Source: Sinomicrobium kalidii | Lineage (GTDB): Bacteria > Bacteroidota > Bacteroidia > Flavobacteriales > Flavobacteriaceae | Direction of reading: 5' to 3' | DNA: 64,000 nucleotides | NCBI RefSeq assembly: GCF_021183825.1 | Contig: NZ_CP089211.1 | Span: 2,728,001 to 2,792,000 of the forward strand | Shown: positions 1-64,000 of the stretch, piece after piece | Position numbering within the stretch: the stretch's first letter is position 1 | Layout of the letters: the number at the start of each line of letters is the position of its first letter | Notes under the pieces: generated by a model | Seen by the model: the letters and a program-made list of their open reading frames with translations, nothing else | What the model was told of the DNA's origin: nothing | The model's database searches: none | Made by a program: the position numbers and the translations under genes

Positions 1-2
1 AA

Positions 3-37
3 AAGAAGCTGACAAAACACGGTTCCGGCAGCTTCTT
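3..37 (-). terminator. Terminator after TM2 gene
   Basis: A perfect 9-bp inverted repeat (AAGAAGCTG / CAGCTTCTT) with a 17-nt loop lies just past the stop of the minus-strand TM2 gene. A short T run follows on the minus strand. It fits an intrinsic terminator and could also serve a plus-strand gene left of the window. Confidence 0.6.
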
Positions 38-74
38 CGGTTATTTATTTTTAAGCGATCGTATTTTTCCCGGT

Positions 75-485
75 CTAGAACCAGGGTTTTTTGCCTGCCT
101 GATAGGTGTTGAAAAACTCCTCGTCCGACTTGGTGAGATAAATGATACCTTCAATGACCCCGATTATCCAGGGAATTGTGATCAGGATGAAGCCGATTCC
201 CAGGCAAGAGGTGGCATATCCTATTATGGTGGCTCCTAAAAGTATGGCGCCTTCTTTGTTATATCCCAAGATAAACTTATGGACGCCCAGGCTCCCGAAG
301 AGAATCCCCAGAATACCGGCAAGTATCTTTTTATTATCCTGGCTGCCTACGGTTTCCTTAACGGCATCACCGAACTCTTTAGCGGTCCCTTTGGCTTCAT
401 CGCCTATTTCCTTCGCCGTATCCTTGGCTTTGTCTGCAAAGTCTTTTTCGCCTTTGTTTTCCTCGCTTTTGTTTTCTTCACTCAT
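75..485 (-). CDS. TM2 domain membrane protein
   Basis: 136 aa. Residues 1-50 are strongly charged, rich in K, E, D and A, and look like a soluble amphipathic helix of LEA/apolipoprotein type. From about residue 52 a TM2 domain follows: a glycine-rich first membrane helix containing LGVHKFILG, then a second helix ending near residue 117. TM2 proteins are small inner-membrane proteins of unknown biochemical role, common in Bacteroidota. The gene is monocistronic, with a hairpin terminator just downstream. The family call is good; the function is unknown. Confidence 0.8.
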   Translation of the reverse strand: MSEENKSEENKGEKDFADKAKDTAKEIGDEAKGTAKEFGDAVKETVGSQDNKKILAGILGILFGSLGVHKFILGYNKEGAILLGATIIGYATSCLGIGFILITIPWIIGVIEGIIYLTKSDEEFFNTYQAGKKPWF

Positions 486-601
486 GACTGAAATGATTTC
501 GGGTTGATAGTTGTGTTAAAAATATAAAATTTTTGCTATATACATAGCTATGTGCGGTTTTTTATTGCTCCGGACCGAATTATTGGTGTCCTGTACATGC
601 T

Positions 602-1552
602 TTATTCGCCGTAAAAGGCTTTGATCTTGTCTACTATGGTCCGGGCCAGTTTTATATGGCTTTCGAAAGTCCAGCCGGCCACGTGGGGCGTGAGCAGGAC
701 ATTGTCAGCCTGTAAAAGGTATTGCAGTGCTTCGGGAGCCTGGTCTCCCGAAAAGAGCGACTCGAACGAGGTCTTCTCGTATTCGAGTACGTCCAGTGCC
801 GCACCCCGTACTTTTTTATTCTTCAACGCTTCCGCAAGATCTTGTGTGACCACACTTTTTCCCCGTGCGGTATTGATAAACCAGAAGGGTTTGGCAAAGG
901 CGTTTATGAAGGCGATGTTCACCATTTTTTCGGTGAGCGGGGTCTGGGGGGTGTGCAGGCTTACCACTTCTGCCTGTTCCTGCAATTCCCGTAGTGAGAC
1001 CTGCGTGGCGTTGTCATCACCTAAACCGGGAAGAATATCGTGGCAGATGACCCGTACATCAAAACCCTTCAGTTTTTTGGCAAAGGCTTTTCCCATGTTA
1101 CCGTAACCGATGATACCCACGGTTTTTCCGTCCAGTTCATGTCCGCGGTTGGCTTCCCGCAGCCATTGGCCCTTGCCGATTTCCCGGTGTGCCTTATTGA
1201 AATTGTTAAACAGGGAAAGCAACATGCCCAGGGCATGCTCTCCAACCGCATTGCAGTTGCCTTCGGGGGCAGCGATAAGGTGAATGCCTTTTTTTTCGGC
1301 ATAATCACAGTCGATGTTTTCCAGACCTGCACCTACCCGGGCAATGAATTGCAGTGCGCCGGCCTTATCGAGGAATTCCCGGTCGATTTTAAAACGGCTG
1401 CGGATAACAATGCCCTGATAATGATGTATTTTGTCTTCTATGTCTGCTTTGGAAGACGTGTAATCTTTGTGGTTTTCGAATCCGGATAGTTCCAGTTGTT
1501 CCCATAACAGGGGGTGATTACTGTCCAGATGAAGTATCTTTGTTTTTTTCAA
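602..1552 (-). CDS. D-2-hydroxyacid dehydrogenase (phosphoglycerate dehydrogenase-like)
   Basis: 316 aa, the normal length for short NAD-dependent D-2-hydroxyacid dehydrogenases. The Rossmann motif GYGNMG is at residues 149-154. The catalytic triad is visible: Arg230 in NTARGK, Glu257 in DVLEYE and His290 in LTPHVAG. No C-terminal ACT domain is present, so it lacks the serine-feedback module of long SerA forms. It may oxidise 3-phosphoglycerate for serine synthesis or reduce another 2-keto acid; sequence alone does not decide. It diverges from rpsP across about 195 bp. Confidence 0.85.
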   Translation of the reverse strand: MKKTKILHLDSNHPLLWEQLELSGFENHKDYTSSKADIEDKIHHYQGIVIRSRFKIDREFLDKAGALQFIARVGAGLENIDCDYAEKKGIHLIAAPEGNCNAVGEHALGMLLSLFNNFNKAHREIGKGQWLREANRGHELDGKTVGIIGYGNMGKAFAKKLKGFDVRVICHDILPGLGDDNATQVSLRELQEQAEVVSLHTPQTPLTEKMVNIAFINAFAKPFWFINTARGKSVVTQDLAEALKNKKVRGAALDVLEYEKTSFESLFSGDQAPEALQYLLQADNVLLTPHVAGWTFESHIKLARTIVDKIKAFYGE

Positions 1553-1669
1553 GGCGATCTACTTAAAGTTTTTTATTGAAGCATTGTCCAAAATTAGAGG
1601 TTTTCGAATGAAAAAGTAAAGGCCGGAAAGAAAATAAGTTATAAGGATGTAATGCGCATAAAAAATGCT

Positions 1670-1677
1670 TATATTTG
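1670..1677 (+). promoter_or_regulatory. Promoter -7 box of rpsP operon
   Basis: TATATTTG matches the Bacteroidota -7 consensus TAnnTTTG and lies 70 bp before the rpsP ATG. No clear TTG -33 element is found at the ideal spacing, which is common for ribosomal protein promoters in this phylum. Confidence 0.6.
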
Positions 1678-1747
1678 CACCCTCCTTTTCAGAAGGGATT
1701 TTTAAAATTAATAACCGGGGTCGGGAACCCCACTTAATTAATGTATT

Positions 1748-2368
1748 ATGCCTGTAAGAATAAGATTGCAAAGACACGGTAGAAAAAGCAAACCTTTTTA
1801 CTGGATCGTAGCTGCGGATTCACGCGCTAAAAGGGACGGTAAATTCCTGGAAAAACTGGGAACATACAATCCGACCACTAATCCTGCTCAGATAGACCTG
1901 AATGTGGACAGTTCTGTAAAATGGCTGCAAAACGGGGCTCAGCCTTCGGATACGGCCAGGAGGATACTGTCTTATAAAGGAGTATTGCTGAAAAAGCACT
2001 TGCTTGGCGGTGTAACCAAAGGTGCATTGACCCAGGAAGAAGCAGATGCCAAATTTGAAGCCTGGCTGGAAGAAAAGACCGGTAAGGTAACGGCAAAAGC
2101 TGAAGGGCTGAACAAAGCCAAAGAAGAAGCCAAAGCCAAGGCATTGGAGGCAGAACGGGAAATCAGCGAAAAGCGAAAAGCGGAAGCTACACAGGCTGAA
2201 GTAGAAGAAGCTGAAGAAGCGGCACCGGAAGCGGAGGCTGCCGAAGAAGCTGCTCCCGGAGCCGAAGCAGCGGCAGAGGAAACTACGCCCAAGGCCGAAG
2301 AAGCTGCCCCTGAAGCTGAAGAAGCTGGTGAAGAGGCATCTGACGAAAAGAAAAAAGCTGCAGAGTAG
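1748..2368 (+). CDS. rpsP: 30S ribosomal protein S16 with long acidic tail
   Basis: 206 aa. The N terminus (MPVRIRLQRHGRK) and the first 80-90 residues are the canonical S16 fold. The rest is a low-complexity extension made almost only of A, E and K/P, such as repeated EEAAPEAEAA units. Standard S16 is about 80-90 aa, so this protein is more than double. Extended S16 forms are known in Bacteroidota, although this tail is long. rimM follows 13 bp after the stop and is probably cotranscribed from the TATATTTG promoter. Confidence 0.95.
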   Translation: MPVRIRLQRHGRKSKPFYWIVAADSRAKRDGKFLEKLGTYNPTTNPAQIDLNVDSSVKWLQNGAQPSDTARRILSYKGVLLKKHLLGGVTKGALTQEEADAKFEAWLEEKTGKVTAKAEGLNKAKEEAKAKALEAEREISEKRKAEATQAEVEEAEEAAPEAEAAEEAAPGAEAAAEETTPKAEEAAPEAEEAGEEASDEKKKAAE

Positions 2369-2381
2369 TAATTTGGAAGGG

Positions 2382-2906
2382 ATGAAGAAAGAAGATTGCT
2401 TCTATCTCGGAAAAATTGTTAAAAAATACAGCTTTAAGGGGGAGGTACTGGTTAAGCTGGATACCGACGAACCCGAATTGTACGAAGAATTGGAATCAGT
2501 GTTCATAGCCATTGGGCATGACCTGGTTCCTTTTTTTATTGAGGAATCTTCCCTGCATAAATCGAATTTACTGCGTCTCAAACTGGAGGACGTTCGTACC
2601 GAGGAAGATGCGGATGCCCTGCTGAAATGTGAACTATACCTTCCGTTGGCCACCCTGCCCGAACTTTCGGGCAATAAATTCTACTTTCACGAGGTCATAG
2701 GGTTTACTGTTAAAGATGAAAAATTTGGTGAGGTAGGCGTTATAAAGGGAATAAACGATACCACCGCCCAACCCCTGTTCCGGATAGATCGCGAAGGCAC
2801 GGAAATTCTTATTCCCATGAATGACGAGCTGATCAAAACAGTGGATCGCAATTCCGGGGTAATTATTGTAAGAACTCCCGAAGGGCTGATCGACCTGTAT
2901 TTGTAA
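2382..2906 (+). CDS. rimM: Ribosome maturation factor RimM
   Basis: 174 aa from the ATG at 2382. An in-frame upstream ATG at 2328 would overlap rpsP and adds residues unlike RimM. The N-terminal RimM barrel begins DCFYLGKIVKKYSFKGEV, and a PRC-barrel domain follows from about residue 100 (FHEVIGFTV, then ILIPMNDELI). RimM binds S19 and assists 30S head maturation. The rpsP-rimM order is widely conserved, which supports both calls. Confidence 0.93.
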   Translation: MKKEDCFYLGKIVKKYSFKGEVLVKLDTDEPELYEELESVFIAIGHDLVPFFIEESSLHKSNLLRLKLEDVRTEEDADALLKCELYLPLATLPELSGNKFYFHEVIGFTVKDEKFGEVGVIKGINDTTAQPLFRIDREGTEILIPMNDELIKTVDRNSGVIIVRTPEGLIDLYL

Positions 2907-2990
2907 TTTTGCAAAAGGACCGTAACCGGTAATTCCCGGTTTTTAATGGGATAACGAACCGGTCTTTGCCGGGAGTGTAAATCTTTATCG

Positions 2991-3716
2991 ATGTCAGATA
3001 AGCCGTTTCATTTTAAAAAGTTCAGCGTACACCAGGATAAGTGTGCCATGAAGGTGGGAACAGATGGTGTATTGCTGGGCGCGTGGACAGATGTGTCCGG
3101 AAACCCCTTTTCTGTTCTCGACATAGGGGCGGGTACCGGACTTATAGCACTTATGCTTGCACAACGTTGTGATGCGGAACTTATAGATGCGGTGGAAATA
3201 GAAAATGCTGCTTATGAACAGTGCGTAGATAATTTTGAGAATTCTTCCTGGAACGACCGCCTGTTTTGTTATCATGCCTCGTTGGAAGAATTTACGCGGG
3301 AAATGGAAGACACGTATGACCTTATTGTGTCCAATCCCCCTTTTTATAGGGAAAATATCTCCACGGGCGATAAGCAAAGGGATATGGCCAGATCGGCCGT
3401 TTCGCTTCCTTTTTCGGAATTGGTGAAGTCGGTGTCTTTGTTGCTTGCGGAAGAAGGGAGTTTTTGTGTGATCATTCCATATCGGGAAGAAAAAGAGTTT
3501 CGGGGACTTGCCGAAAAACACGGACTTTTCCCCTACCATATAACCAGGGTAAAAGGTTCCGAAGAAGGAGAAGGGTCAGAAGTCAAAAGATCGCTTCTTG
3601 CATTTTCCTTTGTGCAAAAAGATGTGTATGTCGATGAACTGGCCATTGAAAGAGGGAGACACCAGTATACTGAACAGTATGTAAATCTTACCCGTGATTT
3701 TTACCTGAAAATGTAA
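2991..3716 (+). CDS. trmN6: tRNA1(Val) adenine-37 N6-methyltransferase-like protein
   Basis: 241 aa class I SAM-dependent methyltransferase. The SAM-binding motif I is LDIGAGTGLIALM at residues 41-53. The catalytic NPPF motif (VSNPPFYREN) near residue 117 is typical of N6-adenine methyltransferases of the TrmN6/YfiC group. It begins 84 bp after rimM on the same strand and may belong to the same transcription unit. Alternative: another NPPF-type methyltransferase acting on RNA or protein. Confidence 0.8.
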   Translation: MSDKPFHFKKFSVHQDKCAMKVGTDGVLLGAWTDVSGNPFSVLDIGAGTGLIALMLAQRCDAELIDAVEIENAAYEQCVDNFENSSWNDRLFCYHASLEEFTREMEDTYDLIVSNPPFYRENISTGDKQRDMARSAVSLPFSELVKSVSLLLAEEGSFCVIIPYREEKEFRGLAEKHGLFPYHITRVKGSEEGEGSEVKRSLLAFSFVQKDVYVDELAIERGRHQYTEQYVNLTRDFYLKM

Positions 3717-3842
3717 GTATTTGCTTTATTTTCCGGAAACCTTTCTTATTTTTCCTTTTTAATATATTTGTGGCACAAATGTTAAATAGGTGTCAATGAT
3801 ACACGGGGCGAGAGGTTTTTTGATAAGGTATAAATACAAAGA

Positions 3843-4871
3843 ATGAAAAGTAAACGTACTATTCGGGACATAGCCAGGGAGTTAAAATTGTCCATCACCA
3901 CGGTTTCTCTTGTGCTTAACGGCAAGGCAAGGGAAAACAGGATCAGCCAGGAAGTTATAGACCGGGTTCTCAGGTTTGTCAAGGAGGTGGATTATCGCCC
4001 CAACCATTTTGCCCGCAGTCTGAGAAACGGCAAATCGAAGATCATAGCTTTTATGGCCGAGGATATATCCAATCCCTTTTTTTCCAGTGTGGCCAGGCTT
4101 ATAGAAGACAGCGCCAATAACAGTGGCTACAAGATTGTTTATTGCAGCACGGAAAACAATCCGGAAAAGACCAGGGAACTGATTAAAACTTTTAAGGACA
4201 GAAGGGTAGATGCCTATATCATAACCCCTGCCGAAGGTATCGAAAAAGAGATAGAAACGCTGGTAACCAGCGGTGTTCCCCTGATGTTGTTTGACCGCTA
4301 TTTTGCAAATATTCCAACCGGTTATGTGGTTATCGATAATGAACGAAGTACGTATGTTGCCATTAAACACTTCATGGAACAGGGATATACGGGAATAGGC
4401 TTTGTTACTCTCGATTCCGCACAAACCCAAATGGCCGGCAGGTATAATGGTTATGTGAAAGCCCTGGAAACTTCCGGGTTGCGGGAGTTTCTACTTCGAA
4501 TACCTTATGGAAGTACGGAAGCGTTTATCATGGAGGCCGTTTCCGACTTCCTTTCTGAAAATAAGGAAATTGACAGCCTTTTCTTTTCTTCCAACTATCT
4601 TGGTGTAAGCGGCTTAAAAGCACTGAAGCAAAAAAAACTTTCCATTCCCGGAGATATCGGGGTCATTGCTTTTGACGACAGTGAAGTATTCCGTATGCAC
4701 ACTCCTACCATAACCACGGTAGCCCAGCCCGTTGAGGAAATTTCCGGTAAGCTGGTGGAAAGTGTGCTCAACCAGTTAAGATATGAAAAAAATCCGAAAG
4801 ATACCGGCAATGCCAAAATAGAACTCCCCGCCAAACTGGTAGTGCGGGAATCATCCTTGAAAAAAGGATAA
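3843..4871 (+). CDS. LacI-family transcriptional regulator
   Basis: 342 aa, normal for the family. The N-terminal helix-turn-helix (TIRDIARELKLSITTVSLVL, residues 5-24) is followed by a hinge helix and a periplasmic-binding-protein-like effector domain (from about residue 60, AFMAEDISNPFFSSVARLIE). It stands directly upstream of the GH43/GMC/Sus locus. Two identical GCTAAAACGTTTTAGC palindromes, the shape expected of a LacI-family operator, occur before the GH43 gene and before susC. I infer this is the local regulator. The effector is unknown and is probably a sugar from the imported glycan. Confidence 0.9.
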   Translation: MKSKRTIRDIARELKLSITTVSLVLNGKARENRISQEVIDRVLRFVKEVDYRPNHFARSLRNGKSKIIAFMAEDISNPFFSSVARLIEDSANNSGYKIVYCSTENNPEKTRELIKTFKDRRVDAYIITPAEGIEKEIETLVTSGVPLMLFDRYFANIPTGYVVIDNERSTYVAIKHFMEQGYTGIGFVTLDSAQTQMAGRYNGYVKALETSGLREFLLRIPYGSTEAFIMEAVSDFLSENKEIDSLFFSSNYLGVSGLKALKQKKLSIPGDIGVIAFDDSEVFRMHTPTITTVAQPVEEISGKLVESVLNQLRYEKNPKDTGNAKIELPAKLVVRESSLKKG

Positions 4872-5029
4872 TTTCACAGTTCCCGCTTTAACAGGTCACC
4901 TCTCCCGGAATACAAGATTACCTGTACGTCCAGGCCCCGATTTTCCGGAAATCGACTATCTTGTGAAATGTTTAGTTTTACAGAGTTATAATTGGCATTT
5001 ATGCAAAAAAACAGCCTCTACTTTGCCGG

Positions 5030-5055
5030 ATAGATTTTTTTTCGTAACATAGCAC
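5030..5055 (+). promoter_or_regulatory. 26-bp motif shared with the susC leader
   Basis: This motif (ATAGATT, a T run, CGTAA, ATAGCAC) recurs at 9120-9145 with one difference. Each copy sits about 80-95 bp upstream of a LacI-type operator. It may be an activator site or part of a distal promoter. The 371-bp gap 4872-5242 holds only this motif and the operator. Confidence 0.5.
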
Positions 5056-5147
5056 GAAAATTATTTAGAGCCTTCTTCGGAAGCGGAAAACCGATCCTGT
5101 AAAAGTTTGTCAAAACCGTTTTATTGAGTGAGCGTGTTGTATGAAAT

Positions 5148-5163
5148 GCTAAAACGTTTTAGC
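5148..5163. promoter_or_regulatory. LacI-type operator palindrome (copy 1)
   Basis: GCTAAAACGTTTTAGC is a perfect 16-bp palindrome with a central CG, the typical architecture of LacI-family operators. It lies 80 bp before the GH43 gene start and is repeated exactly at 9228-9243. Binding by the product of the gene at 3843 is inferred. Confidence 0.75.
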
Positions 5164-5242
5164 AAAATATTTTTCACTCCGGCGAAGATTTGATGATCAG
5201 GATGCAGACCTTAAAAGTATAACCATTAAAACTACCAGCATT

Positions 5243-6235
5243 TTGAAGTATATAGTTCCGCTTTGTTTTTTTCTGTTTATGGGCAGTGCCGGAAATGCCC
5301 AGAAGACGACGATGAATTCTTCCCCGAACAATAATCCCGTATTTGAAGGCTGGTATGCCGATCCTGAAGGTGTGATTTTTGATAAAAAATACTGGATCTT
5401 CCCTACCTATTCGGCACCTTATGACGAACAGGTTTTCTTCGATGCATTTTCTTCACCGGACCTGGTGCACTGGACCAAACATGAAAAAGTGCTGGATACA
5501 TCGGCTGTTAAATGGGCGGAAAGAGCGGTCTGGGCGCCTTCCATTATCAAAAAGGACGATCGTTATTTCCTGCTTTTTGGGGCTAACGATATACAAAGTG
5601 ACGAAGAATACGGCGGAATAGGCGTTGCTGTTGCCTCCCGGCCGGAAGGGCCGTATAAGGATCACCTCGGAAAACCGTTGATCGCCGGGTTTCACAATGG
5701 TGCGCAGCCCATAGACCAGTTCGTGTTCAAAGACACAGATAATCAGTATTACCTTATTTACGGGGGATGGCAGCATTGCAACATAGCCAGACTTAATGAC
5801 GATTTTACCGGATTCGTTCCTTTCGAAGACGGGGAAACGTTCCGGGAAATCACCCCTGAAAATTATGTGGAAGGACCTTTTATGTTCGTCAGGAACGGAA
5901 AGTATTATTTCATGTGGTCCGAAGGCGGATGGACCGGTCCGGATTACAGTGTGGCCTATGCCATTGCCGATTCTCCTCTGGGGCCCTTTAAACGCATCGG
6001 AAAGATACTGCAGCAGGATATGGACATTGCCACGGGAGCCGGACACCATTCGGTAATAAAGGTTCCCGGTAAGGATAAATGGTATATCGTCTATCACAGA
6101 AGGCCTCTGGACGAGACAGACAGGAATTCGAGGGTGACCTGCATTGACGAAATGCATTTTGACGATGATGGTCTTATTCTGCCGGTTAAGATTACCGACG
6201 AAGGAGTAGAAAGTGCCCCTCTCGGTAAGATGTAG
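5243..6235 (+). CDS. Secreted GH43-type glycoside hydrolase
   Basis: 330 aa. The TTG start is chosen because it alone restores a full signal peptide (MKYIVPLCFFLFMGSAGNA, cleavage before QK); the next ATG would begin inside it. The mature part reads as a five-bladed beta-propeller of the GH43/DUF377 type: ADPEGVIFD supplies the candidate base Asp, PIDQFVF the pKa-modulating Asp and VEGPFMF the candidate acid Glu. GH43 enzymes cleave arabinose, xylose or galactose linkages; the specificity cannot be read here. It leads a cluster with the GMC oxidoreductase under a LacI-type operator. Confidence 0.82.
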   Translation: MKYIVPLCFFLFMGSAGNAQKTTMNSSPNNNPVFEGWYADPEGVIFDKKYWIFPTYSAPYDEQVFFDAFSSPDLVHWTKHEKVLDTSAVKWAERAVWAPSIIKKDDRYFLLFGANDIQSDEEYGGIGVAVASRPEGPYKDHLGKPLIAGFHNGAQPIDQFVFKDTDNQYYLIYGGWQHCNIARLNDDFTGFVPFEDGETFREITPENYVEGPFMFVRNGKYYFMWSEGGWTGPDYSVAYAIADSPLGPFKRIGKILQQDMDIATGAGHHSVIKVPGKDKWYIVYHRRPLDETDRNSRVTCIDEMHFDDDGLILPVKITDEGVESAPLGKM

Positions 6236-6307
6236 GAAAATCTGGTAAAAAAGATTAAATTTATAGAACAGGAAATCAATCTATTCAGGATACGTAAACA
6301 CTAAAAA

Positions 6308-8050
6308 ATGTCGTTTCAGATCAAAGAACAATCCAAGACCTACGATATATGCATCGTGGGCTCCGGTGCCGGGGGAGGTATGGCAGCACATGTGCTCTCC
6401 CAGGAAGGGTTTAAAGTGGCACTGATGGAAGCGGGCCCGCATTTTGACCCCGCAAACCCCGAACAGAAGACCCAGTTACGATGGCCCTGGGAATCCCCCA
6501 GACGAGGGGCCAGTACCGTGAGGCCTTTCGGGGATTTTGATATGGCCTACGGCGGATGGGAAATAAACGGGGAGCCCTATACCAAGGAAGAGGGTACGGA
6601 ATTCGACTGGTTCCGGTCCCGGATGCTCGGAGGACGTACCAATCATTGGGGCCGTATTTCCCTTCGTTTCGGTCCGCTCGATTTTAAACGGAAAGATTTT
6701 GATGGAAAAGGAGATAACTGGCCGATAGGTTACGAGGATGTAAAACCTTATTACGATAAGGTAGACCAGCTTATCGGTGTGTTCGGAACCCGGGAGAATA
6801 TTCCCAACGAACCGGACGGTTATTTTCTCCCTCCGCCCAAACCGAGACTCCACGAGCTTTATATTAAAAAAGGAGCTGAAAAAATAGGGGTTCCCATGAT
6901 CCCTTCAAGACTTTCCATTCTTACCAAAAGGGTGAACAACAAGAGGGGGGCGTGTTTTTTCTGCAGCCAGTGTTCCCGGTCGTGCAGTGTGTATGGCGAT
7001 TTTTCATCGTCCTCCGTGCTGGTCAATCCCGCACTGGAAACGGGGAACGTCGACCTGTTTGTAAACGCCATGGTAAGGGAAGTGCTCACCGATAAGGAAG
7101 GAAAAGCCACAGGGGTTTCCTATGTCGACAAAGAAGATTTACAGGAATATACGGTAAAAGCGAAGGTGGTCATAATGGCCGCCAGTGCTTGTAGCTCCGC
7201 GCGGATATTGCTGAACTCCAGATCTGCCGCACACCCTAACGGATTGGCGAACTCCAGTGACCATGTAGGCAAATACCTCCACGATTCCACGGGATCCTCC
7301 CGAATGGGGCTGATCCCCAGCTTGCTCGATCGCAAGCGGTACAATGAGGACGGTGTGGGCGGAATGCACCTTTACACCCCCTGGTGGCTCAACGATAGCA
7401 AGGAACTCGGTTTTACAAGAGGATATCACATTGAGTACTGGGGAGGTATGGGCATGCCTGCATACGGATTCGGATTTAATATGGAAGCTGTGAACGGCAA
7501 GGTCCCTGGTAAAGATGGCAAGACGAAAAAGGCCGGTGGCTATGGCATAGATTTCAAAAATGACCTTCGCAGGTTTTACGGAGCCACCTTTGGCATGGCC
7601 GGTCGCGGGGAAAGTATTCCCAGGAAAGAAAACCGATGTGAAATTGATCAGGACGTAGTGGACAAATACGGCATTCCCGTACTTAAATTCCATTACAAGT
7701 GGTCTGATGAGGAACGGAAGCAGGCAAGGCATATGAACGACACCTTTGAAGAGGTGATCCATGCCATGGGAGGAATAGCCCTGGGAGAAAAACCAGGCCC
7801 GGAAAATGACCACGGCCTGGAAAACCCGGGAAGGATTATCCATGAAGTGGGAACAACACGTATGGGAGACGATCCCAAAACCTCTGTAGTGAACAAGTTC
7901 AATCAGGCACACGATGTGCCCAACCTGTTTGTGGTAGACGGAGGACCCTTTGTATCCCAGGCCGATAAAAATCCCACCTGGACCATACTCGCATTGGCGT
8001 GGAGGGCATCGGATTACCTGAAGGACGAAATGAAAAAAATGAATATTTAG
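6308..8050 (+). CDS. GMC-family FAD oxidoreductase
   Basis: 580 aa. The FAD-binding GSGAGGG motif is at residues 18-24, and the C-terminal GMC substrate/FAD domain contains HEVGTTRMGDD and ends with the conserved NPTWTILALAWRASDYL. A Cys-rich patch (CFFCSQCSRSC, about residues 217-227) occurs mid-protein. Glucose-methanol-choline enzymes oxidise sugar or alcohol hydroxyls. In Bacteroidota this type, paired with a gluconate 2-dehydrogenase subunit-3 protein, is linked to glucoside 3-dehydrogenase activity. The partner gene follows at 8163, which supports that reading. The substrate is inferred. Confidence 0.87.
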   Translation: MSFQIKEQSKTYDICIVGSGAGGGMAAHVLSQEGFKVALMEAGPHFDPANPEQKTQLRWPWESPRRGASTVRPFGDFDMAYGGWEINGEPYTKEEGTEFDWFRSRMLGGRTNHWGRISLRFGPLDFKRKDFDGKGDNWPIGYEDVKPYYDKVDQLIGVFGTRENIPNEPDGYFLPPPKPRLHELYIKKGAEKIGVPMIPSRLSILTKRVNNKRGACFFCSQCSRSCSVYGDFSSSSVLVNPALETGNVDLFVNAMVREVLTDKEGKATGVSYVDKEDLQEYTVKAKVVIMAASACSSARILLNSRSAAHPNGLANSSDHVGKYLHDSTGSSRMGLIPSLLDRKRYNEDGVGGMHLYTPWWLNDSKELGFTRGYHIEYWGGMGMPAYGFGFNMEAVNGKVPGKDGKTKKAGGYGIDFKNDLRRFYGATFGMAGRGESIPRKENRCEIDQDVVDKYGIPVLKFHYKWSDEERKQARHMNDTFEEVIHAMGGIALGEKPGPENDHGLENPGRIIHEVGTTRMGDDPKTSVVNKFNQAHDVPNLFVVDGGPFVSQADKNPTWTILALAWRASDYLKDEMKKMNI

Positions 8051-8118
8051 GAACGATTATTAAGTTATTGGCTTGCGGAGTTATTTAGCATACACTTATA
8101 AGATACTCCTGGTCACTT

Positions 8119-8150
8119 AATAACCCAATAACTGAATAACCTAATAACCC
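8119..8150 (+). repeat. Four 8-bp tandem repeats
   Basis: AATAACCC, AATAACTG, AATAACCT and AATAACCC stand head to tail. An inverted relative (ATTAAGTTATTGG) lies about 60 bp upstream, so the intergenic RNA between the GMC and subunit-3 genes could fold. It may modulate translation or mRNA stability; the function is unknown. Confidence 0.6.
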
Positions 8151-8162
8151 AACACAAAACAA

Positions 8163-8867
8163 ATGGACAGAAGAGAAACCATAAAAACCCTGGTCATTGG
8201 CGGCGTGGCGTCCGGATTTGTGCTTCACGGCTGCATGCCGGGTGAAGAAAAACCGAAACAAGTTGCCCCGGAAAATAAAGACAACGGGAAAGGCTATGGC
8301 CGTACCCCTGAAGAAGTGGCGCGCGATGCCGAACTGAAAAGCAAGACCTTTTTTACGGAACACGAAATGGCTACTATTGCCGTCCTGGCAGATATTATTA
8401 TCCCTGCAGATGAAACTTCGGGTTCTGCTACAGATGCCGGGGTGCCGGAATTTATAGAGTTTATTGTGAAGGACATTCCCGAACACCAGGTTCCCCTGAG
8501 GGGAGGATTGATGTGGCTGGACCGTGAAAGCAGCCAACGATACAATAAACAGTTCGTTTCCTGTTCGGAAGAAGAAAGGAAGGCCGTAATAGAGGATATA
8601 GCTTATCCGGAAGAAGTAAAGCCTGAATACTACCAGGGAAGCGTGTTCTTTTCTAGGATCAGAAACCTGGTGGCTACCGGATTTTACACCAGCCAGATAG
8701 GGATTAAAGATCTGGGGTATGTTGGAAATACGCCTAATGTATGGGACGGGGTTCCACAAGCTGTGCTGGACAAACACGGAATGGCTTATGATGAAAAGAT
8801 GCTGCAACAGAGTATAAAACCGGAGGAAAGGGGAGAGATTATGGATTGGGAGAATTATAAAATATAA
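8163..8867 (+). CDS. Gluconate 2-dehydrogenase subunit 3 family protein
   Basis: 234 aa. The N terminus MDRRETIKTLVIGG followed by LHGCMPG combines a twin-arginine-like motif with a lipobox Cys near residue 22, so it is probably exported and may be lipidated. The family core starts around residue 60 (FFTEHEMATIAVLADIIIPA). Subunit-3 proteins form a small partner of FAD-containing GMC dehydrogenases and may carry the complex across the membrane. It sits 112 bp after the GMC gene, and a strong terminator closes the unit. Confidence 0.85.
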   Translation: MDRRETIKTLVIGGVASGFVLHGCMPGEEKPKQVAPENKDNGKGYGRTPEEVARDAELKSKTFFTEHEMATIAVLADIIIPADETSGSATDAGVPEFIEFIVKDIPEHQVPLRGGLMWLDRESSQRYNKQFVSCSEEERKAVIEDIAYPEEVKPEYYQGSVFFSRIRNLVATGFYTSQIGIKDLGYVGNTPNVWDGVPQAVLDKHGMAYDEKMLQQSIKPEERGEIMDWENYKI

Positions 8868-8873
8868 AAAATC

Positions 8874-8904
8874 AATTTCTCCGGATCTACGGAGAAATTT
8901 TTTC
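8874..8904 (+). terminator. Terminator of GH43-GMC unit
   Basis: A perfect 10-bp stem (AATTTCTCCG / CGGAGAAATT) with a 6-nt loop is followed by a T run, immediately after the subunit-3 stop codon. Confidence 0.85.
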
Positions 8905-8924
8905 ATGTTTTAGATTGTTTTGTT

Positions 8925-8965
8925 AAAGTCTGCCGTAGATCTTTTGTCTGCGGCCGACTTTTTAC
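8925..8965 (+). terminator. Second hairpin with T run
   Basis: The arms AAAGTCtGCCG and CGGCcGACTTT pair apart from one mismatch and are followed by TTTT. It is probably a back-up terminator insulating the Sus operon. The gap 8868-9314 otherwise holds only the shared 26-bp motif and the operator. Confidence 0.5.
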
Positions 8966-9119
8966 CTCTATGTTGTCGGAGAACTGACAAACAGCAGTAA
9001 ATTAAGGCAATTTTAAAAGCTGTTTTGCAAAGGGACTAATGGAAGCGAATATGATAACCTTCCGGTTTTAACAATTAAATTTTATGGAAATCATAAATAA
9101 AAAAGTCCTTTTTTGCGAG

Positions 9120-9145
9120 ATAGATTTTTTTTCGTAAAATAGCAC
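9120..9145 (+). promoter_or_regulatory. 26-bp motif shared with the GH43 leader
   Basis: This is the second copy of the motif at 5030-5055, differing at one base. It lies 82 bp before the second LacI-type operator and 170 bp before susC. Confidence 0.5.
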
Positions 9146-9227
9146 CGTGCTAATAAAGTGTTAATTCTTGTTTTGGCGTAAGTCCCGAAAAGCGGGAAAA
9201 AACAGCGCTAAAATTTTTTATTTGATC

Positions 9228-9243
9228 GCTAAAACGTTTTAGC
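9228..9243. promoter_or_regulatory. LacI-type operator palindrome (copy 2)
   Basis: GCTAAAACGTTTTAGC is identical to 5148-5163 and lies 71 bp before the susC start. A related half (GCGCTAAAAT) lies about 25 bp upstream and may be a weaker site. Confidence 0.75.
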
Positions 9244-9314
9244 GTTTTTCTTAAAAAAATGCATAAAAAACGGTGTGCAGCTTAAAAACTTAATTCTAAA
9301 CTAAATCAGCATTT

Positions 9315-12300
9315 ATGAAGACAATTTTAATGAAAAAGCTTGTGTTTTTTTCGGCCCTGTTTTGTGTTGTCGGGGTAGCACAGGCCCAGGTAACGGTTTC
9401 CGGAACCGTGTCTGATGCAGTCGGACCTTTACCCGGGGCAAACATTGTGGTAAAGGGGACCACCAACGGAACCCAGACCGACTTTGACGGTAACTATACT
9501 CTTTCGGGCGTGGCTGAAGACGCCGTTCTGGTCTTTAGTTATATCGGGTTTAAAAACTATGAGGTGGCCGTAGATGGCAGAAGTACGATCAATGTAACCC
9601 TTCAGGAAGATGCCCAGGCATTGGATGAAGTGGTGGTGGTAGGTTACGGAACCCAGAAAAGATCGGACGTAACCGGAGCTGTCTCCACGGTAAGCAGTAA
9701 ATCACTGCAGGAAGCACCGGTAACCAACCCTGAACAGGCACTGGCAGGTAGGGCTGCAGGGGTTAACGTATCGACTAATTCTGGTCGGCCAGGGGGAAAC
9801 ACTAACGTAAGGATACGTGGTAATAACTCCATCAATGCCAGTAACGGCCCCCTGTATGTAGTAGACGGTGTTATCGGGGCAGGGCCGATCAATTACCTGA
9901 ACCCCAATGATATTGAGTCTATGGAAGTATTGAAAGACGCTTCCGCAACGGCAATATACGGTGCCAGGGGGGCGAATGGTGTTATTATCATTACTACCAA
10001 ACGGGGTGGTAAGGATGGCGGGCGAGTAACCTATAATACGTTTATAAGTGTCGGGGAGCTGGCCAATAAACTCGATGTGCTTAATGCCGATGAGTTTTTA
10101 CAGGTGGAAATGAACTCCTACAATAATGCCCAAAAGTATGATCCGGAAGGCTGGAACGAAGGCAAGTATGAAAACCCGATGGAGTACAGGAACGATCCCC
10201 GGCTTTTTGACGAAAACGGAAATCCCTTGTATGATACGGACTGGCAGGATGAAGCCATGCGTACAGCCATCACCCAGAACCATAACCTCTCATTTACGGG
10301 GGGGAACGAAAAGAACTCTTATGGTGTATTCCTTAACTATGCAGATCAGGAAGGGGTTATTAAAGAATCATACCTGAAGCGTTACTCCGGAAGGTTTGTA
10401 ATGGACAGTCAGGTCAAAGACTGGCTTAAGGTAAGCGGGGGAATAACTTTTAATCATATCGAAGAAAACAGGGTAGACGGTTCCGTAGGAGGACTTACCC
10501 CTTTGAGGATGATCGTGGAAACCCTGCCCATTATTCCGGTGAAATATGAAGACGGGGCCTGGGGGACCAATGCCGACTATCCGAACATGGAAGGTGGTGA
10601 AAACCCTGTTAACCTGTTAAAAAACAGAAAGAACATACACAAAACCCAAAGTGTTTTGGGTGATGTAAGTGCTGCCATCAGTCTGGCGGAAGGACTGGAA
10701 CTCAAAACCAGCCTGGGAATGAACATTCAGAACATACAGGAAAACTGGTATTCCGGAAAGGACCTGCGCCAGTTAAGTGCTGATTACGACGGGGAAGCCT
10801 GGGCACAAAACACCAGGACGAACTACTGGCAGTTTGAAAATTACCTGACCTATACCAAGGCGTTTAACGAAAACCATTCTTTAACTGCCATGGCCGGATT
10901 GGGATGGCAACAGTATGACTATTTCAGGAGTCGTGCCGGTACAAGAGGATTTACAGACGACTTTTACGAGTGGAACAACCTGGAAGTCGGGGCAAATCCC
11001 ACTACCCCGCAGTCGGAGACCTATAAATGGGCCATGAACTCATATTTTGCAAGAGTAAACTATACCTTGATGAACAAATATCTGTTTACGGTAACTGGTC
11101 GTCTCGACGGTTCTTCCAAGTTCGGTCAGGATCAGAAAAGGGCCTTCTTCCCTTCCGCTGCCTTTGCCTGGAAAATATCAGAAGAAGATTTTCTCAAAGA
11201 CAGTCACGTGCTGTCCAACTTAAAATTCAGGACCAGTTTCGGGGAAACCGGGAACTCCGAGATCGGGGTATACCAGTCCCTTGCCAGTATGTCGTCAAAT
11301 ACAGCGATTCTTGGAGGAGACCGGGCTTCAGGTGTAGGAATAGGAACACTCTCCAATCCTGACCTGAAATGGGAAAAAACAGCCCAGTTTGATGCCGGTC
11401 TGGAATTCGGGTTCTTTGATGACCGTATTAAACTGGAAACCGATTTCTATTACAAAAAGACTACCGATATGTTGCTGGATGCCCCCGTGCCTACTTCCAG
11501 CGGATATTCCAGCATCTATACCAATATAGGTAGTATGGAAAACAAAGGGTTTGAGATTACGTTGAATACGAGAAACATAGAAACGGAAAACTTTATGTGG
11601 ACCACCAGCTTTAATATCTCCGTAAACAAAAACGAGATACTGGCGCTGGGAGAAGCAGATGATGATATCTTCCCCGGACCGTGGTTTCTGTCCAATACCA
11701 ACGTCCTGAGAGTGGGAGAATCCGTAGGTTCTTTCTACGGTTTGGTAAGGGAAGGCACCTGGGGAGCTAACGAAGCAGAACAGGCTGCACAATACGGGGC
11801 ATTACCGGGTGACATAAAACATACCGATATGAATAATGATGGTCAGATCAATGATGCCGACCGGGTCATCCTCGGGAACGGGTATGCAGACGGCTTCGGG
11901 TCATTGTACAATACGTTCCGCTACAAAAACCTGGACCTCACGCTGGACCTGCAGTTTATGTACGGAAACGATATCCTTAACCTGTCCAGGCACTCCGGTG
12001 AAGACAGGACGGGACAGGCCAACAGTTATGCCACCGTATTGAACGGATGGACCCCGGAAAACCAGAATACCATGATTGCTGAAAACAGGCCTTCTAATTC
12101 CTACTACACTTCTACAGTAGACAGCAGGATGGTAGAAGACGGGTCTTTTATCCGCGGGCGAAACCTGATCCTGGGATATAACTTTCCCGCAGATGTACTC
12201 GATAAATTTAAACTGGGACAATTAAGAGTATATGCTTCCCTGCAAAACTTTTTCCTGATCACCGATTATTCCGGATATGATCCGGAAGTAACAACCTACG

Positions 12301-12383
12301 GAGATGCTTTTGCACAGGGTATTACTTTTTTCGATTACCCGAAACCCCGAACGTATACCCTGGGGATCAACGTAAGTTTTTAA
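9315..12383 (+). CDS. SusC/RagA-type TonB-dependent receptor
   Basis: 1022 aa. Signal peptide residues 1-24 end at AQAQ. A carboxypeptidase-regulatory-like beta-sandwich follows (VSDAVGPLPGANIVVKGTT), then the SusC signature DEVVVVGYGTQKRSDVTGAV, a plug domain (RIRGNNSINASNGPLYVVDG) and a 22-strand-type barrel ending in aromatic GINVSF. It imports glycan fragments across the outer membrane with the SusD lipoprotein encoded 18 bp downstream. An alternative ATG at 9330 would also give a signal peptide. The adjacent GH92 enzymes suggest alpha-mannose-containing glycans. Confidence 0.96.
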   Translation: MKTILMKKLVFFSALFCVVGVAQAQVTVSGTVSDAVGPLPGANIVVKGTTNGTQTDFDGNYTLSGVAEDAVLVFSYIGFKNYEVAVDGRSTINVTLQEDAQALDEVVVVGYGTQKRSDVTGAVSTVSSKSLQEAPVTNPEQALAGRAAGVNVSTNSGRPGGNTNVRIRGNNSINASNGPLYVVDGVIGAGPINYLNPNDIESMEVLKDASATAIYGARGANGVIIITTKRGGKDGGRVTYNTFISVGELANKLDVLNADEFLQVEMNSYNNAQKYDPEGWNEGKYENPMEYRNDPRLFDENGNPLYDTDWQDEAMRTAITQNHNLSFTGGNEKNSYGVFLNYADQEGVIKESYLKRYSGRFVMDSQVKDWLKVSGGITFNHIEENRVDGSVGGLTPLRMIVETLPIIPVKYEDGAWGTNADYPNMEGGENPVNLLKNRKNIHKTQSVLGDVSAAISLAEGLELKTSLGMNIQNIQENWYSGKDLRQLSADYDGEAWAQNTRTNYWQFENYLTYTKAFNENHSLTAMAGLGWQQYDYFRSRAGTRGFTDDFYEWNNLEVGANPTTPQSETYKWAMNSYFARVNYTLMNKYLFTVTGRLDGSSKFGQDQKRAFFPSAAFAWKISEEDFLKDSHVLSNLKFRTSFGETGNSEIGVYQSLASMSSNTAILGGDRASGVGIGTLSNPDLKWEKTAQFDAGLEFGFFDDRIKLETDFYYKKTTDMLLDAPVPTSSGYSSIYTNIGSMENKGFEITLNTRNIETENFMWTTSFNISVNKNEILALGEADDDIFPGPWFLSNTNVLRVGESVGSFYGLVREGTWGANEAEQAAQYGALPGDIKHTDMNNDGQINDADRVILGNGYADGFGSLYNTFRYKNLDLTLDLQFMYGNDILNLSRHSGEDRTGQANSYATVLNGWTPENQNTMIAENRPSNSYYTSTVDSRMVEDGSFIRGRNLILGYNFPADVLDKFKLGQLRVYASLQNFFLITDYSGYDPEVTTYGDAFAQGITFFDYPKPRTYTLGINVSF

Positions 12384-12401
12384 TCTAAAAAATCAGAAGC
12401 G

Positions 12402-13907
12402 ATGAAATTTATAAACAAACATACATATATTGCAGCGCTCGGTAGTATAGCTTTACTATTGGGGAGCTCGTGCTCGGATTTTCTGGATGAAGAAAACAAG
12501 TCCGACTACACGCAGGAGAACTATTTCCAGACCCCGGAACACGCCGAGGCAGCCATAAACACGCTTTATACCGAATTGCGGTTTGTTTCTGACGGATCGG
12601 GAACCTATGGGGAAAGTCCCTTTATGATGCTGGAATTCCCTACGGGGCTTTTAAATACCGAAGTAGGACAGAGCCAGGCCAACAGGGACCTTCGTAGTCT
12701 CACTTCCAATGCCGAAAATAATTATCTTATCTACTGGTGGGAGCGGTCGTTCAGATCGATTGCCAATGCCAACCTGGCCATAGAAAGGATTCCGGATATT
12801 GAAATGAATGAGGCCGATAAGCAAAAACTGATTGGACAAGCCAAATTTATGAGGGCATTTAATTATTTTAACCTGGTGCGTATATTCGGGGATGTTCCGC
12901 TTATTTTGGAACCCGTAGATGCCAACTCCGAATTGCTGTATCCCGAAAGAACTGCTCAGACAGAAGTTTATGATGTTATTGTTCAGGACCTGCTGGATGC
13001 CGAAGCATCCGGATTGCCCGATACGGACAATACAGGAAGGGTAAGTACCGGTGCGGTAAAAACACTGCTTTCCAGTGTATATCTTACCATGGCAGGCTAT
13101 CCGTTGCAGGCAGGGAACGAATATTATGAAATGGCAGCCGATAAAGCGAAGGAGGTTATAGATGCAGGTGGTTACAGTTTGTTTGACGATTATGACAAGC
13201 TCCACGATAAGAGTTTTCAGAATAGAGGGGAATTCATTTTCCAGAACCAGTATTCCGCAGGAGCCAATATTACTAACGGACTTACACCGTGGCTACTGCC
13301 AAGATCAAAAGGTATTTCAGTTTTCTCTGATGAATATGGTGTAATGTATCCAACCAATGCCTTTATAAACTCTCATGAGACAGGCGACAAGCGAGTAGAA
13401 GAACAGGAATTCTATTATACCGAGTATCCTTCCATTGACGACCCGGATGAGATCGTTGAATTTGGAGGCACGTATATTTTCAAGTATTTCAATGAAGAAG
13501 CCGTGTTGAGCACAGCACAGAACGACCTGAACTTTACGTTCTTCCGCTATGCCGAGGTATTGCTCACCTATGCCGAAGCCGGACTCGAAGCATATGGGCC
13601 TACTGCAGAAGTACTCGAAGCCGTAAATAAGGTAAGGAGAAGAGCAGAACTCCCCGAATTCGACGCTTCCGTATCCCGCGAAGATATCTGGACAGAGCGT
13701 TTCCATGAACTCGCTTTCGAAAACAAGACCTGGTTTGATATGGTGAGAAGAAGGAAGGCCCTCGATCTGGAAACAGGGCAATGGGAGGATTTTGTCGGAC
13801 ACGAATTCTCTTACGGAGAAACTTTGACCGAAAAATACCTCCTGTTCCCCATCCCGCAGAGAGAGATTAGTAACAATACGAAACTGACCCAAAACCCCGG
13901 GTGGTAA
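12402..13907 (+). CDS. SusD/RagB-family glycan-binding lipoprotein
   Basis: 501 aa. A lipoprotein signal ends at the lipobox Cys in LLGSSCSDF (about residue 24). The TPR-like helical core includes the SusD hallmarks RAFNYFNLVRIFGDVPLI and a C-terminal RRRAELPEF...ERFHELAFENKTWFD region. It binds the glycan at the surface and forms the lid of the SusC channel. It pairs with the upstream susC, and a terminator follows directly. Confidence 0.95.
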   Translation: MKFINKHTYIAALGSIALLLGSSCSDFLDEENKSDYTQENYFQTPEHAEAAINTLYTELRFVSDGSGTYGESPFMMLEFPTGLLNTEVGQSQANRDLRSLTSNAENNYLIYWWERSFRSIANANLAIERIPDIEMNEADKQKLIGQAKFMRAFNYFNLVRIFGDVPLILEPVDANSELLYPERTAQTEVYDVIVQDLLDAEASGLPDTDNTGRVSTGAVKTLLSSVYLTMAGYPLQAGNEYYEMAADKAKEVIDAGGYSLFDDYDKLHDKSFQNRGEFIFQNQYSAGANITNGLTPWLLPRSKGISVFSDEYGVMYPTNAFINSHETGDKRVEEQEFYYTEYPSIDDPDEIVEFGGTYIFKYFNEEAVLSTAQNDLNFTFFRYAEVLLTYAEAGLEAYGPTAEVLEAVNKVRRRAELPEFDASVSREDIWTERFHELAFENKTWFDMVRRRKALDLETGQWEDFVGHEFSYGETLTEKYLLFPIPQREISNNTKLTQNPGW

Positions 13908-13913
13908 TAAATT

Positions 13914-13948
13914 AAAAAAAGGCTGCCTGTAACAGGGCGGCCTTTTTT
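13914..13948 (+). terminator. Terminator after susD
   Basis: A GC-rich stem (AAGGCTGCC with GGGCGGCCTT, one mismatch) carries a 7-nt loop and is followed by six T residues. It separates the susCD unit from the GH92 genes. Confidence 0.8.
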
Positions 13949-14027
13949 GGTTTTAAGCACCGTCAAAAACACTCGTGTGTTTTCAATATTTACCCGTATT
14001 TTTAATCTGAATTTTTAAAAACCTCCT

Positions 14028-16328
14028 ATGAAAAAGAAATCTTTAACAACAATTCTTTTCACCGTTGTTACCCTGTTTCAGTGGACGCAGGCACAAACCG
14101 TGATGGTGGACCAGGTGGATAATCCTGTAGACTGGGCAAGCCCGCTTATGGGAACCGATTCCAAATACAGCCTGTCCAACGGTAATGTGTATCCTGCCAT
14201 AGCGCTTCCCTGGGGAATGAACTTCTGGACTCCCCAGACCGGGAAAATGGGCGATGGCTGGGCCTATATGTATACTGCTGATAAAATAAGGGGGTTCAAG
14301 CAAACCCACCAGCCTTCCCCCTGGATGAACGATTACGGCCAGTTTGCCTTGATGCCTGTTACAGGCGAATTGCGTTTCAATGAAGACGATCGCGCCAGCT
14401 GGTTTTCGCATAAATCGGAAAAAGTTAAGCCTTACTATTACAGTGTTTACCTGGCCGATCACGATGTCATCACAGAAATCACACCCACTGAAAGGGCCGC
14501 ACGTTTCCGTTTTACTTTTCCTGAAACAGACAGTGCCTATGTAGTAATTGATGCACTGGACAAAGGTTCTTACGTAAAGATCATCCCCGGTGAAAATAAG
14601 ATTATCGGGTATACCACGAAGAACAGCGGAGGGGTGCCGGATAATTTTAAAAACTATTTCGTTATAGAATTCGACAAGGAATTTGAGGTAACGAATACAT
14701 TTAATGGCGATCAACTCGGTGATGCCCTGGAAATGGAAGCTAACCATGTCGGTGCCGTTATCGGGTTCAAAACCAAAAAGGGAGAAAAAGTCAACGCCAG
14801 GGTGGCTTCCTCTTTTATCAGTCATGAACAGGCAACACGCAACCTGGAAGAAATAGGCGGTGACGATTTTGATACCGTAAAGAAAAAAGGAAGGGACATC
14901 TGGAACGAGGAACTGGGCCGTATAAAACCCGAAGGCGGTACCGTAGAGCAAATGCGTACCTTCTATTCCTGCCTTTATCGCTCCCTCTTGTTCCCCCGGA
15001 AATTCTTCGAATATGATGAGAACGGCGATGTGGTACATTACAGCCCATACAATGGAAAAGTATTGCCCGGTTATATGTTTACCGATACCGGTTTCTGGGA
15101 TACGTTTCGTTCCCTGTTCCCTTTCCTGAACCTCATGTACCCCGAACTTAATGCTCAGATGCAGGAAGGATTGGCCAATGCCTATAAAGAAAGCGGGTGG
15201 CTACCTGAATGGGCAAGCCCCGGGCTCCGGAACGTAATGGTAGGGAACAATTCCGCATCCGTGGTTGCCGATGCTTACCTGAAAATTGACGGAAAACATA
15301 AATATGACATAGAAACCCTGTGGGAAGCCGTCGTACATGGTGCCAATAATGCCGGACCTCTTACCGCCGTAGGCCGTGCCGGAGTGGAATACTACAACAA
15401 ACTGGGCTATGTGCCCTATGATGTCGGGATCAATGAAAATGCCGCAAGGACGCTGGAATATGCCTATGACGATTTCAGTATATACCAACTCGGAAAAGCC
15501 CTGGGTAAACCGAAAAAGGAAATCGAAATCTTTAAAAAACGAAGTTTAAATTACAAGAACCTTTTCGATCCCGAAACTAAACTGATGCGTGGAAAAAATG
15601 AGGATGGCAAATTTATGGCGCCCTTCAGTCTGTTTAAGTGGGGCGATGCCTTTACGGAGGGCAACAGCTGGCACTACTCCTGGTCGGTATTCCACGATAT
15701 TCAGGGACTTATAGACCTGATGGGCGGTAAGGAAGAATTTACGGGCCAACTGGACAAGGTCTTTTCATTGCCTCCTGTTTTTGACGAAAGCTATTACGGC
15801 GGTGTCATACACGAAATACGGGAAATGCAGATCGTCAATATGGGGCAGTATGCACATGGCAACCAGCCCATTCAGCATATGATATACCTGTACAACTATG
15901 CCGGTGAACCCTGGAAAGCACAGCATTGGGTACGGGAAACCATGAACAGGATGTACAGACCCACCCCGGATGGCTACTGTGGTGATGAAGATAACGGGCA
16001 AACCTCAGCCTGGTACGTATTCTCTGCTATGGGATTCTACCCCGTATGCCCGGCAACCGATGAATATGTGCTGGGAGCACCCTTGTTTAAGAAAATGACC
16101 CTGCACCTTCAAAACGGAAACAAAGTGGTGATCAATGCCCCGGAGAACAGTGATACCAACAGGTATATTCATAAAATGAACGTTAACGGTAAGGAATACA
16201 CCAAAAACTGGCTGAGCCATAAAGCCCTGATGAAAGGTGCCGTTATCGATGTGGAAATGTCTGATACACCGAATAAAAAGCGGGGAACAGAAAAATCGGA
16301 TTTTCCGTATTCCCTGTCTAATCAATAA
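14028..16328 (+). CDS. GH92 alpha-mannosidase (secreted)
   Basis: 766 aa. The signal peptide ends at WTQAQ (residue 23). GH92 enzymes are calcium-dependent, inverting exo-alpha-mannosidases with an N-terminal beta-sandwich and a C-terminal (alpha/alpha)6 barrel. Visible family blocks are DTGFWDTFRSLFPF, EGNSWHYSWSVFHD, MGQYAHGNQPIQHM and GDEDNGQTSAWYVFSAMGFYP, the last holding the catalytic Asp region. It starts 120 bp after susD. A second GH92 gene follows after 9 bp, so the two form an operon. Confidence 0.93.
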   Translation: MKKKSLTTILFTVVTLFQWTQAQTVMVDQVDNPVDWASPLMGTDSKYSLSNGNVYPAIALPWGMNFWTPQTGKMGDGWAYMYTADKIRGFKQTHQPSPWMNDYGQFALMPVTGELRFNEDDRASWFSHKSEKVKPYYYSVYLADHDVITEITPTERAARFRFTFPETDSAYVVIDALDKGSYVKIIPGENKIIGYTTKNSGGVPDNFKNYFVIEFDKEFEVTNTFNGDQLGDALEMEANHVGAVIGFKTKKGEKVNARVASSFISHEQATRNLEEIGGDDFDTVKKKGRDIWNEELGRIKPEGGTVEQMRTFYSCLYRSLLFPRKFFEYDENGDVVHYSPYNGKVLPGYMFTDTGFWDTFRSLFPFLNLMYPELNAQMQEGLANAYKESGWLPEWASPGLRNVMVGNNSASVVADAYLKIDGKHKYDIETLWEAVVHGANNAGPLTAVGRAGVEYYNKLGYVPYDVGINENAARTLEYAYDDFSIYQLGKALGKPKKEIEIFKKRSLNYKNLFDPETKLMRGKNEDGKFMAPFSLFKWGDAFTEGNSWHYSWSVFHDIQGLIDLMGGKEEFTGQLDKVFSLPPVFDESYYGGVIHEIREMQIVNMGQYAHGNQPIQHMIYLYNYAGEPWKAQHWVRETMNRMYRPTPDGYCGDEDNGQTSAWYVFSAMGFYPVCPATDEYVLGAPLFKKMTLHLQNGNKVVINAPENSDTNRYIHKMNVNGKEYTKNWLSHKALMKGAVIDVEMSDTPNKKRGTEKSDFPYSLSNQ

Positions 16329-16337
16329 CCGGAAAAT

Positions 16338-18740
16338 ATGTTGAAAAGTGAAATAAAACGAAAAAGGTTACATGTTCATTCCATCAATAAACCGGGATGG
16401 ATGGTGCTTTTGGCAGTGATCTCCACATTATTCTTAGGTTGTACGGATAAAGCAGATCAAAAAGAGGTGACAAAGACCGGAACAGAAGAGCATATCTCTA
16501 TGCAAGACCTCACCCGTTATGTAGACCCCATGATAGGCACGGCCAAAATGGGGCATACCTATCCCGGGGCCACCGTACCTTTCGGAAGTGTACAGTTAAG
16601 TCCGGATACGGATACCATTCCCTATGCCGTAAATGGCAAATACAACCCGGATGTCTATAAATATTGCGCCGGTTACCAGTATGACGACAAGACTATCGTA
16701 GGCTTTAGTCATACCCATTTCAGCGGTACCGGGCATTCCGACCTCGGGGACTTTCTGGTGATGCCTACTGTTGGTGAATTACAAATAAACCCCGGGACGG
16801 AAGAACATCCGGAGTCCGGATACCGTTCCACCTTTTCCCATGATAATGAAACCGCCGAACCGGCGTATTACAGTGTGGAATTGGAAGATTATGGCATAAA
16901 GGCCGAACTGACAGCCAGCAGCAGGGTAGGTATGCATCAGTATACATTTCCCGAATCGGATGATGCCCATATTGTACTCGATCTGATGTCCGGTATTTAC
17001 AATTATGACGAAAAAAACGTATGGACCTTCGTACGGGTAGAAAACGATACCCTGGTTACCGGTTACCGGCAAACCAACGGGTGGGCGCGTACGCGTAAAG
17101 TATATTTTGCCATGGCGTTCAGCAAACCGTTCGTAAAATACGGGCAGGCTAATTATGACGACAATGTGTACAAAGGCTTCTGGAGAAAGTTTGATCAGTC
17201 CGAGAACTTTCCCGAAATGGCCGGAGAGCAAATAAGGACATATTTTGATTTTAAAACGGAAGAAGGTGAAAAGATCAAAATAAAATTTGCAATCTCTCCT
17301 GTAAGTACCCGGGGAGCCCTGGCCAATATGAAAGCCGAGATCCCGCACTGGGATTTTGATAAAGTAAAACGGGAAGGCCGGGAATTGTGGAACAGGGAAT
17401 TGAACAAAGCCTTGGTAGAAACCGATTCAGAAGAAGACATGGTCAACTTTTATACGGCCATGTACCACGCTTTTCTTGGGCCCACCGAATACATGGATGT
17501 GAGCGGTAAGTACCGCGGATTGGACATGAACATCCATCAGGCAGACGGGTTTACCAATTATACCAGTTTCTCACTTTGGGACACCTACAGGGCTTTACAC
17601 CCCTTATTCAACCTGATGCAACCCGAAAGGAATTCGGATATGGTACAGTCCATGCTGGCCCATTACGATCAAAGCGTACATTCCATGCTCCCCGTCTGGT
17701 CTCATTATGCCAATGAGAACTGGTGTATGATCGGTTATCACAGCGTATCGGTCATTGCCGATGCCATTGTAAAGGGGAATACCGGTTTTGATGTGGAACG
17801 CGCACTGGAAGCCTGCGTACAAACAGCCCGCACCGGATATTACGACGGCTTGCAGTATTACATGGATATGGGATACGTACCCGAAGATAAGAACGGCGCT
17901 TCCGTTTCCAAGACACTGGAATATGCTTATGACGACTGGGCCATTGCACAGGCGGCGAAGAAACTGGGGAAAGACGATATTTATGAAGAATTCATGAAAC
18001 GATCTGAAAATTATAAAAATGTCTATGACAAGGCATCCGGTTTTATGCGTCCGAAACTCAGTGACGGCAGTTTCAAAAAAGAATTTGACCCGCTGGATAC
18101 CCACGGACAGGGATTTATAGAAGGCAACTCCTGGAACTATAGCCTGTACGTTCCGCATGCGCCCGGAACGATGATCGAAATGATGGGCGGAAAAGCACGT
18201 TTTTCCGAACGGTTGGATTCCCTCTTTACTATGGAACTCCCCGACAAGTATTTTGCAAAGACAGAAGACATTTCCAGGGAAGGGATTATCGGTAACTACG
18301 TACACGGCAACGAACCTTCTCATCATGTGGTATACCTGTACAACTGGACCGATACCCCGTGGAAATCACAGGATAAAATACGAATGATATTAAAGGCGAT
18401 GTACCAGACCGGAGCCGATGGCCTGGGCGGTAATGACGATTTCGGGCAGATGAGCGCCTGGTATATCTTCAGCAGTCTCGGATTCTATCCTGTGGCTCCG
18501 GGTTCCGAAGATTATGCCCTGGGCAGCCCGGCAGTAAAGCACGCCGATATCCGTATGGAGAATGGCAATATCCTTGAAATCACTGCTGAAAACCAGTCCG
18601 AAGAAAATGTTTTTGTAGAACGTGTGGAATTTAACGGAGAACCACTGAAAAAACCGTTTATCAAGCATAGCGACCTATTAAAAGGTGGCACACTTACTTT
18701 TTATATGACCGATAAGCCGAATAAAGCGCTGTATAAATAG
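16338..18740 (+). CDS. GH92 alpha-mannosidase (lipoprotein)
   Basis: 800 aa. A hydrophobic segment ends in the lipobox LFLGCTDK (Cys near residue 35), so it is likely surface-anchored. Family blocks are HFSGTGHSDLGDFL, SLWDTYRALHPLF, EGNSWNYSLYVPHAPG, HGNEPSHHVVYLYNW and GNDDFGQMSAWYIFSSLGFYP. It is clearly diverged from its upstream neighbour, so the pair may act on different alpha-mannosidic linkages. It is probably cotranscribed with the first GH92. Confidence 0.93.
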   Translation: MLKSEIKRKRLHVHSINKPGWMVLLAVISTLFLGCTDKADQKEVTKTGTEEHISMQDLTRYVDPMIGTAKMGHTYPGATVPFGSVQLSPDTDTIPYAVNGKYNPDVYKYCAGYQYDDKTIVGFSHTHFSGTGHSDLGDFLVMPTVGELQINPGTEEHPESGYRSTFSHDNETAEPAYYSVELEDYGIKAELTASSRVGMHQYTFPESDDAHIVLDLMSGIYNYDEKNVWTFVRVENDTLVTGYRQTNGWARTRKVYFAMAFSKPFVKYGQANYDDNVYKGFWRKFDQSENFPEMAGEQIRTYFDFKTEEGEKIKIKFAISPVSTRGALANMKAEIPHWDFDKVKREGRELWNRELNKALVETDSEEDMVNFYTAMYHAFLGPTEYMDVSGKYRGLDMNIHQADGFTNYTSFSLWDTYRALHPLFNLMQPERNSDMVQSMLAHYDQSVHSMLPVWSHYANENWCMIGYHSVSVIADAIVKGNTGFDVERALEACVQTARTGYYDGLQYYMDMGYVPEDKNGASVSKTLEYAYDDWAIAQAAKKLGKDDIYEEFMKRSENYKNVYDKASGFMRPKLSDGSFKKEFDPLDTHGQGFIEGNSWNYSLYVPHAPGTMIEMMGGKARFSERLDSLFTMELPDKYFAKTEDISREGIIGNYVHGNEPSHHVVYLYNWTDTPWKSQDKIRMILKAMYQTGADGLGGNDDFGQMSAWYIFSSLGFYPVAPGSEDYALGSPAVKHADIRMENGNILEITAENQSEENVFVERVEFNGEPLKKPFIKHSDLLKGGTLTFYMTDKPNKALYK

Positions 18741-18760
18741 GTACAGTTTTACCTTCACTC

Positions 18761-18808
18761 ACTCACTGGTGCTCGTTCCCATTACACTCAAACGAGCACC
18801 AGTTGAGT
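18761..18808. terminator. Long hairpin after GH92 operon
   Basis: A 13-bp perfect stem (ACTGGTGCTCGTT / AACGAGCACCAGT) extends by four more pairs past a one-base bulge, with a 13-nt loop. No T run follows, so it may protect the 3' mRNA end or be a mobile palindromic repeat rather than a classical terminator. The gap 18741-19065 otherwise holds only the short repeat at 19012. Confidence 0.55.
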
Positions 18809-19011
18809 ATAATGCAACACATCTCGAAAAATTAAATAGTTCCCGGACTGTTAAAACCTGAATTTAAAAATATAACAAATAAATCTTGTTATGTTATATT
18901 TCATTAAATATATTTGGAGGGTAACTTAAAATACTGTCATGAAACCGACATGTTTAAAATAATCTTTAAATGAACAAGGTAATGATTGTTTTGAACATCA
19001 AAGGTTCCATT

Positions 19012-19038
19012 CCTGTGCTGAGCTTGTCGAAGCATGAC
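19012..19038. repeat. Flavobacterial dispersed repeat
   Basis: CCTGTGCTGAGCTTGTCGAA followed by GCATGAC matches a short palindromic intergenic sequence I recognise as dispersed through many Flavobacteriia genomes. Its chance minus-strand translation (MLRQAQH...) is a common spurious ORF. Confidence 0.5.
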
Positions 19039-19065
19039 CGTTGAAAAACAATAAAAAGAAAACAG

Positions 19066-20244
19066 ATGAAACCAGACCTCTTTGAAGCTCCGGATTACTA
19101 TCAACTGGATGATTTGCTGTCCGAAGAACATAAACTGGTGCGTTCTGCATCACGCGATTGGGTAAAACGGGAAATATCCCCCATCATAGAAGATTATGCC
19201 CAGCGTGCGGAATTCCCGAAACAAATTATCGGTGGATTGGCCGAGATCGGTGCTTTCGGTCCGTATATCCCCCAGGAATATGGCGGCGCAGGTATGGATC
19301 AGATCAGCTACGGGCTTATCATGCAGGAGATCGAAAGAGGGGACAGTGGTATCCGTTCCACGGCATCCGTACAGTCTTCATTGGTCATGTACCCGATATG
19401 GAAATACGGAACGGAAGAACAACGCAAAAAATACCTGCCCAAACTGGCATCGGGTGAATTTATGGGCTGCTTTGGGCTCACGGAACCGGATTTCGGCTCT
19501 AACCCGGGAGGAATGGTGACCAATTTTAAGGATAAGGGCGATTATTTATTACTGAACGGAGCCAAACTGTGGATATCCAATGCCCCTTTTGCCGATATAG
19601 CCATTGTCTGGGCCAAGGATGAAGCAGGAAGAGTACACGGTCTTATCGTGGAAAGGGGTATGGAAGGTTTTTCCACGCCTGAAACTCATAATAAATGGTC
19701 GCTGAGGGCATCGGCAACGGGAGAACTTATATTTGATAATGTAAAAGTGCCTAAAGAAAATTTGTTGTCTGGTAAAAGCGGACTGGGAGCTCCCCTCGGG
19801 TGCTTGGATTCTGCCCGTTATGGTATAGCCTGGGGTGTTATTGGCGCAGCTATGGACTGTTATGATACAGCCCTTCGGTATGCAAAAGAACGCATACAGT
19901 TTGATAAACCCATTGCAGCCACCCAGTTACAGCAAAAGAAACTGGCCGAAATGATCACGGAGATCACAAAAGCACAGTTATTGGCCTGGAGGCTCGGGGT
20001 ATTGCGAAATGAAGGAAAGGCAACTTCTGCCCAAATATCAATGGCCAAGCGGAATAATGTGGAAATGGCCATAAAAATTGCCCGTGAGGCCAGGCAGGTG
20101 CTCGGTGGTATGGGCATCACCGGGGAATACAGCATTATGCGCCACATGATGAACCTGGAGAGTGTGATTACCTATGAAGGGACGCACGATATCCACCTGC
20201 TCATTACCGGGGCCGATATTACGGGATTTACTGCCTTTAAGTAA
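19066..20244 (+). CDS. Acyl-CoA dehydrogenase, glutaryl-CoA dehydrogenase-like
   Basis: 392 aa, standard length. Acyl-CoA dehydrogenase domains run in order: N-terminal helices, the middle FAD-contact block (GCFGLTEPDFGSNPGGM, then WISNAPFADIAIVWAK) and the C-terminal helical domain with the catalytic Glu in YEGTHDIHLLITG. The overall pattern resembles glutaryl-CoA dehydrogenase, which oxidatively decarboxylates glutaryl-CoA in lysine/tryptophan breakdown. The exact acyl substrate is inferred. A Crp/Fnr gene starts 55 bp downstream. Confidence 0.87.
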   Translation: MKPDLFEAPDYYQLDDLLSEEHKLVRSASRDWVKREISPIIEDYAQRAEFPKQIIGGLAEIGAFGPYIPQEYGGAGMDQISYGLIMQEIERGDSGIRSTASVQSSLVMYPIWKYGTEEQRKKYLPKLASGEFMGCFGLTEPDFGSNPGGMVTNFKDKGDYLLLNGAKLWISNAPFADIAIVWAKDEAGRVHGLIVERGMEGFSTPETHNKWSLRASATGELIFDNVKVPKENLLSGKSGLGAPLGCLDSARYGIAWGVIGAAMDCYDTALRYAKERIQFDKPIAATQLQQKKLAEMITEITKAQLLAWRLGVLRNEGKATSAQISMAKRNNVEMAIKIAREARQVLGGMGITGEYSIMRHMMNLESVITYEGTHDIHLLITGADITGFTAFK

Positions 20245-20299
20245 AAATCGTGTTTTCCTTTTTGCCGGCAGACAAGTCATTATTGATTATCTTCGGGCT

Positions 20300-20932
20300 A
20301 TGATTGAAGCCTTAAAACAAAATTACGGTTACCTGTTCGAAGCCCCTCTTCTTGAGGATATAAGCCGGGTAGGAGTATTAAAAAAAGTACCCGAAGGATT
20401 TCAGCTTATGGATATCGGGGAGCCCATTAAGGGCATGCCGCTTATTCTCGAAGGGGCCATAAAAATTCTCCGTGAAGACGAAAAAGGCAATGAACTGGTG
20501 CTTTATTTTATCGAAAGAGGAGATACCTGTGCCATGACCCTGTCATGCTGTGTAGGAATGGCCAGAAGCGAAATTCGTGCAGTTGCCGAAACCGGTACTA
20601 CGCTTGTGATGATCCCCGTGGAAAAAATGGAAAGCTGGATGGCCACTTACAAGAGCTGGCGGCAGTTTATCCTCCAGAGTTATCACGACAGGCTTATGGA
20701 AATGCTCGACACTATCGATTCCATTGCTTTTATGAAAATGGACGAACGCTTGCTCAGGCACCTCCGGGACAAGGCCATGATAACCCACGACGATGTTATT
20801 CAAACCACGCATCAGGAAATAGCACAAGACCTGAATACATCCAGGGTAGTTATATCCCGGTTATTGAAAAAACTGGAAAATCAGGGAAAAATACAGTTGT
20901 TCAGAAATAGCATAAAGGTCATTGAGTTGTAA
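20300..20932 (+). CDS. Crp/Fnr-family transcriptional regulator
   Basis: 210 aa from the ATG at 20300. A longer reading from 20174 would overlap the acyl-CoA dehydrogenase and is rejected. An N-terminal cyclic-nucleotide-type barrel (residues 10-120; contains CAMTLSCCVGMARSEIRA) is followed by a C-terminal winged helix (THQEIAQDLNTSRVVISRLL, about residues 168-187). The Cys pair in the barrel is notable and may sense redox or sulfane sulfur, but this is inference. Next in line are a TauE-type exporter and a persulfide-dioxygenase/rhodanese gene, so the regulator probably controls sulfide detoxification. Confidence 0.88.
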   Translation: MIEALKQNYGYLFEAPLLEDISRVGVLKKVPEGFQLMDIGEPIKGMPLILEGAIKILREDEKGNELVLYFIERGDTCAMTLSCCVGMARSEIRAVAETGTTLVMIPVEKMESWMATYKSWRQFILQSYHDRLMEMLDTIDSIAFMKMDERLLRHLRDKAMITHDDVIQTTHQEIAQDLNTSRVVISRLLKKLENQGKIQLFRNSIKVIEL

Positions 20933-20971
20933 CGTATTTATAAATACCTATTGGTCTTGCTGTACCGTCAT

Positions 20972-20985
20972 GTAACCTTTGTTAC
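20972..20985. promoter_or_regulatory. Candidate Crp/Fnr dyad before TauE gene
   Basis: The inverted repeat GTAAC-N4-GTTAC has the half-site spacing of Crp/Fnr sites. Its centre is about 29 bp before the TACTTTTG -7 box, close to -42 from the expected start site, the usual position of a class II activator. Confidence 0.4.
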
Positions 20986-21007
20986 CGATCAGCTCTTTTG
21001 AATATCC

Positions 21008-21015
21008 TACTTTTG
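21008..21015 (+). promoter_or_regulatory. Promoter -7 box of TauE gene
   Basis: TACTTTTG matches TAnnTTTG, 22 bp before the ATG. No good -33 TTG is present at 19-bp spacing, consistent with an activator-dependent promoter. Confidence 0.55.
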
Positions 21016-21037
21016 TAACAAATTGTAAGAGCAGCAT

Positions 21038-21838
21038 ATGGATATTCTCCACATATCAGGTTTTATAGGGGCTTTTTTAATAGGCATTGTTTTGGGGTTG
21101 ATAGGCGGCGGCGGCTCTATCCTTACGGTTCCGGTCCTGGTATACCTGATGGGGATTAACCCTGTTACCGCCACGGGGTATTCACTTTTTGTAGTGGGGG
21201 TGTCTTCACTGATCGGTGCTTTTATCAATATGCGGAAAAAACTGGTACAGGTAAGGACGGCCTTTGTTTTTGCTTTTCCTGCTTTCGTAGTGGTGTATAT
21301 CATGCGAAGGTTTGTTATGCCGGCCATTCCTGAAAATTTATTTTCCGTTGGTGAAATAGTGGTGACCAAAGACCATGTTATTATGGTCTTTTTTGCCGTA
21401 GTGATGCTCATTACCTCCGTTTCCATGCTTCGAAATAAAAAAAGGAATATTCTTACCAATGTATCTCATTATCATTATCATATCCTTTTTCTGGAAGGTA
21501 TACTGGTAGGGGTTATTGCCGGTTTTGTAGGTGCGGGCGGTGGATTTCTCATCATCCCTGCCCTGGTACTTTTTGCAAAACTCCCCATGAAAAAGGCGGT
21601 GGCCACATCCCTGCTTATCATTTCTATTAACTCCCTTGTGGGTTTTGCCGGTGATGTCGGTGTAATGCAAATAGACTGGGATTTACTGCTGTTGTTTTCC
21701 GGGATATCCATTTTCGGAATATTTGCCGGAAGTTACCTGTCTAATCGTGCGGACGGTAAAAAACTGAAAAAGGGTTTTGGCTGGTTTGTATTGGTAATGG
21801 GCGTGTATATTTTGGTAGAAGAATTTATGAAATTATAA
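21038..21838 (+). CDS. TauE/SafE-family sulfite/organosulfur exporter
   Basis: 266 aa with about eight hydrophobic helices in two halves. Both halves carry the glycine-rich family signature: GIVLGLIGGGGSILTVPVLV near residue 20 and GVIAGFVGAGGGFLIIPALV near residue 160. A short loop between the halves (LRNKKRN) is positively charged. TauE/SafE proteins move sulfite, sulfoacetate or related anions across the inner membrane. Its place between a Crp/Fnr regulator and a persulfide dioxygenase suggests export of sulfite or thiosulfate made during sulfide oxidation. Confidence 0.87.
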   Translation: MDILHISGFIGAFLIGIVLGLIGGGGSILTVPVLVYLMGINPVTATGYSLFVVGVSSLIGAFINMRKKLVQVRTAFVFAFPAFVVVYIMRRFVMPAIPENLFSVGEIVVTKDHVIMVFFAVVMLITSVSMLRNKKRNILTNVSHYHYHILFLEGILVGVIAGFVGAGGGFLIIPALVLFAKLPMKKAVATSLLIISINSLVGFAGDVGVMQIDWDLLLLFSGISIFGIFAGSYLSNRADGKKLKKGFGWFVLVMGVYILVEEFMKL

Positions 21839-21844
21839 ACGAAG

Positions 21845-21856
21845 TGATAAAGATCA
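21845..21856. promoter_or_regulatory. FNR-like dyad before MBL-rhodanese gene
   Basis: TGAT-N4-ATCA is the core of an FNR-type site, 75 bp before the ATG at 21931. A weak TAATTTG box lies between. The half-site differs from the dyad at 20972, so one of the two may be fortuitous. Confidence 0.35.
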
Positions 21857-21930
21857 TTAAAGATAAGCTATTTGGGTTGTAATTTGGCCCGATTCATGAA
21901 CGTTTAAGAGACAGATTAAATTTTATTGCA

Positions 21931-23313
21931 ATGAAAGTAGAACAGATATATACTGGATGCCTTGCCCAGGGCGCTTATTACATAGAGAGCAAGGGTGAGG
22001 TGGCGATCATAGACCCGCTCAGGGAGGTACAGCCTTATATTGACAAGGCAACGAAAAACGGGGCGAAGATCAAATACATTTTTGAGACCCATTTCCATGC
22101 CGATTTTGTAAGTGGTCATATCACATTGTCAAAGGAAACGGGAGCGCCGATCGTTTACGGTCCGACGGCCAATCCGGACTTTGATGCCGTTATCGCAGAG
22201 GACGGACAGGAATTTCCCCTGGGGGAAGTTTCCATAGCAGTATTGCATACTCCGGGACATACCATGGAGAGTACAACCTATCTGCTGAAGGACAAAGACG
22301 GGAAAGACCATGCCATTTTTAGCGGTGATACATTGTTTCTCGGAGATGTGGGCAGGCCCGACCTGGCACAAAAAGCAGCCCATCTTACCCAGGAAGAACT
22401 GGCGGGGATGCTCTATGACAGCTTGCGGCGGAAAATAATGCCTCTTGGTGATGACGTTATCGTGTATCCCGGTCACGGAGCAGGTTCGGCATGTGGCAAG
22501 AATATGATGAAGGAAACTGTCGATAGCCTCGGAAACCAGAAAAAGATGAACTATGCGCTTCGGGAGGATATGACACGGGAAGAATTCATTAAGGAAGTGA
22601 CTGAAGGCCTCCTGCCACCTCCACAATATTTTCCGCATAACGTTAGGATGAACAAGGAAGGTTATGCCGATATAGATGAGGTGTTGGAACGCGGAGCCAA
22701 ACCACTGTCTCCTTCGGAATTTGAAGTGCTGGCCAATAAAACCGGGGCTGTTGTGCTGGATGTACGCCATCAGTCCGATTTTGAAAAAGGACATATCCCC
22801 AGGTCTGTTTTTATCGGGATAGACGGAAGTTTTGCTCCTTGGGTGGGTGCCCTGATTATGGATACGACCCAGCCCATTCTGTTGGTTACTCCTGAAGGAA
22901 GGGAAGAAGAAACGGTAACACGACTTTCCCGTGTGGGTTTTGATAACACATTGGGATATCTGAAAGGCGGGTTCGCTTCATGGAAAGAAGCTAACAGGGA
23001 ATACGATACGGTAAATTCCGTTGGAGCAGAAGAATTGATAAAAATGCTGAAAGAAAATAAGGTGCAGGTCTTTGATGTTCGCAAGGAAACCGAGTATGAA
23101 GAAGGCCATGTAGAAGGCGCTCATCTAACCCCGCTGGATTATATAAACGACCATTTGAGGGAATTCCCGGAAGGCGAAAAATTTTATATCCACTGTGCGG
23201 GAGGCTATCGGTCGATGATTGCGGCTTCGATATTAAAGAGCAGGGGCATCCATAATTTTGCCGATATTTCCGGAGGGTTCGGAGCAATTAAACAGGCAGG
23301 AATAAACGGATAG
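21931..23313 (+). CDS. Metallo-beta-lactamase persulfide dioxygenase with two rhodanese domains
   Basis: 460 aa. Residues 1-230 form an ETHE1-like metallo-beta-lactamase domain with THFHADFVSGH (His54, His56, Asp58, His63) and later HTPGHTMES, FSGDTLF and VYPGHGAGS. A first rhodanese domain (about 265-355) has PILLVTPEG where the active Cys is expected, so it looks inactive. The second (about 365-460) has the active loop HCAGGYRS. Such proteins oxidise glutathione- or thiol-persulfide to sulfite and transfer sulfane sulfur. With the TauE exporter upstream this makes a sulfide-detoxification unit. Confidence 0.9.
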   Translation: MKVEQIYTGCLAQGAYYIESKGEVAIIDPLREVQPYIDKATKNGAKIKYIFETHFHADFVSGHITLSKETGAPIVYGPTANPDFDAVIAEDGQEFPLGEVSIAVLHTPGHTMESTTYLLKDKDGKDHAIFSGDTLFLGDVGRPDLAQKAAHLTQEELAGMLYDSLRRKIMPLGDDVIVYPGHGAGSACGKNMMKETVDSLGNQKKMNYALREDMTREEFIKEVTEGLLPPPQYFPHNVRMNKEGYADIDEVLERGAKPLSPSEFEVLANKTGAVVLDVRHQSDFEKGHIPRSVFIGIDGSFAPWVGALIMDTTQPILLVTPEGREEETVTRLSRVGFDNTLGYLKGGFASWKEANREYDTVNSVGAEELIKMLKENKVQVFDVRKETEYEEGHVEGAHLTPLDYINDHLREFPEGEKFYIHCAGGYRSMIAASILKSRGIHNFADISGGFGAIKQAGING

Positions 23314-23340
23314 CTTTTGTCATTAATGATTTGAAAAACA

Positions 23341-23376
23341 AAACCCTGTAAAACAAGCATTTCACAGGGTTTTTTC
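23341..23376 (+). terminator. Terminator before island left end
   Basis: The stem AAACCCTGT / ACAGGGTTT with a 14-nt loop is followed by TTTT. It ends the MBL-rhodanese transcript and abuts the left attachment repeat. Confidence 0.8.
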
Positions 23377-23428
23377 GTACCTCGGGGGGGAATCGAACCC
23401 CCACTCCCGAAAGAACCGGATTTTGAAT
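23377..23428. repeat. Left attachment repeat (displaced tRNA-Leu 3' half)
   Basis: This stretch copies the 3' part of tRNA-Leu(CAA) with a single C/T difference at 23407 against 48617. The matching tRNA 5' half is missing here, so it is the displaced original 3' end left by integration. The gap 23429-23659 inside the island has no gene I can support. Confidence 0.9.
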
Positions 23429-23659
23429 TTAGCTTTAGATTGTTTTTACTTTGATAATCAGTTATTTAAGTCTTGGAAATAGCTTAAAAAATGGCTAAAT
23501 ATATTCGGTTTAATATTCGGTAAGTCAATAAAAATGCGTGTGATTATTATTTCTTTTTTTGTTATTTGCTAAATATATTAATGGGGATTAAGGTAAATAA
23601 AAAGCGAGATAAATCAAAAAAAAATGATTTGTCCTATAGAGTGGTGTTCTGTCTGTAAC

Positions 23660-23788
23660 TCAATTTTCACTTTCTTCTATTTCAACAATAGCCAAAGGAG
23701 ATATATCAATATTTTCGTGATATAGCCTCTTTAGTCTCTCCTGGGCTTCTTCTGTAAGATCATTCCAATATATTTCATACTGTACCAT
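23660..23788 (-). CDS. Small hypothetical protein (42 aa)
   Basis: An ATG-initiated 42-residue reading frame (MVQYEIYWNDLTEEAQERL at its start) follows the RadC-like gene after only 10 bp on the same strand. Its composition is protein-like, acidic and helical with no low-complexity stretch, and it ends before a non-coding tract. I do not recognise it. Translation is inferred from position and codon content. Confidence 0.5.
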   Translation of the reverse strand: MVQYEIYWNDLTEEAQERLKRLYHENIDISPLAIVEIEESEN

Positions 23789-23798
23789 AGAAAGCCTT

Positions 23799-24269
23799 TT
23801 AGTGATAAAACTTTACATCGTTTTCAGAATGCATCGAATAAATGCCATGAGCAGATACAATTAAATGATCAAGTACAGCTATACCTAATACTTTGCCTGC
23901 TCGTATAATTCTCTTGGTGATTTGTATATCTGCCCCACTTGGTAAAAGTTGCCCACTGGGATGATTGTGGCATAAAACGATTTGGTTTGCATTAGCCTTT
24001 AAAGCAACCTGAAATACTATTTTAGGGTCTACAACGGTTCCAGTTGTTCCTCCTTCTGAAATTTTTATAACGCCCAATATTTTTAAAGTCTTATCCAACA
24101 GGACTACGCAAAACACCTCCCGATATTCTATTTTGTCTACTCCTATAAAATTTACAAGTAATTGCTGGAGATCTTTTGGAGATTTAATTTGTACCCTCTT
24201 GTTCGGCTTTATATTGGGCTTATAACTTATGGTCACTTCTGCGACTTCTTTTAATTCTTCCATATACAA
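23799..24269 (-). CDS. RadC-like JAB domain protein (first copy)
   Basis: 156 aa. The JAB/MPN metal-binding motif is complete: LCHNHPSGQLLPSGADIQIT (H-x-H, then Ser and Asp). The N-terminal helix-hairpin-helix of full-length RadC (about 220 aa) is absent, as is usual for mobile-element copies in Bacteroidota. The molecular role is unsettled; the family is labelled DNA repair, but island copies are often linked to anti-restriction or mobile-element upkeep. A second copy lies at 27556. Confidence 0.85.
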   Translation of the reverse strand: MYMEELKEVAEVTISYKPNIKPNKRVQIKSPKDLQQLLVNFIGVDKIEYREVFCVVLLDKTLKILGVIKISEGGTTGTVVDPKIVFQVALKANANQIVLCHNHPSGQLLPSGADIQITKRIIRAGKVLGIAVLDHLIVSAHGIYSMHSENDVKFYH

Positions 24270-24281
24270 GTATCATAAATT

Positions 24282-24309
24282 AAAAAAGGCTGTCTGGGCT
24301 GACAACCTT
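24282..24309 (-). terminator. Terminator of 62-aa gene
   Basis: The stem AAGGCTGTC / GACAACCTT (one G-T wobble) with a 6-nt loop is followed on the minus strand by a T run. It sits just downstream of the gene ending at 24317. Confidence 0.65.
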
Positions 24310-24316
24310 CCAATGG

Positions 24317-24505
24317 TTAATCATTCAAATAGCAAGGCTCATAAAGATAGTATTGCCTTTCACTGTCAGGTACTTCAAAAATATCATTGTACCATACTCG
24401 TTTTGTATCTATCTTGTTTTTAATACTATGTGCAGTTTCACTGTTGGTAAAGACCATTATATTTTCTCCGCTATTATCAAAATTGGTAATCAAAATATTT
24501 CTCAT
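24317..24505 (-). CDS. Hypothetical protein (62 aa)
   Basis: A short soluble protein starting MRNILITNFDNSGENIMVF, with no signal peptide or membrane segment. A hairpin terminator follows its stop, which supports it being a real transcribed gene. The phrase KNKIDTKRVWYNDIFEV suggests a compact alpha/beta domain. I do not recognise the family. Confidence 0.5.
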   Translation of the reverse strand: MRNILITNFDNSGENIMVFTNSETAHSIKNKIDTKRVWYNDIFEVPDSERQYYLYEPCYLND

Positions 24506-24584
24506 ATCCTTAGTTAGAACTTAGGGTTAAAAGTGGCAACATAATGAAGGAGAATTAATTGTGTGAGGGCTTAAATACAATAAG

Positions 24585-24947
24585 TTAGGTCTTTGTATGA
24601 TATTGTAATACCAAGTGTTTCTCTGGATATTGCCAACTCTTTTGTAGAATGATTGATCCATTATGGAAATATGATGCCTCCTTATCATATTTTGCCTCCA
24701 GTATAGCGGCTAGGCTAATGAATTGGTTAACTGGATTTAAAGGCTTAAATACAATTTCTACCCGGAATAAAATATCCAGTTTGAAATACAGGTAAATATG
24801 CTCTATTTCTACACCTAAGACATCTTTTATATCTCCACGGGTGTACTCGTACTTTTCATAATATTCAGCCAATTCTAGTGGCTCCAAATCAAATTCCCAG
24901 TTATCATATTGCATCCCAATCTGAAAGGGTATAAAATCTGTTTCCAT
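24585..24947 (-). CDS. Hypothetical protein (120 aa)
   Basis: Start set at the ATG at 24947 (METDFIPFQIGMQYDNWEF). An upstream in-frame ATG at 24971 would run into the terminator hairpin of the preceding gene. The protein is acidic and aromatic-rich, with no export signal, and resembles small immunity-like or SMI1-type cytosolic proteins only in general character. It lies between two terminators, so it is probably expressed alone. Confidence 0.55.
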   Translation of the reverse strand: METDFIPFQIGMQYDNWEFDLEPLELAEYYEKYEYTRGDIKDVLGVEIEHIYLYFKLDILFRVEIVFKPLNPVNQFISLAAILEAKYDKEASYFHNGSIILQKSWQYPEKHLVLQYHTKT

Positions 24948-24960
24948 AATTATTGGGTAT

Positions 24961-24991
24961 AAAAAAACCACCTGTTTTTAATGAGGTGGTT
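24961..24991 (-). terminator. Terminator of lipoprotein cluster
   Basis: A perfect 8-bp stem (AACCACCT / AGGTGGTT) with a 10-nt loop is followed on the minus strand by seven T residues, 28 bp past the stop at 25020. Confidence 0.85.
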
Positions 24992-25019
24992 GCACAAAAA
25001 TTTTACTGTGGGTTTTTAT

Positions 25020-25514
25020 TTAGTAAACTATCCAGTCATTAATTACAATATCCACGGGTTTTTCATCTCTCTTACAAGCAAAGAATGTTCTAACAAGCTC
25101 TTTTTTACCTTTCATTTTACCCCAGGCACTCTCACGAAGCGTTGAATCTTTTAATACAATGGCCAGATAAGCATAAACCCTAACTGCCACGGAATCATGT
25201 TCAAGTAAAGGGTAAAGGTCATTGATATTTGCAACCTGATATAGTCCTTCAAAAGAGTCATACACCTCAGAGTTAGCTAGTGCTACACCAATACCTGCAC
25301 TCTGTACCTCATTTATATTAGCAATGAATGAAACATAAGTTTCAGGCTCACACAGGTCAGCGGGATCTATTCTAAAGCGTGTCTCTCTTCCTTCCATATT
25401 ATCCATAGAAGGAAAAGGAATTTGATCTATTTCTTTATCATTGTTGGTCTTGCACCCAAATAAGCCAAAGACTACAGCAATGAATAGTGATATTTTTAAA
25501 ATACTATTTTTCAT
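25020..25514 (-). CDS. Hypothetical lipoprotein (164 aa)
   Basis: Start set at the ATG at 25514, which gives a clean signal (MKNSILKISLFIAVVFGLFG) followed by the lipobox Cys; a longer form would bury it. The mature part contains VYAYLAIVLKDSTLRESAW, reminiscent of short helical repeats. No enzyme motif is seen. It is the last of three successive minus-strand genes for predicted lipoproteins. Confidence 0.65.
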   Translation of the reverse strand: MKNSILKISLFIAVVFGLFGCKTNNDKEIDQIPFPSMDNMEGRETRFRIDPADLCEPETYVSFIANINEVQSAGIGVALANSEVYDSFEGLYQVANINDLYPLLEHDSVAVRVYAYLAIVLKDSTLRESAWGKMKGKKELVRTFFACKRDEKPVDIVINDWIVY

Positions 25515-25545
25515 AATACTAATGAATTGATACGGAGTATAGCTT

Positions 25546-25947
25546 TTACTCTGCTTTATAATAAGTGCCGTCATAAGGTTCTTCACTTGAACCTTCTACT
25601 TGCACAAATTGTACAGTATTCTCATCCAGAAACACTACTTTTTGGACATAAACTAATTCTACATCTTCAGGAAAAGTCATTGTTAGTATATCACCTTTTA
25701 TTTTAAAGGTTCCAACCTCATAATCAAATACTTCTTCATCTACGGAATAAGAATAGGCAACTTCTGAATTAGATCTAAAGGAGAAAAAATTATTATAGTC
25801 ATACCCATTAACCTCTGGATCACTAAAATACCATTTCCCCATTAGTTTTTGAGATATTTCATTTGAACTAGATGAATCATCATCACTGGAACAACTAAGG
25901 CTTAAACAGGCTTGTAGTATTAACAGAAAGTAAATAGTTCTTTTCAT
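25546..25947 (-). CDS. Lipocalin-like lipoprotein
   Basis: 133 aa. The signal peptide ends at the lipobox LSLSCSSDD (Cys19), followed by an acidic serine linker. The rest (LMGKWYFSDPEV, then alternating beta strands ending in YDGTYYKAE) fits a small lipocalin-like beta-barrel as found in many Bacteroidota lipoproteins. The ligand is unknown. Confidence 0.65.
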   Translation of the reverse strand: MKRTIYFLLILQACLSLSCSSDDDSSSSNEISQKLMGKWYFSDPEVNGYDYNNFFSFRSNSEVAYSYSVDEEVFDYEVGTFKIKGDILTMTFPEDVELVYVQKVVFLDENTVQFVQVEGSSEEPYDGTYYKAE

Positions 25948-26058
25948 ATTTAAAATGTTAAAGGTTATTGTTTAGTAATTTTCATAATTTTCTGAATGGT
26001 GGTATTTAGTAAATGTTTCCTGTAACTTTAGAGTAGTTAACAGGCTTGTTATTTGGTG

Positions 26059-27009
26059 TTAAAAATCACTAGCAGAATTGCTGTTCTCTATATCTACTTT
26101 TTCCTTTTGTTTGCCTATATAATTCCTCTTGTCTTTATTACTTAAATATGTTAGTGCAATTTCCCTTTCACTAAGAAGGACTTTATTAGAACCTAAAGGA
26201 TCAGATCCTGGTAAACCATATTCTCCTCGTACTGAAATTTTAAAACCATTTGAAAAATTCCACCAATAAAAGGAAACGTTCTGTTCGTTATTTTCAATCA
26301 AAGATTTATAGTATTTATCTTCAAGTGCCTTATCTACTTTGTACATTGGATTTTCTAAATTTATACTTCTAAAAGCACTTATCACTCCTCCATTACTATA
26401 AAGTCTAGTTTCTTTTCCACCCGTGTCATTTTCCTTAATAGCACACGAATATTCTGCCAACTTACTGTTTTTAAAACAGCCATAATCTTTTATTAGGTTT
26501 TCAAGGATATATGGTAGTGCAAATTGACTTCTCAAGTTGGTGGTATTTTTAAAGGTTAATATTAATTCATATAATTTTTCATCTCCAAATTTGGGTTTAA
26601 GAACACCTATATATGATAGATTAATAACCTTTATTTCTGGCTCTACCTCTACCTCTTTTTTTGCATACTTGTCATTAAACAGATATTCATCTTCATTTTG
26701 TAGCATTTGTCTTTTGAAATTCAAGCTGTACAGAATAGAGTTATTGGAATGTTTTAATTTTCCTTTTTTGATAAGCTCTTTTAAATGGGAATCAAATTCA
26801 GATTTAGACATGCCCAATCTAAAACCTAAAAATATTGTGTCTTTTTTAGGATATTTTTTTAATTTTTCTGTCTTAGGATTTATAGAATTTTCATCCCTAA
26901 CTATTGATTTTGCATCAACTTTTTTCTTGCTATTCTTAACATCATTACATGACATAATCAGAATAATGGATAGCAGAACAAGTCTTTGATTTAATAGCTT
27001 TTCCAACAT
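26059..27009 (-). CDS. Hypothetical lipoprotein (316 aa)
   Basis: The N terminus MLEKLLNQRLVLLSIILIMSC gives a lipobox Cys at residue 21. The mature protein is lysine-rich, then mixed alpha/beta. I see no catalytic motif. It starts under a clear TTG-N18-TATATTTG promoter that is bracketed by two operator-like dyads, so the divergent XRE gene probably represses it. It is first in the three-lipoprotein run. Confidence 0.65.
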   Translation of the reverse strand: MLEKLLNQRLVLLSIILIMSCNDVKNSKKKVDAKSIVRDENSINPKTEKLKKYPKKDTIFLGFRLGMSKSEFDSHLKELIKKGKLKHSNNSILYSLNFKRQMLQNEDEYLFNDKYAKKEVEVEPEIKVINLSYIGVLKPKFGDEKLYELILTFKNTTNLRSQFALPYILENLIKDYGCFKNSKLAEYSCAIKENDTGGKETRLYSNGGVISAFRSINLENPMYKVDKALEDKYYKSLIENNEQNVSFYWWNFSNGFKISVRGEYGLPGSDPLGSNKVLLSEREIALTYLSNKDKRNYIGKQKEKVDIENSNSASDF

Positions 27010-27023
27010 AAAATATTATTAGA

Positions 27024-27043
27024 ACTTGCCATATATGGCATTA
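27024..27043. promoter_or_regulatory. Operator-like dyad 1 (XRE)
   Basis: ACTTGCC-ATATAT-GGCA shares half-site and spacing with the second dyad at 27071. It lies just downstream of the leftward -7 box, where a bound repressor would block transcription. Confidence 0.55.
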
Positions 27044-27050
27044 AACAAAA

Positions 27051-27079
27051 CAAATATAACCCATTTCTTGACTTGTCAA
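27051..27079 (-). promoter_or_regulatory. Leftward promoter of lipoprotein genes
   Basis: On the minus strand TTG (27077-27079) is separated by 18 bp from TATATTTG (27051-27058), a near-ideal Bacteroidota vegetative promoter. It transcribes the gene that starts at 27009. Confidence 0.7.
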
Positions 27080-27090
27080 AAATGGCAAGT
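27071..27090. promoter_or_regulatory. Operator-like dyad 2 (XRE)
   Basis: ACTTGTC-AAAAAT-GGCAAGT ends exactly one base before the chosen XRE start codon and overlaps the -33 element of the leftward promoter. Two matching dyads beside an XRE gene indicate autoregulation and control of the divergent unit. Confidence 0.6.
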
Positions 27091-27327
27091 ATGGAAAAGT
27101 CTGAATTACTGAAAATTGCAGGTAAAAGAATACAGGAATTACGTGAGCAAAAAGGACTTACTCAGGTAGATTTAGCAGGTAAAATTCAGGGTGAATTTGA
27201 TACTACCAATGTGTCCCGTATTGAATCAGGAAGAACTAATCCTACGCTATACACCCTATGCAAAATAGCCAGTGCATTGGAAATCCCTCTTAGAGAGTTA
27301 GTGGATATAGAATTACCTGAAGATTAA
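27091..27327 (+). CDS. XRE-family helix-turn-helix regulator
   Basis: 78 aa from the ATG at 27091. In-frame TTG 27073 and ATG 27082 lie inside the operator-like dyad, so they are less likely. The classic XRE fold covers nearly the whole protein: IQELREQKGLTQVDLAGKIQ, then TTNVSRIESGRTNPTLYTL. Small stand-alone XRE proteins usually act as phage- or plasmid-type repressors. Here the divergent lipoprotein gene and the gene itself are the obvious targets. A related dyad (ACTTGC-N6-GCAAGT) also occurs in the small-RNA promoter at 34435. Confidence 0.85.
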   Translation: MEKSELLKIAGKRIQELREQKGLTQVDLAGKIQGEFDTTNVSRIESGRTNPTLYTLCKIASALEIPLRELVDIELPED

Positions 27328-27520
27328 AATTTGGCTATTTGATAGTTTCGGCCTTTCTTACCTTGTATTTTCTTCATAACATCTAATATTCATATTTTGT
27401 TACTTCTCATAGACATTAGAGGGAATAGATTTGGCTATAATACTATTATCTGCAAAATTTGTTTAAGGTCAAAAAGATGTGTTTTTAAGCTAATTTAGCT
27501 ACATACTCGCGTACATAAAT

Positions 27521-27556
27521 TGCAAACTTTGCAGATATTGCAGAACCTGCAATATT
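27521..27556. repeat. 9-bp periodic TGCA array, locus A
   Basis: TGCA occurs at 27521, 27530, 27539 and 27548, exactly every 9 bp, each followed by A or G. The array abuts the stop codon of the second RadC-like gene. Matching arrays lie at 44129 and 47266. The gap 27328-27520 holds nothing else I can support. Confidence 0.75.
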
Positions 27557-27990
27557 TACAAATCCTTGTTATCGGCCAGACTATAATATCCTTCCTTTGT
27601 AACAATCAAATGGTCAAACAGCCTTATATCTACTAGGCTGGTAGCTAATTTTAACCTCCTTGTAATCTGCAAATCAGCTTTACTTGGCTGTAAATTACCG
27701 CTGGGGTGATTGTGTAGTAAAATAATACCACTAGCCACTGCTTTTATGGCTACACTCAATACCAACTTCAAGTCCACATAACAAGTTGTAATACCTCCCT
27801 TAGACAAGTGGAATATGCCTGTAACTATACCTGCCCTGTTTAAAAGCAAGATTTTAGCTTCTTCCTGTAATTCTATGGTGTTCATATTCCAGTTATCCAA
27901 AGCTACTCTGTAAGTGTCTTTACTGCTGTTTATTTTAACCCTGCCCTTATTCTCATTGGAATAGGATATATTGATTTCACATACTTTCAT
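27556..27990 (-). CDS. RadC-like JAB domain protein (second copy)
   Basis: 144 aa. It carries the same JAB core as the copy at 23799 (LLHNHPSGNLQPSKADLQIT) but is clearly diverged elsewhere, so it is not a recent duplicate. It lacks the helix-hairpin-helix region. A 54-bp near-palindrome lies 19-72 bp before its ATG, and a 9-bp-periodic TGCA array touches its stop codon. Function as for the first copy; the two may act on different states of the element. Confidence 0.85.
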   Translation of the reverse strand: MKVCEINISYSNENKGRVKINSSKDTYRVALDNWNMNTIELQEEAKILLLNRAGIVTGIFHLSKGGITTCYVDLKLVLSVAIKAVASGIILLHNHPSGNLQPSKADLQITRRLKLATSLVDIRLFDHLIVTKEGYYSLADNKDL

Positions 27991-28008
27991 GGTTGTAAAA
28001 ATTTAAAA

Positions 28009-28062
28009 GACCTTACAACTTGGTTGAGATACTATATAGTACCTGTACCAAAATGTAAGGTC
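28009..28062. repeat. 54-bp imperfect palindrome
   Basis: The dyad is centred at 28035.5, and 22 of 27 base pairs are symmetric. The outer arms are GACCTTACA / TGTAAGGTC, the inner arms TTGGT / ACCAA, and the core TACTATATAGTA is perfect. It lies upstream of the second RadC-like gene. Possible roles: large operator, 5'-leader hairpin, or a replication/transfer site. Confidence 0.75.
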
Positions 28063-28246
28063 AACATAAAATTCCATTCATGGAAACACCCCTATAAGGT
28101 GTGAAACCAACACTGGAAAAAGTAAAAAAGTGCCAAAGTGATCTTTTCTGCATAAACTTTTGTTTTCAAGATAAAGTGGTCAAGAATATCCCGAATAAAA
28201 AGTTTTGCATTATTCTGTCACTTCAGCACTATGATTAATAATAGAA

Positions 28247-28627
28247 CTACTGTGCTAATTCAGCATACTGCCCATTTTGGGAGAATGTACTAACATCAGC
28301 CCTAAGTTCATTTTCGGGTGAAGGAGCATCTTCTTCAGGGATATAAACCCACCTGTGGGACAGGGTTAATTCCTCTCCTGTTTCCTTCACCACATAAGAA
28401 TAAGGCTCTACTTCCTGTCTAACCACCTGACCAGGCATTTCTGTCCCAATAAGGGCTGCACAGGTTTCCTCATCAAAGGTGGAAGGAATGCTGGTTTTCT
28501 TGGAAGTAGCATAGAAATGTCCTGTTTCCTTACTTCTCACCATTTCAATTCCTCCTGAAATTTCCAACACAAAGAACTCCCTTCCATCCTCTGCCTGTCT
28601 TTGTTTGTAGTTAATGATACGTACCAT
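28247..28627 (-). CDS. Hypothetical island protein (126 aa)
   Basis: Start set at the ATG at 28627 (MVRIINYKQRQAEDGREFF). The first 100 residues are beta-rich and orderly (FVLEISGGIEMVRSKETGHF, SHRWVYIPEE), followed by a short polar tail. No export signal is seen. Proteins of this look are frequent in Bacteroidota integrative elements near RadC and XRE genes, which is my only basis for calling it an element gene. Function unknown. Confidence 0.65.
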   Translation of the reverse strand: MVRIINYKQRQAEDGREFFVLEISGGIEMVRSKETGHFYATSKKTSIPSTFDEETCAALIGTEMPGQVVRQEVEPYSYVVKETGEELTLSHRWVYIPEEDAPSPENELRADVSTFSQNGQYAELAQ

Positions 28628-29186
28628 TGGTATAAAATTTTGAGTTGAACAAAGCCTATAAAACATCCTAATCTACTAAGAGTTTCAGCTATCACCTTGA
28701 AACTGTTGCATGAAAAATCTGAATGTTTTGTGATAGGCAGCAAGAACTGGTGTCCTGCTTCAAATAAGTGGGGGTATTTAGTGCGGGGGAGTGAGGGGGA
28801 AATAAAAGGTTAGTATTGTAGAGCCTAGAAGAATAAAGGGCTATTTCCTTATTCTATAATTCTCTTTAACTTCTAAGAGCTGCTTTCCCTTTCCATCATT
28901 GGGATAAAAACAGCCCTTTAGAGGCTAGGAGGTTTAAGGAAGGTTGATAAAAATTCCAAGTTGGGAAGAATTCAAAAATTCAGCTCAAATAAAAAAGGCT
29001 TAAAAAATCAGTCTTTTATATCTGGCTCAAAAAAAGTTTTTGCTTGTAAAAGGGGGTGGGGGAGTTTCCCCTCAGAGATAAAGGGGGGTACTTAATATGA
29101 GGTCCCTTGTACATGTATAATATTGGGATCTCCGGATTTTTTTAATTTTTTTTTATAGTATTTTAGCAATACACAAAAATTGAACT
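28628..29186. other. Non-coding G-rich leader region before type III R-M
   Basis: I see no supported gene here. The stretch has two clusters of G runs (28770-28799 with three G5 runs; 29052-29088 with G5, G5 and G6) and an 8-bp inverted repeat AAAGGGCT / AGCCCTTT spanning about 80 nt around 28835-28920. These are unusual in an AT-rich island and may mark structured RNA or DNA upstream of mod. Confidence 0.5.
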
Positions 29187-30836
29187 ATGCCTACACTACA
29201 CTGGATAGGAAAAGACAAGGTTATAAATCATCATCAAGATGTACCATATAAAATTCTTGAGAAAAGATACACATACTGCAATGGAATAGAAACCAAAAAC
29301 GCCACAAGTGACAACAAAATAATACACGGAGATAATCTTGAAGCCTTAAAAAGTCTATTGCCTGAGTATGAAGGTAAAATTAAGTGTATTTATATAGACC
29401 CTCCTTACAATACCGGGAATGAAGGTTGGGTATATAATGATAATGTAAGCCATCCCAAACTGAAAAAATGGTTAGGTGAAGTAGTAGGTAAAGAGGGAGA
29501 GGATTTAAGCAGGCATGATAAATGGCTATGTATGATATACCCTAGGCTTAAATTATTGCATAAACTATTAGCAGATGATGGTGTCATTTTCATAAGTATT
29601 GATGACAATGAATATCAACATCTAAAATTAATTTGTGATGAAATTTTTAGTAGAAAGAATTTCATTACAACCTTTACATGGAGGACAGATGGTAACTTTG
29701 ATAATCAGGCTAAAATTAAAATAAATCATGAGTATATTTTATGTTATAGCAAAAGAGCAGGGTATTTTGAATTTCCGGAACTAATTGATTTGAATGTTGA
29801 AGAGACAAGTAAATTATTCAATAATAAAATTATAAATACAATAGTTAAAAATGGCCCTAAAAATCCAATAAGTAAAATTAAATTACCTATTGGTTTTAAA
29901 ACGAATTTTAAAAGTGGGATCATAAAAAAAAGAGAAGATTCTTTTCCTTTTTTCCATAGTGATGCCATAGTAGATGATTATAAGCTACAAAATAATGTTA
30001 TTGTTGAAAGTGGATGGAGTTCTAAAAGAATTTTTGAACTCTTTTTGGCAAACAACTTAGAACCAGTAATAGATACCAAAGGACAATTGACTAAATTCTA
30101 TTTGACTGAGAATGGAGCGATAGAAAGTGAGAAAACTAGAGAAAAACAAAGTCATGTTATTAGTTCATTGATGAATATGGGAAGTACTCAAAATATGAGT
30201 AATGAACTTAAAACTATGGGGTTCTCTTTCTCATTTCCAAAACCAGTTACTTTAATAAAGTATCTAATCTCAGTATTTAATAGTAAAGATTTTTATATTC
30301 TTGATTCTTTTGCTGGATCTGGAACCACTGCACATGCTGTACTAAATCTTAATAAAGAAGACGGGGGTAACAGAAAATTCATCTTAGTAGAAATGGAAGA
30401 CTATGCCAATACCATTACTGCTGAAAGAATAAAAAGAGTAATAGATGGTTATGGTAAAGACAAAAAAAATGTAGAAGGTACAGGAGGAGATTTTGATTAC
30501 TATGAGTTAGGGGCTCCTCTATTTTTAAATAATGAACTTTTAAATGAAGAAGTAGGCATTGAAAGAATACAGGAATATGTATGGTATAGTGAAACCAGAA
30601 GTCCTTACGAACCTCAAGAAGAACATTATCTTTTAGGAGCCTATAACGGCACTGCTTACTATTTCTATTATGAAAGAGATAGGCTTACTACCCTTGATGA
30701 TAGTTTTTTAAGAGTCATAAAAACCAAAGCAGAACAATATATAATCTATGCAGATAATTGTTTGTTAGATGATAGGCTAATGGACAAGTATCACATTATC
30801 TTTAAGAAGATACCAAGAGATATAAGTAGATTTTAA
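29187..30836 (+). CDS. mod: Type III restriction-modification methyltransferase (Mod)
   Basis: 549 aa. The beta-class N6-adenine methyltransferase order is visible: catalytic DPPY at residues 71-74 (IDPPYNTGNEG) comes first, and the SAM-binding FAGSG at 375-379 (DSFAGSGTTAHAV) comes last, with a variable target-recognition region between. Mod both methylates its asymmetric site and provides specificity for Res. The res gene begins about 40 bp downstream on the same strand, so they form an operon. The recognition sequence cannot be inferred. Confidence 0.93.
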   Translation: MPTLHWIGKDKVINHHQDVPYKILEKRYTYCNGIETKNATSDNKIIHGDNLEALKSLLPEYEGKIKCIYIDPPYNTGNEGWVYNDNVSHPKLKKWLGEVVGKEGEDLSRHDKWLCMIYPRLKLLHKLLADDGVIFISIDDNEYQHLKLICDEIFSRKNFITTFTWRTDGNFDNQAKIKINHEYILCYSKRAGYFEFPELIDLNVEETSKLFNNKIINTIVKNGPKNPISKIKLPIGFKTNFKSGIIKKREDSFPFFHSDAIVDDYKLQNNVIVESGWSSKRIFELFLANNLEPVIDTKGQLTKFYLTENGAIESEKTREKQSHVISSLMNMGSTQNMSNELKTMGFSFSFPKPVTLIKYLISVFNSKDFYILDSFAGSGTTAHAVLNLNKEDGGNRKFILVEMEDYANTITAERIKRVIDGYGKDKKNVEGTGGDFDYYELGAPLFLNNELLNEEVGIERIQEYVWYSETRSPYEPQEEHYLLGAYNGTAYYFYYERDRLTTLDDSFLRVIKTKAEQYIIYADNCLLDDRLMDKYHIIFKKIPRDISRF

Positions 30837-30877
30837 AGAACAAACCAAGAATTGTTGTGCATGAAACAAATCAACCA

Positions 30878-33547
30878 ATGGAATTAAAACCATATCAAAA
30901 ACAAGTTATAAAGGATTTAGAAAGCTATTTAGAGAATCTACAAATCCATCAATCCCCAGCCAAAGCCTTCAATGCCTATTGGGAAGATAAAATTGGAGAA
31001 TATACCATCAATCTTGATGGCACTACTACAGGAATGAGACCTTATAAGGATAACATTCCTGGAGCCATACACGTAGCAGCTAAAGTTCCTACCGCTGGTG
31101 GAAAAACCTTTATAGCCTGTAATGCCCTACATACTATAAATAAATATTTTAATCAAGGAAACCCGAAAGCTGTGGTATGGTTAGTACCTTGGTCTAACCT
31201 CTTACAGCAAACAATTAAAAATCTTTCAGACTTGAGCCACCCATACAGAGAAAAGCTAAACAGTCTCTTCAATGGCAGGGTTGAAGTTTATGAAAAAGAG
31301 GATTTGCTCCAGGGGACTAATTTTAACCCAACCTCTGTAACAGAACAACTCAACATTTTTGTTTTCAATTTTAGCAGTCTAAGGATCAATTCCCAAAAAA
31401 AAGAGGATAGGAAAGTATTTCAAGAAAATGGAGCATTAGAACCTTTTAAAGATGTAATTATTAATGAAGATTTGATATTACCTCATACAGATGAAACTGC
31501 TTTAATTAATGTGATTAGGAGTTTAAATCCTGTGGTTATTGTTGATGAAAGCCACAACGCAGAAAGTGATTTAAGTGTAGAGATGCTTAATAACTTGAAT
31601 CCTTCCTTAGTTTTAGACCTTACTGCAACCCCAAAAGAGAATAGTAATATAATCAGTTTTGTAAATGCTATGGCTCTTAAAAAAGAGCACATGGTAAAAC
31701 TACCTGTAGTGGTTTATAATCACCACAGAAAAGAAGAAGTTATTAGTAGCGCTTTACAATTACAAAGACAACTGGAACTTCTAGCCAGAGAGGAAGAAAA
31801 AGAAACCGGCAGATATATTAGACCAATCATTTTGTTTCAAGCCCAATCCAATATAAAGGGTAAGAACAATACTACTTTTCAAAAGATAAAAGAGCAGTTA
31901 ATCAAACTTAAAATCCCAGAGGAACAAGTAAAAATCAAGGTTAGTGGAATAGATGAGCTTAAAGACATAGATCTTATGGCTAAAGATTGTCCTGTAAGGT
32001 ATATTATTACCATCAATGCCTTAAAGGAAGGTTGGGATTGTCCTAATGCCTATATCCTTGCATCCCTAGCAGATAAATCTTCTCCTGTGGAAGTAGAGCA
32101 GATTTTAGGAAGAGTGTTGAGGCAACCTTATGTTACTAAGCACAAAAATCAATTATTAAATCTATCTTTTGTTTTAACAGCTTCATCCAAGTTCAATGAA
32201 ACATTGGACAGCATTGTTAAGGGATTACAGGATTCCGGGTTTAGTAAAGAAGATTATTATGCAGAAGAACAACCGGAAGAGAAAAAAACTATTGATGAAG
32301 TGCTACAGGAAGAGTTATTTGGAACTGATGATGACACCATAAAGCCTGATGATGATTTTGATTTAGATGCTGTGGATTTTAATCCTTCAGATGAATTGAG
32401 TATAGAAGATATAAACCAACAAAATCCAATAATCAACCATATTACAGAAAAAGCTAAAGTTGAAGGTGATGCTTTTGAAGAAAAAGTGAAAGAAGTGGAT
32501 ATGGATGACGTTTCTAATTATTTATCTCAGGTTATGAACAAACAACCCAAAAAGTATGCTATTGATAGTCAGTTTAAGGATGTCGCAGGCAACATTAAGT
32601 TACCACAGTTCTTTAAAAAAGTAGATGAAAATGAATTGCATGATAATATCTTATTTGAAGAATTGGGAACCAATGAAACCTTCTTGAATAAAAATAGTTT
32701 ATTAGATGGTTTTTTATTGTCTAACCAGGACTCAAAAATAGATTTTGACGAAAGTTCAGCAGATATTTACAAAGTAGATTTTGATGAAAGCAAAAGGACT
32801 ACTGCTGTTAAAAAACTATCCCAAAGGGCAAAAAACATACTCCTTGACAATATCCTATCCAAACCAAAGGAAAGTCAGATTTCTGATGTGAGTAGTATGA
32901 TTGTGTCCAAATTGGGTGATATGACACCTATTTCTGAACAAGAGTTAAAAAAGTATGTGAGTAGGGTTTTTGACAACCTGAACACTGAACAAGTTAGGGA
33001 TATAGTGGATAATGATTTTATCTACATTAGAAAAATCAAAGATAAGATTAATAGCTTAACCCAGATTTATGCTAAAGAAAGATTTCAAATACTGCTGGAT
33101 GCTAATGAAATTATAGTTAAGGACAACTTCACTTTTTCTGATACTATCATGCCTCTTTACCCAAGTACTCCTATATCCAAATCACTCTATGAAAGAGAGG
33201 AAAAAATGAACAATTATGAACAGGATATGATACTAGAAATAGCTTCATTAGAAAATATTGAGTTCTGGCATAGGAACCTTGAAAGAGGAAAAGGCTTTTA
33301 TTTAAATGGCTTTAGCTCTAACCATTATCCTGATTTTATCCTCTATACCAAAAAAGGTAATATCATTTTATTAGAAACTAAAGGTGATGTATATGATAAT
33401 GATGATAGTAGGGATAAAAACAGGTTGGGTAAAATATGGGCACAGAAAGCTGGAGATAACTATAAATATTTTATGGTGTTTCAATCTAAGGATGTGCCTG
33501 ACACCTATACAGCTAAAAGTATAATAGAGGTGTTGAAGAAATTGTAG
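30878..33547 (+). CDS. res: Type III restriction endonuclease subunit (Res)
   Basis: 889 aa from the ATG at 30878; an upstream GTG at 30857 is possible. SF2 helicase motifs: Walker A in PTAGGKTFIA (about residues 71-80), DESHN box II near 230, and ALKEGWDCPNAY with EQILGRVLRQ motif VI near 390-410. An acidic linker follows. The C terminus carries the PD-(D/E)XK nuclease (YPDFILYTKK, then LLETKGD). Res cleaves unmodified DNA after ATP-dependent communication between two sites. The Abi_2 gene starts 6 bp downstream, suggesting one defence operon. Confidence 0.93.
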   Translation: MELKPYQKQVIKDLESYLENLQIHQSPAKAFNAYWEDKIGEYTINLDGTTTGMRPYKDNIPGAIHVAAKVPTAGGKTFIACNALHTINKYFNQGNPKAVVWLVPWSNLLQQTIKNLSDLSHPYREKLNSLFNGRVEVYEKEDLLQGTNFNPTSVTEQLNIFVFNFSSLRINSQKKEDRKVFQENGALEPFKDVIINEDLILPHTDETALINVIRSLNPVVIVDESHNAESDLSVEMLNNLNPSLVLDLTATPKENSNIISFVNAMALKKEHMVKLPVVVYNHHRKEEVISSALQLQRQLELLAREEEKETGRYIRPIILFQAQSNIKGKNNTTFQKIKEQLIKLKIPEEQVKIKVSGIDELKDIDLMAKDCPVRYIITINALKEGWDCPNAYILASLADKSSPVEVEQILGRVLRQPYVTKHKNQLLNLSFVLTASSKFNETLDSIVKGLQDSGFSKEDYYAEEQPEEKKTIDEVLQEELFGTDDDTIKPDDDFDLDAVDFNPSDELSIEDINQQNPIINHITEKAKVEGDAFEEKVKEVDMDDVSNYLSQVMNKQPKKYAIDSQFKDVAGNIKLPQFFKKVDENELHDNILFEELGTNETFLNKNSLLDGFLLSNQDSKIDFDESSADIYKVDFDESKRTTAVKKLSQRAKNILLDNILSKPKESQISDVSSMIVSKLGDMTPISEQELKKYVSRVFDNLNTEQVRDIVDNDFIYIRKIKDKINSLTQIYAKERFQILLDANEIIVKDNFTFSDTIMPLYPSTPISKSLYEREEKMNNYEQDMILEIASLENIEFWHRNLERGKGFYLNGFSSNHYPDFILYTKKGNIILLETKGDVYDNDDSRDKNRLGKIWAQKAGDNYKYFMVFQSKDVPDTYTAKSIIEVLKKL

Positions 33548-33553
33548 AGCAGT

Positions 33554-34426
33554 ATGGGGAATATAGCAACAAATACTATTCAACAACTTGAAAAGCTGAA
33601 TTCAAGAGGTATGGATGTTGATTACTCGGATGAAAAAGTCAAGGAGATTTTATTAGACATTGGATACTATAGATTGGGGTTTTATTGGAATCCCTTTGAA
33701 ATCAATGGTAATTATCAATTTAGAGAGGGAACAAAATTATCTGATGTGGTAAAGCTGTATTATTTGGATGTTGACTTAAGAAACTTACTTATCAAATATA
33801 TCAATAGAATTGAAATTAATTTTAGAACCAAACTTGTGTATTATGTATCGAATAAACATAAATATTCCCCCACTTGGTTTATTCACCCTGATATAATGTT
33901 CAATTCGTTTATATCATCATTTGATCAACACTATTCTGATGAGTTCAAAAGAAATAATAAACCAATTAAATTGCATCATAACAAGTATATAAATGATAAA
34001 TATGCGCCAGCATGGAAGACATTAGAATTTTTTACTTTTGGTGTGGTTCTTAAGATATTCAAGTCGTTGAAAGATAATGATATACAAGAAAGGATTTCTA
34101 AATGTTATGAAATAAGAAACCTTAAAAAATTTATTAATCTTTTTGAAACAATTGTTTACATTAGAAATGTATGTTCTCATGGTGGAGTTTTATTTGATTT
34201 AAATACACCAAAGGGAATATCTATTTTACCTGGTATTAATTTTAATGACAATAATAGGCACTCACTAGACTCTACTATCAAAATTATTCTGTTCATTTTA
34301 GGAAAGATTTCAGAAAGTAGGAAAACAGAACTTGAAACAAGGATAAAGGAACTATTTGAAAGCCATAAAGATAATGAGGTACTTAAATCAATTATAGAAA
34401 ATAAAATTGGATATGAATTTGAATAA
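33554..34426 (+). CDS. Abi_2/AbiF-type HEPN abortive-infection protein
   Basis: 290 aa. The N terminus has the Abi_2 signature (LNSRGMDVDYSDEKV, then LDIGYYRLGFYWNPF). The middle region is LYYLDVDLRNLL with NRIEINFRTK, and TLEFFTFG follows. The C terminus carries a HEPN ribonuclease motif R-X4-H (RNVCSH, Arg204 to His209). AbiD/AbiF proteins cause growth arrest during phage infection. To my knowledge their HEPN fold is related to that of Cas13, and some are held in check by an adjacent non-coding RNA. The gene starts 6 bp after res and is followed at once by a complete small-RNA gene, which makes a toxin-antitoxin reading plausible. Confidence 0.88.
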   Translation: MGNIATNTIQQLEKLNSRGMDVDYSDEKVKEILLDIGYYRLGFYWNPFEINGNYQFREGTKLSDVVKLYYLDVDLRNLLIKYINRIEINFRTKLVYYVSNKHKYSPTWFIHPDIMFNSFISSFDQHYSDEFKRNNKPIKLHHNKYINDKYAPAWKTLEFFTFGVVLKIFKSLKDNDIQERISKCYEIRNLKKFINLFETIVYIRNVCSHGGVLFDLNTPKGISILPGINFNDNNRHSLDSTIKIILFILGKISESRKTELETRIKELFESHKDNEVLKSIIENKIGYEFE

Positions 34427-34434
34427 AGGCAGAT

Positions 34435-34467
34435 ACTTGCATATATGCAAGTAATTATGTATCTTTG
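34435..34467 (+). promoter_or_regulatory. Promoter with palindromic operator for small RNA
   Basis: TTG (34437-34439), 20 bp, then TATCTTTG (34460-34467) is a near-consensus Bacteroidota promoter (TTG-N19-TAnnTTTG). The -33 element sits inside a perfect palindrome, ACTTGCAT-AT-ATGCAAGT (34435-34452). It begins 8 bp after the Abi_2 stop codon. Confidence 0.75.
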
Positions 34468-34472
34468 TATGC

Positions 34473-34556
34473 TCTAAAGTGCCCTATTATTCAAGCAATA
34501 ATACTGCACTATAAAAGAATAATATAAACCCAGACTTGCTCTGGGTTTTTCATTTT
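34473..34556 (+). ncRNA. Predicted small structured RNA next to Abi_2/AbiF gene
   Basis: An RNA of about 84 nt is predicted from just after the TATCTTTG box to the T tract. Hairpin 1: AGTGC (34478-34482) pairs GCACT (34506-34510), then a 3x3 internal loop, then ATTATT (34486-34491) pairs AATAAT (34497-34502), with loop CAAGC. An AU-rich single-stranded stretch leads to the terminator hairpin with loop CTTGC. The two loops are complementary over four bases (CAAG with CTTG) and could kiss. No reading frame fits. Its position directly behind an AbiF-type gene suggests an RNA antitoxin or guide-like partner. The start is approximate. Confidence 0.7.
34527..34556 (+). terminator. Terminator of small RNA
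   Basis: A perfect 8-bp stem AACCCAGA / TCTGGGTT with a 5-nt loop is followed by TTTCATTTT. It is a strong intrinsic terminator and also closes the R-M/Abi_2 operon. From 34557 to 34762 I see no supported feature. Confidence 0.85.
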
Positions 34557-34762
34557 AAGATCCAATCTCTTTTAAAATTACCTCCAGAAGAACAGGGAAG
34601 ATTACATAAGCCCTATACAAAGTTATTGTTTCATCCGTCTTCCAAGAAAGAAAAGGCTTTCTAATATTTTGCCCTCCATGCCAAAAAGGTAGAATGGTCT
34701 GTCAAAACTCATTTTTAATTTTTATATCCGAAGAAAAAATCTAATTTACACTAGAACATTAT

Positions 34763-35215
34763 CTAATATCGTTTTGACTTTATTACTGGATTTAATTCCC
34801 TCTCAAGAAAAATCTCTAAAGCAGCAACCCAATGATAATGATCTGGGTTCAGAACATTGAATAATAGAACTTTTGAGTTTGGAGTGTCAGGTAAATATTT
34901 CATTTCAAAGGTTTCATTTCTGGTATTAGCATGAATATGCTCCAACGCTCTTTTTCTACTATTTGTAAGATGTCTGCCTACTTTAATAATTTTATTTGAC
35001 ACAATAAAAACATAAACGCCTGGATGATAGATAAACTCCTTTGTTGAACTTGACAAATCGGCTACATTCTCTTCTATAATCACAAATTTGTCCGAGACAC
35101 ATTGAAATTCTTGTTCAAATATTCTTTTTACTTGTAAAATCATGTTGCAGGTTGGAATGAAAACTGTATAGTTAATATTCTTTACAACTTTCTGAAAGGG
35201 GTAAATTGTCCTCAT
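34763..35215 (-). CDS. GIY-YIG nuclease-like protein
   Basis: 150 aa. The C-terminal two thirds fit a GIY-YIG domain: GVYVFIVSNKIIKVGRH supplies the GVY and KVG motif pair, SRKRALEHI the conserved Arg/His helix, and ALEIFLERELNP the metal-binding Glu. The first 55 residues are unique. GIY-YIG enzymes make single- or double-strand DNA cuts. The gene is last in a five-gene minus-strand operon and overlaps the preceding DUF2971 gene by 4 bp, so translational coupling is likely. A nuclease effector is inferred. Confidence 0.72.
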   Translation of the reverse strand: MRTIYPFQKVVKNINYTVFIPTCNMILQVKRIFEQEFQCVSDKFVIIEENVADLSSSTKEFIYHPGVYVFIVSNKIIKVGRHLTNSRKRALEHIHANTRNETFEMKYLPDTPNSKVLLFNVLNPDHYHWVAALEIFLERELNPVIKSKRY

Positions 35216-36267
35216 ATATCTTGAAATACAAACTCATTTATATTAATATTCCATTTTTTATCAGCTAAATTAGCTGTTGCCCAAGTTACCCCTTGATTTT
35301 TTTGTTTTTTCTGATAAATTTGAATTAGGACTCTCTCTGCTTTAAAAAAAAGATTTTCATGTAAATATTTTGACAATTCCAATATCTGCTTTTTAGGAAT
35401 AGTCATATCCAGTTTTATTACAACATCCCCTCTTTTTATTATCTCATAATAATCTCTTTCTATTAATTCTATATTTACCGTTTTCGTTTTATCTCTATCT
35501 GAAAATGTATATTGTTTCATGAATGAAACCTCTGAATTACTAACATCTTCTATCAATTTTCGATTAAATCGATAGCTATTCCTTTGTTGAGTTAGTTGGT
35601 AGTATTTAATCTGTCTACCTTTTAGGCGATTAACCATTTCATCTTTCAATGTATCCGGCATTCTTACCCCAAAATAGATAGATTTCAATGCGCTTGGATG
35701 GTAAAAGAATTCTCCAAAAAAATCTGTTATTATCCTATACTCCTCCTCATAACTCCATCTCTTTGATTTAAAGCCAAGTAGTTTTTGTATTAGTTTTTCA
35801 CTTTTTATGCTAGCTATGTCTTTTAGAAGGTCTACTTCCGGAGGAGTGTTAGAATATTTAATGGGAAAAGAATAGGTTTTATTCTTCTTATATCCATTCT
35901 TTAAGAGATTCAGGTCATATTCAATACAAAATCCTTTATGAGAATTACTATAGTGAGCCCAAAGAAGTTCATCATCATATCTTTTGGATAATGAAAAAAC
36001 CCCTATCTTTTCTTTAAGAGAGATAAAACCATTGAGGGCTTTTTCAACCGGCACAAAATTTTCTTTAAATTTTTCTCCAAAAAGCCATTGAAGAGAATCT
36101 CTTTGTTTTTCAAATTTGTCTAAGGTTAATAATGCCTCACAAGGGTCATTGAGTGTTTTTAAATTAGCACCCCAGAAAAAATTTTTTTCAAGGGCAAATA
36201 AATCCCTCCTGAATGTTTCCTCGCTTCCTGCTCTATATTTGTATACCAACATTTTATTCGTTAACAT
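35212..36267 (-). CDS. DUF2971 family protein
   Basis: 351 aa. The DUF2971 hallmark is clear: VFSLSKRYDDELLWAHYSNS followed by HKGFCIEYDL, then a conserved KSKRWSYEEEYRI block near residue 170 and IYFGVRMPD. DUF2971 proteins have no settled biochemical role and recur in phage-defence neighbourhoods. The C-terminal 120 residues (after about 230) go beyond the usual domain and may carry a second module. It starts 20 bp after the caspase-like gene. Confidence 0.75.
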   Translation of the reverse strand: MLTNKMLVYKYRAGSEETFRRDLFALEKNFFWGANLKTLNDPCEALLTLDKFEKQRDSLQWLFGEKFKENFVPVEKALNGFISLKEKIGVFSLSKRYDDELLWAHYSNSHKGFCIEYDLNLLKNGYKKNKTYSFPIKYSNTPPEVDLLKDIASIKSEKLIQKLLGFKSKRWSYEEEYRIITDFFGEFFYHPSALKSIYFGVRMPDTLKDEMVNRLKGRQIKYYQLTQQRNSYRFNRKLIEDVSNSEVSFMKQYTFSDRDKTKTVNIELIERDYYEIIKRGDVVIKLDMTIPKKQILELSKYLHENLFFKAERVLIQIYQKKQKNQGVTWATANLADKKWNININEFVFQDI

Positions 36268-36287
36268 TGATTCCTGATTTTTTCTTC

Positions 36288-36905
36288 CTACTCGTCATAA
36301 TCACTAAATGCTTCATCAACTTCCTCTGCAATTAACTCACAATGTTTTAAATAGGCAGGATCAGCTTCAGCGTCAAGTCTATCATAACAAACAAGCCTAA
36401 TATCAATAGCATCTCGTACTTTATCCGCTGCAACCACTGGGTCAAGTTTTCTAACTTCTACATGAAAAAGAAAAAGATTGAAAGCGATAATCAAATCCAA
36501 TGGGGTTATATTATTTCTTGGGCCACATACAAACTCAATTTGTTCGCAACAATTAAACATTTTCCATGCAACTTGATTAAGTCCTCCTCGACAACATGAA
36601 TGTAAAAAAATTGAATTAGCCTTATAACATTCACTTGCACAAATCATTGCTGCAAATTGAATCCAAGTTATATTAAGTGTTCCTGAGATATTTCCAAAAT
36701 TGGTGTCGCACCCGTGAGTAGCAAGGTAGATATAATCATATTTAGATCCATTATGCAATGCCTTTGTTAAATCATTTTTAGTTTTTACATCATATTGGTC
36801 ACTCTTGATCCCATACAATTCTATTTGACTGGTTATATTTTTCACTTCGGCTTGTTCAATATCTTCGCTTGCGACCAAAACCAATAACGTTTTCATATCT
36901 ATCAT
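36288..36905 (-). CDS. Caspase/CHAT-like cysteine protease-fold protein
   Basis: 205 aa. Two blocks match the caspase-hemoglobinase/CHAT catalytic dyad: YDYIYLATHGCDTNFG (His-Gly, about residue 80) and NSIFLHSCCRGG (Cys-Arg-Gly, about residue 115). A Rossmann-like strand-helix start (TLLVLVASEDIEQAEVKNI) precedes them. In defence systems such proteases are triggered to cleave host or partner proteins. It overlaps the PD-(D/E)XK gene by ATGA (36902-36905), which indicates tight coupling. The protease call rests on motif pattern only; which of the adjacent Cys residues is catalytic is unclear. Confidence 0.62.
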   Translation of the reverse strand: MIDMKTLLVLVASEDIEQAEVKNITSQIELYGIKSDQYDVKTKNDLTKALHNGSKYDYIYLATHGCDTNFGNISGTLNITWIQFAAMICASECYKANSIFLHSCCRGGLNQVAWKMFNCCEQIEFVCGPRNNITPLDLIIAFNLFLFHVEVRKLDPVVAADKVRDAIDIRLVCYDRLDAEADPAYLKHCELIAEEVDEAFSDYDE

Positions 36906-37825
36906 GAATTTTGTTTAGATATAAGTGTTTTAATTATCAAACCTCTTAATTCCTCAACTTTTTTCAACCCCTTTTCCACCTGTATAAGCTGTGCTTTAAA
37001 TTCTTTTTTACTTTCTATTTTATCCGTAAAGGCACGTATAGCAATATTATTCTTATATTTTATCAATTCTACCCATTTGGGTAGTTTACCCTTAATATTG
37101 TTGTCAAAATCAACTGGGAACCCCTTAAATTCAGCATCAATATAGCCTTTCCTCAATTTATGGTAAAACACAATACCATTTAAGTTATCATCATACAGTG
37201 CTGGCCAATCACTATTCTGTGGTACTATTTTAGGTTCTTTCATCTTTAGGCTGGGATAATGTTTTTCCTTATAACTCCAGTAAGAATACCAAAACTTTTG
37301 TACAGGTTCACTATTAACAGGTTGATACCTCCTTCTTAATTTTTCGATAGCTATTTTTAACAACGTACTCTTAAATCTATTTCTTAACGTATCAACAGAA
37401 TTAAACCGATTTCTAATTGTTTCATACGTTACAAATAGTTCAAAGTCATTTTGATTATTACAATAGGATTGAGGGGCAATTAAAATGCAATATGCTTCGT
37501 CACAATATCTTTGGATAACATATTTTTCCCCTCTTTCTCTATACCTATCTGACTGGCTTTTCTGGAAAGAAGCATCTAACTTATTCTCAATCAAGACATA
37601 TATTTTTTTATTGAGAATAGAAGTATAGGAAAATATAATATCCGTTTCTCCCAAACCAAAATCTGAAATGCTTTTCCACGCCCCATTTGAAGTAAGTAAT
37701 GCGGGTAGGCTTAATTCCTGGATAAGCCATTCACAAAAAGTATTGTCAGAGGATAACTCTTCTAACAAAATCAAATCAATGTCTCTTTCCTGAACCGTTT
37801 CTACTGGTATTAGTTTATCATCCAT
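36902..37825 (-). CDS. PD-(D/E)XK nuclease superfamily protein
   Basis: 307 aa. The N-terminal 120 residues show the nuclease core: GLGETDIIFSY (catalytic Asp) and KKIYVLIENKLDASFQKSQS (E-x-K plus the following Gln helix), as in the PDDEXK_4 group. The C-terminal half (LRKGYIDAEFKGFPVDFDN) looks like a small beta-rich domain. Such proteins bind or cut DNA. It is second in the operon, 59 bp after the abiH-like gene, and overlaps the caspase-like gene. Confidence 0.78.
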   Translation of the reverse strand: MDDKLIPVETVQERDIDLILLEELSSDNTFCEWLIQELSLPALLTSNGAWKSISDFGLGETDIIFSYTSILNKKIYVLIENKLDASFQKSQSDRYRERGEKYVIQRYCDEAYCILIAPQSYCNNQNDFELFVTYETIRNRFNSVDTLRNRFKSTLLKIAIEKLRRRYQPVNSEPVQKFWYSYWSYKEKHYPSLKMKEPKIVPQNSDWPALYDDNLNGIVFYHKLRKGYIDAEFKGFPVDFDNNIKGKLPKWVELIKYKNNIAIRAFTDKIESKKEFKAQLIQVEKGLKKVEELRGLIIKTLISKQNS

Positions 37826-37884
37826 GATTTAATAAAACTAAACAATTTATTCAAAAAAGTTTGTTTTTTGGGTATAGTAGTCGC

Positions 37885-39165
37885 CTACACTGGAAACCTA
37901 ACGAGGCTTAATTCTGACATTGAAGAACAATGCTTTTCGGGTACAATTTTTTCTCGCATCATATTTTTATTGTCAAAGTGTCGTGATATTTCTTGAGTTT
38001 TAGTAGTATAATCATTGAACTTTTGTCCATCCTCATCCTCCCATTCATAATAGAATATTTGTATTGATTTACAATTTTTATGCTCAAAAATTCTTTTTAA
38101 CATTACCCTGTCTGAAAGTCCACAGGAATGCCCCACGATAAAGACCTGATACCCCTCTGACTGTTCAATAAATCTTAATAACCTGTAATAGTTATCTGTC
38201 TTAAAATATCCGAATGATTTTATATGCCTAAGAAGTTCATTATCATTCAGTTTTTCCATTACATCATAATGATCGTCGGTTTCATCTCCATAGCCAAAGA
38301 TTATAGGGTTTTGGTCTAAGTTCTTTATATCTCCATGTATGAAGTTGTAATCGACATGAACCTCTCGGTTTTCAAATGAATTTGAATGATTACCATATTT
38401 ATAAATAGTATCTGTGTAATTAAAATTCAAAATCTGAATATTTTGGGGATAATGATCTTCTTCTTTTAATTCCAACTTTTCTATTTCTCGTTCAATGAAT
38501 TTTCCTTTAAATCCATTCCAGAAATGCCCCTGAGCCACATTGTTAACAGTGTGAGGAATGTCTGTCACTTCATGCAAATATTCAACAAACCTGTTTCTTA
38601 GGAAATCTAATTCAGAGTTAAGGAATTTTACATTGTCTTTAACATCTTCATTGTACATTTTGTTACCTTTTTTGTCTCTAACATTGATGATTTCAAGTAA
38701 TGAGTCATAATACATTCCTTCAATGTCTACCCAATTATAATTCCTTCCCCCCTCCTTCATGATATTGTAAGTCTTCTTTATTATCGTTTCCGGATACTTA
38801 ACCCGTTTTTTCCTGGGCATTACATCGTAATCAATAAAAGTTCCCTCTTTAAGATTGTCAGGAAAAGAAAATTCTACCCCAAAACTCCTTTCAAGGTCAG
38901 TTAGTCCTTTAACATCTGTAATACTCTCCAATTTCCTCCTAAAACCATTATCTCCACTAACGCCCTGTGAAACTTTGGTCTCAATTAAAAAGAGCCCTTC
39001 TTTTGTTTTCGTAGTGTTATATTTAAATCCATCTCTTTTTTTTTCTCCAACACTAAGAGCTTTTCTGATTTCCTTTTTTAATAAATCAATTATAAAATCC
39101 TGATATTTAGTTTTGAGACCATGAGCTAAATCAAAGCCATTTCCAAGAAGTATAAGTCTATTCAT
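37885..39165 (-). CDS. AbiH-family abortive-infection protein
   Basis: 426 aa from the ATG at 39165; the upstream in-frame ATG at 39195 adds ten residues not typical of the family. The AbiH signature opens the protein: MNRLILLGNGFDLAHGLKTK. Further blocks are ILNFNYTDTIYKYG (about residue 250), HGDIKNLDQNPIIFGYGDE and YQVFIVGHSCGLSDRVML. AbiH proteins have a Rossmann/SIR2-like nucleotide-binding look and give abortive infection; the mechanism is unknown. It is first in an operon with nuclease- and protease-like genes, unlike the usual single-gene abiH. Confidence 0.88.
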   Translation of the reverse strand: MNRLILLGNGFDLAHGLKTKYQDFIIDLLKKEIRKALSVGEKKRDGFKYNTTKTKEGLFLIETKVSQGVSGDNGFRRKLESITDVKGLTDLERSFGVEFSFPDNLKEGTFIDYDVMPRKKRVKYPETIIKKTYNIMKEGGRNYNWVDIEGMYYDSLLEIINVRDKKGNKMYNEDVKDNVKFLNSELDFLRNRFVEYLHEVTDIPHTVNNVAQGHFWNGFKGKFIEREIEKLELKEEDHYPQNIQILNFNYTDTIYKYGNHSNSFENREVHVDYNFIHGDIKNLDQNPIIFGYGDETDDHYDVMEKLNDNELLRHIKSFGYFKTDNYYRLLRFIEQSEGYQVFIVGHSCGLSDRVMLKRIFEHKNCKSIQIFYYEWEDEDGQKFNDYTTKTQEISRHFDNKNMMREKIVPEKHCSSMSELSLVRFPV

Positions 39166-39221
39166 TTCGGTGTTACTTAGGTTGTCGATGTACAAGATAC
39201 AGAATTATGGCATTATGTATT

Positions 39222-39237
39222 TTACGGCTTTCCGTAA
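39222..39237. promoter_or_regulatory. Dyad between divergent defence operons
   Basis: TTACGG-N4-CCGTAA is a perfect inverted repeat between abiH (leftward) and the gene at 39292 (rightward). It directly precedes the rightward -7 box, so a bound regulator could control both directions. Confidence 0.45.
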
Positions 39238-39239
39238 TT

Positions 39240-39247
39240 TATTTTTG
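39240..39247 (+). promoter_or_regulatory. Rightward promoter -7 box
   Basis: TATTTTTG fits TAnnTTTG, 45 bp before the ATG at 39292. The -33 region is occupied by the dyad rather than a TTG. Confidence 0.45.
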
Positions 39248-39291
39248 CTGTAATCATTAAATTTGATACTTATCACTAAAATAAATTCAAA

Positions 39292-39555
39292 ATGACCAAT
39301 AAGGAATTACTAAAGGAATTATCTCCACTTATCAAAAATGACAGGGAATCTGCTAAGCTATTTTATGACTTAGTTAGAAATAATTATCAAATAGATACTG
39401 CGAAGGGTAATGTTTCCCGTAGCTATTTTGAAAGAGAACTTGAGTTGTTGAAGGTTATAATTCAAATAGCAGATAAAGACTTATTCTATCAAAAATATGT
39501 TGCAAATGCTTCTTATATATACAAACTACTTCAGGAAAATGGGGTGGATAAATAA
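39292..39555 (+). CDS. Hypothetical protein (87 aa)
   Basis: Small, charged and predicted all-helical (KELLKELSPLIKNDRESAKL, then RSYFERELELLKVIIQIADK). No export signal or known motif. It is first in a rightward set with the 194-aa protein and the HExxH gene, and divergent from abiH. Its size and composition suit a regulator or antitoxin, but that is only a guess. Confidence 0.6.
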   Translation: MTNKELLKELSPLIKNDRESAKLFYDLVRNNYQIDTAKGNVSRSYFERELELLKVIIQIADKDLFYQKYVANASYIYKLLQENGVDK

Positions 39556-39611
39556 ATCATTTTCTATCTACATCTTATTATAAGTTGGCTAAATGAAACT
39601 TAGAACACAAA

Positions 39612-40196
39612 ATGAAATACCCTATATTACTACCTGATTACTTGTCTGATTTTTCAGAATTCATTGCATTTTGGAGTAAGCAATATTATTATCCAACCAA
39701 CATTTCTTATTATTCAGAGAACATCCACAAAAAAGAATACACAGAAGAAGATATTACAGATCTATATACATGGAAAAACGGGATGAAACTGAGTGTAAAG
39801 AAGGAAAAATCTCTGCAAGAAAAAATTCTTGCAAAATTGGAGATATTAAATGTCTATAAAAAAGAGAAGGAATTGCCTTTAAATGCTTTTTTAAGTGAAT
39901 TTAAAGGAGTGAGTTTTGTCTGGAAAATTTTCTTGCTACATATCCTAAAACCGGATCAATACCCTATTTATGACCAGCATATACATAGGGCGTTTAAGTA
40001 TCTCCATCCTGAAAATGGGAACTTACAAAAAGTCAGTAAGAATGAATTTTATTTCGATCATTATCTACTATTTATCAAACAACAAGGAGTAAAAGACTTG
40101 AAAAAATTAGATGAAGCATTTTTCGCCTTTGGCCAATTCTTGAACACCAAGAAATATAGAACTTTATTGAACACGCGAACAAATGTAAATTTTTAA
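39612..40196 (+). CDS. Hypothetical protein, possible HhH-GPD-like fold (194 aa)
   Basis: I do not recognise a named family with certainty. The block VWKIFLLHILKPDQYPIYDQ followed by HIHRAF resembles the Asp-containing segment of HhH-GPD DNA glycosylase-like proteins seen in Bacteroidota islands (position about 108-134). No iron-sulfur Cys cluster is visible. The protein is cytosolic, lysine- and tyrosine-rich. Its stop is 2 bp from the HExxH gene start, so the two are translationally linked. Confidence 0.6.
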   Translation: MKYPILLPDYLSDFSEFIAFWSKQYYYPTNISYYSENIHKKEYTEEDITDLYTWKNGMKLSVKKEKSLQEKILAKLEILNVYKKEKELPLNAFLSEFKGVSFVWKIFLLHILKPDQYPIYDQHIHRAFKYLHPENGNLQKVSKNEFYFDHYLLFIKQQGVKDLKKLDEAFFAFGQFLNTKKYRTLLNTRTNVNF

Positions 40197-40673
40197 TAAT
40201 GAGTGTTTTGAATGATATAAAACGGATTGTTTGGCATGAGTTTGGCCATTTATGTGTTAATAGCATAATGGTTAAGAGTGTTAAAGATATTGATTTAAAC
40301 ATAGCAAGGCTTACTATTCATTACTTAAATATGGTAGATGGGGCTAAATGGGGTGGATGTGTACAAGTTTTACCAGACCCAGGATATGAAAGGGCAGTTA
40401 AAAATTTGAATTATTTTAGTTTAAAGTCGATCTCCTTATTCTCGGGATGTTTATTTGAGACTCTTTACTTAAATGTAATACAAGGTCTTGATAAAGGGAT
40501 TTTTGACTGCTTTTGTAATAAATCAAATTGTACAGGGATAGGAGACTTCTATACCTATAATTCTTTAATTTCTGAATTATTGAAGCAAAAGGATAGAGAA
40601 GGGGGAAGTAAAGTTGTAAGGCTCCCTAAAAAACAAAGCGTTCTTAATTAGAAAAACGTTTAAATTTAGGGTA

Positions 40674-40940
40674 ATGAAAAAAACACGACACACCGAAACA
40701 CAGATCATCAAGATCTTAAAGTCTCAGGAAGCCGGACAGTCTGTTACAGACCTCTGCCGGGAGCATGGCATCAGCCAGGCTACTTTTTATAACTGGAAGA
40801 GTAAATTTGGAGGTATGGACGCCAGCCAACTCAAGAAAATGAAAGAGATGGAGGCAGAACTGTCTCAATTCAAGCGGATGTATGCCGATCTTGCTTTAGA
40901 AAACAATGCATTAAAAAACCTGATCGAAAAAAAGCTCTAA
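40674..40940 (+). CDS. IS3-family transposase OrfA
   Basis: 88 aa. The N-terminal helix-turn-helix (HTETQIIKILKSQEAGQSVT, then CREHGISQATFYNWKSKFGG) binds the IS ends. A C-terminal leucine/methionine coiled coil (LKKMKEMEAELSQFKRMYAD) mediates multimerisation. The stop lies 4 bases past the slippery heptamer at 40928, so part of the translation passes into orfB. Confidence 0.93.
   Translation: MKKTRHTETQIIKILKSQEAGQSVTDLCREHGISQATFYNWKSKFGGMDASQLKKMKEMEAELSQFKRMYADLALENNALKNLIEKKL
40928..40934 (+). other. Programmed -1 frameshift site
   Basis: AAAAAAG in the A-AAA-AAG register of orfA is the standard IS3-family slippery heptamer. A -1 shift here enters the orfB frame, which is open from this point to 41830, and produces the OrfAB transposase. 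Confidence 0.8.
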
Positions 40941-41830
40941 GGCCTGTCGATAAACGAGCAGCAGTTGGATATTTAGTCAAAGAGGAACACTTAAGTATCC
41001 GGCGGGCCTGTACAGCACTCAACCTAAGCCTATCGGTTTACTATTATCGTTTTAGATCCAAGACAGAAGATCGACAAATCATAGATGAATTAGAGAAATT
41101 GGCTGAGGCTTATCCTACTTATGGTTTTAAAAAGATGTTTTACTTGTTACGGGCCAAAGGATATCTGTGGAACCATAAGCGGGTTTATAGGGTTTATGTA
41201 ATGATGCGCCTCAACATTCGGCGAAAACGCAAGAGAAGGCTCCCTGCCCGTGTCAAAGTACCTCATATCATACCTGTGAACTGTAATATTACCTGGAGTA
41301 TGGATTTTATGCAGGATACCTTGATAAGTGGGAAGAGTTTTAGAACATTTAATGTGATTGACGACCATAACAGGGAAGCTCTTATGATAGGGATTGACAC
41401 TTCTTTGAGTGCCCGACGTATTGTACGGGATCTGGATAAACTCATTCAGTGGAGAGGTGCCCCTCAAGTGGTAAGGGTGGATAATGGCCCTGAGTTTACT
41501 TCAGCTGTATTTGACTCCTGGGCGCGTAAGCATAAGATCAAGATATGTTTCATACAACCAGGAAAGCCTACTCAGAACTCTTTGATAGAACGGTTTAACG
41601 GCTCTTATAGAAAAGAGGTTTTAGATGCGCATTTGTTTTTTGAATTAAACCATGTCAGAGACCAAACACAAACATGGTTATGGAATTACAATAATGTTAG
41701 GCCACACAAATCCTTGGGATATAAAACACCAGTAGATTTTATAGTACAACGAAGCAAAACGCGGTTTGCTTCCCTTATAATCGACCAACACTTAAGGGAA
41801 AATACTATATTTGAAAGTGCTTCTGTTTAG
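40934..41830 (+). CDS. IS3-family transposase OrfB (DDE integrase domain)
   Basis: The frame is open from the frameshift site; a TTG at 41099 would give a 243-aa stand-alone form. The DDE catalytic residues are visible: Asp in TWSMDFMQDTL, Asp in VRVDNGPEFTS and Glu in PTQNSLIERFNGSYRKEVLD. The HTH_21-like region upstream of the first Asp contains YPTYGFKKMFYLL. The spacing and the PGKPTQNS block point to the IS407 subgroup. Confidence 0.93.
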   Translation, partial: ALRPVDKRAAVGYLVKEEHLSIRRACTALNLSLSVYYYRFRSKTEDRQIIDELEKLAEAYPTYGFKKMFYLLRAKGYLWNHKRVYRVYVMMRLNIRRKRKRRLPARVKVPHIIPVNCNITWSMDFMQDTLISGKSFRTFNVIDDHNREALMIGIDTSLSARRIVRDLDKLIQWRGAPQVVRVDNGPEFTSAVFDSWARKHKIKICFIQPGKPTQNSLIERFNGSYRKEVLDAHLFFELNHVRDQTQTWLWNYNNVRPHKSLGYKTPVDFIVQRSKTRFASLIIDQHLRENTIFESASV

Positions 41831-42155
41831 GGGAGCCTTACAAAGTTATCAGGGGAAATGTTGAGGTCATAAAGTTTTTACACACAAAAATTATATATGA
41901 TTTTTGGGAGCTTAACAAAGAGAAAATGGAATTTATATATGCAATAGAGCCCAAGGTGAATGAACTGGCAAAAAGTGTTTATAAGGGATTTATAAAAGAA
42001 GAAAAACCTTCTAAATATGAATATAGTCTTATTGATAATGAATTAATGGAATTAATAGAAGAAGTTTATACGATAAGTTGTGCAAATGGATTTATAGATA
42101 TAGTTAAAAAGGTCACAGGGATATTTAGTGAGAAACTTGCCCCTTTTTATAATTA

Positions 42156-42179
42156 GCCCGGGCTCTTATGGGCCCGGGC
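42156..42179. terminator. Convergent hairpin
   Basis: Two copies of the self-complementary GCCCGGGC (42156-42163, 42172-42179) form a very strong stem with an 8-nt loop between the convergent split HExxH gene and the DUF3871-like gene. It is far more GC-rich than its surroundings and lacks a T run. Confidence 0.6.
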
Positions 42180-42184
42180 ACTAT

Positions 42185-43210
42185 TCAACTCAAAAACCAA
42201 TGGTAATTCTCATCACCATTGAGAGCCTTCACCAAACTTTTTGAGAAATTAAAGGCATTGACATTCCTGTCCAGGAAAGTATCAATATAACTGCTTTTAT
42301 TAGCTTGTGTGAACAGGTTATATACCCTCCACAGGTTTATATCTCCCTCATCATTCCTGCAAAAAGATTCATCTTGGTAATAGTCCTTAGCCACAGTGGA
42401 TAATTGCCCGTCATTAAGGGTTAGGGGAGGAATACTGGATTTTTCCTTTTTAGGGAGAAAATTGTATAACCTTGCCTTACCAATTATTTGAGCAAATTGG
42501 TGCTCTGTAAGGTGGTGATCCCCTAACTGCTTCATGGTTTTCAGGTGTGCTTCTGCATTATAGGATTGCAGGATTTTCAGCAATTTGTTTTTCATGCTCT
42601 CATATCCATCCACTTTTAATTCCCCTGCATAACCATCACTGGCCACGCACATATTGCAGCATACCATATTCTGAAACCCAATAAAAAACTTGAATTTTTC
42701 AAAGGTCTTTTTGCTGTATAGGTTCTCCTGATTATAAGCCCGTACACCTCCTAAAGTCAAAGCAATATCATTGCCATTAATATGCTCTGTAATACTGGGT
42801 ATCTGAATAATAAAGGCCATCCTCTCATAATAAATGGTCTTTTCATGTTCTAGGAGCTCCTTTGCAGGCTTATGGATAGCTGAAGGCACCCTGCCTTTAA
42901 TTTGGTGAGATACCCGTACTTCAGGAGTTGTAAAAGTATGATGAGGGAAGACCTTACTGGCACAATGCTGTGCTATCTCAATAAATTCCTGGTGGGCTAT
43001 GGTCTTTTCATTATCCTTGCTGAAAACAGGGATAATACAGTCCTTTTTTAAATGAGAAAGGCTAACTTCATTGGTGTTAGCCTCTATAAATGGTTTTCTC
43101 TCATACTTGGGAGTATTTGTGAGTTGTAGCTCCTCCTGTCTATTCTCTATTATGGTAGTAGAATTTATAGCCTTCAACTCCATGTTAGCTTGTCTGATTG
43201 GTGCTTCCAT
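42185..43210 (-). CDS. DUF3871-like mobile-element protein
   Basis: 341 aa. Recognisable blocks: FPHHTFTTPEVRVSHQIKGR, IYYERMAFIIQIPSITEHIN and VGGVRAYNQENLYSK-like text, ending in NYHWFLS. The overall layout matches the DUF3871 group found in Bacteroidota integrative elements and phages next to an AAA ATPase. It overlaps the ATPase gene by 26 bp (or starts at 43183 without overlap). Its role is probably in element DNA metabolism; the biochemical function is unknown. Confidence 0.6.
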   Translation of the reverse strand: MEAPIRQANMELKAINSTTIIENRQEELQLTNTPKYERKPFIEANTNEVSLSHLKKDCIIPVFSKDNEKTIAHQEFIEIAQHCASKVFPHHTFTTPEVRVSHQIKGRVPSAIHKPAKELLEHEKTIYYERMAFIIQIPSITEHINGNDIALTLGGVRAYNQENLYSKKTFEKFKFFIGFQNMVCCNMCVASDGYAGELKVDGYESMKNKLLKILQSYNAEAHLKTMKQLGDHHLTEHQFAQIIGKARLYNFLPKKEKSSIPPLTLNDGQLSTVAKDYYQDESFCRNDEGDINLWRVYNLFTQANKSSYIDTFLDRNVNAFNFSKSLVKALNGDENYHWFLS

Positions 43211-44054
43211 TTTGATGTATATTTTTTGGGTTTAACAATGTTTGCTTGGACAGGATGGTATCTCTCTGGACTTTAAAATCATATTCCAGTAATTCCCGCC
43301 AGTTGGAATAATGTGTGTAAAGCTGCTTTAGGGTTTCCAGATCATTACATGCTTTAATATTTTCCCGCGCTTCTTGCAGGTTTGTGCCACTGTTACACCA
43401 TTCCAGTATTTTCCTTCCAGTAGCTGTATTAATGGTAAATTCAGGTTTGCCCATAAACAGCCCTGTCCTGTCTTTGGATGCAGAAGCAAAGTGTTTTATG
43501 TCTATGTCAAAGACCAGGGTAAATTCATAGTCTGTCCCATCACGCATCACACTTTTAAGCCCTACCTTTTCGGGAATGTACTTGCCATCCTTTTGGTTCA
43601 GTACATAATCCTGCTTGGTGCGCATGGTAGCAATGATATGGGCATCTGCCTGTAATATCTTATTGATAAGGGCATTCAGTCTGGGAGTAACCTTAGCCCA
43701 GTTGGTAAAGCTGTTTCCTGCCAGTTTGGAATGAAAGTCCAGTAATTCATCCCAGCAATGAGAAATACTGTCCACAATAATAGCCTCCATATTGGCCTGT
43801 AAGCATACATCTATGGCTTTGATATATTTTTCAGGAGTAAATGGAGGTTCCAAAGTCAATACATTATAGTTCCCCAAATGAGCATATAGATCTGCCGAAC
43901 CATTTTCTGTGTCTATAATAGCTACTTTGGTCAAATCTTTATTAGTAAGTCCTTGTGCCAGGAGTAAACTGGAATAGGTTTTGCCACTCCCTGCACTTCC
44001 CTGTAAAGTCATTTTTATCTTGGCTCTTTTGCGTTCTGATTGTCTTAACTGCAT
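43185..44054 (-). CDS. AAA-type ATP-binding protein (phage/mobile-element RecA-like)
   Basis: 289 aa. Walker A is GSAGSGKT at about residues 19-26 after a basic N terminus (RQSERKRAKIKMTLQ). Walker B is NMEAIIVDSISHCWDELL near residue 95, and a later IIATMRTKQDYVLN block fits the AAA_24/Sak-type phage recombination ATPases. It probably assists replication or recombination of the island. A DUF3987 gene lies upstream, separated by a terminator and a TGCA array. Confidence 0.8.
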   Translation of the reverse strand: MQLRQSERKRAKIKMTLQGSAGSGKTYSSLLLAQGLTNKDLTKVAIIDTENGSADLYAHLGNYNVLTLEPPFTPEKYIKAIDVCLQANMEAIIVDSISHCWDELLDFHSKLAGNSFTNWAKVTPRLNALINKILQADAHIIATMRTKQDYVLNQKDGKYIPEKVGLKSVMRDGTDYEFTLVFDIDIKHFASASKDRTGLFMGKPEFTINTATGRKILEWCNSGTNLQEARENIKACNDLETLKQLYTHYSNWRELLEYDFKVQRDTILSKQTLLNPKNIHQNGSTNQTS

Positions 44055-44092
44055 GATTATTTAGGTTTAAAATTCATACTTGGATTTATCGC

Positions 44093-44120
44093 ATAAAAAA
44101 AGAGGGCATTATACCCTCTT
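44093..44120 (-). terminator. Terminator after DUF3987 gene
   Basis: The stem AAGAGGG / CCCTCTT with a 7-nt loop is followed by a T run on the minus strand. Transcripts from the DUF3987 gene would pass through the TGCA array and stop here. Confidence 0.75.
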
Positions 44121-44128
44121 CATGTTTT

Positions 44129-44164
44129 TGCAAAATCTGCAAGTCTTGCAGTTTCTGCAATTTC
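44129..44164. repeat. 9-bp periodic TGCA array, locus B
   Basis: TGCA occurs at 44129, 44138, 44147 and 44156, exactly every 9 bp and always followed by A or G. It is 3 bp from the DUF3987 stop codon and would be in its 3' untranslated RNA. Confidence 0.75.
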
Positions 44165-44166
44165 CA

Positions 44167-45513
44167 TTATTTCACTATTATTTTTTCATAGTTTCCGTGG
44201 CTTACCTTCCGGACTATTTTTTTCCTTCTCCAATTTTTTAAAATCTCATCAAAGGTTCTTTCAGGAATACCAATGGTTTGGGCGGCTTCTAACCCCTGAC
44301 TTCTTCTAAATTCACTTGGAAGTTTGCTTATCAGGCTTCTTTCCTGCATGCTCATGGAAATGGCATCCTTTTCAAATTTGTCAAACACATTCAGAGAATG
44401 GTCAACCAACACCTTTACTATTTCCAAAGCTACTTTAACCTCTTTATCATTGGCATATAGTATGATCTCATCTTCAATCAGCTTATCTTTTTTCTCTAGG
44501 ATGGTTAAAACACAAATCAATCTAAATGCGATAACCCCCAACCTCCTGATTATTGGAATAAAATCGGTTTTCCCGGTTTTTAAAATCAGGTCATTGGTCA
44601 GGGACATTCTCCCTTGAAAAATATTCCACTGAGCATTGGCCATTCTTATTTCTACCTTTTTCAGCCCTTTAAGCCTCTGGTATAGTTCCTTAATTTCTCT
44701 ACCTTTTGCATTCATCAATTCATCATGACTAACTCTGTTAGCCCGAGGACTTACATCTTTCCAGCCGCTTACTTCATCAAAATAGTAGAAGATAAACCGA
44801 CTGAACAAACCATTTTCTTTTGATTCTACTAATGGCCTTACCTGTCCTGGTGTCCCGGATATTACGATAGAGATATTAGGTCTTTTTATTTCAAAATATC
44901 TGTCCTCTGTGGCTCTACTAATAGACACTGTTTCGTGATGGAACCCTTTTCTCAGCAAATCTGAAAAGTTGCCCCAGTCTTGTTTTAGCATATTTGACAA
45001 AGTATCTGCCTCGCTCTCAAAAATGATTAAATCATCTTCGGCCCTTTCCAAATGGGTATAGAATTTGGCAGAACTCGTATTACCCGGAACTAGTTTTATT
45101 TGAAGTTTGGGCTCTTCAAGTCCTTCATTATTTGAGGCATTCCTGTATTCCGCAATTTTTCTTTTACTCTCCCTGACAATATCTTCATGAATAGGCTCTA
45201 CAAGTTTTTTGGCCCAATTCATAACTCCTTTTCCGGATGCAGGAGGTGCAATTATAAAAACATATAAATTCGGGTTGTATGTTCTATGGTCATACATCCC
45301 AAAAACATTAGGCAAACAGGCGCTTATTACGCCAATGGAGGATAGCAATATGATATCCTTTTCCCTGTCTTGAAATGCTTCTGTGATTTCTCTTAATGGT
45401 TCTGGCAAGTTTTGATATACCGTTTTTGGTATTAAATCCTTCTTACTTGCGGTTTTAGCAAGGCTTGGCGAACCCCCAAACCTCGCTTCCGCTTCTTTTT
45501 TTTCTTGGTTCAT
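44167..45513 (-). CDS. DUF3987 replication-type helicase-like protein
   Basis: 448 aa from the ATG at 45513; a slightly longer start at 45525 overlaps the upstream gene. The P-loop is APPASGKGVMNWA near residue 95, preceded by the DUF3987 lead-in VISACLPNVFGMYDHRTYNP and followed by DLIIFESEADTL and SIVISGTPGQV. DUF3987 proteins resemble helicase/primase partners of plasmids and integrative elements in Bacteroidota. Here it is the best candidate for element replication. It overlaps no gene and lies just after the DUF5131 gene. Confidence 0.8.
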   Translation of the reverse strand: MNQEKKEAEARFGGSPSLAKTASKKDLIPKTVYQNLPEPLREITEAFQDREKDIILLSSIGVISACLPNVFGMYDHRTYNPNLYVFIIAPPASGKGVMNWAKKLVEPIHEDIVRESKRKIAEYRNASNNEGLEEPKLQIKLVPGNTSSAKFYTHLERAEDDLIIFESEADTLSNMLKQDWGNFSDLLRKGFHHETVSISRATEDRYFEIKRPNISIVISGTPGQVRPLVESKENGLFSRFIFYYFDEVSGWKDVSPRANRVSHDELMNAKGREIKELYQRLKGLKKVEIRMANAQWNIFQGRMSLTNDLILKTGKTDFIPIIRRLGVIAFRLICVLTILEKKDKLIEDEIILYANDKEVKVALEIVKVLVDHSLNVFDKFEKDAISMSMQERSLISKLPSEFRRSQGLEAAQTIGIPERTFDEILKNWRRKKIVRKVSHGNYEKIIVK

Positions 45514-45514
45514 A

Positions 45515-46312
45515 TTACAATACACTTTTTAAATTGTTAATCTCTTTTTCTCCCTGATCGTATTTAGGGTATTGTCTGATTTTGTACCTATTTGGAAATC
45601 TATCACAGTATTTTTCTCCATGCCAGTCCCTTACCTTATATTCATGGTAATGGTAGTAGCTTCCCAACTGCTTAAAGAATAAGGGAGTTCCATACCCCAG
45701 GAATTGGAACATTAAGGAATTAAACCAAGACAACTCAGTTTTTCTTACCCGTTCCTTACTTTCTGATTCTCCTCCCAAAACAGCCCAATCTATTATATCA
45801 AGCTCCTTTTGGCTTAATTGAATATCTCCTAAAAGGGGCTCAAAGGAAACCCATCTTATTTCACATGGAATTTCTCCTAAAGTATGTATCCTGTGAACTT
45901 CTTTTTGAGTTTCCACTGTGACGCCGAGCCATACATGACTATAATGTTCCTTACACCAGTCTTTTGGAAGACAATCTTTGATCCTTTCGGGTCTTTTGGT
46001 TAGGATCAAATACGAATGACGAGGAGTTTGCTTTATAATTTCCCAGGCATCATCCCTCCATTCGTCAGCTCCTTCATGAAAGAAGTCTGACATACTACAG
46101 GTGAAGATTTTGCATCCCTTTCTGATCTTCAATGGCTTCTCAAAGGTTAAATCCTGCCTTGTGACCAATTTTGGATCAATTCCTTTACTTTTGTAGATTC
46201 TAAACATATAACAATGTTTACAGGCTGCCGATACTTTGCTACAACCTCTCCATGGATTCCATGTCTTTTTTGTCCATGAAATTTTGGAATCTTTAAAATG
46301 TTTAAATTGCAT
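45515..46312 (-). CDS. DUF5131 / phage Gp37-Gp68-like protein
   Basis: 265 aa from the ATG at 46312; the longer frame to 46405 adds residues unlike the family. Hallmarks: SKISWTKKTWNPWRGCSKVS, a CxxxxxxCxxC-type Cys set (CSKVSAACKHCYMF), FTCSMSDFFHEGADEWRDDAW and HSYLILTKRPERI. The Cys pattern and fold suggest a radical-SAM-like or iron-sulfur protein. The family is common on phages and islands with unknown function. Confidence 0.8.
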   Translation of the reverse strand: MQFKHFKDSKISWTKKTWNPWRGCSKVSAACKHCYMFRIYKSKGIDPKLVTRQDLTFEKPLKIRKGCKIFTCSMSDFFHEGADEWRDDAWEIIKQTPRHSYLILTKRPERIKDCLPKDWCKEHYSHVWLGVTVETQKEVHRIHTLGEIPCEIRWVSFEPLLGDIQLSQKELDIIDWAVLGGESESKERVRKTELSWFNSLMFQFLGYGTPLFFKQLGSYYHYHEYKVRDWHGEKYCDRFPNRYKIRQYPKYDQGEKEINNLKSVL

Positions 46313-46386
46313 AATTAATTTTTTTACTAGATGGAAACTATTCCCATCTTTCTGTGGACAAAATTCCTGAATAATGGAGAGGTAAC

Positions 46387-46428
46387 TTGAAACAAGAAAA
46401 ATCAAAAAACGAGTGTTCCTTGTTTCAA
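46387..46428. repeat. 10-bp inverted repeat
   Basis: TTGAAACAAG (46387-46396) and CTTGTTTCAA (46419-46428) are a perfect inverted pair with a 22-nt loop, just past the stop codon of the 271-aa gene. No T run follows on the minus strand, so it may be an operator for the DUF5131 gene or an mRNA-end hairpin. Confidence 0.55.
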
Positions 46429-46433
46429 AAATG

Positions 46434-47249
46434 TTAGTAGTGGAAAAGTATAGGAGGGCGGGTGATGTAGTGATTGAGATTCTTTAGGTCTACTGATTTA
46501 ATATTGTCCTCTAGATAATTATGTATGTAAAATTCAGTGTCCTTGCTATTACTAACTTTAACTTGGAAGAGGGTAAAGAACACTCCAATTAGTTTGAGAA
46601 TGTCGGATTTAGTTAATTCAGTTTCTGTGCCAATATAATTGAACAAGGCCTGGATAAAATCCACTTTAACTTTTTCAGGATATTTATCTACCATAATTTG
46701 ATTTGTCATTGCCAAGAGTTCCTGGCTACGCTCTTCAAAGTTTTCCTTTTTCAGATTGAAACTATGGCAAAGGGCATCATAAATATCATGTTTCACAAAG
46801 AAGTTCTTAATGGTTGTAGTCCCTTCAGTGAATGTTTTGAATGATACATCAGGTAAATGTTTGCGGTTTTCCGCAAAGAGGTAGTTTCTTAAAATACCTA
46901 ACAATGTTTTAAAGTCTTTACTCTCGACATCAAAATCTTTAAGCAGATCATCTTTAGGGATGTCAAAATTATCTGAATAACTTTCCTGTAAGGCACATCC
47001 AAATATGAGTAATGGAGATTTTAAATGGGGTGTATTGAACCTCTCAAGTAATTCGTCGAGCTTCTCTTCAATATGAGTGGGTATCTGAAAAGTTTTATAG
47101 GTTTTGAGAAAGGTTTTGCATAATGGATAGATAATTGTTCCGGAATTAACTTCATGGGGAATAGTGTGCAAGTTTATAGAAGAATCATTTCCTTCTAAAG
47201 CAACATATTTGTTGTTTACAAAATTTCTCCAATGGTATAATCTATCCAT
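46434..47249 (-). CDS. Hypothetical island protein (271 aa)
   Basis: A cytosolic, mostly helical protein starting MDRLYHWRNFVNNKYVALEG. No motif I recognise; LLGILRNYLFAENRKHLPDV and a C-terminal YIHNYLEDNIKSVDLK are its most ordered parts. It sits between the integrase and the DUF5131 gene on the same strand, so it is likely part of the element core. A TGCA array lies 17-52 bp before its start codon. Confidence 0.6.
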   Translation of the reverse strand: MDRLYHWRNFVNNKYVALEGNDSSINLHTIPHEVNSGTIIYPLCKTFLKTYKTFQIPTHIEEKLDELLERFNTPHLKSPLLIFGCALQESYSDNFDIPKDDLLKDFDVESKDFKTLLGILRNYLFAENRKHLPDVSFKTFTEGTTTIKNFFVKHDIYDALCHSFNLKKENFEERSQELLAMTNQIMVDKYPEKVKVDFIQALFNYIGTETELTKSDILKLIGVFFTLFQVKVSNSKDTEFYIHNYLEDNIKSVDLKNLNHYITRPPILFHY

Positions 47250-47265
47250 TATGCATTATAATTAC

Positions 47266-47301
47266 TGCAAGTAATGCAATTTATGCAAAACTTGCAATGT
47301 A
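47266..47301. repeat. 9-bp periodic TGCA array, locus C
   Basis: TGCA occurs at 47266, 47275, 47284 and 47293, exactly every 9 bp and always followed by A. The array is also nearly palindromic (TGCAAGT at the left, ACTTGCA at the right). It lies between the integrase stop and the start of the 271-aa gene. Confidence 0.75.
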
Positions 47302-47328
47302 ATTATTTTCCTTTCCAGCAGGATATAG

Positions 47329-48537
47329 CTATTTTTTCATTTCAATCAAGTCGCTATAATCTTCAGGCAACTCTGCATCTATATCCCTTAGATATTTCAG
47401 TAAGGCGTCTAATGTGCTATGCCCGGTAATTAACATCAGCTTATCATAAGTTTCGGACTTACTGAAGGATTTTCTTAGTTGTCTATATAACTTGGAGATA
47501 AATGTATGCCGGAAGGAATATACAGTGTAATCTTCATTGAGGCCAAGAATTTTTTTAATCTTCCAATACCTTTGCGAGAAATAGTTTCTTTTTCCCTGTT
47601 CATCCCTTTCCCATTCGCCTATACCCGTTGGAGTGAAAAGGAAATAATCGGGGTTAGAAAGGTTTAACTTGGATAATTCCTGAATCATTATATCCGGGAT
47701 GATCTTTGTCTTTACAACCTTGTTTTTAGCCCTAACACATAATATTTTTTCCTTAATGTTTATGTCTTTTACTTGTAATCTGCAAACCTCAATGGGACGG
47801 AGGAAGTTATAAGAAACAAACTTTATAAATAGGAGCATTAAAGGATCATTCTTTTCAAGGTATTCATATATGTCCGTTACCTTGTCAGAACTATATGATT
47901 TGTTCCTCTTGGGCGATGTTTTTAGTTCTTTGATATTTTTAATAAAGTTCCGGGATATGATCTCTTCATCTTCTAAAACAGTAAATAAAGCACTTAGAGC
48001 ACGCATAGTATTATTTCTGTTAGTAGCACTTGATTTTTTAAGAATGCCATTTAAAAAGGTATTTACTGTTTTTCGGTTTATTTCCTTTATATCCCCCTGA
48101 AGCAGCCCTTTTTGTTTTAAATAGCTTTTGAAAACAGACAGTCTGTTCTCGTAGTCCTTATACGATGTATCTCCTAAAGTTTGCTTTTTTATGGATAAGG
48201 CAAACTCCAAAGCGGATTTGGCAGAATATCTTCCTGCACGTTCCTCATCTTCGTATGGTGAAAAACCATTCTTCAGTAATTCTTCAATATCACTTCGGAG
48301 TTCCCGCAGGTGCTTTAGCCGTTCAAGTTTAGTTTTGTAATCTTTGTTTACATTATGATAAACTGGCGGTTGCCGCTCCATTTCACCAGTGGAAGGATTC
48401 AGATATGAATAATACACATACCATCTTTTGGATAGGTCATAATCTTTACCACCATGATATATTCGTGGCTTAGTATATTTCTTGGGAAAGTATTCGGTCG
48501 AGTATTCGGTGCGTAGTTTATTCAGAATAGACCCCAT
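47329..48537 (-). CDS. int: Tyrosine recombinase (island integrase)
   Basis: 402 aa. The N-terminal arm/SAM-like DNA-binding region (about 100-190, LGDTSYKDYENRLSVFKSYL) is followed by the catalytic domain: Arg in SYNFLRPIEVCRLQ, YSFRHTFISKLYRQ (box II), TGHSTLDALLKYLRD with the His and the Tyr nucleophile. It begins 50 bp from tRNA-Leu and 3 bp from the tRNA's terminator hairpin. Location and the flanking direct repeats identify it as the enzyme that integrates and excises this island. Confidence 0.93.
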   Translation of the reverse strand: MGSILNKLRTEYSTEYFPKKYTKPRIYHGGKDYDLSKRWYVYYSYLNPSTGEMERQPPVYHNVNKDYKTKLERLKHLRELRSDIEELLKNGFSPYEDEERAGRYSAKSALEFALSIKKQTLGDTSYKDYENRLSVFKSYLKQKGLLQGDIKEINRKTVNTFLNGILKKSSATNRNNTMRALSALFTVLEDEEIISRNFIKNIKELKTSPKRNKSYSSDKVTDIYEYLEKNDPLMLLFIKFVSYNFLRPIEVCRLQVKDINIKEKILCVRAKNKVVKTKIIPDIMIQELSKLNLSNPDYFLFTPTGIGEWERDEQGKRNYFSQRYWKIKKILGLNEDYTVYSFRHTFISKLYRQLRKSFSKSETYDKLMLITGHSTLDALLKYLRDIDAELPEDYSDLIEMKK

Positions 48538-48566
48538 AAAAAAATGCGCCTTAAAAGCGCATTTTT
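48538..48566 (-). terminator. tRNA-Leu terminator abutting integrase start
   Basis: A perfect 9-bp stem (AAAATGCGC / GCGCATTTT) has a 7-nt loop. On the minus strand its T run flows directly into the integrase ATG. It ends the tRNA transcript, so integrase mRNA may depend on read-through. Confidence 0.75.
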
Positions 48567-48586
48567 ATTGACTTGAAGCAGTCAGT

Positions 48587-48638
48587 GTACCTCGGGGGGG
48601 AATCGAACCCCCACTCTCGAAAGAACCGGATTTTGAAT
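48587..48638. repeat. Right attachment repeat
   Basis: This copy of the 52-bp direct repeat lies within intact tRNA-Leu and spans its 3' end to the anticodon loop. It matches 23377-23428 at 51 of 52 positions. Confidence 0.9.
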
Positions 48639-48669
48639 CCGGCGCGTCTACCAATTCCGCCACCGAGGC
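48588..48669 (-). tRNA. tRNA-Leu (anticodon CAA)
   Basis: The 82-nt cloverleaf reads GCCTCGGTGGCGGAATTGGT onward, with a D loop containing GG, the anticodon stem CCGGAtt-CAA-aaTCCGG, a long type-II variable arm, the T-arm GTTCGATTC and acceptor end CCGAGGT plus discriminator A. Pair 1-72 is G-U. CCA is not encoded. It is the integration target of the island; the element supplies the present 3' half. Confidence 0.95.
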
Positions 48670-48837
48670 AAAGGGACTGCAAAATTAAATAAATTATTTT
48701 ATTTTAATTCATTGGGAATGCGTTTTTTTAAAAAAGACGGAAATTAACTTCAATAGAATGTTAGAAGCATATGAGAACCCGAAAATAAAGTCCTTTATTA
48801 ATTTATTCTTTTTCCGGAAAAAAATGCTATTGATTAA

Positions 48838-48857
48838 CACTTAATCTTGGTTAAGTG
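48838..48857. promoter_or_regulatory. Inverted repeat upstream of M43 protease
   Basis: CACTTAA-N6-TTAAGTG is a perfect 7-bp dyad 106-125 bp before the protease ATG. It may be an operator. The remainder of 48670-48962 shows nothing I can support. Confidence 0.35.
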
Positions 48858-48962
48858 GGATATTATCGATTTTTTATTGAGAAAAATAAAACTTTTTTGT
48901 GGGTTTTTGTTATAAATTCGTATTATTGTGTTTAACAAAAAATTAACGAAAACTTTAACTTT

Positions 48963-49937
48963 ATGAGAAAAGTATTTTTGAGCGTGGCCGCCTTGGCCCT
49001 GATCTTCACCTCGTGTGAAAATTCCGGAAATGAAGCAGAGGAACAAGGTTTGTCTTCTGAAAACCAGGAAATTGTAATTTCTAAAGACCAGTGTGGTACT
49101 ATGGGGGTTCTCGGGGAAAAACTGGAACAAAACCCCGAATTGGCTTCCCGTATGAATGCTGTAGAACTACACACCAAAGAAGCAATTAAGAATAAATTAA
49201 CAAGTAGACTCGCTTCAGACGGGACGATTGAAATCCCTGTGGTTTTTCATGTCATCTACAGGACAGAAAGTGAAAACATATCCGATTCGCAATTACAATC
49301 CCAAATAGATGCGCTTAACGAGGATTTTAACCTGAACAATCCCGCACGAAATACAATTCCTGACGAATTTGCATCGGTAGAGTCGAATGTAGGTGTTCGT
49401 TTTACCCTGGAACAGGTGATTAGGGTATATAGTAATAAACGGCAGTGGAGACCTGACGACTCCATGAAGTTTACATCAAGTGGAGGTAGTGATGTTGTCA
49501 ATCCTCAGGAATTTTTAAATATCTGGGTGGTGAACAACATGCCTTACCGTGGCGGAAACATTCTTGGGTATGCCCAGTTTCCGGGAGGTGATTGGTCTAC
49601 AGACGGGGTGGTTCTTGATCACAGGTTTACAGGAGATACGCAATACTCTACGGGAAGGACGGGAACTCATGAAGTAGGACACTGGTTAAATCTTCGTCAC
49701 ATATGGGGTGATGGCGGATGTGGTGCTACCGATTATGTTGATGACACTCCTGATGCCGATGGTCCGAGCAGAGGATGCCCGGTATATCCAACAGTGAGCT
49801 GTAACAGCAATAATATGACCATGAACTTTATGGATTATTCGGATGATGAATGCTTGAATATGTTTACCGAAGGACAAAAAGAAAGAATGATGGCTGTTTT
49901 TACCTCGGGAGGATTCCGGGAAACAATGGCTCAATAG
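48963..49937 (+). CDS. M43-family zinc metalloprotease lipoprotein
   Basis: 324 aa. The lipobox is ALIFTSCENSG (Cys19). The catalytic zinc site is HEVGHWLNLRHIWG (HExxHxxxxxH) near residue 238, followed by the conserved Cys loops and the Met-turn MNFMDYSDD. This is the pappalysin/cytophagalysin (M43) group, typically secreted by Bacteroidota to degrade proteins. No C-terminal sorting domain is present; it is anchored by the N-terminal lipid instead. A terminator follows. Confidence 0.9.
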   Translation: MRKVFLSVAALALIFTSCENSGNEAEEQGLSSENQEIVISKDQCGTMGVLGEKLEQNPELASRMNAVELHTKEAIKNKLTSRLASDGTIEIPVVFHVIYRTESENISDSQLQSQIDALNEDFNLNNPARNTIPDEFASVESNVGVRFTLEQVIRVYSNKRQWRPDDSMKFTSSGGSDVVNPQEFLNIWVVNNMPYRGGNILGYAQFPGGDWSTDGVVLDHRFTGDTQYSTGRTGTHEVGHWLNLRHIWGDGGCGATDYVDDTPDADGPSRGCPVYPTVSCNSNNMTMNFMDYSDDECLNMFTEGQKERMMAVFTSGGFRETMAQ

Positions 49938-49958
49938 AGAAACATTTTTTAATATAAG

Positions 49959-49987
49959 AAAGCCGTCCGGTACGCCAGACGGCTTTT
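49959..49987. terminator. Bidirectional terminator between M43 gene and bioB
   Basis: A perfect 9-bp stem AAAGCCGTC / GACGGCTTT with a 10-nt loop lies between the convergent genes, with a short T run on each strand. Confidence 0.8.
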
Positions 49988-50021
49988 GCTTTCCATCTGT
50001 TATAAAGACGGTACGATTTTT

Positions 50022-51107
50022 TTATTTATTACGTTCTTTGGCCAGCTCATTCCGGGGAATGCTATGTCCCGGCCTGCTCCATTTGGGCTTTTCTCCCAGA
50101 GGTTGATAATGGGAATCCGGGGCTTCCACAGTATTGGGCTGTTCCTTTTTAACAAAAGGTTTTTGCGGGTTGAGACCGAGCATTTTAAACATTTCCATAT
50201 CCTCGTTGACATCCGGGTTGGGAGTGGTGAGCAGTTTGTCTCCGGCAAAAATGGAGTTGGCTCCTGCAAAGAAACACATGGCCTGTCCTTCCCTGCTCAT
50301 ACCGGTTCTTCCCGCAGAAAGGCGTACCTGGGTTTCGGGCATTACGATCCGGGTAGTGGCTACCATACGTACCATTTCCCAGATATCTACGGGCCTTTGG
50401 TCTTCCATCGGTGTTCCTTCTACCGGCACGAGGGCGTTGATCGGAACGGATTCGGGCTGTGGGCTTAATGTGGACAGGGCAACCAGCATACCTGCTCTGT
50501 CCTCTAATTTTTCACCCATTCCTATAATGCCTCCGCTGCAAACCGTAACGTTAGTTTTACGAACGTTTCCTATGGTTTCCAGACGGTCTTGGTATCCTCT
50601 TGTAGAGATCACTTCCTTATAGTATTCTTCCGAAGTATCCAGGTTGTGGTTGTAGGCATACAACCCGGCTTCCGCCAGTCGTTTGGCTTGGTTTTCCGTG
50701 ATCATCCCCAGCGTACAGCAAACCTCCATATCAAGCTTGTTGATGGTGCGTACCATTTCGAGGACTTCGTCAAATTCGGGGCCGTCTTTTACATTTCGCC
50801 ATGCGGCTCCCATACAAACCCTGGAGCTGCCTGCTGCCCTTGCCCTCAGGGCCTGTGCTTTTACCTGCTGCACGCTCATCAGGCCATTGCCTTCTATATC
50901 CGTGTGGTAACGTGCGGCCTGTGGGCAATAACCGCAGTCTTCCGGACATCCGCCTGTTTTTATCGACAGCAACGTAGAGACCTGGACGGTATTCGGATCG
51001 TGGTGTTTCCGGTGTACCGTGGCAGCTTCGTAGAGCAGTTCCATCAGTGGTTTGTTGTATATTTCCAGTATTTCTTCTTTGGTCCAGTTGTGTCTTGTTT
51101 CACTCAT
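50022..51107 (-). CDS. bioB: Biotin synthase
   Basis: 361 aa. The radical-SAM cluster motif CPEDCGYC gives Cys54, Cys58 and Cys61. Downstream blocks include RVCMGAAWRN, CCTLGMITENQAKRL, YNHNLDTSEEYY and RLSAGRTGMSREGQAM, which fix the [2Fe-2S] and substrate sites of BioB. It inserts sulfur into dethiobiotin as the last step of biotin synthesis. The C-terminal 40 residues are a charged tail longer than in E. coli. No other bio genes are nearby. Confidence 0.96.
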   Translation of the reverse strand: MSETRHNWTKEEILEIYNKPLMELLYEAATVHRKHHDPNTVQVSTLLSIKTGGCPEDCGYCPQAARYHTDIEGNGLMSVQQVKAQALRARAAGSSRVCMGAAWRNVKDGPEFDEVLEMVRTINKLDMEVCCTLGMITENQAKRLAEAGLYAYNHNLDTSEEYYKEVISTRGYQDRLETIGNVRKTNVTVCSGGIIGMGEKLEDRAGMLVALSTLSPQPESVPINALVPVEGTPMEDQRPVDIWEMVRMVATTRIVMPETQVRLSAGRTGMSREGQAMCFFAGANSIFAGDKLLTTPNPDVNEDMEMFKMLGLNPQKPFVKKEQPNTVEAPDSHYQPLGEKPKWSRPGHSIPRNELAKERNK

Positions 51108-51233
51108 AGGTTCAAATTTGAAGTTGGGAATGCGTCCAGAGCCGTATCCGGGTTCAAAAATACTAAAAAAGGATTTGTCCGCCGGAAAACCGGAAGTGAA
51201 ATCCGTAATCCCGGTCCGAAGAAAATTTCCTTG

Positions 51234-52268
51234 TTACGGTGCGGGGTTTGGGCTCAGGGTGTGGATCGCATTTATTTCTTTGATAATATCCTCGCTCAGG
51301 GTCACATTAATACTGTCTATGTTTTCCCTGAGTTGTTCCATGGTTGTTGCCCCTATGATATTGCTGGTTACAAAGGGTTGCTGATTTACAAAAGCCAGGG
51401 CCATTTGGGCAAGGGACAAGCCGTTTTTCTTCGCCAGGTCATGATATTTTGCAGTGGCTTCGATAGCTTGCGGTCCGCTGTAGCGTGCAAAATTGGGGTA
51501 CAGGGTCATCCGGGCATTATCGGGTTTGCCGAACAGGTATTTTCCACTCAACACACCAAAAGCAAGGGGAGAGTACGGGAGTAAACCAATGTCCTCGCGC
51601 ATGGATATCTCCGCAAGGCCAACTTCATAAAGGCGGTTCAATAAGGAATAGGGATTCTGTACGGTGATCATTTTCGGAAGACCTTTCTTTCTGCTTTCTT
51701 CCAGGAAGCGCATTACACCATAGGGGGTTTCGTTAGAGACTCCGATGTAGCGTATTTTTCCTTCCTTTTTCAGTTCGTTCAGGGTTTCGAGGATTTCGGC
51801 GAAATTGTCCTGCCATTGTTCATCGGTATCGTGTTCATACCCCCTTTTACCGAAAAAATTGGTGTTTCTTTCCGGCCAGTGGAGCTGGTACAGGTCGATG
51901 TAGTCTGTTTGCAGGCGTTTCAGGCTGTTGTCGAGGGCTTCGTATATGTCATCTTTACTGAAACCTGTTTGCCGGATGTGTTGGTTGGAATGACCGGGCC
52001 CGGTTATTTTTGAGGCTAAAATTATTTTGTCCCTGTTTCCTGTTTTCCTGAACCAGGAGCCGATGATCTTTTCGGTAGATCCGTAGGTCTCTTTTCTGGC
52101 GGGAACGGAATAGAGCTCGGCGGTGTCAAAGAAATTAATACCTCGTTCTACAGCATAGTCCATCTGTTCATGTCCTTCCGCTTCCGTGTTTTGTTCACCC
52201 CAGGTCATGGTGCCGAGGCATATTTTACTTACCTTGATATCTGTGTTGGGTAAAACGGTGTATTTCAT
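51234..52268 (-). CDS. Aldo/keto reductase
   Basis: 344 aa TIM-barrel oxidoreductase. Catalytic tetrad pieces are visible: Asp in NFFDTAELYS, Tyr56-region AELYSVP, Lys in ILASKITGPG and His in LYQLHWPERN. NADPH-binding blocks near the C terminus include LPYSPLAFGVLSGKYL and IIGATTMEQLREN. It resembles the Tas/YajO group with unknown physiological substrate. It starts upstream of, and on the same strand as, bioB, with a 126-bp gap. Confidence 0.88.
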   Translation of the reverse strand: MKYTVLPNTDIKVSKICLGTMTWGEQNTEAEGHEQMDYAVERGINFFDTAELYSVPARKETYGSTEKIIGSWFRKTGNRDKIILASKITGPGHSNQHIRQTGFSKDDIYEALDNSLKRLQTDYIDLYQLHWPERNTNFFGKRGYEHDTDEQWQDNFAEILETLNELKKEGKIRYIGVSNETPYGVMRFLEESRKKGLPKMITVQNPYSLLNRLYEVGLAEISMREDIGLLPYSPLAFGVLSGKYLFGKPDNARMTLYPNFARYSGPQAIEATAKYHDLAKKNGLSLAQMALAFVNQQPFVTSNIIGATTMEQLRENIDSINVTLSEDIIKEINAIHTLSPNPAP

Positions 52269-52343
52269 AGCAATTTTGTCGTGTTAAATGGTGAGCCCGA
52301 AAGGTTTCGGATATTTTCCGGGAAGTATGATCTTTCGGACGGA

Positions 52344-53303
52344 TTAAATTTCGTTCAATAATCTGGTGACCTCATCGAGTTTCGGGGTCAGTATCACCTC
52401 AATTCTTCGGTTTTTGGCCTTGCCCTGTGTGGTTTTATTAGTGGCTACCGGTGCATATTCGCTCCGGCCTGCTGCTGTGAGGTTTTGCGGGTTGATGTTC
52501 GGGTTTTCACGGAGTATGTGGACAATGGCCGTCGCTCTTTTGGTCGACAGGTCCCAGTTGTCCTGTATCTGGCCGTTTCCCCTGTAAGGAACGTTGTCCG
52601 TATGTCCCTCGATAAGCACGGAAATATCCGGGTTTTGTGCTAAAACCTTGCCCAGTTCGGCCACAGCTCTTCTTCCTTCACTTCCTACGGCCCAGCTTCC
52701 GCTTTCGAACAGCAGTTTGTTTTCCATGGATACATATACTTTCCCGTCCCGGTGCTCTACGGTAAGGCCGTTGCCTTCAAAATCGAGAAGTGCTTTGGAA
52801 ATGGCGTCCTTGAGATTTTTCATGGCCTCTTCTTTAGACGCGATAAGGCTTTCCAGTTCGTCTACTCTTCTGGAACGGGCTTCCAGTTGTTTTTTAAGTT
52901 CTTCCAGACGTGCGCTTTCCCGGGCCAGTGCATTTTCTTTGGTTTCGAGTTCAGCAAGGAGTTCGCGGTTCTTTTTCGAATTTTCCGCAATGGCTGCACT
53001 ACTGTTTTTCTCCAGGGCATTATAGGATTCCTGAAGGTTTTCCAGGTTTTTTTTGGCCGCGGTGTATTCCTGTCGTAACCGGTCTCTTTCCGAGACGGCA
53101 TCATCATGGGCTTTTTGCAGGGCCGCAAGGTCATTTTCAAGTCCGTTGTTTGCGGTTTTCAGTTCCTGGTTTTCGTCGGCCAATGCATTTCTTTCCTCCT
53201 TCAGGGAGGCGTAACGTTCTTCCAGGTCGTTGTATACCTTGGATGAAACGCATGAGGCAACCAGAATAAATCCGGTTATGCCAAGGATAGCTTTTTTAAA
53301 CAT
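52344..53303 (-). CDS. OmpA-family lipoprotein with coiled coil
   Basis: 319 aa from the ATG at 53303; an upstream ATG at 53324 would overlap xth and weaken the signal. The lipobox is LVASCVSSK (Cys near residue 16). A long coiled coil (about residues 20-170) is rich in E, K, L and A. The C-terminal OmpA peptidoglycan-binding domain contains ISVLIEGHTDNVPYRG and WDLSTKRATAIVHIL. It probably links the outer membrane to peptidoglycan, with the coiled coil spanning the periplasm. Confidence 0.88.
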   Translation of the reverse strand: MFKKAILGITGFILVASCVSSKVYNDLEERYASLKEERNALADENQELKTANNGLENDLAALQKAHDDAVSERDRLRQEYTAAKKNLENLQESYNALEKNSSAAIAENSKKNRELLAELETKENALARESARLEELKKQLEARSRRVDELESLIASKEEAMKNLKDAISKALLDFEGNGLTVEHRDGKVYVSMENKLLFESGSWAVGSEGRRAVAELGKVLAQNPDISVLIEGHTDNVPYRGNGQIQDNWDLSTKRATAIVHILRENPNINPQNLTAAGRSEYAPVATNKTTQGKAKNRRIEVILTPKLDEVTRLLNEI

Positions 53304-53316
53304 GATATATAGGGTT

Positions 53317-54081
53317 TTATACATCTAATTCCACCATAATAGGGCAATGGTCACTGTGTTTTGCCTCCGGTAATATAACGGCCCTTTTCAGGTTTTCTTG
53401 CAACGGTTGGCTCACCATATTGTAGTCAATACGCCAGCCCTTGTTGTTGACGCGGGCATTGGCCCGGTAACTCCACCATGAATACTGGTCCGGTTCCTGG
53501 TTGAAGTGCCGGAAACTATCAACAAATCCCCGGTTTATAAAATTATCGATCCATTCCCTTTCTACCGGGAGGAAACCGGATACATTGGCGTTTCTTACAG
53601 GATCATGAATGTCAATGGCCCGGTGACAGATATTGTAATCGCCGGAAATTACCAGGTTGGGCCTTTCCTGTTTTAGTTGGTCTACGTAGTCCTGGAAGTC
53701 GGCCATGTATTGCAGTTTGTGATCCAGTCTGGCTATGTTGGTTCCGGAAGGGAGATAGAGGCTCATCACGGAAACTCCGTTAAAATCGGCCCGGAGATTC
53801 CGGCCTTCGGCATCCATATAATCTATCCCTGTTCCGTATTCCACATGGTCCGGCTGTGTTTTGGAAAGTATGGCAACACCGCTGTATCCTTTTTTTTCCG
53901 CGCTGAACCAATAGTGGTAAGGATACCCGGCCTTTTCAAAGAGAGAAAGGTCCAGTTGCTCTTCCCGTGCCTTGGTTTCCTGGATACAAAGCACATCCGG
54001 AGCGGCACTTTGCAGCCAGTCCGTAAAACCTTTTTTGAGGGCGGCACGTATGCCGTTTACATTATAAGAAATGATCTTCAT
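53317..54081 (-). CDS. xth: Exodeoxyribonuclease III
   Basis: 254 aa endonuclease/exonuclease/phosphatase fold. Motifs: MKIISYNVNGIRAALKKGF, CIQETKA (catalytic Glu), VISGDYNICH (Asp/Asn), YSWWSYRANAR and KHSDHCPIMVEL (catalytic Asp-His). It acts as AP endonuclease and 3'-5' exonuclease in base-excision repair. The next gene downstream, the OmpA lipoprotein, starts 13 bp after its stop. Confidence 0.93.
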   Translation of the reverse strand: MKIISYNVNGIRAALKKGFTDWLQSAAPDVLCIQETKAREEQLDLSLFEKAGYPYHYWFSAEKKGYSGVAILSKTQPDHVEYGTGIDYMDAEGRNLRADFNGVSVMSLYLPSGTNIARLDHKLQYMADFQDYVDQLKQERPNLVISGDYNICHRAIDIHDPVRNANVSGFLPVEREWIDNFINRGFVDSFRHFNQEPDQYSWWSYRANARVNNKGWRIDYNMVSQPLQENLKRAVILPEAKHSDHCPIMVELDV

Positions 54082-54146
54082 GGAATTGTTTTATGCTAAA
54101 TTAAAGAATACAGGCGTTTTCTCCGTTAAAACGCTTTTAAAATTTT

Positions 54147-54179
54147 AAGGCTGCCCCAAATTCCATTTGAGACAGCCTT
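54147..54179. terminator. Terminator after ahcY
   Basis: The outer stem AAGGCTG / CAGCCTT plus the inner CAAA / TTTG pairs form a hairpin between the ahcY stop and the xth start. AT-rich tracts follow on both strands. Confidence 0.6.
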
Positions 54180-54243
54180 TTGAGATGTAAGACCATAATA
54201 AGACATAGGACTTTCCTTTTGTCTTATATCTGTATTTATATTG

Positions 54244-55557
54244 TTAATACCTGTAGTAATCCGGTTTATACGGGCCTTTTACCTCAACGCCTATGTACCT
54301 GGCCTGCTCTTCGTTCAGGGTTTCCAGTTCTACACCTATTTTCTGCAAGTGCAGCCTGGCCACTTTTTCATCCAGGTGTTTGGGCAGGGTATAAACTTTG
54401 TTCTCGTACTTGTCGGTGTTATTCCACAATTCTATCTGGGCAAGGGTCTGGTTGGTGAAAGAGTTGCTCATCACAAAACTCGGGTGCCCGGTGGCACATC
54501 CGAGGTTGACCAGGCGTCCTTCGGCCAGCAAAATAATATCATTGCCGTTTACGGTATACTTGTCTACCTGCGGTTTGATATTTACCCTGGAATCATGGTT
54601 CGCGTTGAGCCATGCTACGTCGATCTCGTTGTCAAAGTGACCGATATTGCAGACAATGGTCTTATCTTTCATCTTTTCGAAATGACGGCCCACAACGATG
54701 TCTTTGTTCCCGGTGGAGGTAATCACAATATCAGCATTGCCGACAACCGTGTCGAGTTTCTTTACTTCATAGCCGTCCATGGCTGCCTGGAGGGCACAGA
54801 TCGGGTCGATCTCGGTGATGGTTACAATAGCCCCGGCCCCGCGGAATGAAGCTGCGGTTCCCTTACCTACGTCGCCATAGCCGCAAACCACCACGCGTTT
54901 TCCGGCAAGCATCACATCGGTAGCTCTTCTGATAGCATCTACTGCGCTTTCCCTGCAACCGTATTTGTTGTCAAATTTGGATTTTGTTACCGAATCGTTG
55001 ACGTTAATGGCGGGTACGGGAAGGGTGCCGTTTTTCATCCTTTCGTACAACCGGTGAACTCCCGTTGTGGTTTCTTCCGAAAGGCCTTTGATACCGGAAA
55101 CGAGATCGGGATAACGGTCAAGGACCATATTGGTGAGGTCTCCCCCGTCGTCCAGTATCATGTTCAGCGGTTTCCGGTCTTCCCCGAAAAACAGGGTTTG
55201 TTCTATACACCAGTCAAATTCTTCCTCGTTCATCCCCTTCCAGGCATAAACAGGGATTCCGGCAGCGGCAATGGCAGCAGCGGCGTGGTCCTGTGTGGAG
55301 AAAATGTTACAGGAACTCCAGGTCACCTCGGCCCCCAGTGCTATCAGGGTTTCTATAAGTACCGCGGTCTGTACGGTCATGTGCAGGCAACCGGCAATAC
55401 GAGCTCCTTTGAGTGGTTGTTCCTTACCGTATTCTTCACGAAGAGACATCAGGCCGGGCATTTCTGCTTCTGCCAGTTCTATTTCCTTTCTTCCCCAATC
55501 GGCCAGTGAAATATCTTTCACTTTATGGGCTACGTAGGGGGCCGTTTTTGTATTCAT
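54244..55557 (-). CDS. ahcY: Adenosylhomocysteinase
   Basis: 437 aa, full length. The NAD-binding motif is [11 protein letters not shown] (GxGxxG) near residue 222. Substrate and catalytic blocks are [37 protein letters not shown] and [12 protein letters not shown], with the conserved C-terminal [10 protein letters not shown]. It hydrolyses S-adenosylhomocysteine to adenosine and homocysteine, which relieves product inhibition of methyltransferases. No SAH or SAM riboswitch is visible in its leader. Confidence 0.97.
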
Positions 55558-55619
55558 AATCGTATATTTGTTTTTTGAGTAATTTTAGGCCTCCCCACAT
55601 CAAAGCAGGGAGCAGGGCC

Positions 55620-55627
55620 CAAAGTTA
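55620..55627 (-). promoter_or_regulatory. Promoter -7 box of ahcY
   Basis: On the minus strand TAACTTTG fits TAnnTTTG, about 60 bp upstream of the ahcY ATG. The -33 element is weak. Confidence 0.5.
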
Positions 55628-55737
55628 CGCAATAACTTTATCTATGTAAAATATCACAGCCATATAGTTCGGTTTTCCCGGCTTTTGGCTTTTAATGTTA
55701 AATGGTCCGGAAGGGCCCTGAGAACAGAAACCTGTAT

Positions 55738-56373
55738 ATGCCTCTGTATAAAACCATAGCGGTAAATGCTACGACCACGATATGGATCTGGAAAATTGAA
55801 GAAAGCTATGAAGACCTCCTCCTGGACATAAACCCTACGGAAAAGTGTATGCAACGGGTGTCTTCAATGAAATCCGATATTCACCGCAGGGGATTTCTCA
55901 GTGTCCGGCAATTACTGAAGTTTGCGGGTTATGAAGCCAAAGCCCTGTTTTATGACGAATACGGAAAGCCGCATCTCAAAGACGGAAAGCATATTTCCAT
56001 TACCCATTCCTTCGAATTTTCGGCAATCATCATCAGCGATTATCCGGTAGGTATCGATATCGAAAAGCAACGCGAAAAGATCACGATCATTGCAGACAAG
56101 TTTGTGGATTACGAGTTCAATTATCTGAATCAAAGTGAACTTGTACGAAAACTTACGGTCATCTGGTGTGCCAAAGAAAGCCTGTACAAGGTGTTTGCTG
56201 TGCATGGCATGAGCTTTAAGGAACATACAAAGGTTATTCCTTTCGGGTTGACTGATGGAGAAACTGCGGCCTGGATACATTTTAAGGGAGAAGTACAAAA
56301 ATACCGGATCCCTTTCCTGGAATTTGAAGGGTTTAGCTGTGCATATGCACTCAGGAATGAAGTAAAAAATTGA
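55738..56373 (+). CDS. 4'-phosphopantetheinyl transferase (Sfp type)
   Basis: 211 aa from the ATG at 55738; an ATG at 55702 would add 12 residues. The two Sfp-type motifs are present: VGIDIEKQREK (the magnesium-binding Asp) near residue 103 and IWCAKESLYKVF near residue 145. It transfers phosphopantetheine from CoA to acyl- or peptidyl-carrier proteins. No carrier-protein gene cluster is next to it, so it may serve fatty-acid or a distant secondary-metabolite pathway. Confidence 0.88.
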   Translation: MPLYKTIAVNATTTIWIWKIEESYEDLLLDINPTEKCMQRVSSMKSDIHRRGFLSVRQLLKFAGYEAKALFYDEYGKPHLKDGKHISITHSFEFSAIIISDYPVGIDIEKQREKITIIADKFVDYEFNYLNQSELVRKLTVIWCAKESLYKVFAVHGMSFKEHTKVIPFGLTDGETAAWIHFKGEVQKYRIPFLEFEGFSCAYALRNEVKN

Positions 56374-56437
56374 AATGAAAAATTAATAGGAAAGGGACAG
56401 ATAAAAATAGCCTTTATGTCCAAACAATTAGAATATT

Positions 56438-56698
56438 ATGAAAATATCGGTAGAACTTACGCTGACTCCTTTGCAGGACGAATTTGAACCGGCCATTATA
56501 CATTTTATCAAAAAACTGAGGGCATCCGGGCTCACGGTACTGGAAAACCCGTTGAGCACCCAGGTTTATGGTGATTATGACAAGGTGATGCCCCTGCTCA
56601 CTTCAGAAATAAAGGAAGCGTTTGAAATGGTGGAGCGCGGGCTGTTGTACATGAAGATCGTGAAATCTGACCGCAGCGACTATGAACCACATTTTTGA
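56438..56698 (+). CDS. MTH1187/YkoF-type thiamine-binding protein
   Basis: 86 aa. One ferredoxin-like thiamine_BP domain fills the protein: MKISVELTLTPLQDEFEPAI, then LTVLENPLSTQVYGDYDKVM. Related YkoF proteins bind thiamine or its precursors. It overlaps the PnuC-type transporter gene by 17 bp, so the two are coupled. The ligand is inferred from family; no TPP riboswitch is seen upstream. Confidence 0.78.
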   Translation: MKISVELTLTPLQDEFEPAIIHFIKKLRASGLTVLENPLSTQVYGDYDKVMPLLTSEIKEAFEMVERGLLYMKIVKSDRSDYEPHF

Positions 56699-57320
56699 TT
56701 GGGTCTTTGCCCAGTATGAAGATATCCCGGCGCATTTGATCGCACTGGAAATGATTGGTGTCGTTTTCGGTTTTCTGAGTGTGTTGTATTCCAAAAGGGA
56801 AAATATCCTCGTATATCCTACGGGGATCATCAGTACGGCAATTTTTGTGTATATTCTCCTCGTATACGGACTTTTGGGAGATATGCTTATCAATGCCTAC
56901 TATTTTTCCATGAGCATTTACGGCTGGTATTTCTGGACACGGAAGGTAGATACCACGCATTTCATGCCTATTACCAGGACGACACGGAAAGAAAAATGGT
57001 GGTCGGCGTTGTTGTTTGTGCTGACCATTGGCTTTGTTTACGGGGTTTACGAGATATTTGAGAAATGGGATAGCTGGACGGCTTATGCAGATACTGTAAC
57101 TACGGCCATATTCTTTGTGGGGATGTGGCTCATGGCCCGGAAAAAACTGGAGAACTGGATCTACTGGATCATCGGTGATCTTATTTCCGTACCCTTATAT
57201 ATGTATAAAGGGCTTGTCTTTACGTCTCTTCAGTATGCTGCTTTTACGGTAATAGCCATATTCGGATACATAGCATGGAAGAAAAACTTAAACAAAAGCC
57301 CGGAAACCTTGTTAAAATAG
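56682..57320 (+). CDS. PnuC-family vitamin transporter
   Basis: 212 aa with about seven hydrophobic helices. PnuC hallmarks: SVLYSKRENILVYPTGI, MLINAYYFSMSIYGWYFWTR and the late ENWIYWIIGDLISVPLYMYK. PnuC proteins carry nicotinamide riboside, and PnuT relatives carry thiamine, by facilitated diffusion driven by intracellular phosphorylation. The adjacent thiamine-binding protein suggests thiamine, and the downstream NadR-like kinase suggests nicotinamide riboside. The substrate is unresolved. Confidence 0.87.
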   Translation: MNHIFDWVFAQYEDIPAHLIALEMIGVVFGFLSVLYSKRENILVYPTGIISTAIFVYILLVYGLLGDMLINAYYFSMSIYGWYFWTRKVDTTHFMPITRTTRKEKWWSALLFVLTIGFVYGVYEIFEKWDSWTAYADTVTTAIFFVGMWLMARKKLENWIYWIIGDLISVPLYMYKGLVFTSLQYAAFTVIAIFGYIAWKKNLNKSPETLLK

Positions 57321-57838
57321 TACTGTTCGGCCCGGAATCTACGGGGAAGACCACACTTTCCAGACAGTTGGCTGCGCACTACAATACCACATGGGTTCCG
57401 GAATATATGCGGGAATACCTGCAGAAAAAATGGGATACGGAAAGAAAAACCTGTGAGCCGGAAGACATGCTGCCTATTGCAGAAGGACAGATCCAACGGG
57501 AAAACAGGAAGGCCGACAACGCAAAAGAATACCTGTTCTGTGATACCGATCTGATGGAGCTCAAGGTCTACTCGGAAGTGTACTATGGCAAATGTGACCC
57601 GGAGATAGAAAAATTTGCCCTGCAGAACAGGTACGATTTATACTTTTTAACTTATATTGACGTTCCCTGGGAAGGGGACGATCTCAGGGACAAACCGGGA
57701 GAAAGGGAAGAAATGTTCCGGTACTTTAAAAATACCCTGGATGTACATGACCGCCCTTATGTAATACTGAAAGGGAGTAAGGAAAAGCGTTTGCAACAGG
57801 CTTTGAAGTGTATAGAAAAACTTGTTCGGGATAAATAA
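57275..57838 (+). CDS. NadR-like AAA kinase
   Basis: 187 aa. The P-loop GPESTGKTT (about residues 20-28) is followed by WVPEYMREYLQKK and a later FCDTDLMELKVYSEV block, as in the C-terminal ribosylnicotinamide-kinase domain of NadR. The nucleotidyltransferase domain of full-length NadR is absent. It overlaps the end of the transporter gene by 46 bp. It probably phosphorylates the imported vitamin and so traps it. Whether that is nicotinamide riboside or thiamine is open. Confidence 0.82.
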   Translation: MEEKLKQKPGNLVKIVLFGPESTGKTTLSRQLAAHYNTTWVPEYMREYLQKKWDTERKTCEPEDMLPIAEGQIQRENRKADNAKEYLFCDTDLMELKVYSEVYYGKCDPEIEKFALQNRYDLYFLTYIDVPWEGDDLRDKPGEREEMFRYFKNTLDVHDRPYVILKGSKEKRLQQALKCIEKLVRDK

Positions 57839-57860
57839 ATTATTGTAAAATAAAACACCC

Positions 57861-59420
57861 ATGTTTACAGAAAAAGACCGGCAACAACTTGAGGGGAAAG
57901 GCATCACCGTAGCGGAAGTGATGAAACAGATCGAACTTTTTAAGGAAGGTGTTCCTTATGTCAATCTGCTGGACTCCGCGACCTTAAACGACGGTATTCT
58001 TTCCGTTTCTGAAACACAAAAACAACATTACATATCACTGTATGACAAGCAGAAGGATGCCCTGAATGTCATGAAATTTGTCCCGGCCTCCGGGGCAGCC
58101 ACGCGGATGTTCCGGGCGTTGTTCCGTTTCCTGGAAGGTTTTAATCCGGAAAGCGATACTTTCAATACCTATGTCAACCGGGAAAACGCACAGGGTATGC
58201 AAACCTTTTTCATAGGCGTGGAGAAATTGCCTTTTTACGATGAGGTCATACAGCGTTTGACCGCCAAAGATCCGCATTATGAGCAATTACCCGATGACAG
58301 GCAGAAATACCTGTTTGTCCGGGAAATGCTGGCGGAAGACGGGCTCAATTACGGGGCTTTTCCGAAAGGACTCTTGCCGTTCCATAAATACAAGACCCAT
58401 AGCGCTACCGCTTTTGAGGAACACCTGTATGAAGCGGCCCTGTATGACGTTTCCAACGGGGTGGCCCACCTGCATTTTACCATTTCCGAGAAACATTCCC
58501 GTAAATTCGATGCCGAATTCAACAGGATAGAAAGCTATGTGGAGGAGAAATCCGGCGCTTCTTTTACCATTTCTTTTTCCTACCAGAAAAAATCGACCGA
58601 CACCATTGCCGTTACCCCGGAGGATCAGCCGTTCCGCGACAATGACGGTTCCCTGTTGTTCCGGCCCGCCGGACACGGTGCACTCATCGAAAACCTCAAC
58701 GAACAGGAGGCCGATATTATTTTCATCAAGAATATCGATAATGTTGTGGTCTACCGGTATAAACACGAAATGGCCGACTATAAAAAAATGCTGGCCGGTA
58801 TCCTGCTTGAGTATCGCGATAAGGTATTTGCATATGCAAGGATGCTGGACGGGGAAGAAGTGACCGAAGCGCAGATCGCCGAAATCAAGAGCTTCCTTCA
58901 CGACAAGCTGAACACCCTTACTGCGCCCGACTTTCACAAGTATACCCGGCATTACCAGGTAGAACACCTGAAGGAAAAACTAAACCGGCCCATACGGGTT
59001 TGCGGGATGGTAAAGAACGAGGGGGATCCCGGGGGAGGACCGTTCTGGATAAAGGATGAAGACGGTAACATTTCCCTTCAGATCATAGAAACGGCACAGA
59101 TTGACAGGGGCAATAAAAAACAGGTGAAAATCCTGAACGGGGCCACGCATTTCAATCCGGTGGATATTGTGTGTGGCATCAAAAATTACAAGGGTGAAAA
59201 GTACAACCTCCCGGATTTTGTAGACCCGAAACAGGCTTTCATTACCGGGAAAACCCGGGAAGGAAAAGAATTGAAGGCGCTGGAGCGTCCCGGGTTGTGG
59301 AACGGGGGCATGGCTTTCTGGAATACGGTCTTTGTCGAGGTGCCGCTGATTACATTTAATCCCGTAAAAACAGTAAATGACCTGTTAAAACCGGCGCACC
59401 AGGTGAAAGAAGAAGGTTAA
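57861..59420 (+). CDS. DUF4301 family protein
   Basis: 519 aa, the usual size for DUF4301. Recognisable blocks: KFVPASGAATRMFRALFRFL near residue 75, KGLLPFHKYKTHSATAFEEH, GHGALIENLNEQEADIIFIK and RVCGMVKNEGDPGGGPFWI. The SGAATRMF and GDPGGGPFW glycine-rich segments look like a nucleotide- or phosphate-binding site, with some resemblance to nucleotidyltransferase folds. The function is not known. It starts 22 bp after the NadR-like gene. Confidence 0.85.
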   Translation: MFTEKDRQQLEGKGITVAEVMKQIELFKEGVPYVNLLDSATLNDGILSVSETQKQHYISLYDKQKDALNVMKFVPASGAATRMFRALFRFLEGFNPESDTFNTYVNRENAQGMQTFFIGVEKLPFYDEVIQRLTAKDPHYEQLPDDRQKYLFVREMLAEDGLNYGAFPKGLLPFHKYKTHSATAFEEHLYEAALYDVSNGVAHLHFTISEKHSRKFDAEFNRIESYVEEKSGASFTISFSYQKKSTDTIAVTPEDQPFRDNDGSLLFRPAGHGALIENLNEQEADIIFIKNIDNVVVYRYKHEMADYKKMLAGILLEYRDKVFAYARMLDGEEVTEAQIAEIKSFLHDKLNTLTAPDFHKYTRHYQVEHLKEKLNRPIRVCGMVKNEGDPGGGPFWIKDEDGNISLQIIETAQIDRGNKKQVKILNGATHFNPVDIVCGIKNYKGEKYNLPDFVDPKQAFITGKTREGKELKALERPGLWNGGMAFWNTVFVEVPLITFNPVKTVNDLLKPAHQVKEEG

Positions 59421-59711
59421 AGAACAAATAGTCTCCCTTAAAAATTGTGAAGACTCCGGTTGTGTTGTGTAAATCACTCATTTCCAATGTTGTCCGGAGC
59501 AATAAACTGTGTAACGATTACACACTTTTGTGTGGTGTTTTCCACAGTTTTTCATAGTTAAAAACACCTGGTATTTTATTCGTTTTTTATAAGTGACTGA
59601 TATACAGTTATTTGTTAATTTTTTATAAGATTGACAGCAGAAAGGCATCATTATTTCATAATACTGAATACAGGATTTGAAAAAACAAGTTAAATATTAA
59701 AATTTAGTATT

Positions 59712-60008
59712 ATGAAAAAGTTAGTTTTTGCATCAGTATTGGCTTTAGGAAGTCTTACAACAATTGCCGCTACAACACCGGTGGTTTACGATGGTATCAT
59801 GGACGTGGTGCTTCAGGAAGAATTTACCGAAATAGCTGCCGATGAATTGCCCCAGGCTGTAAAGGATGCCCTGGCCGCAGATTTTCCGAATGCAACCCTG
59901 GATAAAGTATCCGTAAATGAAAACAAGGAATACAAGCTGGAAGTTACCATAGATGGTACTGCTTCCGTATTGTATGCCAATGAAGAAGGTGAGTGGATCC
60001 AGAAATAA
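59712..60008 (+). CDS. Small secreted PepSY-like protein
   Basis: 98 aa. The signal peptide MKKLVFASVLALGSLTTIAA precedes a single small domain: FTEIAADELPQAVKDALAAD followed by FPNATLDKVSVN and VTIDGTASVLYANEEGEWI. This layout matches the PepSY-like/BLIP-like small periplasmic proteins of Bacteroidota, whose role is unknown. A decayed relative lies about 400 bp downstream. The gap 59421-59711 before it shows only AT-rich sequence. Confidence 0.72.
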   Translation: MKKLVFASVLALGSLTTIAATTPVVYDGIMDVVLQEEFTEIAADELPQAVKDALAADFPNATLDKVSVNENKEYKLEVTIDGTASVLYANEEGEWIQK

Positions 60009-60048
60009 GGAGTCCCTTCTGAATTACACATACTTGATTTAGCTTCGT

Positions 60049-60074
60049 GAAAGGTCACCTAAAGGTGGCCTTTC
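60049..60074 (+). terminator. Terminator after small secreted protein
   Basis: The stem GAAAGGTCACC / GGTGGCCTTTC (one G-T pair) has a 4-nt loop. It lies 41 bp past the stop codon. Confidence 0.75.
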
Positions 60075-60366
60075 CCATTTTGCTGCATACGGGGAATCCG
60101 TAATTTAAAGAAGCGGTAATAGAAAAGGAATTTTTTCATACTTGTGATAAGCATGTTTTAATGCTGCAGGTTTAAGGAGGGAAAGCACAGGAAATTGCAG
60201 GAGTGTATAAATTTTACACATAAGTGGTGGCTTTATACACTGCATTTACACAATGTAAAATGGCCGGTATGTGAGCTCATGATTTAATATGTTGTTATAC
60301 AGTGTTTTGGAGATTGCTTATAAAAAGGAATAAAATGGCACTATAATTTCAATATTATTAGTACAA

Positions 60367-60451
60367 ATGAAAAAATAAACGGTATAGTCACTGCCGGAAA
60401 AAACAGCAGGCACGTTGTGCTAAAGATAACGGTGAGTGGATACAGAAGTGA
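60367..60451 (+). pseudogene. Remnant of a second PepSY-like gene
   Basis: An ATGAAAAAA start is followed at once by a stop, and the stretch ends in codons for DNGEWIQK-stop, matching the NEEGEWIQK end of the gene at 59712. The middle is mostly lost. This looks like an internally deleted tandem copy. A terminator follows at 60483, as it does for the intact gene. Confidence 0.5.
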
Positions 60452-60482
60452 TTTTGTGTCCAAGATTAGGTTGGTTAGTAAG

Positions 60483-60510
60483 AGAGACCGCTCAGGCGGT
60501 CTCTTTTTTG
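60483..60510 (+). terminator. Terminator after PepSY-like remnant
   Basis: The stem AGAGACCGC / GCGGTCTCT with a 4-nt loop is followed by six T residues. It is strong and intact although the gene before it has decayed. Confidence 0.8.
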
Positions 60511-60675
60511 TTGTTTTTAACAGTAGAATAGTTTTAAGTGTTTACTTTTGTAAAATGTCGGGTAAATTACCTGTAATAATGTGATCTGGAGATTTACCGG
60601 CTTTATTCATAGCTATATAAAACGTATCTTTAGCTCGGCAAAGCTTGTATAAAATCATTTAATACGAATCAGTTA

Positions 60676-62028
60676 ATGCCCAATATCCTTATCATAGAAG
60701 ATGATGTGGCCTTTTGTAAAGTGTTGGAAAAGTTTCTGGCCAAGAACGGACATGAGGTTTCCACCAGCTTTTCCGCCGCAGAGGCAAAACGTAAAATAGC
60801 AGACAATGTATTTGACCTGATCATTACAGATCTGCGTCTGCCCAATTATGACGGACTTGATCTGTTGAGCGAAATAAAACGGGACTTTCCCGATACCCCG
60901 GTAGTCCTGATGACCGGTTATGCCGAAATAAATACCGCCGTAAAGGCCATGAAAAAAGGGGCCTTCGATTATATTTCCAAACCTTTTAACCCGGATGAGG
61001 TGCTTATAATCATAAGTAAGGCGCTTAAAGAGGTAAAGGAAAGTCCCGTTGAAAAACAGTCTCTGGTAAAAGCGATAAAAAGCCCCACTCCGGTTGATAC
61101 ACAGGAGCGGTTTGTTGCGGGGGCCAGTGCCGCTTCCAGAAAACTGAACCAGTACATAGACCTGGTGGGGCCCACAGATATGTCGGTGTTGATTATCGGT
61201 GAAAGCGGGACCGGAAAAGAAGTTGTGGCCAAAGCCATTCACAACAAGAGTGTACGAAAGGACTGTGATTTTATCGCCGTGGATTGCGGCGCCATCCCCA
61301 AAGAGATTGCAGCCAGTGAGTTTTTTGGTCACGTGAAAGGCTCGTTTACAGGAGCCGTAAATGATAAAATCGGGCATTTTGAGGCGGCCAATGGAGGAAC
61401 GATTTTCCTGGACGAAGTGGGGAACCTCACTTACGAAAACCAGATACAACTGTTAAGGGCGCTCCAGGAAAGACGTATAAAACGTATAGGCAGCAGTAAG
61501 GAAATAAAAGTGGATATACGGCTTATAACAGCCACAAACGAAGACCTTCAGGCAGCAGTGCGAAAGGGAGATTTTCGTGAAGACCTTTACCACAGGCTCA
61601 ACGAATTTTCCATAAATGTGCCCAGCCTTTCCGAAAGAAAAGACGACCTTATGCTTTTTGCCGATCACTTTCTGGACCTGGCCAACCGCCAGTTGGGGAA
61701 AAATGTCCTGGGATTTTCACCGGAAGTGACAGCGGCATTTGAAAACTACAGCTGGCCGGGAAATATACGGGAATTGCAAAATGTGATAAAACGGGCTACC
61801 CTGCTCACCACTTCGGAACATATTGAAAAAGATGCACTGCCCCGGGAAATATTCGAACCGGAAAACCAGAGGATGGATTATGGGTTCTTTAAAAATGAGA
61901 ATGAAAAGGAAATGATACTCAGTGCACTCCGGGAAACCAATAACAATAAGAGCAAGGCAGCCGAACTTCTGAAGATGAACCGCAAGACCCTCTACAATAA
62001 GCTAAAGCTGTATAAAATAAACCTCTGA
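60676..62028 (+). CDS. Sigma-54-dependent response regulator (NtrC/AtoC type)
   Basis: 450 aa. The receiver domain has acidic residues EDD at 8-10 and phospho-acceptor Asp52 (ITDLRLPNYDG). The AAA+ domain has GESGTGKEVVA (Walker A), HVKGSFTGAVNDK (the sigma-54-contacting GAFTGA loop with Ser in the second position) and FEAANGGTIFLDE (Walker B). The C-terminal Fis-type HTH is NNNKSKAAELLKMNRKTLYN. It is convergent with a hybrid histidine kinase gene 19 bp away, a likely partner. Confidence 0.93.
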   Translation: MPNILIIEDDVAFCKVLEKFLAKNGHEVSTSFSAAEAKRKIADNVFDLIITDLRLPNYDGLDLLSEIKRDFPDTPVVLMTGYAEINTAVKAMKKGAFDYISKPFNPDEVLIIISKALKEVKESPVEKQSLVKAIKSPTPVDTQERFVAGASAASRKLNQYIDLVGPTDMSVLIIGESGTGKEVVAKAIHNKSVRKDCDFIAVDCGAIPKEIAASEFFGHVKGSFTGAVNDKIGHFEAANGGTIFLDEVGNLTYENQIQLLRALQERRIKRIGSSKEIKVDIRLITATNEDLQAAVRKGDFREDLYHRLNEFSINVPSLSERKDDLMLFADHFLDLANRQLGKNVLGFSPEVTAAFENYSWPGNIRELQNVIKRATLLTTSEHIEKDALPREIFEPENQRMDYGFFKNENEKEMILSALRETNNNKSKAAELLKMNRKTLYNKLKLYKINL

Positions 62029-62047
62029 TTTTTTCTTCTGGTTTAAG

Positions 62048-64000
62048 TTACATTCCTGTTTCTTCTTCCAGGGCTTCTAATACCTGAGGGACTTTTTCGC
62101 GAAGCTTTTCCGCATACACCTGTATGTCTTCTGACGTACCCGGATCATAAACTTCAAGCTGTTCGAGCAACTGTGCTACCTCCCGGGAATTTATTTGTTT
62201 GAACATGGAAAGCATTTTATGGGCAATATGTTTTATACCTTCCGGGTTCTTGTTATCAAAATGCAGATTCAGAGCTTCCATGTTCTTGCCGGTGCTTTCT
62301 ACAAAAGTGTGGAGGATATCTTTAAGTGCATCTTCGTCATTTTGAAGGAGTTCCCTTAGAGTGCCAAGGTCGTAAAGTTTGTTATCTTGGCTTGTAGCAG
62401 GAACAGCTTCCGTCATTTTTACATTTTCGTGTGTCGGGCCGGTGCCGTTTAGAAGTGTTTGTAAGATCAATTCTACCAGGGCTCCGGGGGCAAAAGGCTT
62501 CTGTATTACGGCCGCAAAACCCGCGCCGGTATATGCTTCCGTATTCAGGTCGGCCCTTCCGGTAATGGCAATTACAGGTTTTTTGTCCTTGTCAAAATCT
62601 TTTTGCCGATACAGTGCTTCCAGGAACCGGAAACCGTCCATTTCCGGCATCTGGATATCCGTGAGGATAATGTCAAAATCGTTTTTACGGAGGTGTTTCA
62701 GGGCTTCCGAAGCTTTGGCAAAAGAGTTTACCCGGAAAGATCGCTGTTTCAGTACTTCCGAAGTAAGACTCAATACAGATTCGTCATCGTCAATCAGCAC
62801 CGCTTTTATTACCTTTTTGGAGTTTTCCGGAGTAACCTCTGTTTTTCGCGTAATTTCTTTGCTGGTCTTTTCCTCGGGTATTTGCAGTGGGATTTTGAGG
62901 GTGAAGGTACTTCCCCTGCCCTCCGTACTCTTTAATTGGAGCGTACCGTTAAGCAGGCTGGCCAGTTTTTTGGATATGGTAAGCCCGAGCCCCGTACCGC
63001 CGTATTTTTTCTCAATGGCGCTCTCTGCCTGGGTAAATTCGTTGAATATGATCTCCTGTTTGTCCTTATGTATTCCTATGCCCGTATCGTTCACATCAAT
63101 TCGCACCCGGTAGGTCCCGCCGTATTTTTCCAATACCCCCGCTTCTATTTTTATATGGCCTTTTTCCGTAAACTTATAGGCATTACCGATGAGGTTGGTG
63201 AGTATCTGTTTGATCCGGAAAGGATCGCCCACGAGATTTTGTTTTAACCTTTCGTCAATATTGATAATCAGCTCAATGGGTTTGGCGTGATACAATGCTT
63301 TTGTACTTTCTGCCGTATCCGTAATAATGTTTTCCAGCGAAAACAGGGTGTTTTCTATTTTTATCTTTCCGGCTTCCAGTTTGTTGTAGTCCAGCAGGTC
63401 ATCTACAAGGCTGCTCACGTATTCCGAGGCGTTCTTTACCCGTGACACGTATTGTCCCTGTTTGGGATTGATTTCGGTATTGTGAAGCAGGTCTGTGTAC
63501 CCTATGATCGTGCTCAGGGGTGTTCTCAGGTCATGTCCCACGGTATAGATGAGCTGTTCCCTGTTCTTCAGGAGTTGTTCCGTGGTATTTTTGGCCTTTT
63601 CCAGCTGTTTCCGGTACGACTGGCTTTTCCAGAAATCGTTCAGTATCAGGTAGGAAAAGAAAACGGCGAGCAACAATCCGATTACGGCTGCGATGGTGAT
63701 CACGCGGATAGTGTTTTTCAGGGCCAGGTCCCTTTGCCGGTTTAGGATGTTGGTGGTGTTGATAATTTCACTTTCAAATGAGGACAGGATTTCCCGCAGC
63801 TGCTGGGAAATGGTAATATCGTTCTGTAACAGCTCGTCTTCCTTGGCGGTCAGCGATCGTTTTATTTTCAGGGATTTTAGTTTAAGGTCTTTGAGAAGTT
63901 CTTTGGAGGCGGTAAGGACAGAATCGGCAATTTTTTCCCTGTTGGCGGGGTCCGTATGGTTTCTCAGCGTGCTGTTCATAAGGTCAACCCACTCCTGAGC
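62048..64000 (-). CDS. Hybrid sensor histidine kinase, partial
   Basis: At least 650 aa; the frame stays open to the window edge (seven codons before the ATG at 63979), so the true start is probably outside. A membrane helix (VITIAAVIGLLLAVFFSYLI) precedes the DHp box YTVGHDLRTPLSTIIGYTDL with the phospho-His. The HATPase_c domain has NLIGNAYKFTEKG, DTGIGIHKD and GGTGLGLTISKKL. A receiver domain (LTDIQMPEMDGF) and a C-terminal Hpt domain (GIKHIAHKMLSMF) follow. A multistep phosphorelay is indicated, perhaps feeding the convergent NtrC-type regulator. Confidence 0.9.
   Translation of the reverse strand, partial: AQEWVDLMNSTLRNHTDPANREKIADSVLTASKELLKDLKLKSLKIKRSLTAKEDELLQNDITISQQLREILSSFESEIINTTNILNRQRDLALKNTIRVITIAAVIGLLLAVFFSYLILNDFWKSQSYRKQLEKAKNTTEQLLKNREQLIYTVGHDLRTPLSTIIGYTDLLHNTEINPKQGQYVSRVKNASEYVSSLVDDLLDYNKLEAGKIKIENTLFSLENIITDTAESTKALYHAKPIELIINIDERLKQNLVGDPFRIKQILTNLIGNAYKFTEKGHIKIEAGVLEKYGGTYRVRIDVNDTGIGIHKDKQEIIFNEFTQAESAIEKKYGGTGLGLTISKKLASLLNGTLQLKSTEGRGSTFTLKIPLQIPEEKTSKEITRKTEVTPENSKKVIKAVLIDDDESVLSLTSEVLKQRSFRVNSFAKASEALKHLRKNDFDIILTDIQMPEMDGFRFLEALYRQKDFDKDKKPVIAITGRADLNTEAYTGAGFAAVIQKPFAPGALVELILQTLLNGTGPTHENVKMTEAVPATSQDNKLYDLGTLRELLQNDEDALKDILHTFVESTGKNMEALNLHFDNKNPEGIKHIAHKMLSMFKQINSREVAQLLEQLEVYDPGTSEDIQVYAEKLREKVPQVLEALEEETGM

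What the first reader, a model, noticed from the sequence alone, without database searches (positions are those of the whole stretch)
33554..34556. AbiF-type HEPN protein followed by a complete small-RNA gene: candidate RNA-controlled toxin
Seen: the Abi_2/AbiF gene carries R-X4-H (RNVCSH). Eight bases after its stop a near-consensus promoter begins (TTG-N20-TATCTTTG), followed by an RNA of about 84 nt with a two-part hairpin (AGTGC/GCACT, ATTATT/AATAAT) and a strong terminator (AACCCAGA/TCTGGGTT). The hairpin loop CAAGC and the terminator loop CTTGC can pair over four bases. Known, to my recollection: AbiF-type genes can be linked to a conserved non-coding RNA, and their HEPN domain is related to Cas13. 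Inference: the RNA restrains or guides the HEPN RNase, making an RNA-protein defence module behind a type III R-M system.
Basis: partly seen in the sequence, partly recalled or inferred. Interest (0 to 1): 0.9.

Follow-up and report, generated by a model that had tools for sequence, protein, structure and literature searches.

The report
AbiF toxin RNA and phage mimics
A bacterial self-poisoning antiviral protein is followed by a small RNA gene that most likely keeps it switched off, and some viruses carry look-alikes of such RNAs without the protein, probably to disarm the defence.

Summary
In detail: an Abi_2/AbiF HEPN gene (33554-34426) is followed by a promoter, a two-part hairpin and a terminator (34437-34550). 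The RNA is conserved: a covariance model finds it downstream in 78 of 80 related Bacteroidota loci (the other two end at the contig edge), with compensatory changes and a TAnnTTTG box in 74 of those 78. It is not Rfam abiF (RF03085). Sampled Bacteroidota AbiF form two clades: the window's (RNA mostly downstream, 'class A') and one related to PbAbiF and RF03085 (RNA upstream, 'class B'). By homology to proven AbiF-RNA pairs it is most likely a type III-like RNA antitoxin. Loop kissing and a conserved type III R-M link are not supported. Unexpectedly, both RNA classes occur alone in viral contigs: class A in 24, class B in 115 (80 fetched); Abi_2 is in 0 of 104 records searched, many of them fragments. 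The phage copies covary, mostly lack the promoter box, and lie behind the head gene, near lysis genes or beside tRNA genes; some phages carry both classes. I read them as decoy antitoxins against AbiF. Function and hosts are untested; ten named isolates lack them.

The parts
33554..34426 (+). abiF gene: Abi_2/AbiF HEPN protein, 290 aa, R204-X4-H209 (class A clade)
   Evidence: Pfam PF07751 4.4e-42; PADLOC AbiD 9.6e-46; PDB 8vz6 2e-16; alignment A2
34437..34467 (+). Bacteroidota-type promoter TTG-N20-TATCTTTG of the small RNA
   Evidence: sequence; TAnnTTTG within 60 nt upstream in 74 of 78 R1-defined copies, against 4.3% of random 60-nt stretches of the same loci; the consensus itself is recalled
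34474..34550 (+). class A AbiF-associated small RNA (start inferred from the promoter, end from the terminator)
   Evidence: R1 hit L001:2425-2467 = window 34478-34520, 55.3 bits (the window is one of the model's rows); found downstream in 78 of 80 relatives
34478..34510 (+). conserved hairpin: outer stem AGTGC/GCACT, CC/CT internal loop, 7-bp upper stem, CA..GC loop
   Evidence: fold, covariation
34511..34520 (+). conserved A-rich tail (nUAAAA type) after the hairpin
   Evidence: alignments A1 and A3
34526..34550 (+). intrinsic terminator with CTTGC loop
   Evidence: sequence, fold
29187..30836 (+). neighbour: type III DNA methyltransferase (Mod); context, not a conserved part
   Evidence: PADLOC MTase_III 9.4e-175
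30857..33547 (+). neighbour: type III restriction enzyme (Res), ends 6 nt before abiF; context, not a conserved part
   Evidence: Pfam ResIII 1.7e-16; linkage test

Best explanation
The pair is an AbiF-type RNA-controlled toxin. The HEPN protein is a likely RNase toxin held inactive by the short hairpin RNA that is transcribed from its own promoter just downstream and that binds the protein directly, as in type III toxin-antitoxin systems; loss of the RNA during phage infection would free the toxin and abort the infection. Shown here: the RNA gene, its structure, its linkage to one AbiF clade and its promoter box. Inferred from proven relatives: toxicity, binding, neutralisation, defence. Phages carry stand-alone copies of the same RNA class and of the upstream class; these are most simply decoy antitoxins that keep AbiF switched off (inferred).
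For: R1 finds the RNA in 78 of 80 class A loci at E<=1 (76 at E<0.01), both misses lying at contig ends; 39 of the 78 RNAs are identical to rows that built R1 and 39 are not; a pattern that needs no model, but does need TTTG or TTCG upstream, found 77 of 80. Covariation: 105 both-side cells against 48.7 shuffled and 8-37 slid. Promoter box in 74 of 78 copies against 4.3% of random stretches. Specificity: of 14 R1 hits with E<1e-4 in 397 genomes, 9 lie beside class A abiF and 5 do not. RNA class tracks the protein tree: 6 label changes against 31.1 shuffled, split 100/100 (caveats in the full report). Relatives: 8vz6, described as the PbAbiF-RNA complex (passages); AbiFCd toxicity neutralised by RNA binding (PMC12373285). 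Phage copies: 24 contigs for class A (reversed pattern 0), 115 for class B (no control scan); Abi_2 in 0 of 24, 0 of 40 and 0 of 40 records.
Against: No experiment or transcript data for this class. RF03085 is not matched. The solved relative belongs to the other clade (8vz6 to class B L040 1.9e-57 against 2e-16 for the window), and the proven C. difficile RNA lies upstream, so downstream control may differ. R1 does not detect an RNA at L011, L141, L143 or L146 (L146 only by pattern; L011 and L141 only by eye). Against decoys: ten named phages lack the RNAs, and many viral records are fragments, so absence of Abi_2 is not proof.
Confidence: 0.82

Rival explanations
1. The RNA is only a cis element of the abiF operon, such as a 3' processing or stability hairpin and terminator, with no antitoxin role.
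For: It lies directly behind the gene and ends in a terminator.
Against: A promoter box in 74 of 78 copies, a covarying hairpin with conserved loop and tail, upstream position in some viral abiF loci (L144, L145, L149; L148 by eye), and stand-alone copies in phages.
Confidence: 0.08
2. The RNA guides AbiF to nucleic-acid targets, as crRNA guides Cas13.
For: AbiF is reported to be ancestral to Cas13 (PMC12737573 passages).
Against: No spacer-like variable segment: what varies is the covarying stem and the length of a short loop. A review passage says AbiF lacks RNA-targeting specificity (PMC12948488).
Confidence: 0.03
3. The phage copies are not decoys but useful to the phage for another reason, such as late-mRNA stability or processing; AbiF RNAs may even have been borrowed from phages.
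For: They sit in noncoding gaps behind the head gene or beside tRNA genes, next to other structured RNAs.
Against: They keep the loop and tail of the bacterial RNAs and not just stems (partly by construction, since the search patterns fix some of these letters); both AbiF RNA classes occur together in some phages; presence is patchy among near-identical head genes. None of this shows the direction of transfer.
Confidence: 0.2
4. The phage copies are bacterial DNA wrongly binned as viral, or remnants of lost abiF genes.
For: A degenerate-looking bacterial copy exists (L162). 1 of 24 class A and 10 of 80 class B viral copies keep a TTTG box.
Against: Many lie between a major head gene and the next structural gene. 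Stems covary.
Confidence: 0.07

Closest known systems
AbiFCd-RCd22 of C. difficile phi027/phiC2 (RF03085; PMC12373285)
   Same: Abi_2/AbiF protein paired with a short hairpin RNA that has its own promoter and terminator; RNA antitoxin shown there
   Different: RNA upstream, two RF03085 motifs with a 1/6-nt asymmetric internal loop; here RNA downstream, symmetric CC/CT loop, CA..GC apical loop, not matched by RF03085
PbAbiF-AbiFr, PDB 8vz6 (described in PMC12737573 passages)
   Same: Abi family HEPN protein with RNA antitoxin; sequence match over window residues 13-214
   Different: matches a class B (upstream-RNA) protein far better (1.9e-57); the window's clade is separate
Pseudo-ToxI of phage PhiTE (PMC3475682, abstract)
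   Same: phage noncoding RNA mimicking a type III antitoxin to evade abortive infection
   Different: ToxN not AbiF; escape mutants expanded the repeats; here two AbiF RNA classes stand alone in environmental viral contigs, function untested
abiF sRNA in cyanophage S-CREM1 (PMC9964418, passages)
   Same: an AbiF-type RNA in a phage genome
   Different: RF03085 type in a Synechococcus phage; the passages I read give no decoy interpretation

Membership tests
Abi_2/AbiF HEPN family (PF07751) | profile match above gathering score | tested here: met
   144.9 bits against 25.6
Abi_2/AbiF HEPN family (PF07751) | R-X4-6-H HEPN motif conserved | tested here: met
   R204 and H209 invariant in 11 aligned proteins; the motif's meaning is recalled
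Rfam abiF RNA (RF03085) | covariance-model score at or above 37 bits | tested here: not met
   no RF03085 match at E<=10; positive controls phiC2 37.6 bits, L049 53.9 and L059 57.4 bits
Type III toxin-antitoxin system | RNA gene stably linked to the toxin gene | tested here: met
   78 of 80 loci
Type III toxin-antitoxin system | toxin inhibits growth | not testable with these tools
   shown for AbiFCd in PMC12373285
Type III toxin-antitoxin system | RNA binds and neutralises the toxin directly | not testable with these tools
   shown for RCd22 (PMC12373285) and described for AbiFr (PMC12737573 passages)
Cas13-like RNA-guided nuclease | variable guide segment | tested here: not met
   no spacer-like segment in the aligned RNAs
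Phage RNA antitoxin mimic (PhiTE type) | antitoxin-like RNA in a phage without the toxin gene | tested here: inconclusive
   R1 in 24 of 24 and Abi_2 in 0 of 24 records; R2 in 80 of 80 fetched class B loci, which the pattern had selected, and Abi_2 in 0 of 80 records; many records are fragments
Phage RNA antitoxin mimic (PhiTE type) | mimic protects the phage from the system | not testable with these tools
   no experiment

The most novel reading that the evidence does not exclude
Phages, probably of Bacteroidota and including a group with Crassvirales-related head proteins, carry exchangeable cassettes of stand-alone AbiF antitoxin mimics of at least two distinct classes behind the major head gene, near lysis genes and beside tRNA genes. 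They supply antitoxin late in infection so that AbiF toxins stay switched off: a widespread, RNA-only counter-defence matched to a diversified family of RNA-controlled toxins.
Probability: 0.65. Interest if true: 0.9.

Novelty: new variant of a known kind. Interest (0 to 1): 0.75.

Why it matters
It adds a second RNA class, absent from Rfam, to AbiF, the family reported to be ancestral to Cas13, with a protein-RNA clade match that makes co-evolution testable. If the phage copies work as decoys, they reveal an RNA-only counter-defence that protein-based anti-defence searches cannot see, and the mixture of RNA classes in one phage would hint at which AbiF types that phage meets.

Tried and rejected
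Rfam membership of the window RNA (rejected). Hairpin-terminator kissing: 14 of 91 copies have a CAAGC loop; of 67 perfect-stem terminators 29 have a CTTG loop; of the 6 CAAGC copies with such a terminator 2 (L001, L068) have CTTG, so there is no association. The CTTG loops are nonetheless unexplained: 0 of 35 other terminators in the flanks of L061-L140 had one, by a stricter terminator definition. Type III R-M linkage: Res homolog within 300 nt upstream in 2 of 80, anywhere in 13 of 80 loci (73 of the 80 have at least 1500 nt upstream). My first promoter count (87 of 91) was biased, because the pattern that found those copies asks for TTTG or TTCG upstream and some loci are in twice; I recounted on R1-defined copies (74 of 78). 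Named phage isolates: R1 and R2 on 10 whole records (7 Crassvirales, 3 Flavobacterium phages) gave nothing convincing (best R1 E=0.077); their gaps behind the head gene are 17-133 nt; short-query BLAST of one copy of each class found no convincing hit. Two first viral patterns returned nothing because I had set the spacing or terminator too strictly; the corrected pattern gave 24. A further gap RNA (ACTTAGT..AAGCCTCT..) does not match RF03085. I first called the main phage group crAss-like from memory. The test is indirect: its head protein and that of L208 share phrog_11589, and L208 matches head proteins of named Crassvirales at about 22-32% and of Flavobacterium phages at 27.7%, but the group's own head protein has only one hit, 25.8%, among named phages. 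Literature searches: of which I saw listings and opened six papers. Structure prediction was not run.

Full report
The locus. The gene at 33554-34426 encodes a 290-aa Abi_2 protein (PF07751, 4.4e-42; PADLOC AbiD 9.6e-46). Its only match among solved structures by sequence is 8vz6, 'Abi family protein' (2e-16), which passages of the review PMC12737573 describe as the PbAbiF-RNA complex. R204-X4-H209 is present and invariant in 11 aligned proteins. The genome is a 5.36-Mb single contig. A genome given as the same genus (G297) holds its abiF on a 12,684-base contig, the length of the Sinomicrobium oceani contig of L085, so the window is probably a Sinomicrobium (inference). The genome has one other, weaker Abi_2 match, without an R1 hit (L032).

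The RNA is conserved. Among 397 genomes drawn from the window's family, 37 have an AbiF match at E<=1e-10. The 11 best loci (L001-L011) have this RNA behind the gene, L011 only by eye (R1 finds the other ten). A scan of named genomes with 11 proteins matched 295 stretches, of which the best 80 loci were kept; their record titles point to Bacteroidota, from several classes. A pattern found the RNA downstream in 77 of 80 (it asks for TTTG or TTCG upstream; in L113 and L117 the RNA lies beyond a frame break). A covariance model R1 (39 rows) finds it in 78 of 80 at E<=1 and in 76 at E<0.01; the two misses (L097, L140) have 87 and 0 nt of DNA from the stop on. 39 of the 78 are identical to rows of the model and 39 are not. 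Consensus: AGTGC - CC - 7-bp stem - CA..GC loop - stem - CT - GCACT - nUAAAA. In 78 distinct rows all 7 upper-stem pairs show changes on both sides: 105 both-side cells in all against 48.7 in shuffles and 8-37 when slid. That alignment was fitted to the model, which favours it, and its 84 rows include three viral copies, a second copy in L083 and one probably spurious minus-strand row. TAnnTTTG lies within 60 nt upstream in 74 of 78 R1-defined copies, against 4.3% of random stretches of the same loci.

It is not the known abiF RNA. RF03085 gives no match in the window stretch at E<=10 nor in L001-L016 at E<=5, but scores phiC2 (37.6 bits) and upstream RNAs of other Bacteroidota AbiF genes (L059 57.4, L049 53.9 bits). 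Most other AbiF loci I fetched have a different upstream RNA ('class B', ACGCT-ACCC..AGAAC-AGCGT-CCCAG within a variable stem). A class B model R2 (13 rows from those loci) hits 36 of 42 non-class-A loci at E<=0.1 and 0 of 16 class A loci; R1 hits none of the 42. A tree of 77 AbiF rows splits into a class A side (36 rows) and a class B/RF03085 side (41 rows) at 100/100, with 6 label changes against 31.1 shuffled. Caveats: L011, L141, L142 and L146 were labelled without an R1 hit, and the program warns of long branches. PbAbiF sides with class B (L040 1.9e-57). In four viral class A loci the RNA lies upstream of abiF (L144, L145, L149 by R1; L148 by eye), so position can change.

How it works. 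In C. difficile the AbiF protein is toxic and the hairpin RNA RCd22 neutralises it by direct binding, in cis and in trans (PMC12373285: abstract, sections 6, 7, 11 and passages). By homology the window's RNA is most likely the antitoxin of its AbiF. Regulation should differ: in C. difficile the RNA is the leader of abiF and its terminator limits read-through, whereas here the RNA has its own promoter after the gene. A guide role has no support. Kissing of the two loops is not conserved (2 of 67 copies with a perfect-stem terminator have both motifs). The type III R-M genes upstream are context: only 2 of 80 relatives have a Res homolog within 300 nt.

RNAs without the protein. R1 over the 397 family genomes gave 14 hits at E<1e-4: 9 beside class A abiF and 5 not (G030, G047, G252, G016 twice, with stricter filters; 32 further genomes have only weaker hits, of which G202 is a class A locus). 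tblastn finds no class A AbiF in the fetched surroundings (L181-L185). The copy in L162 (G016) looks degenerate. G252's copy has an altered but paired outer stem (CTTGT/GCAAG) and lies in a prophage-like region (phage tail-completion relative). An exact pattern then found class A RNAs in 24 viral contigs; the same pattern reversed found none. The pattern fixes the outer stem, not the upper one. R1 scores them 39-61 bits, with one strong copy per record, and Abi_2 is in 0 of 24 whole records, many of which are short fragments. Only 1 of 24 has the TTTG box.

Where they sit. In the eight loci of the largest group that I printed (L188, L189, L191, L194, L197, L204, L205, L207) the RNA lies 65-172 nt behind a 517-520-aa head protein (cut short in L189) and before the next structural gene or an inserted small gene (L191's is phrog_11589 'major head protein'). 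Others lie within about 2 kb of an endolysin gene (L193, L199, L201). R1 hits 11 of 80. R2, built from bacterial RNAs only, hits 28 of the 76 searched, 7 of them at E<1e-4 and the others between 1e-4 and 0.016, plus L288 of the remaining four. All of these class B hits start within about 20 nt of the end of the head gene. Of 79 readable gaps, 37 hold A or B, and 2 (L210, L246) hold both. Outside this set L197, L202, L204 and L205 also hold both, and L189 does so with a weaker class B hit. The gaps are mosaics: most shown have a pyrimidine-rich hairpin, all 79 fit a loose pattern for a further stem RNA, and other RNAs and tRNA-Met genes vary. Presence and absence between near-identical head genes looks like cassette gain and loss (inference).

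Class B is commoner. An exact class B pattern, which fixes the inner stem but not the outer one, matched 115 viral contigs; 80 were fetched (I ran no reversed control for it), with 57 distinct RNA stretches. R2 scores all 80, as expected from the pattern, and R1 none at E<=0.01. Abi_2 is in 0 of 40 and 0 of 40 records. The outer stem, left free by the pattern, covaries strongly: over the whole structure 102 both-side cells against 21.9 shuffled and 9-21 slid, 98.0% paired; in the head-gene group 46 against 13.2. 31 of 80 lie within 200 nt of a tRNA gene, all 31 on the same strand, against 5.3 expected at random positions. Such an RNA could be freed from a long transcript by tRNA processing (inference). 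Ten of the 80 keep a TTTG box. L322, L338 and L361 have two class B hits.

Reading. A phage that shuts down the host would let a labile RNA antitoxin fade and free AbiF; a phage that makes its own antitoxin late avoids that (inference). PhiTE's pseudo-ToxI is the proven precedent for another type III toxin (PMC3475682 abstract), and an RF03085 RNA has been noted in cyanophage S-CREM1 (PMC9964418 passages). My searches of the held papers listed no report of the class A RNA or of such arrays; subscription papers, including the primary AbiF-Cas13 paper, were not available to me. Against the reading: no expression data; hosts are not assigned (Bacteroidota is inferred from the matching RNAs and related head proteins); ten named isolates lack the RNAs; 42 of 79 gaps hold neither class; and another use in late transcripts is not excluded.

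Noticed in passing
L210-L289, gap behind the head gene (e.g. L210 from 4058): Besides AbiF-type RNAs most gaps shown have a long hairpin with a pyrimidine loop that often holds CACCUCCU (like the 16S rRNA 3' end, recalled), and all 79 fit a loose pattern for a further stem RNA (GAGTG..CACTC, changed to GATAG..CTATC in L204).
   Followed up: partly
L210, L211, L221, L226, L233, L242, L271 gaps: A variable RNA ACTTAGT-AAGCCTCTT..-ACTAAGT (13 of 79 gaps) resembles the 5' half of RF03085 but is not matched by it; L260 has a sub-threshold RF03085 match (30.9 bits).
   Followed up: partly
34526-34548 and relatives: The terminator loop CTTG recurs in 29 of 67 perfect-stem terminators of class A RNAs but in 0 of 35 other terminators of the flanks, found by a stricter definition; reason unknown.
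   Followed up: partly
L012-L025 and relatives: Several class B abiF genes follow a frame ending like HsdS (LLQQMFV) and precede a frame that looks like HsdR, suggesting a place in type I R-M operons; read by eye, not tested.
   Followed up: no
L163/L185 (G047): A stand-alone class A RNA with promoter box and terminator sits behind a frame that looks like a restriction-modification protein and a 71-aa frame, with no class A AbiF found nearby.
   Followed up: partly
window 34763-40651: Defence-island-like neighbourhood: PDC-S31/DUF2971 protein, PD-(D/E)XK-like protein, AbiH (Pfam 1.9e-25), then frames that look like an IS3-type transposase at 40674-41830 (by eye).
   Followed up: no
L135 about 4780 and 6000: Similar stretches containing GGGCACCCAGAATGT flank this abiF locus on both sides, as if it were an inserted cassette.
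   Followed up: no
L036; L083 4805-4837: Extra class A RNA copies: two pattern matches downstream of abiF in L036 (one R1 hit at 2626-2671) and a copy without promoter box or tail upstream of abiF in L083.
   Followed up: partly
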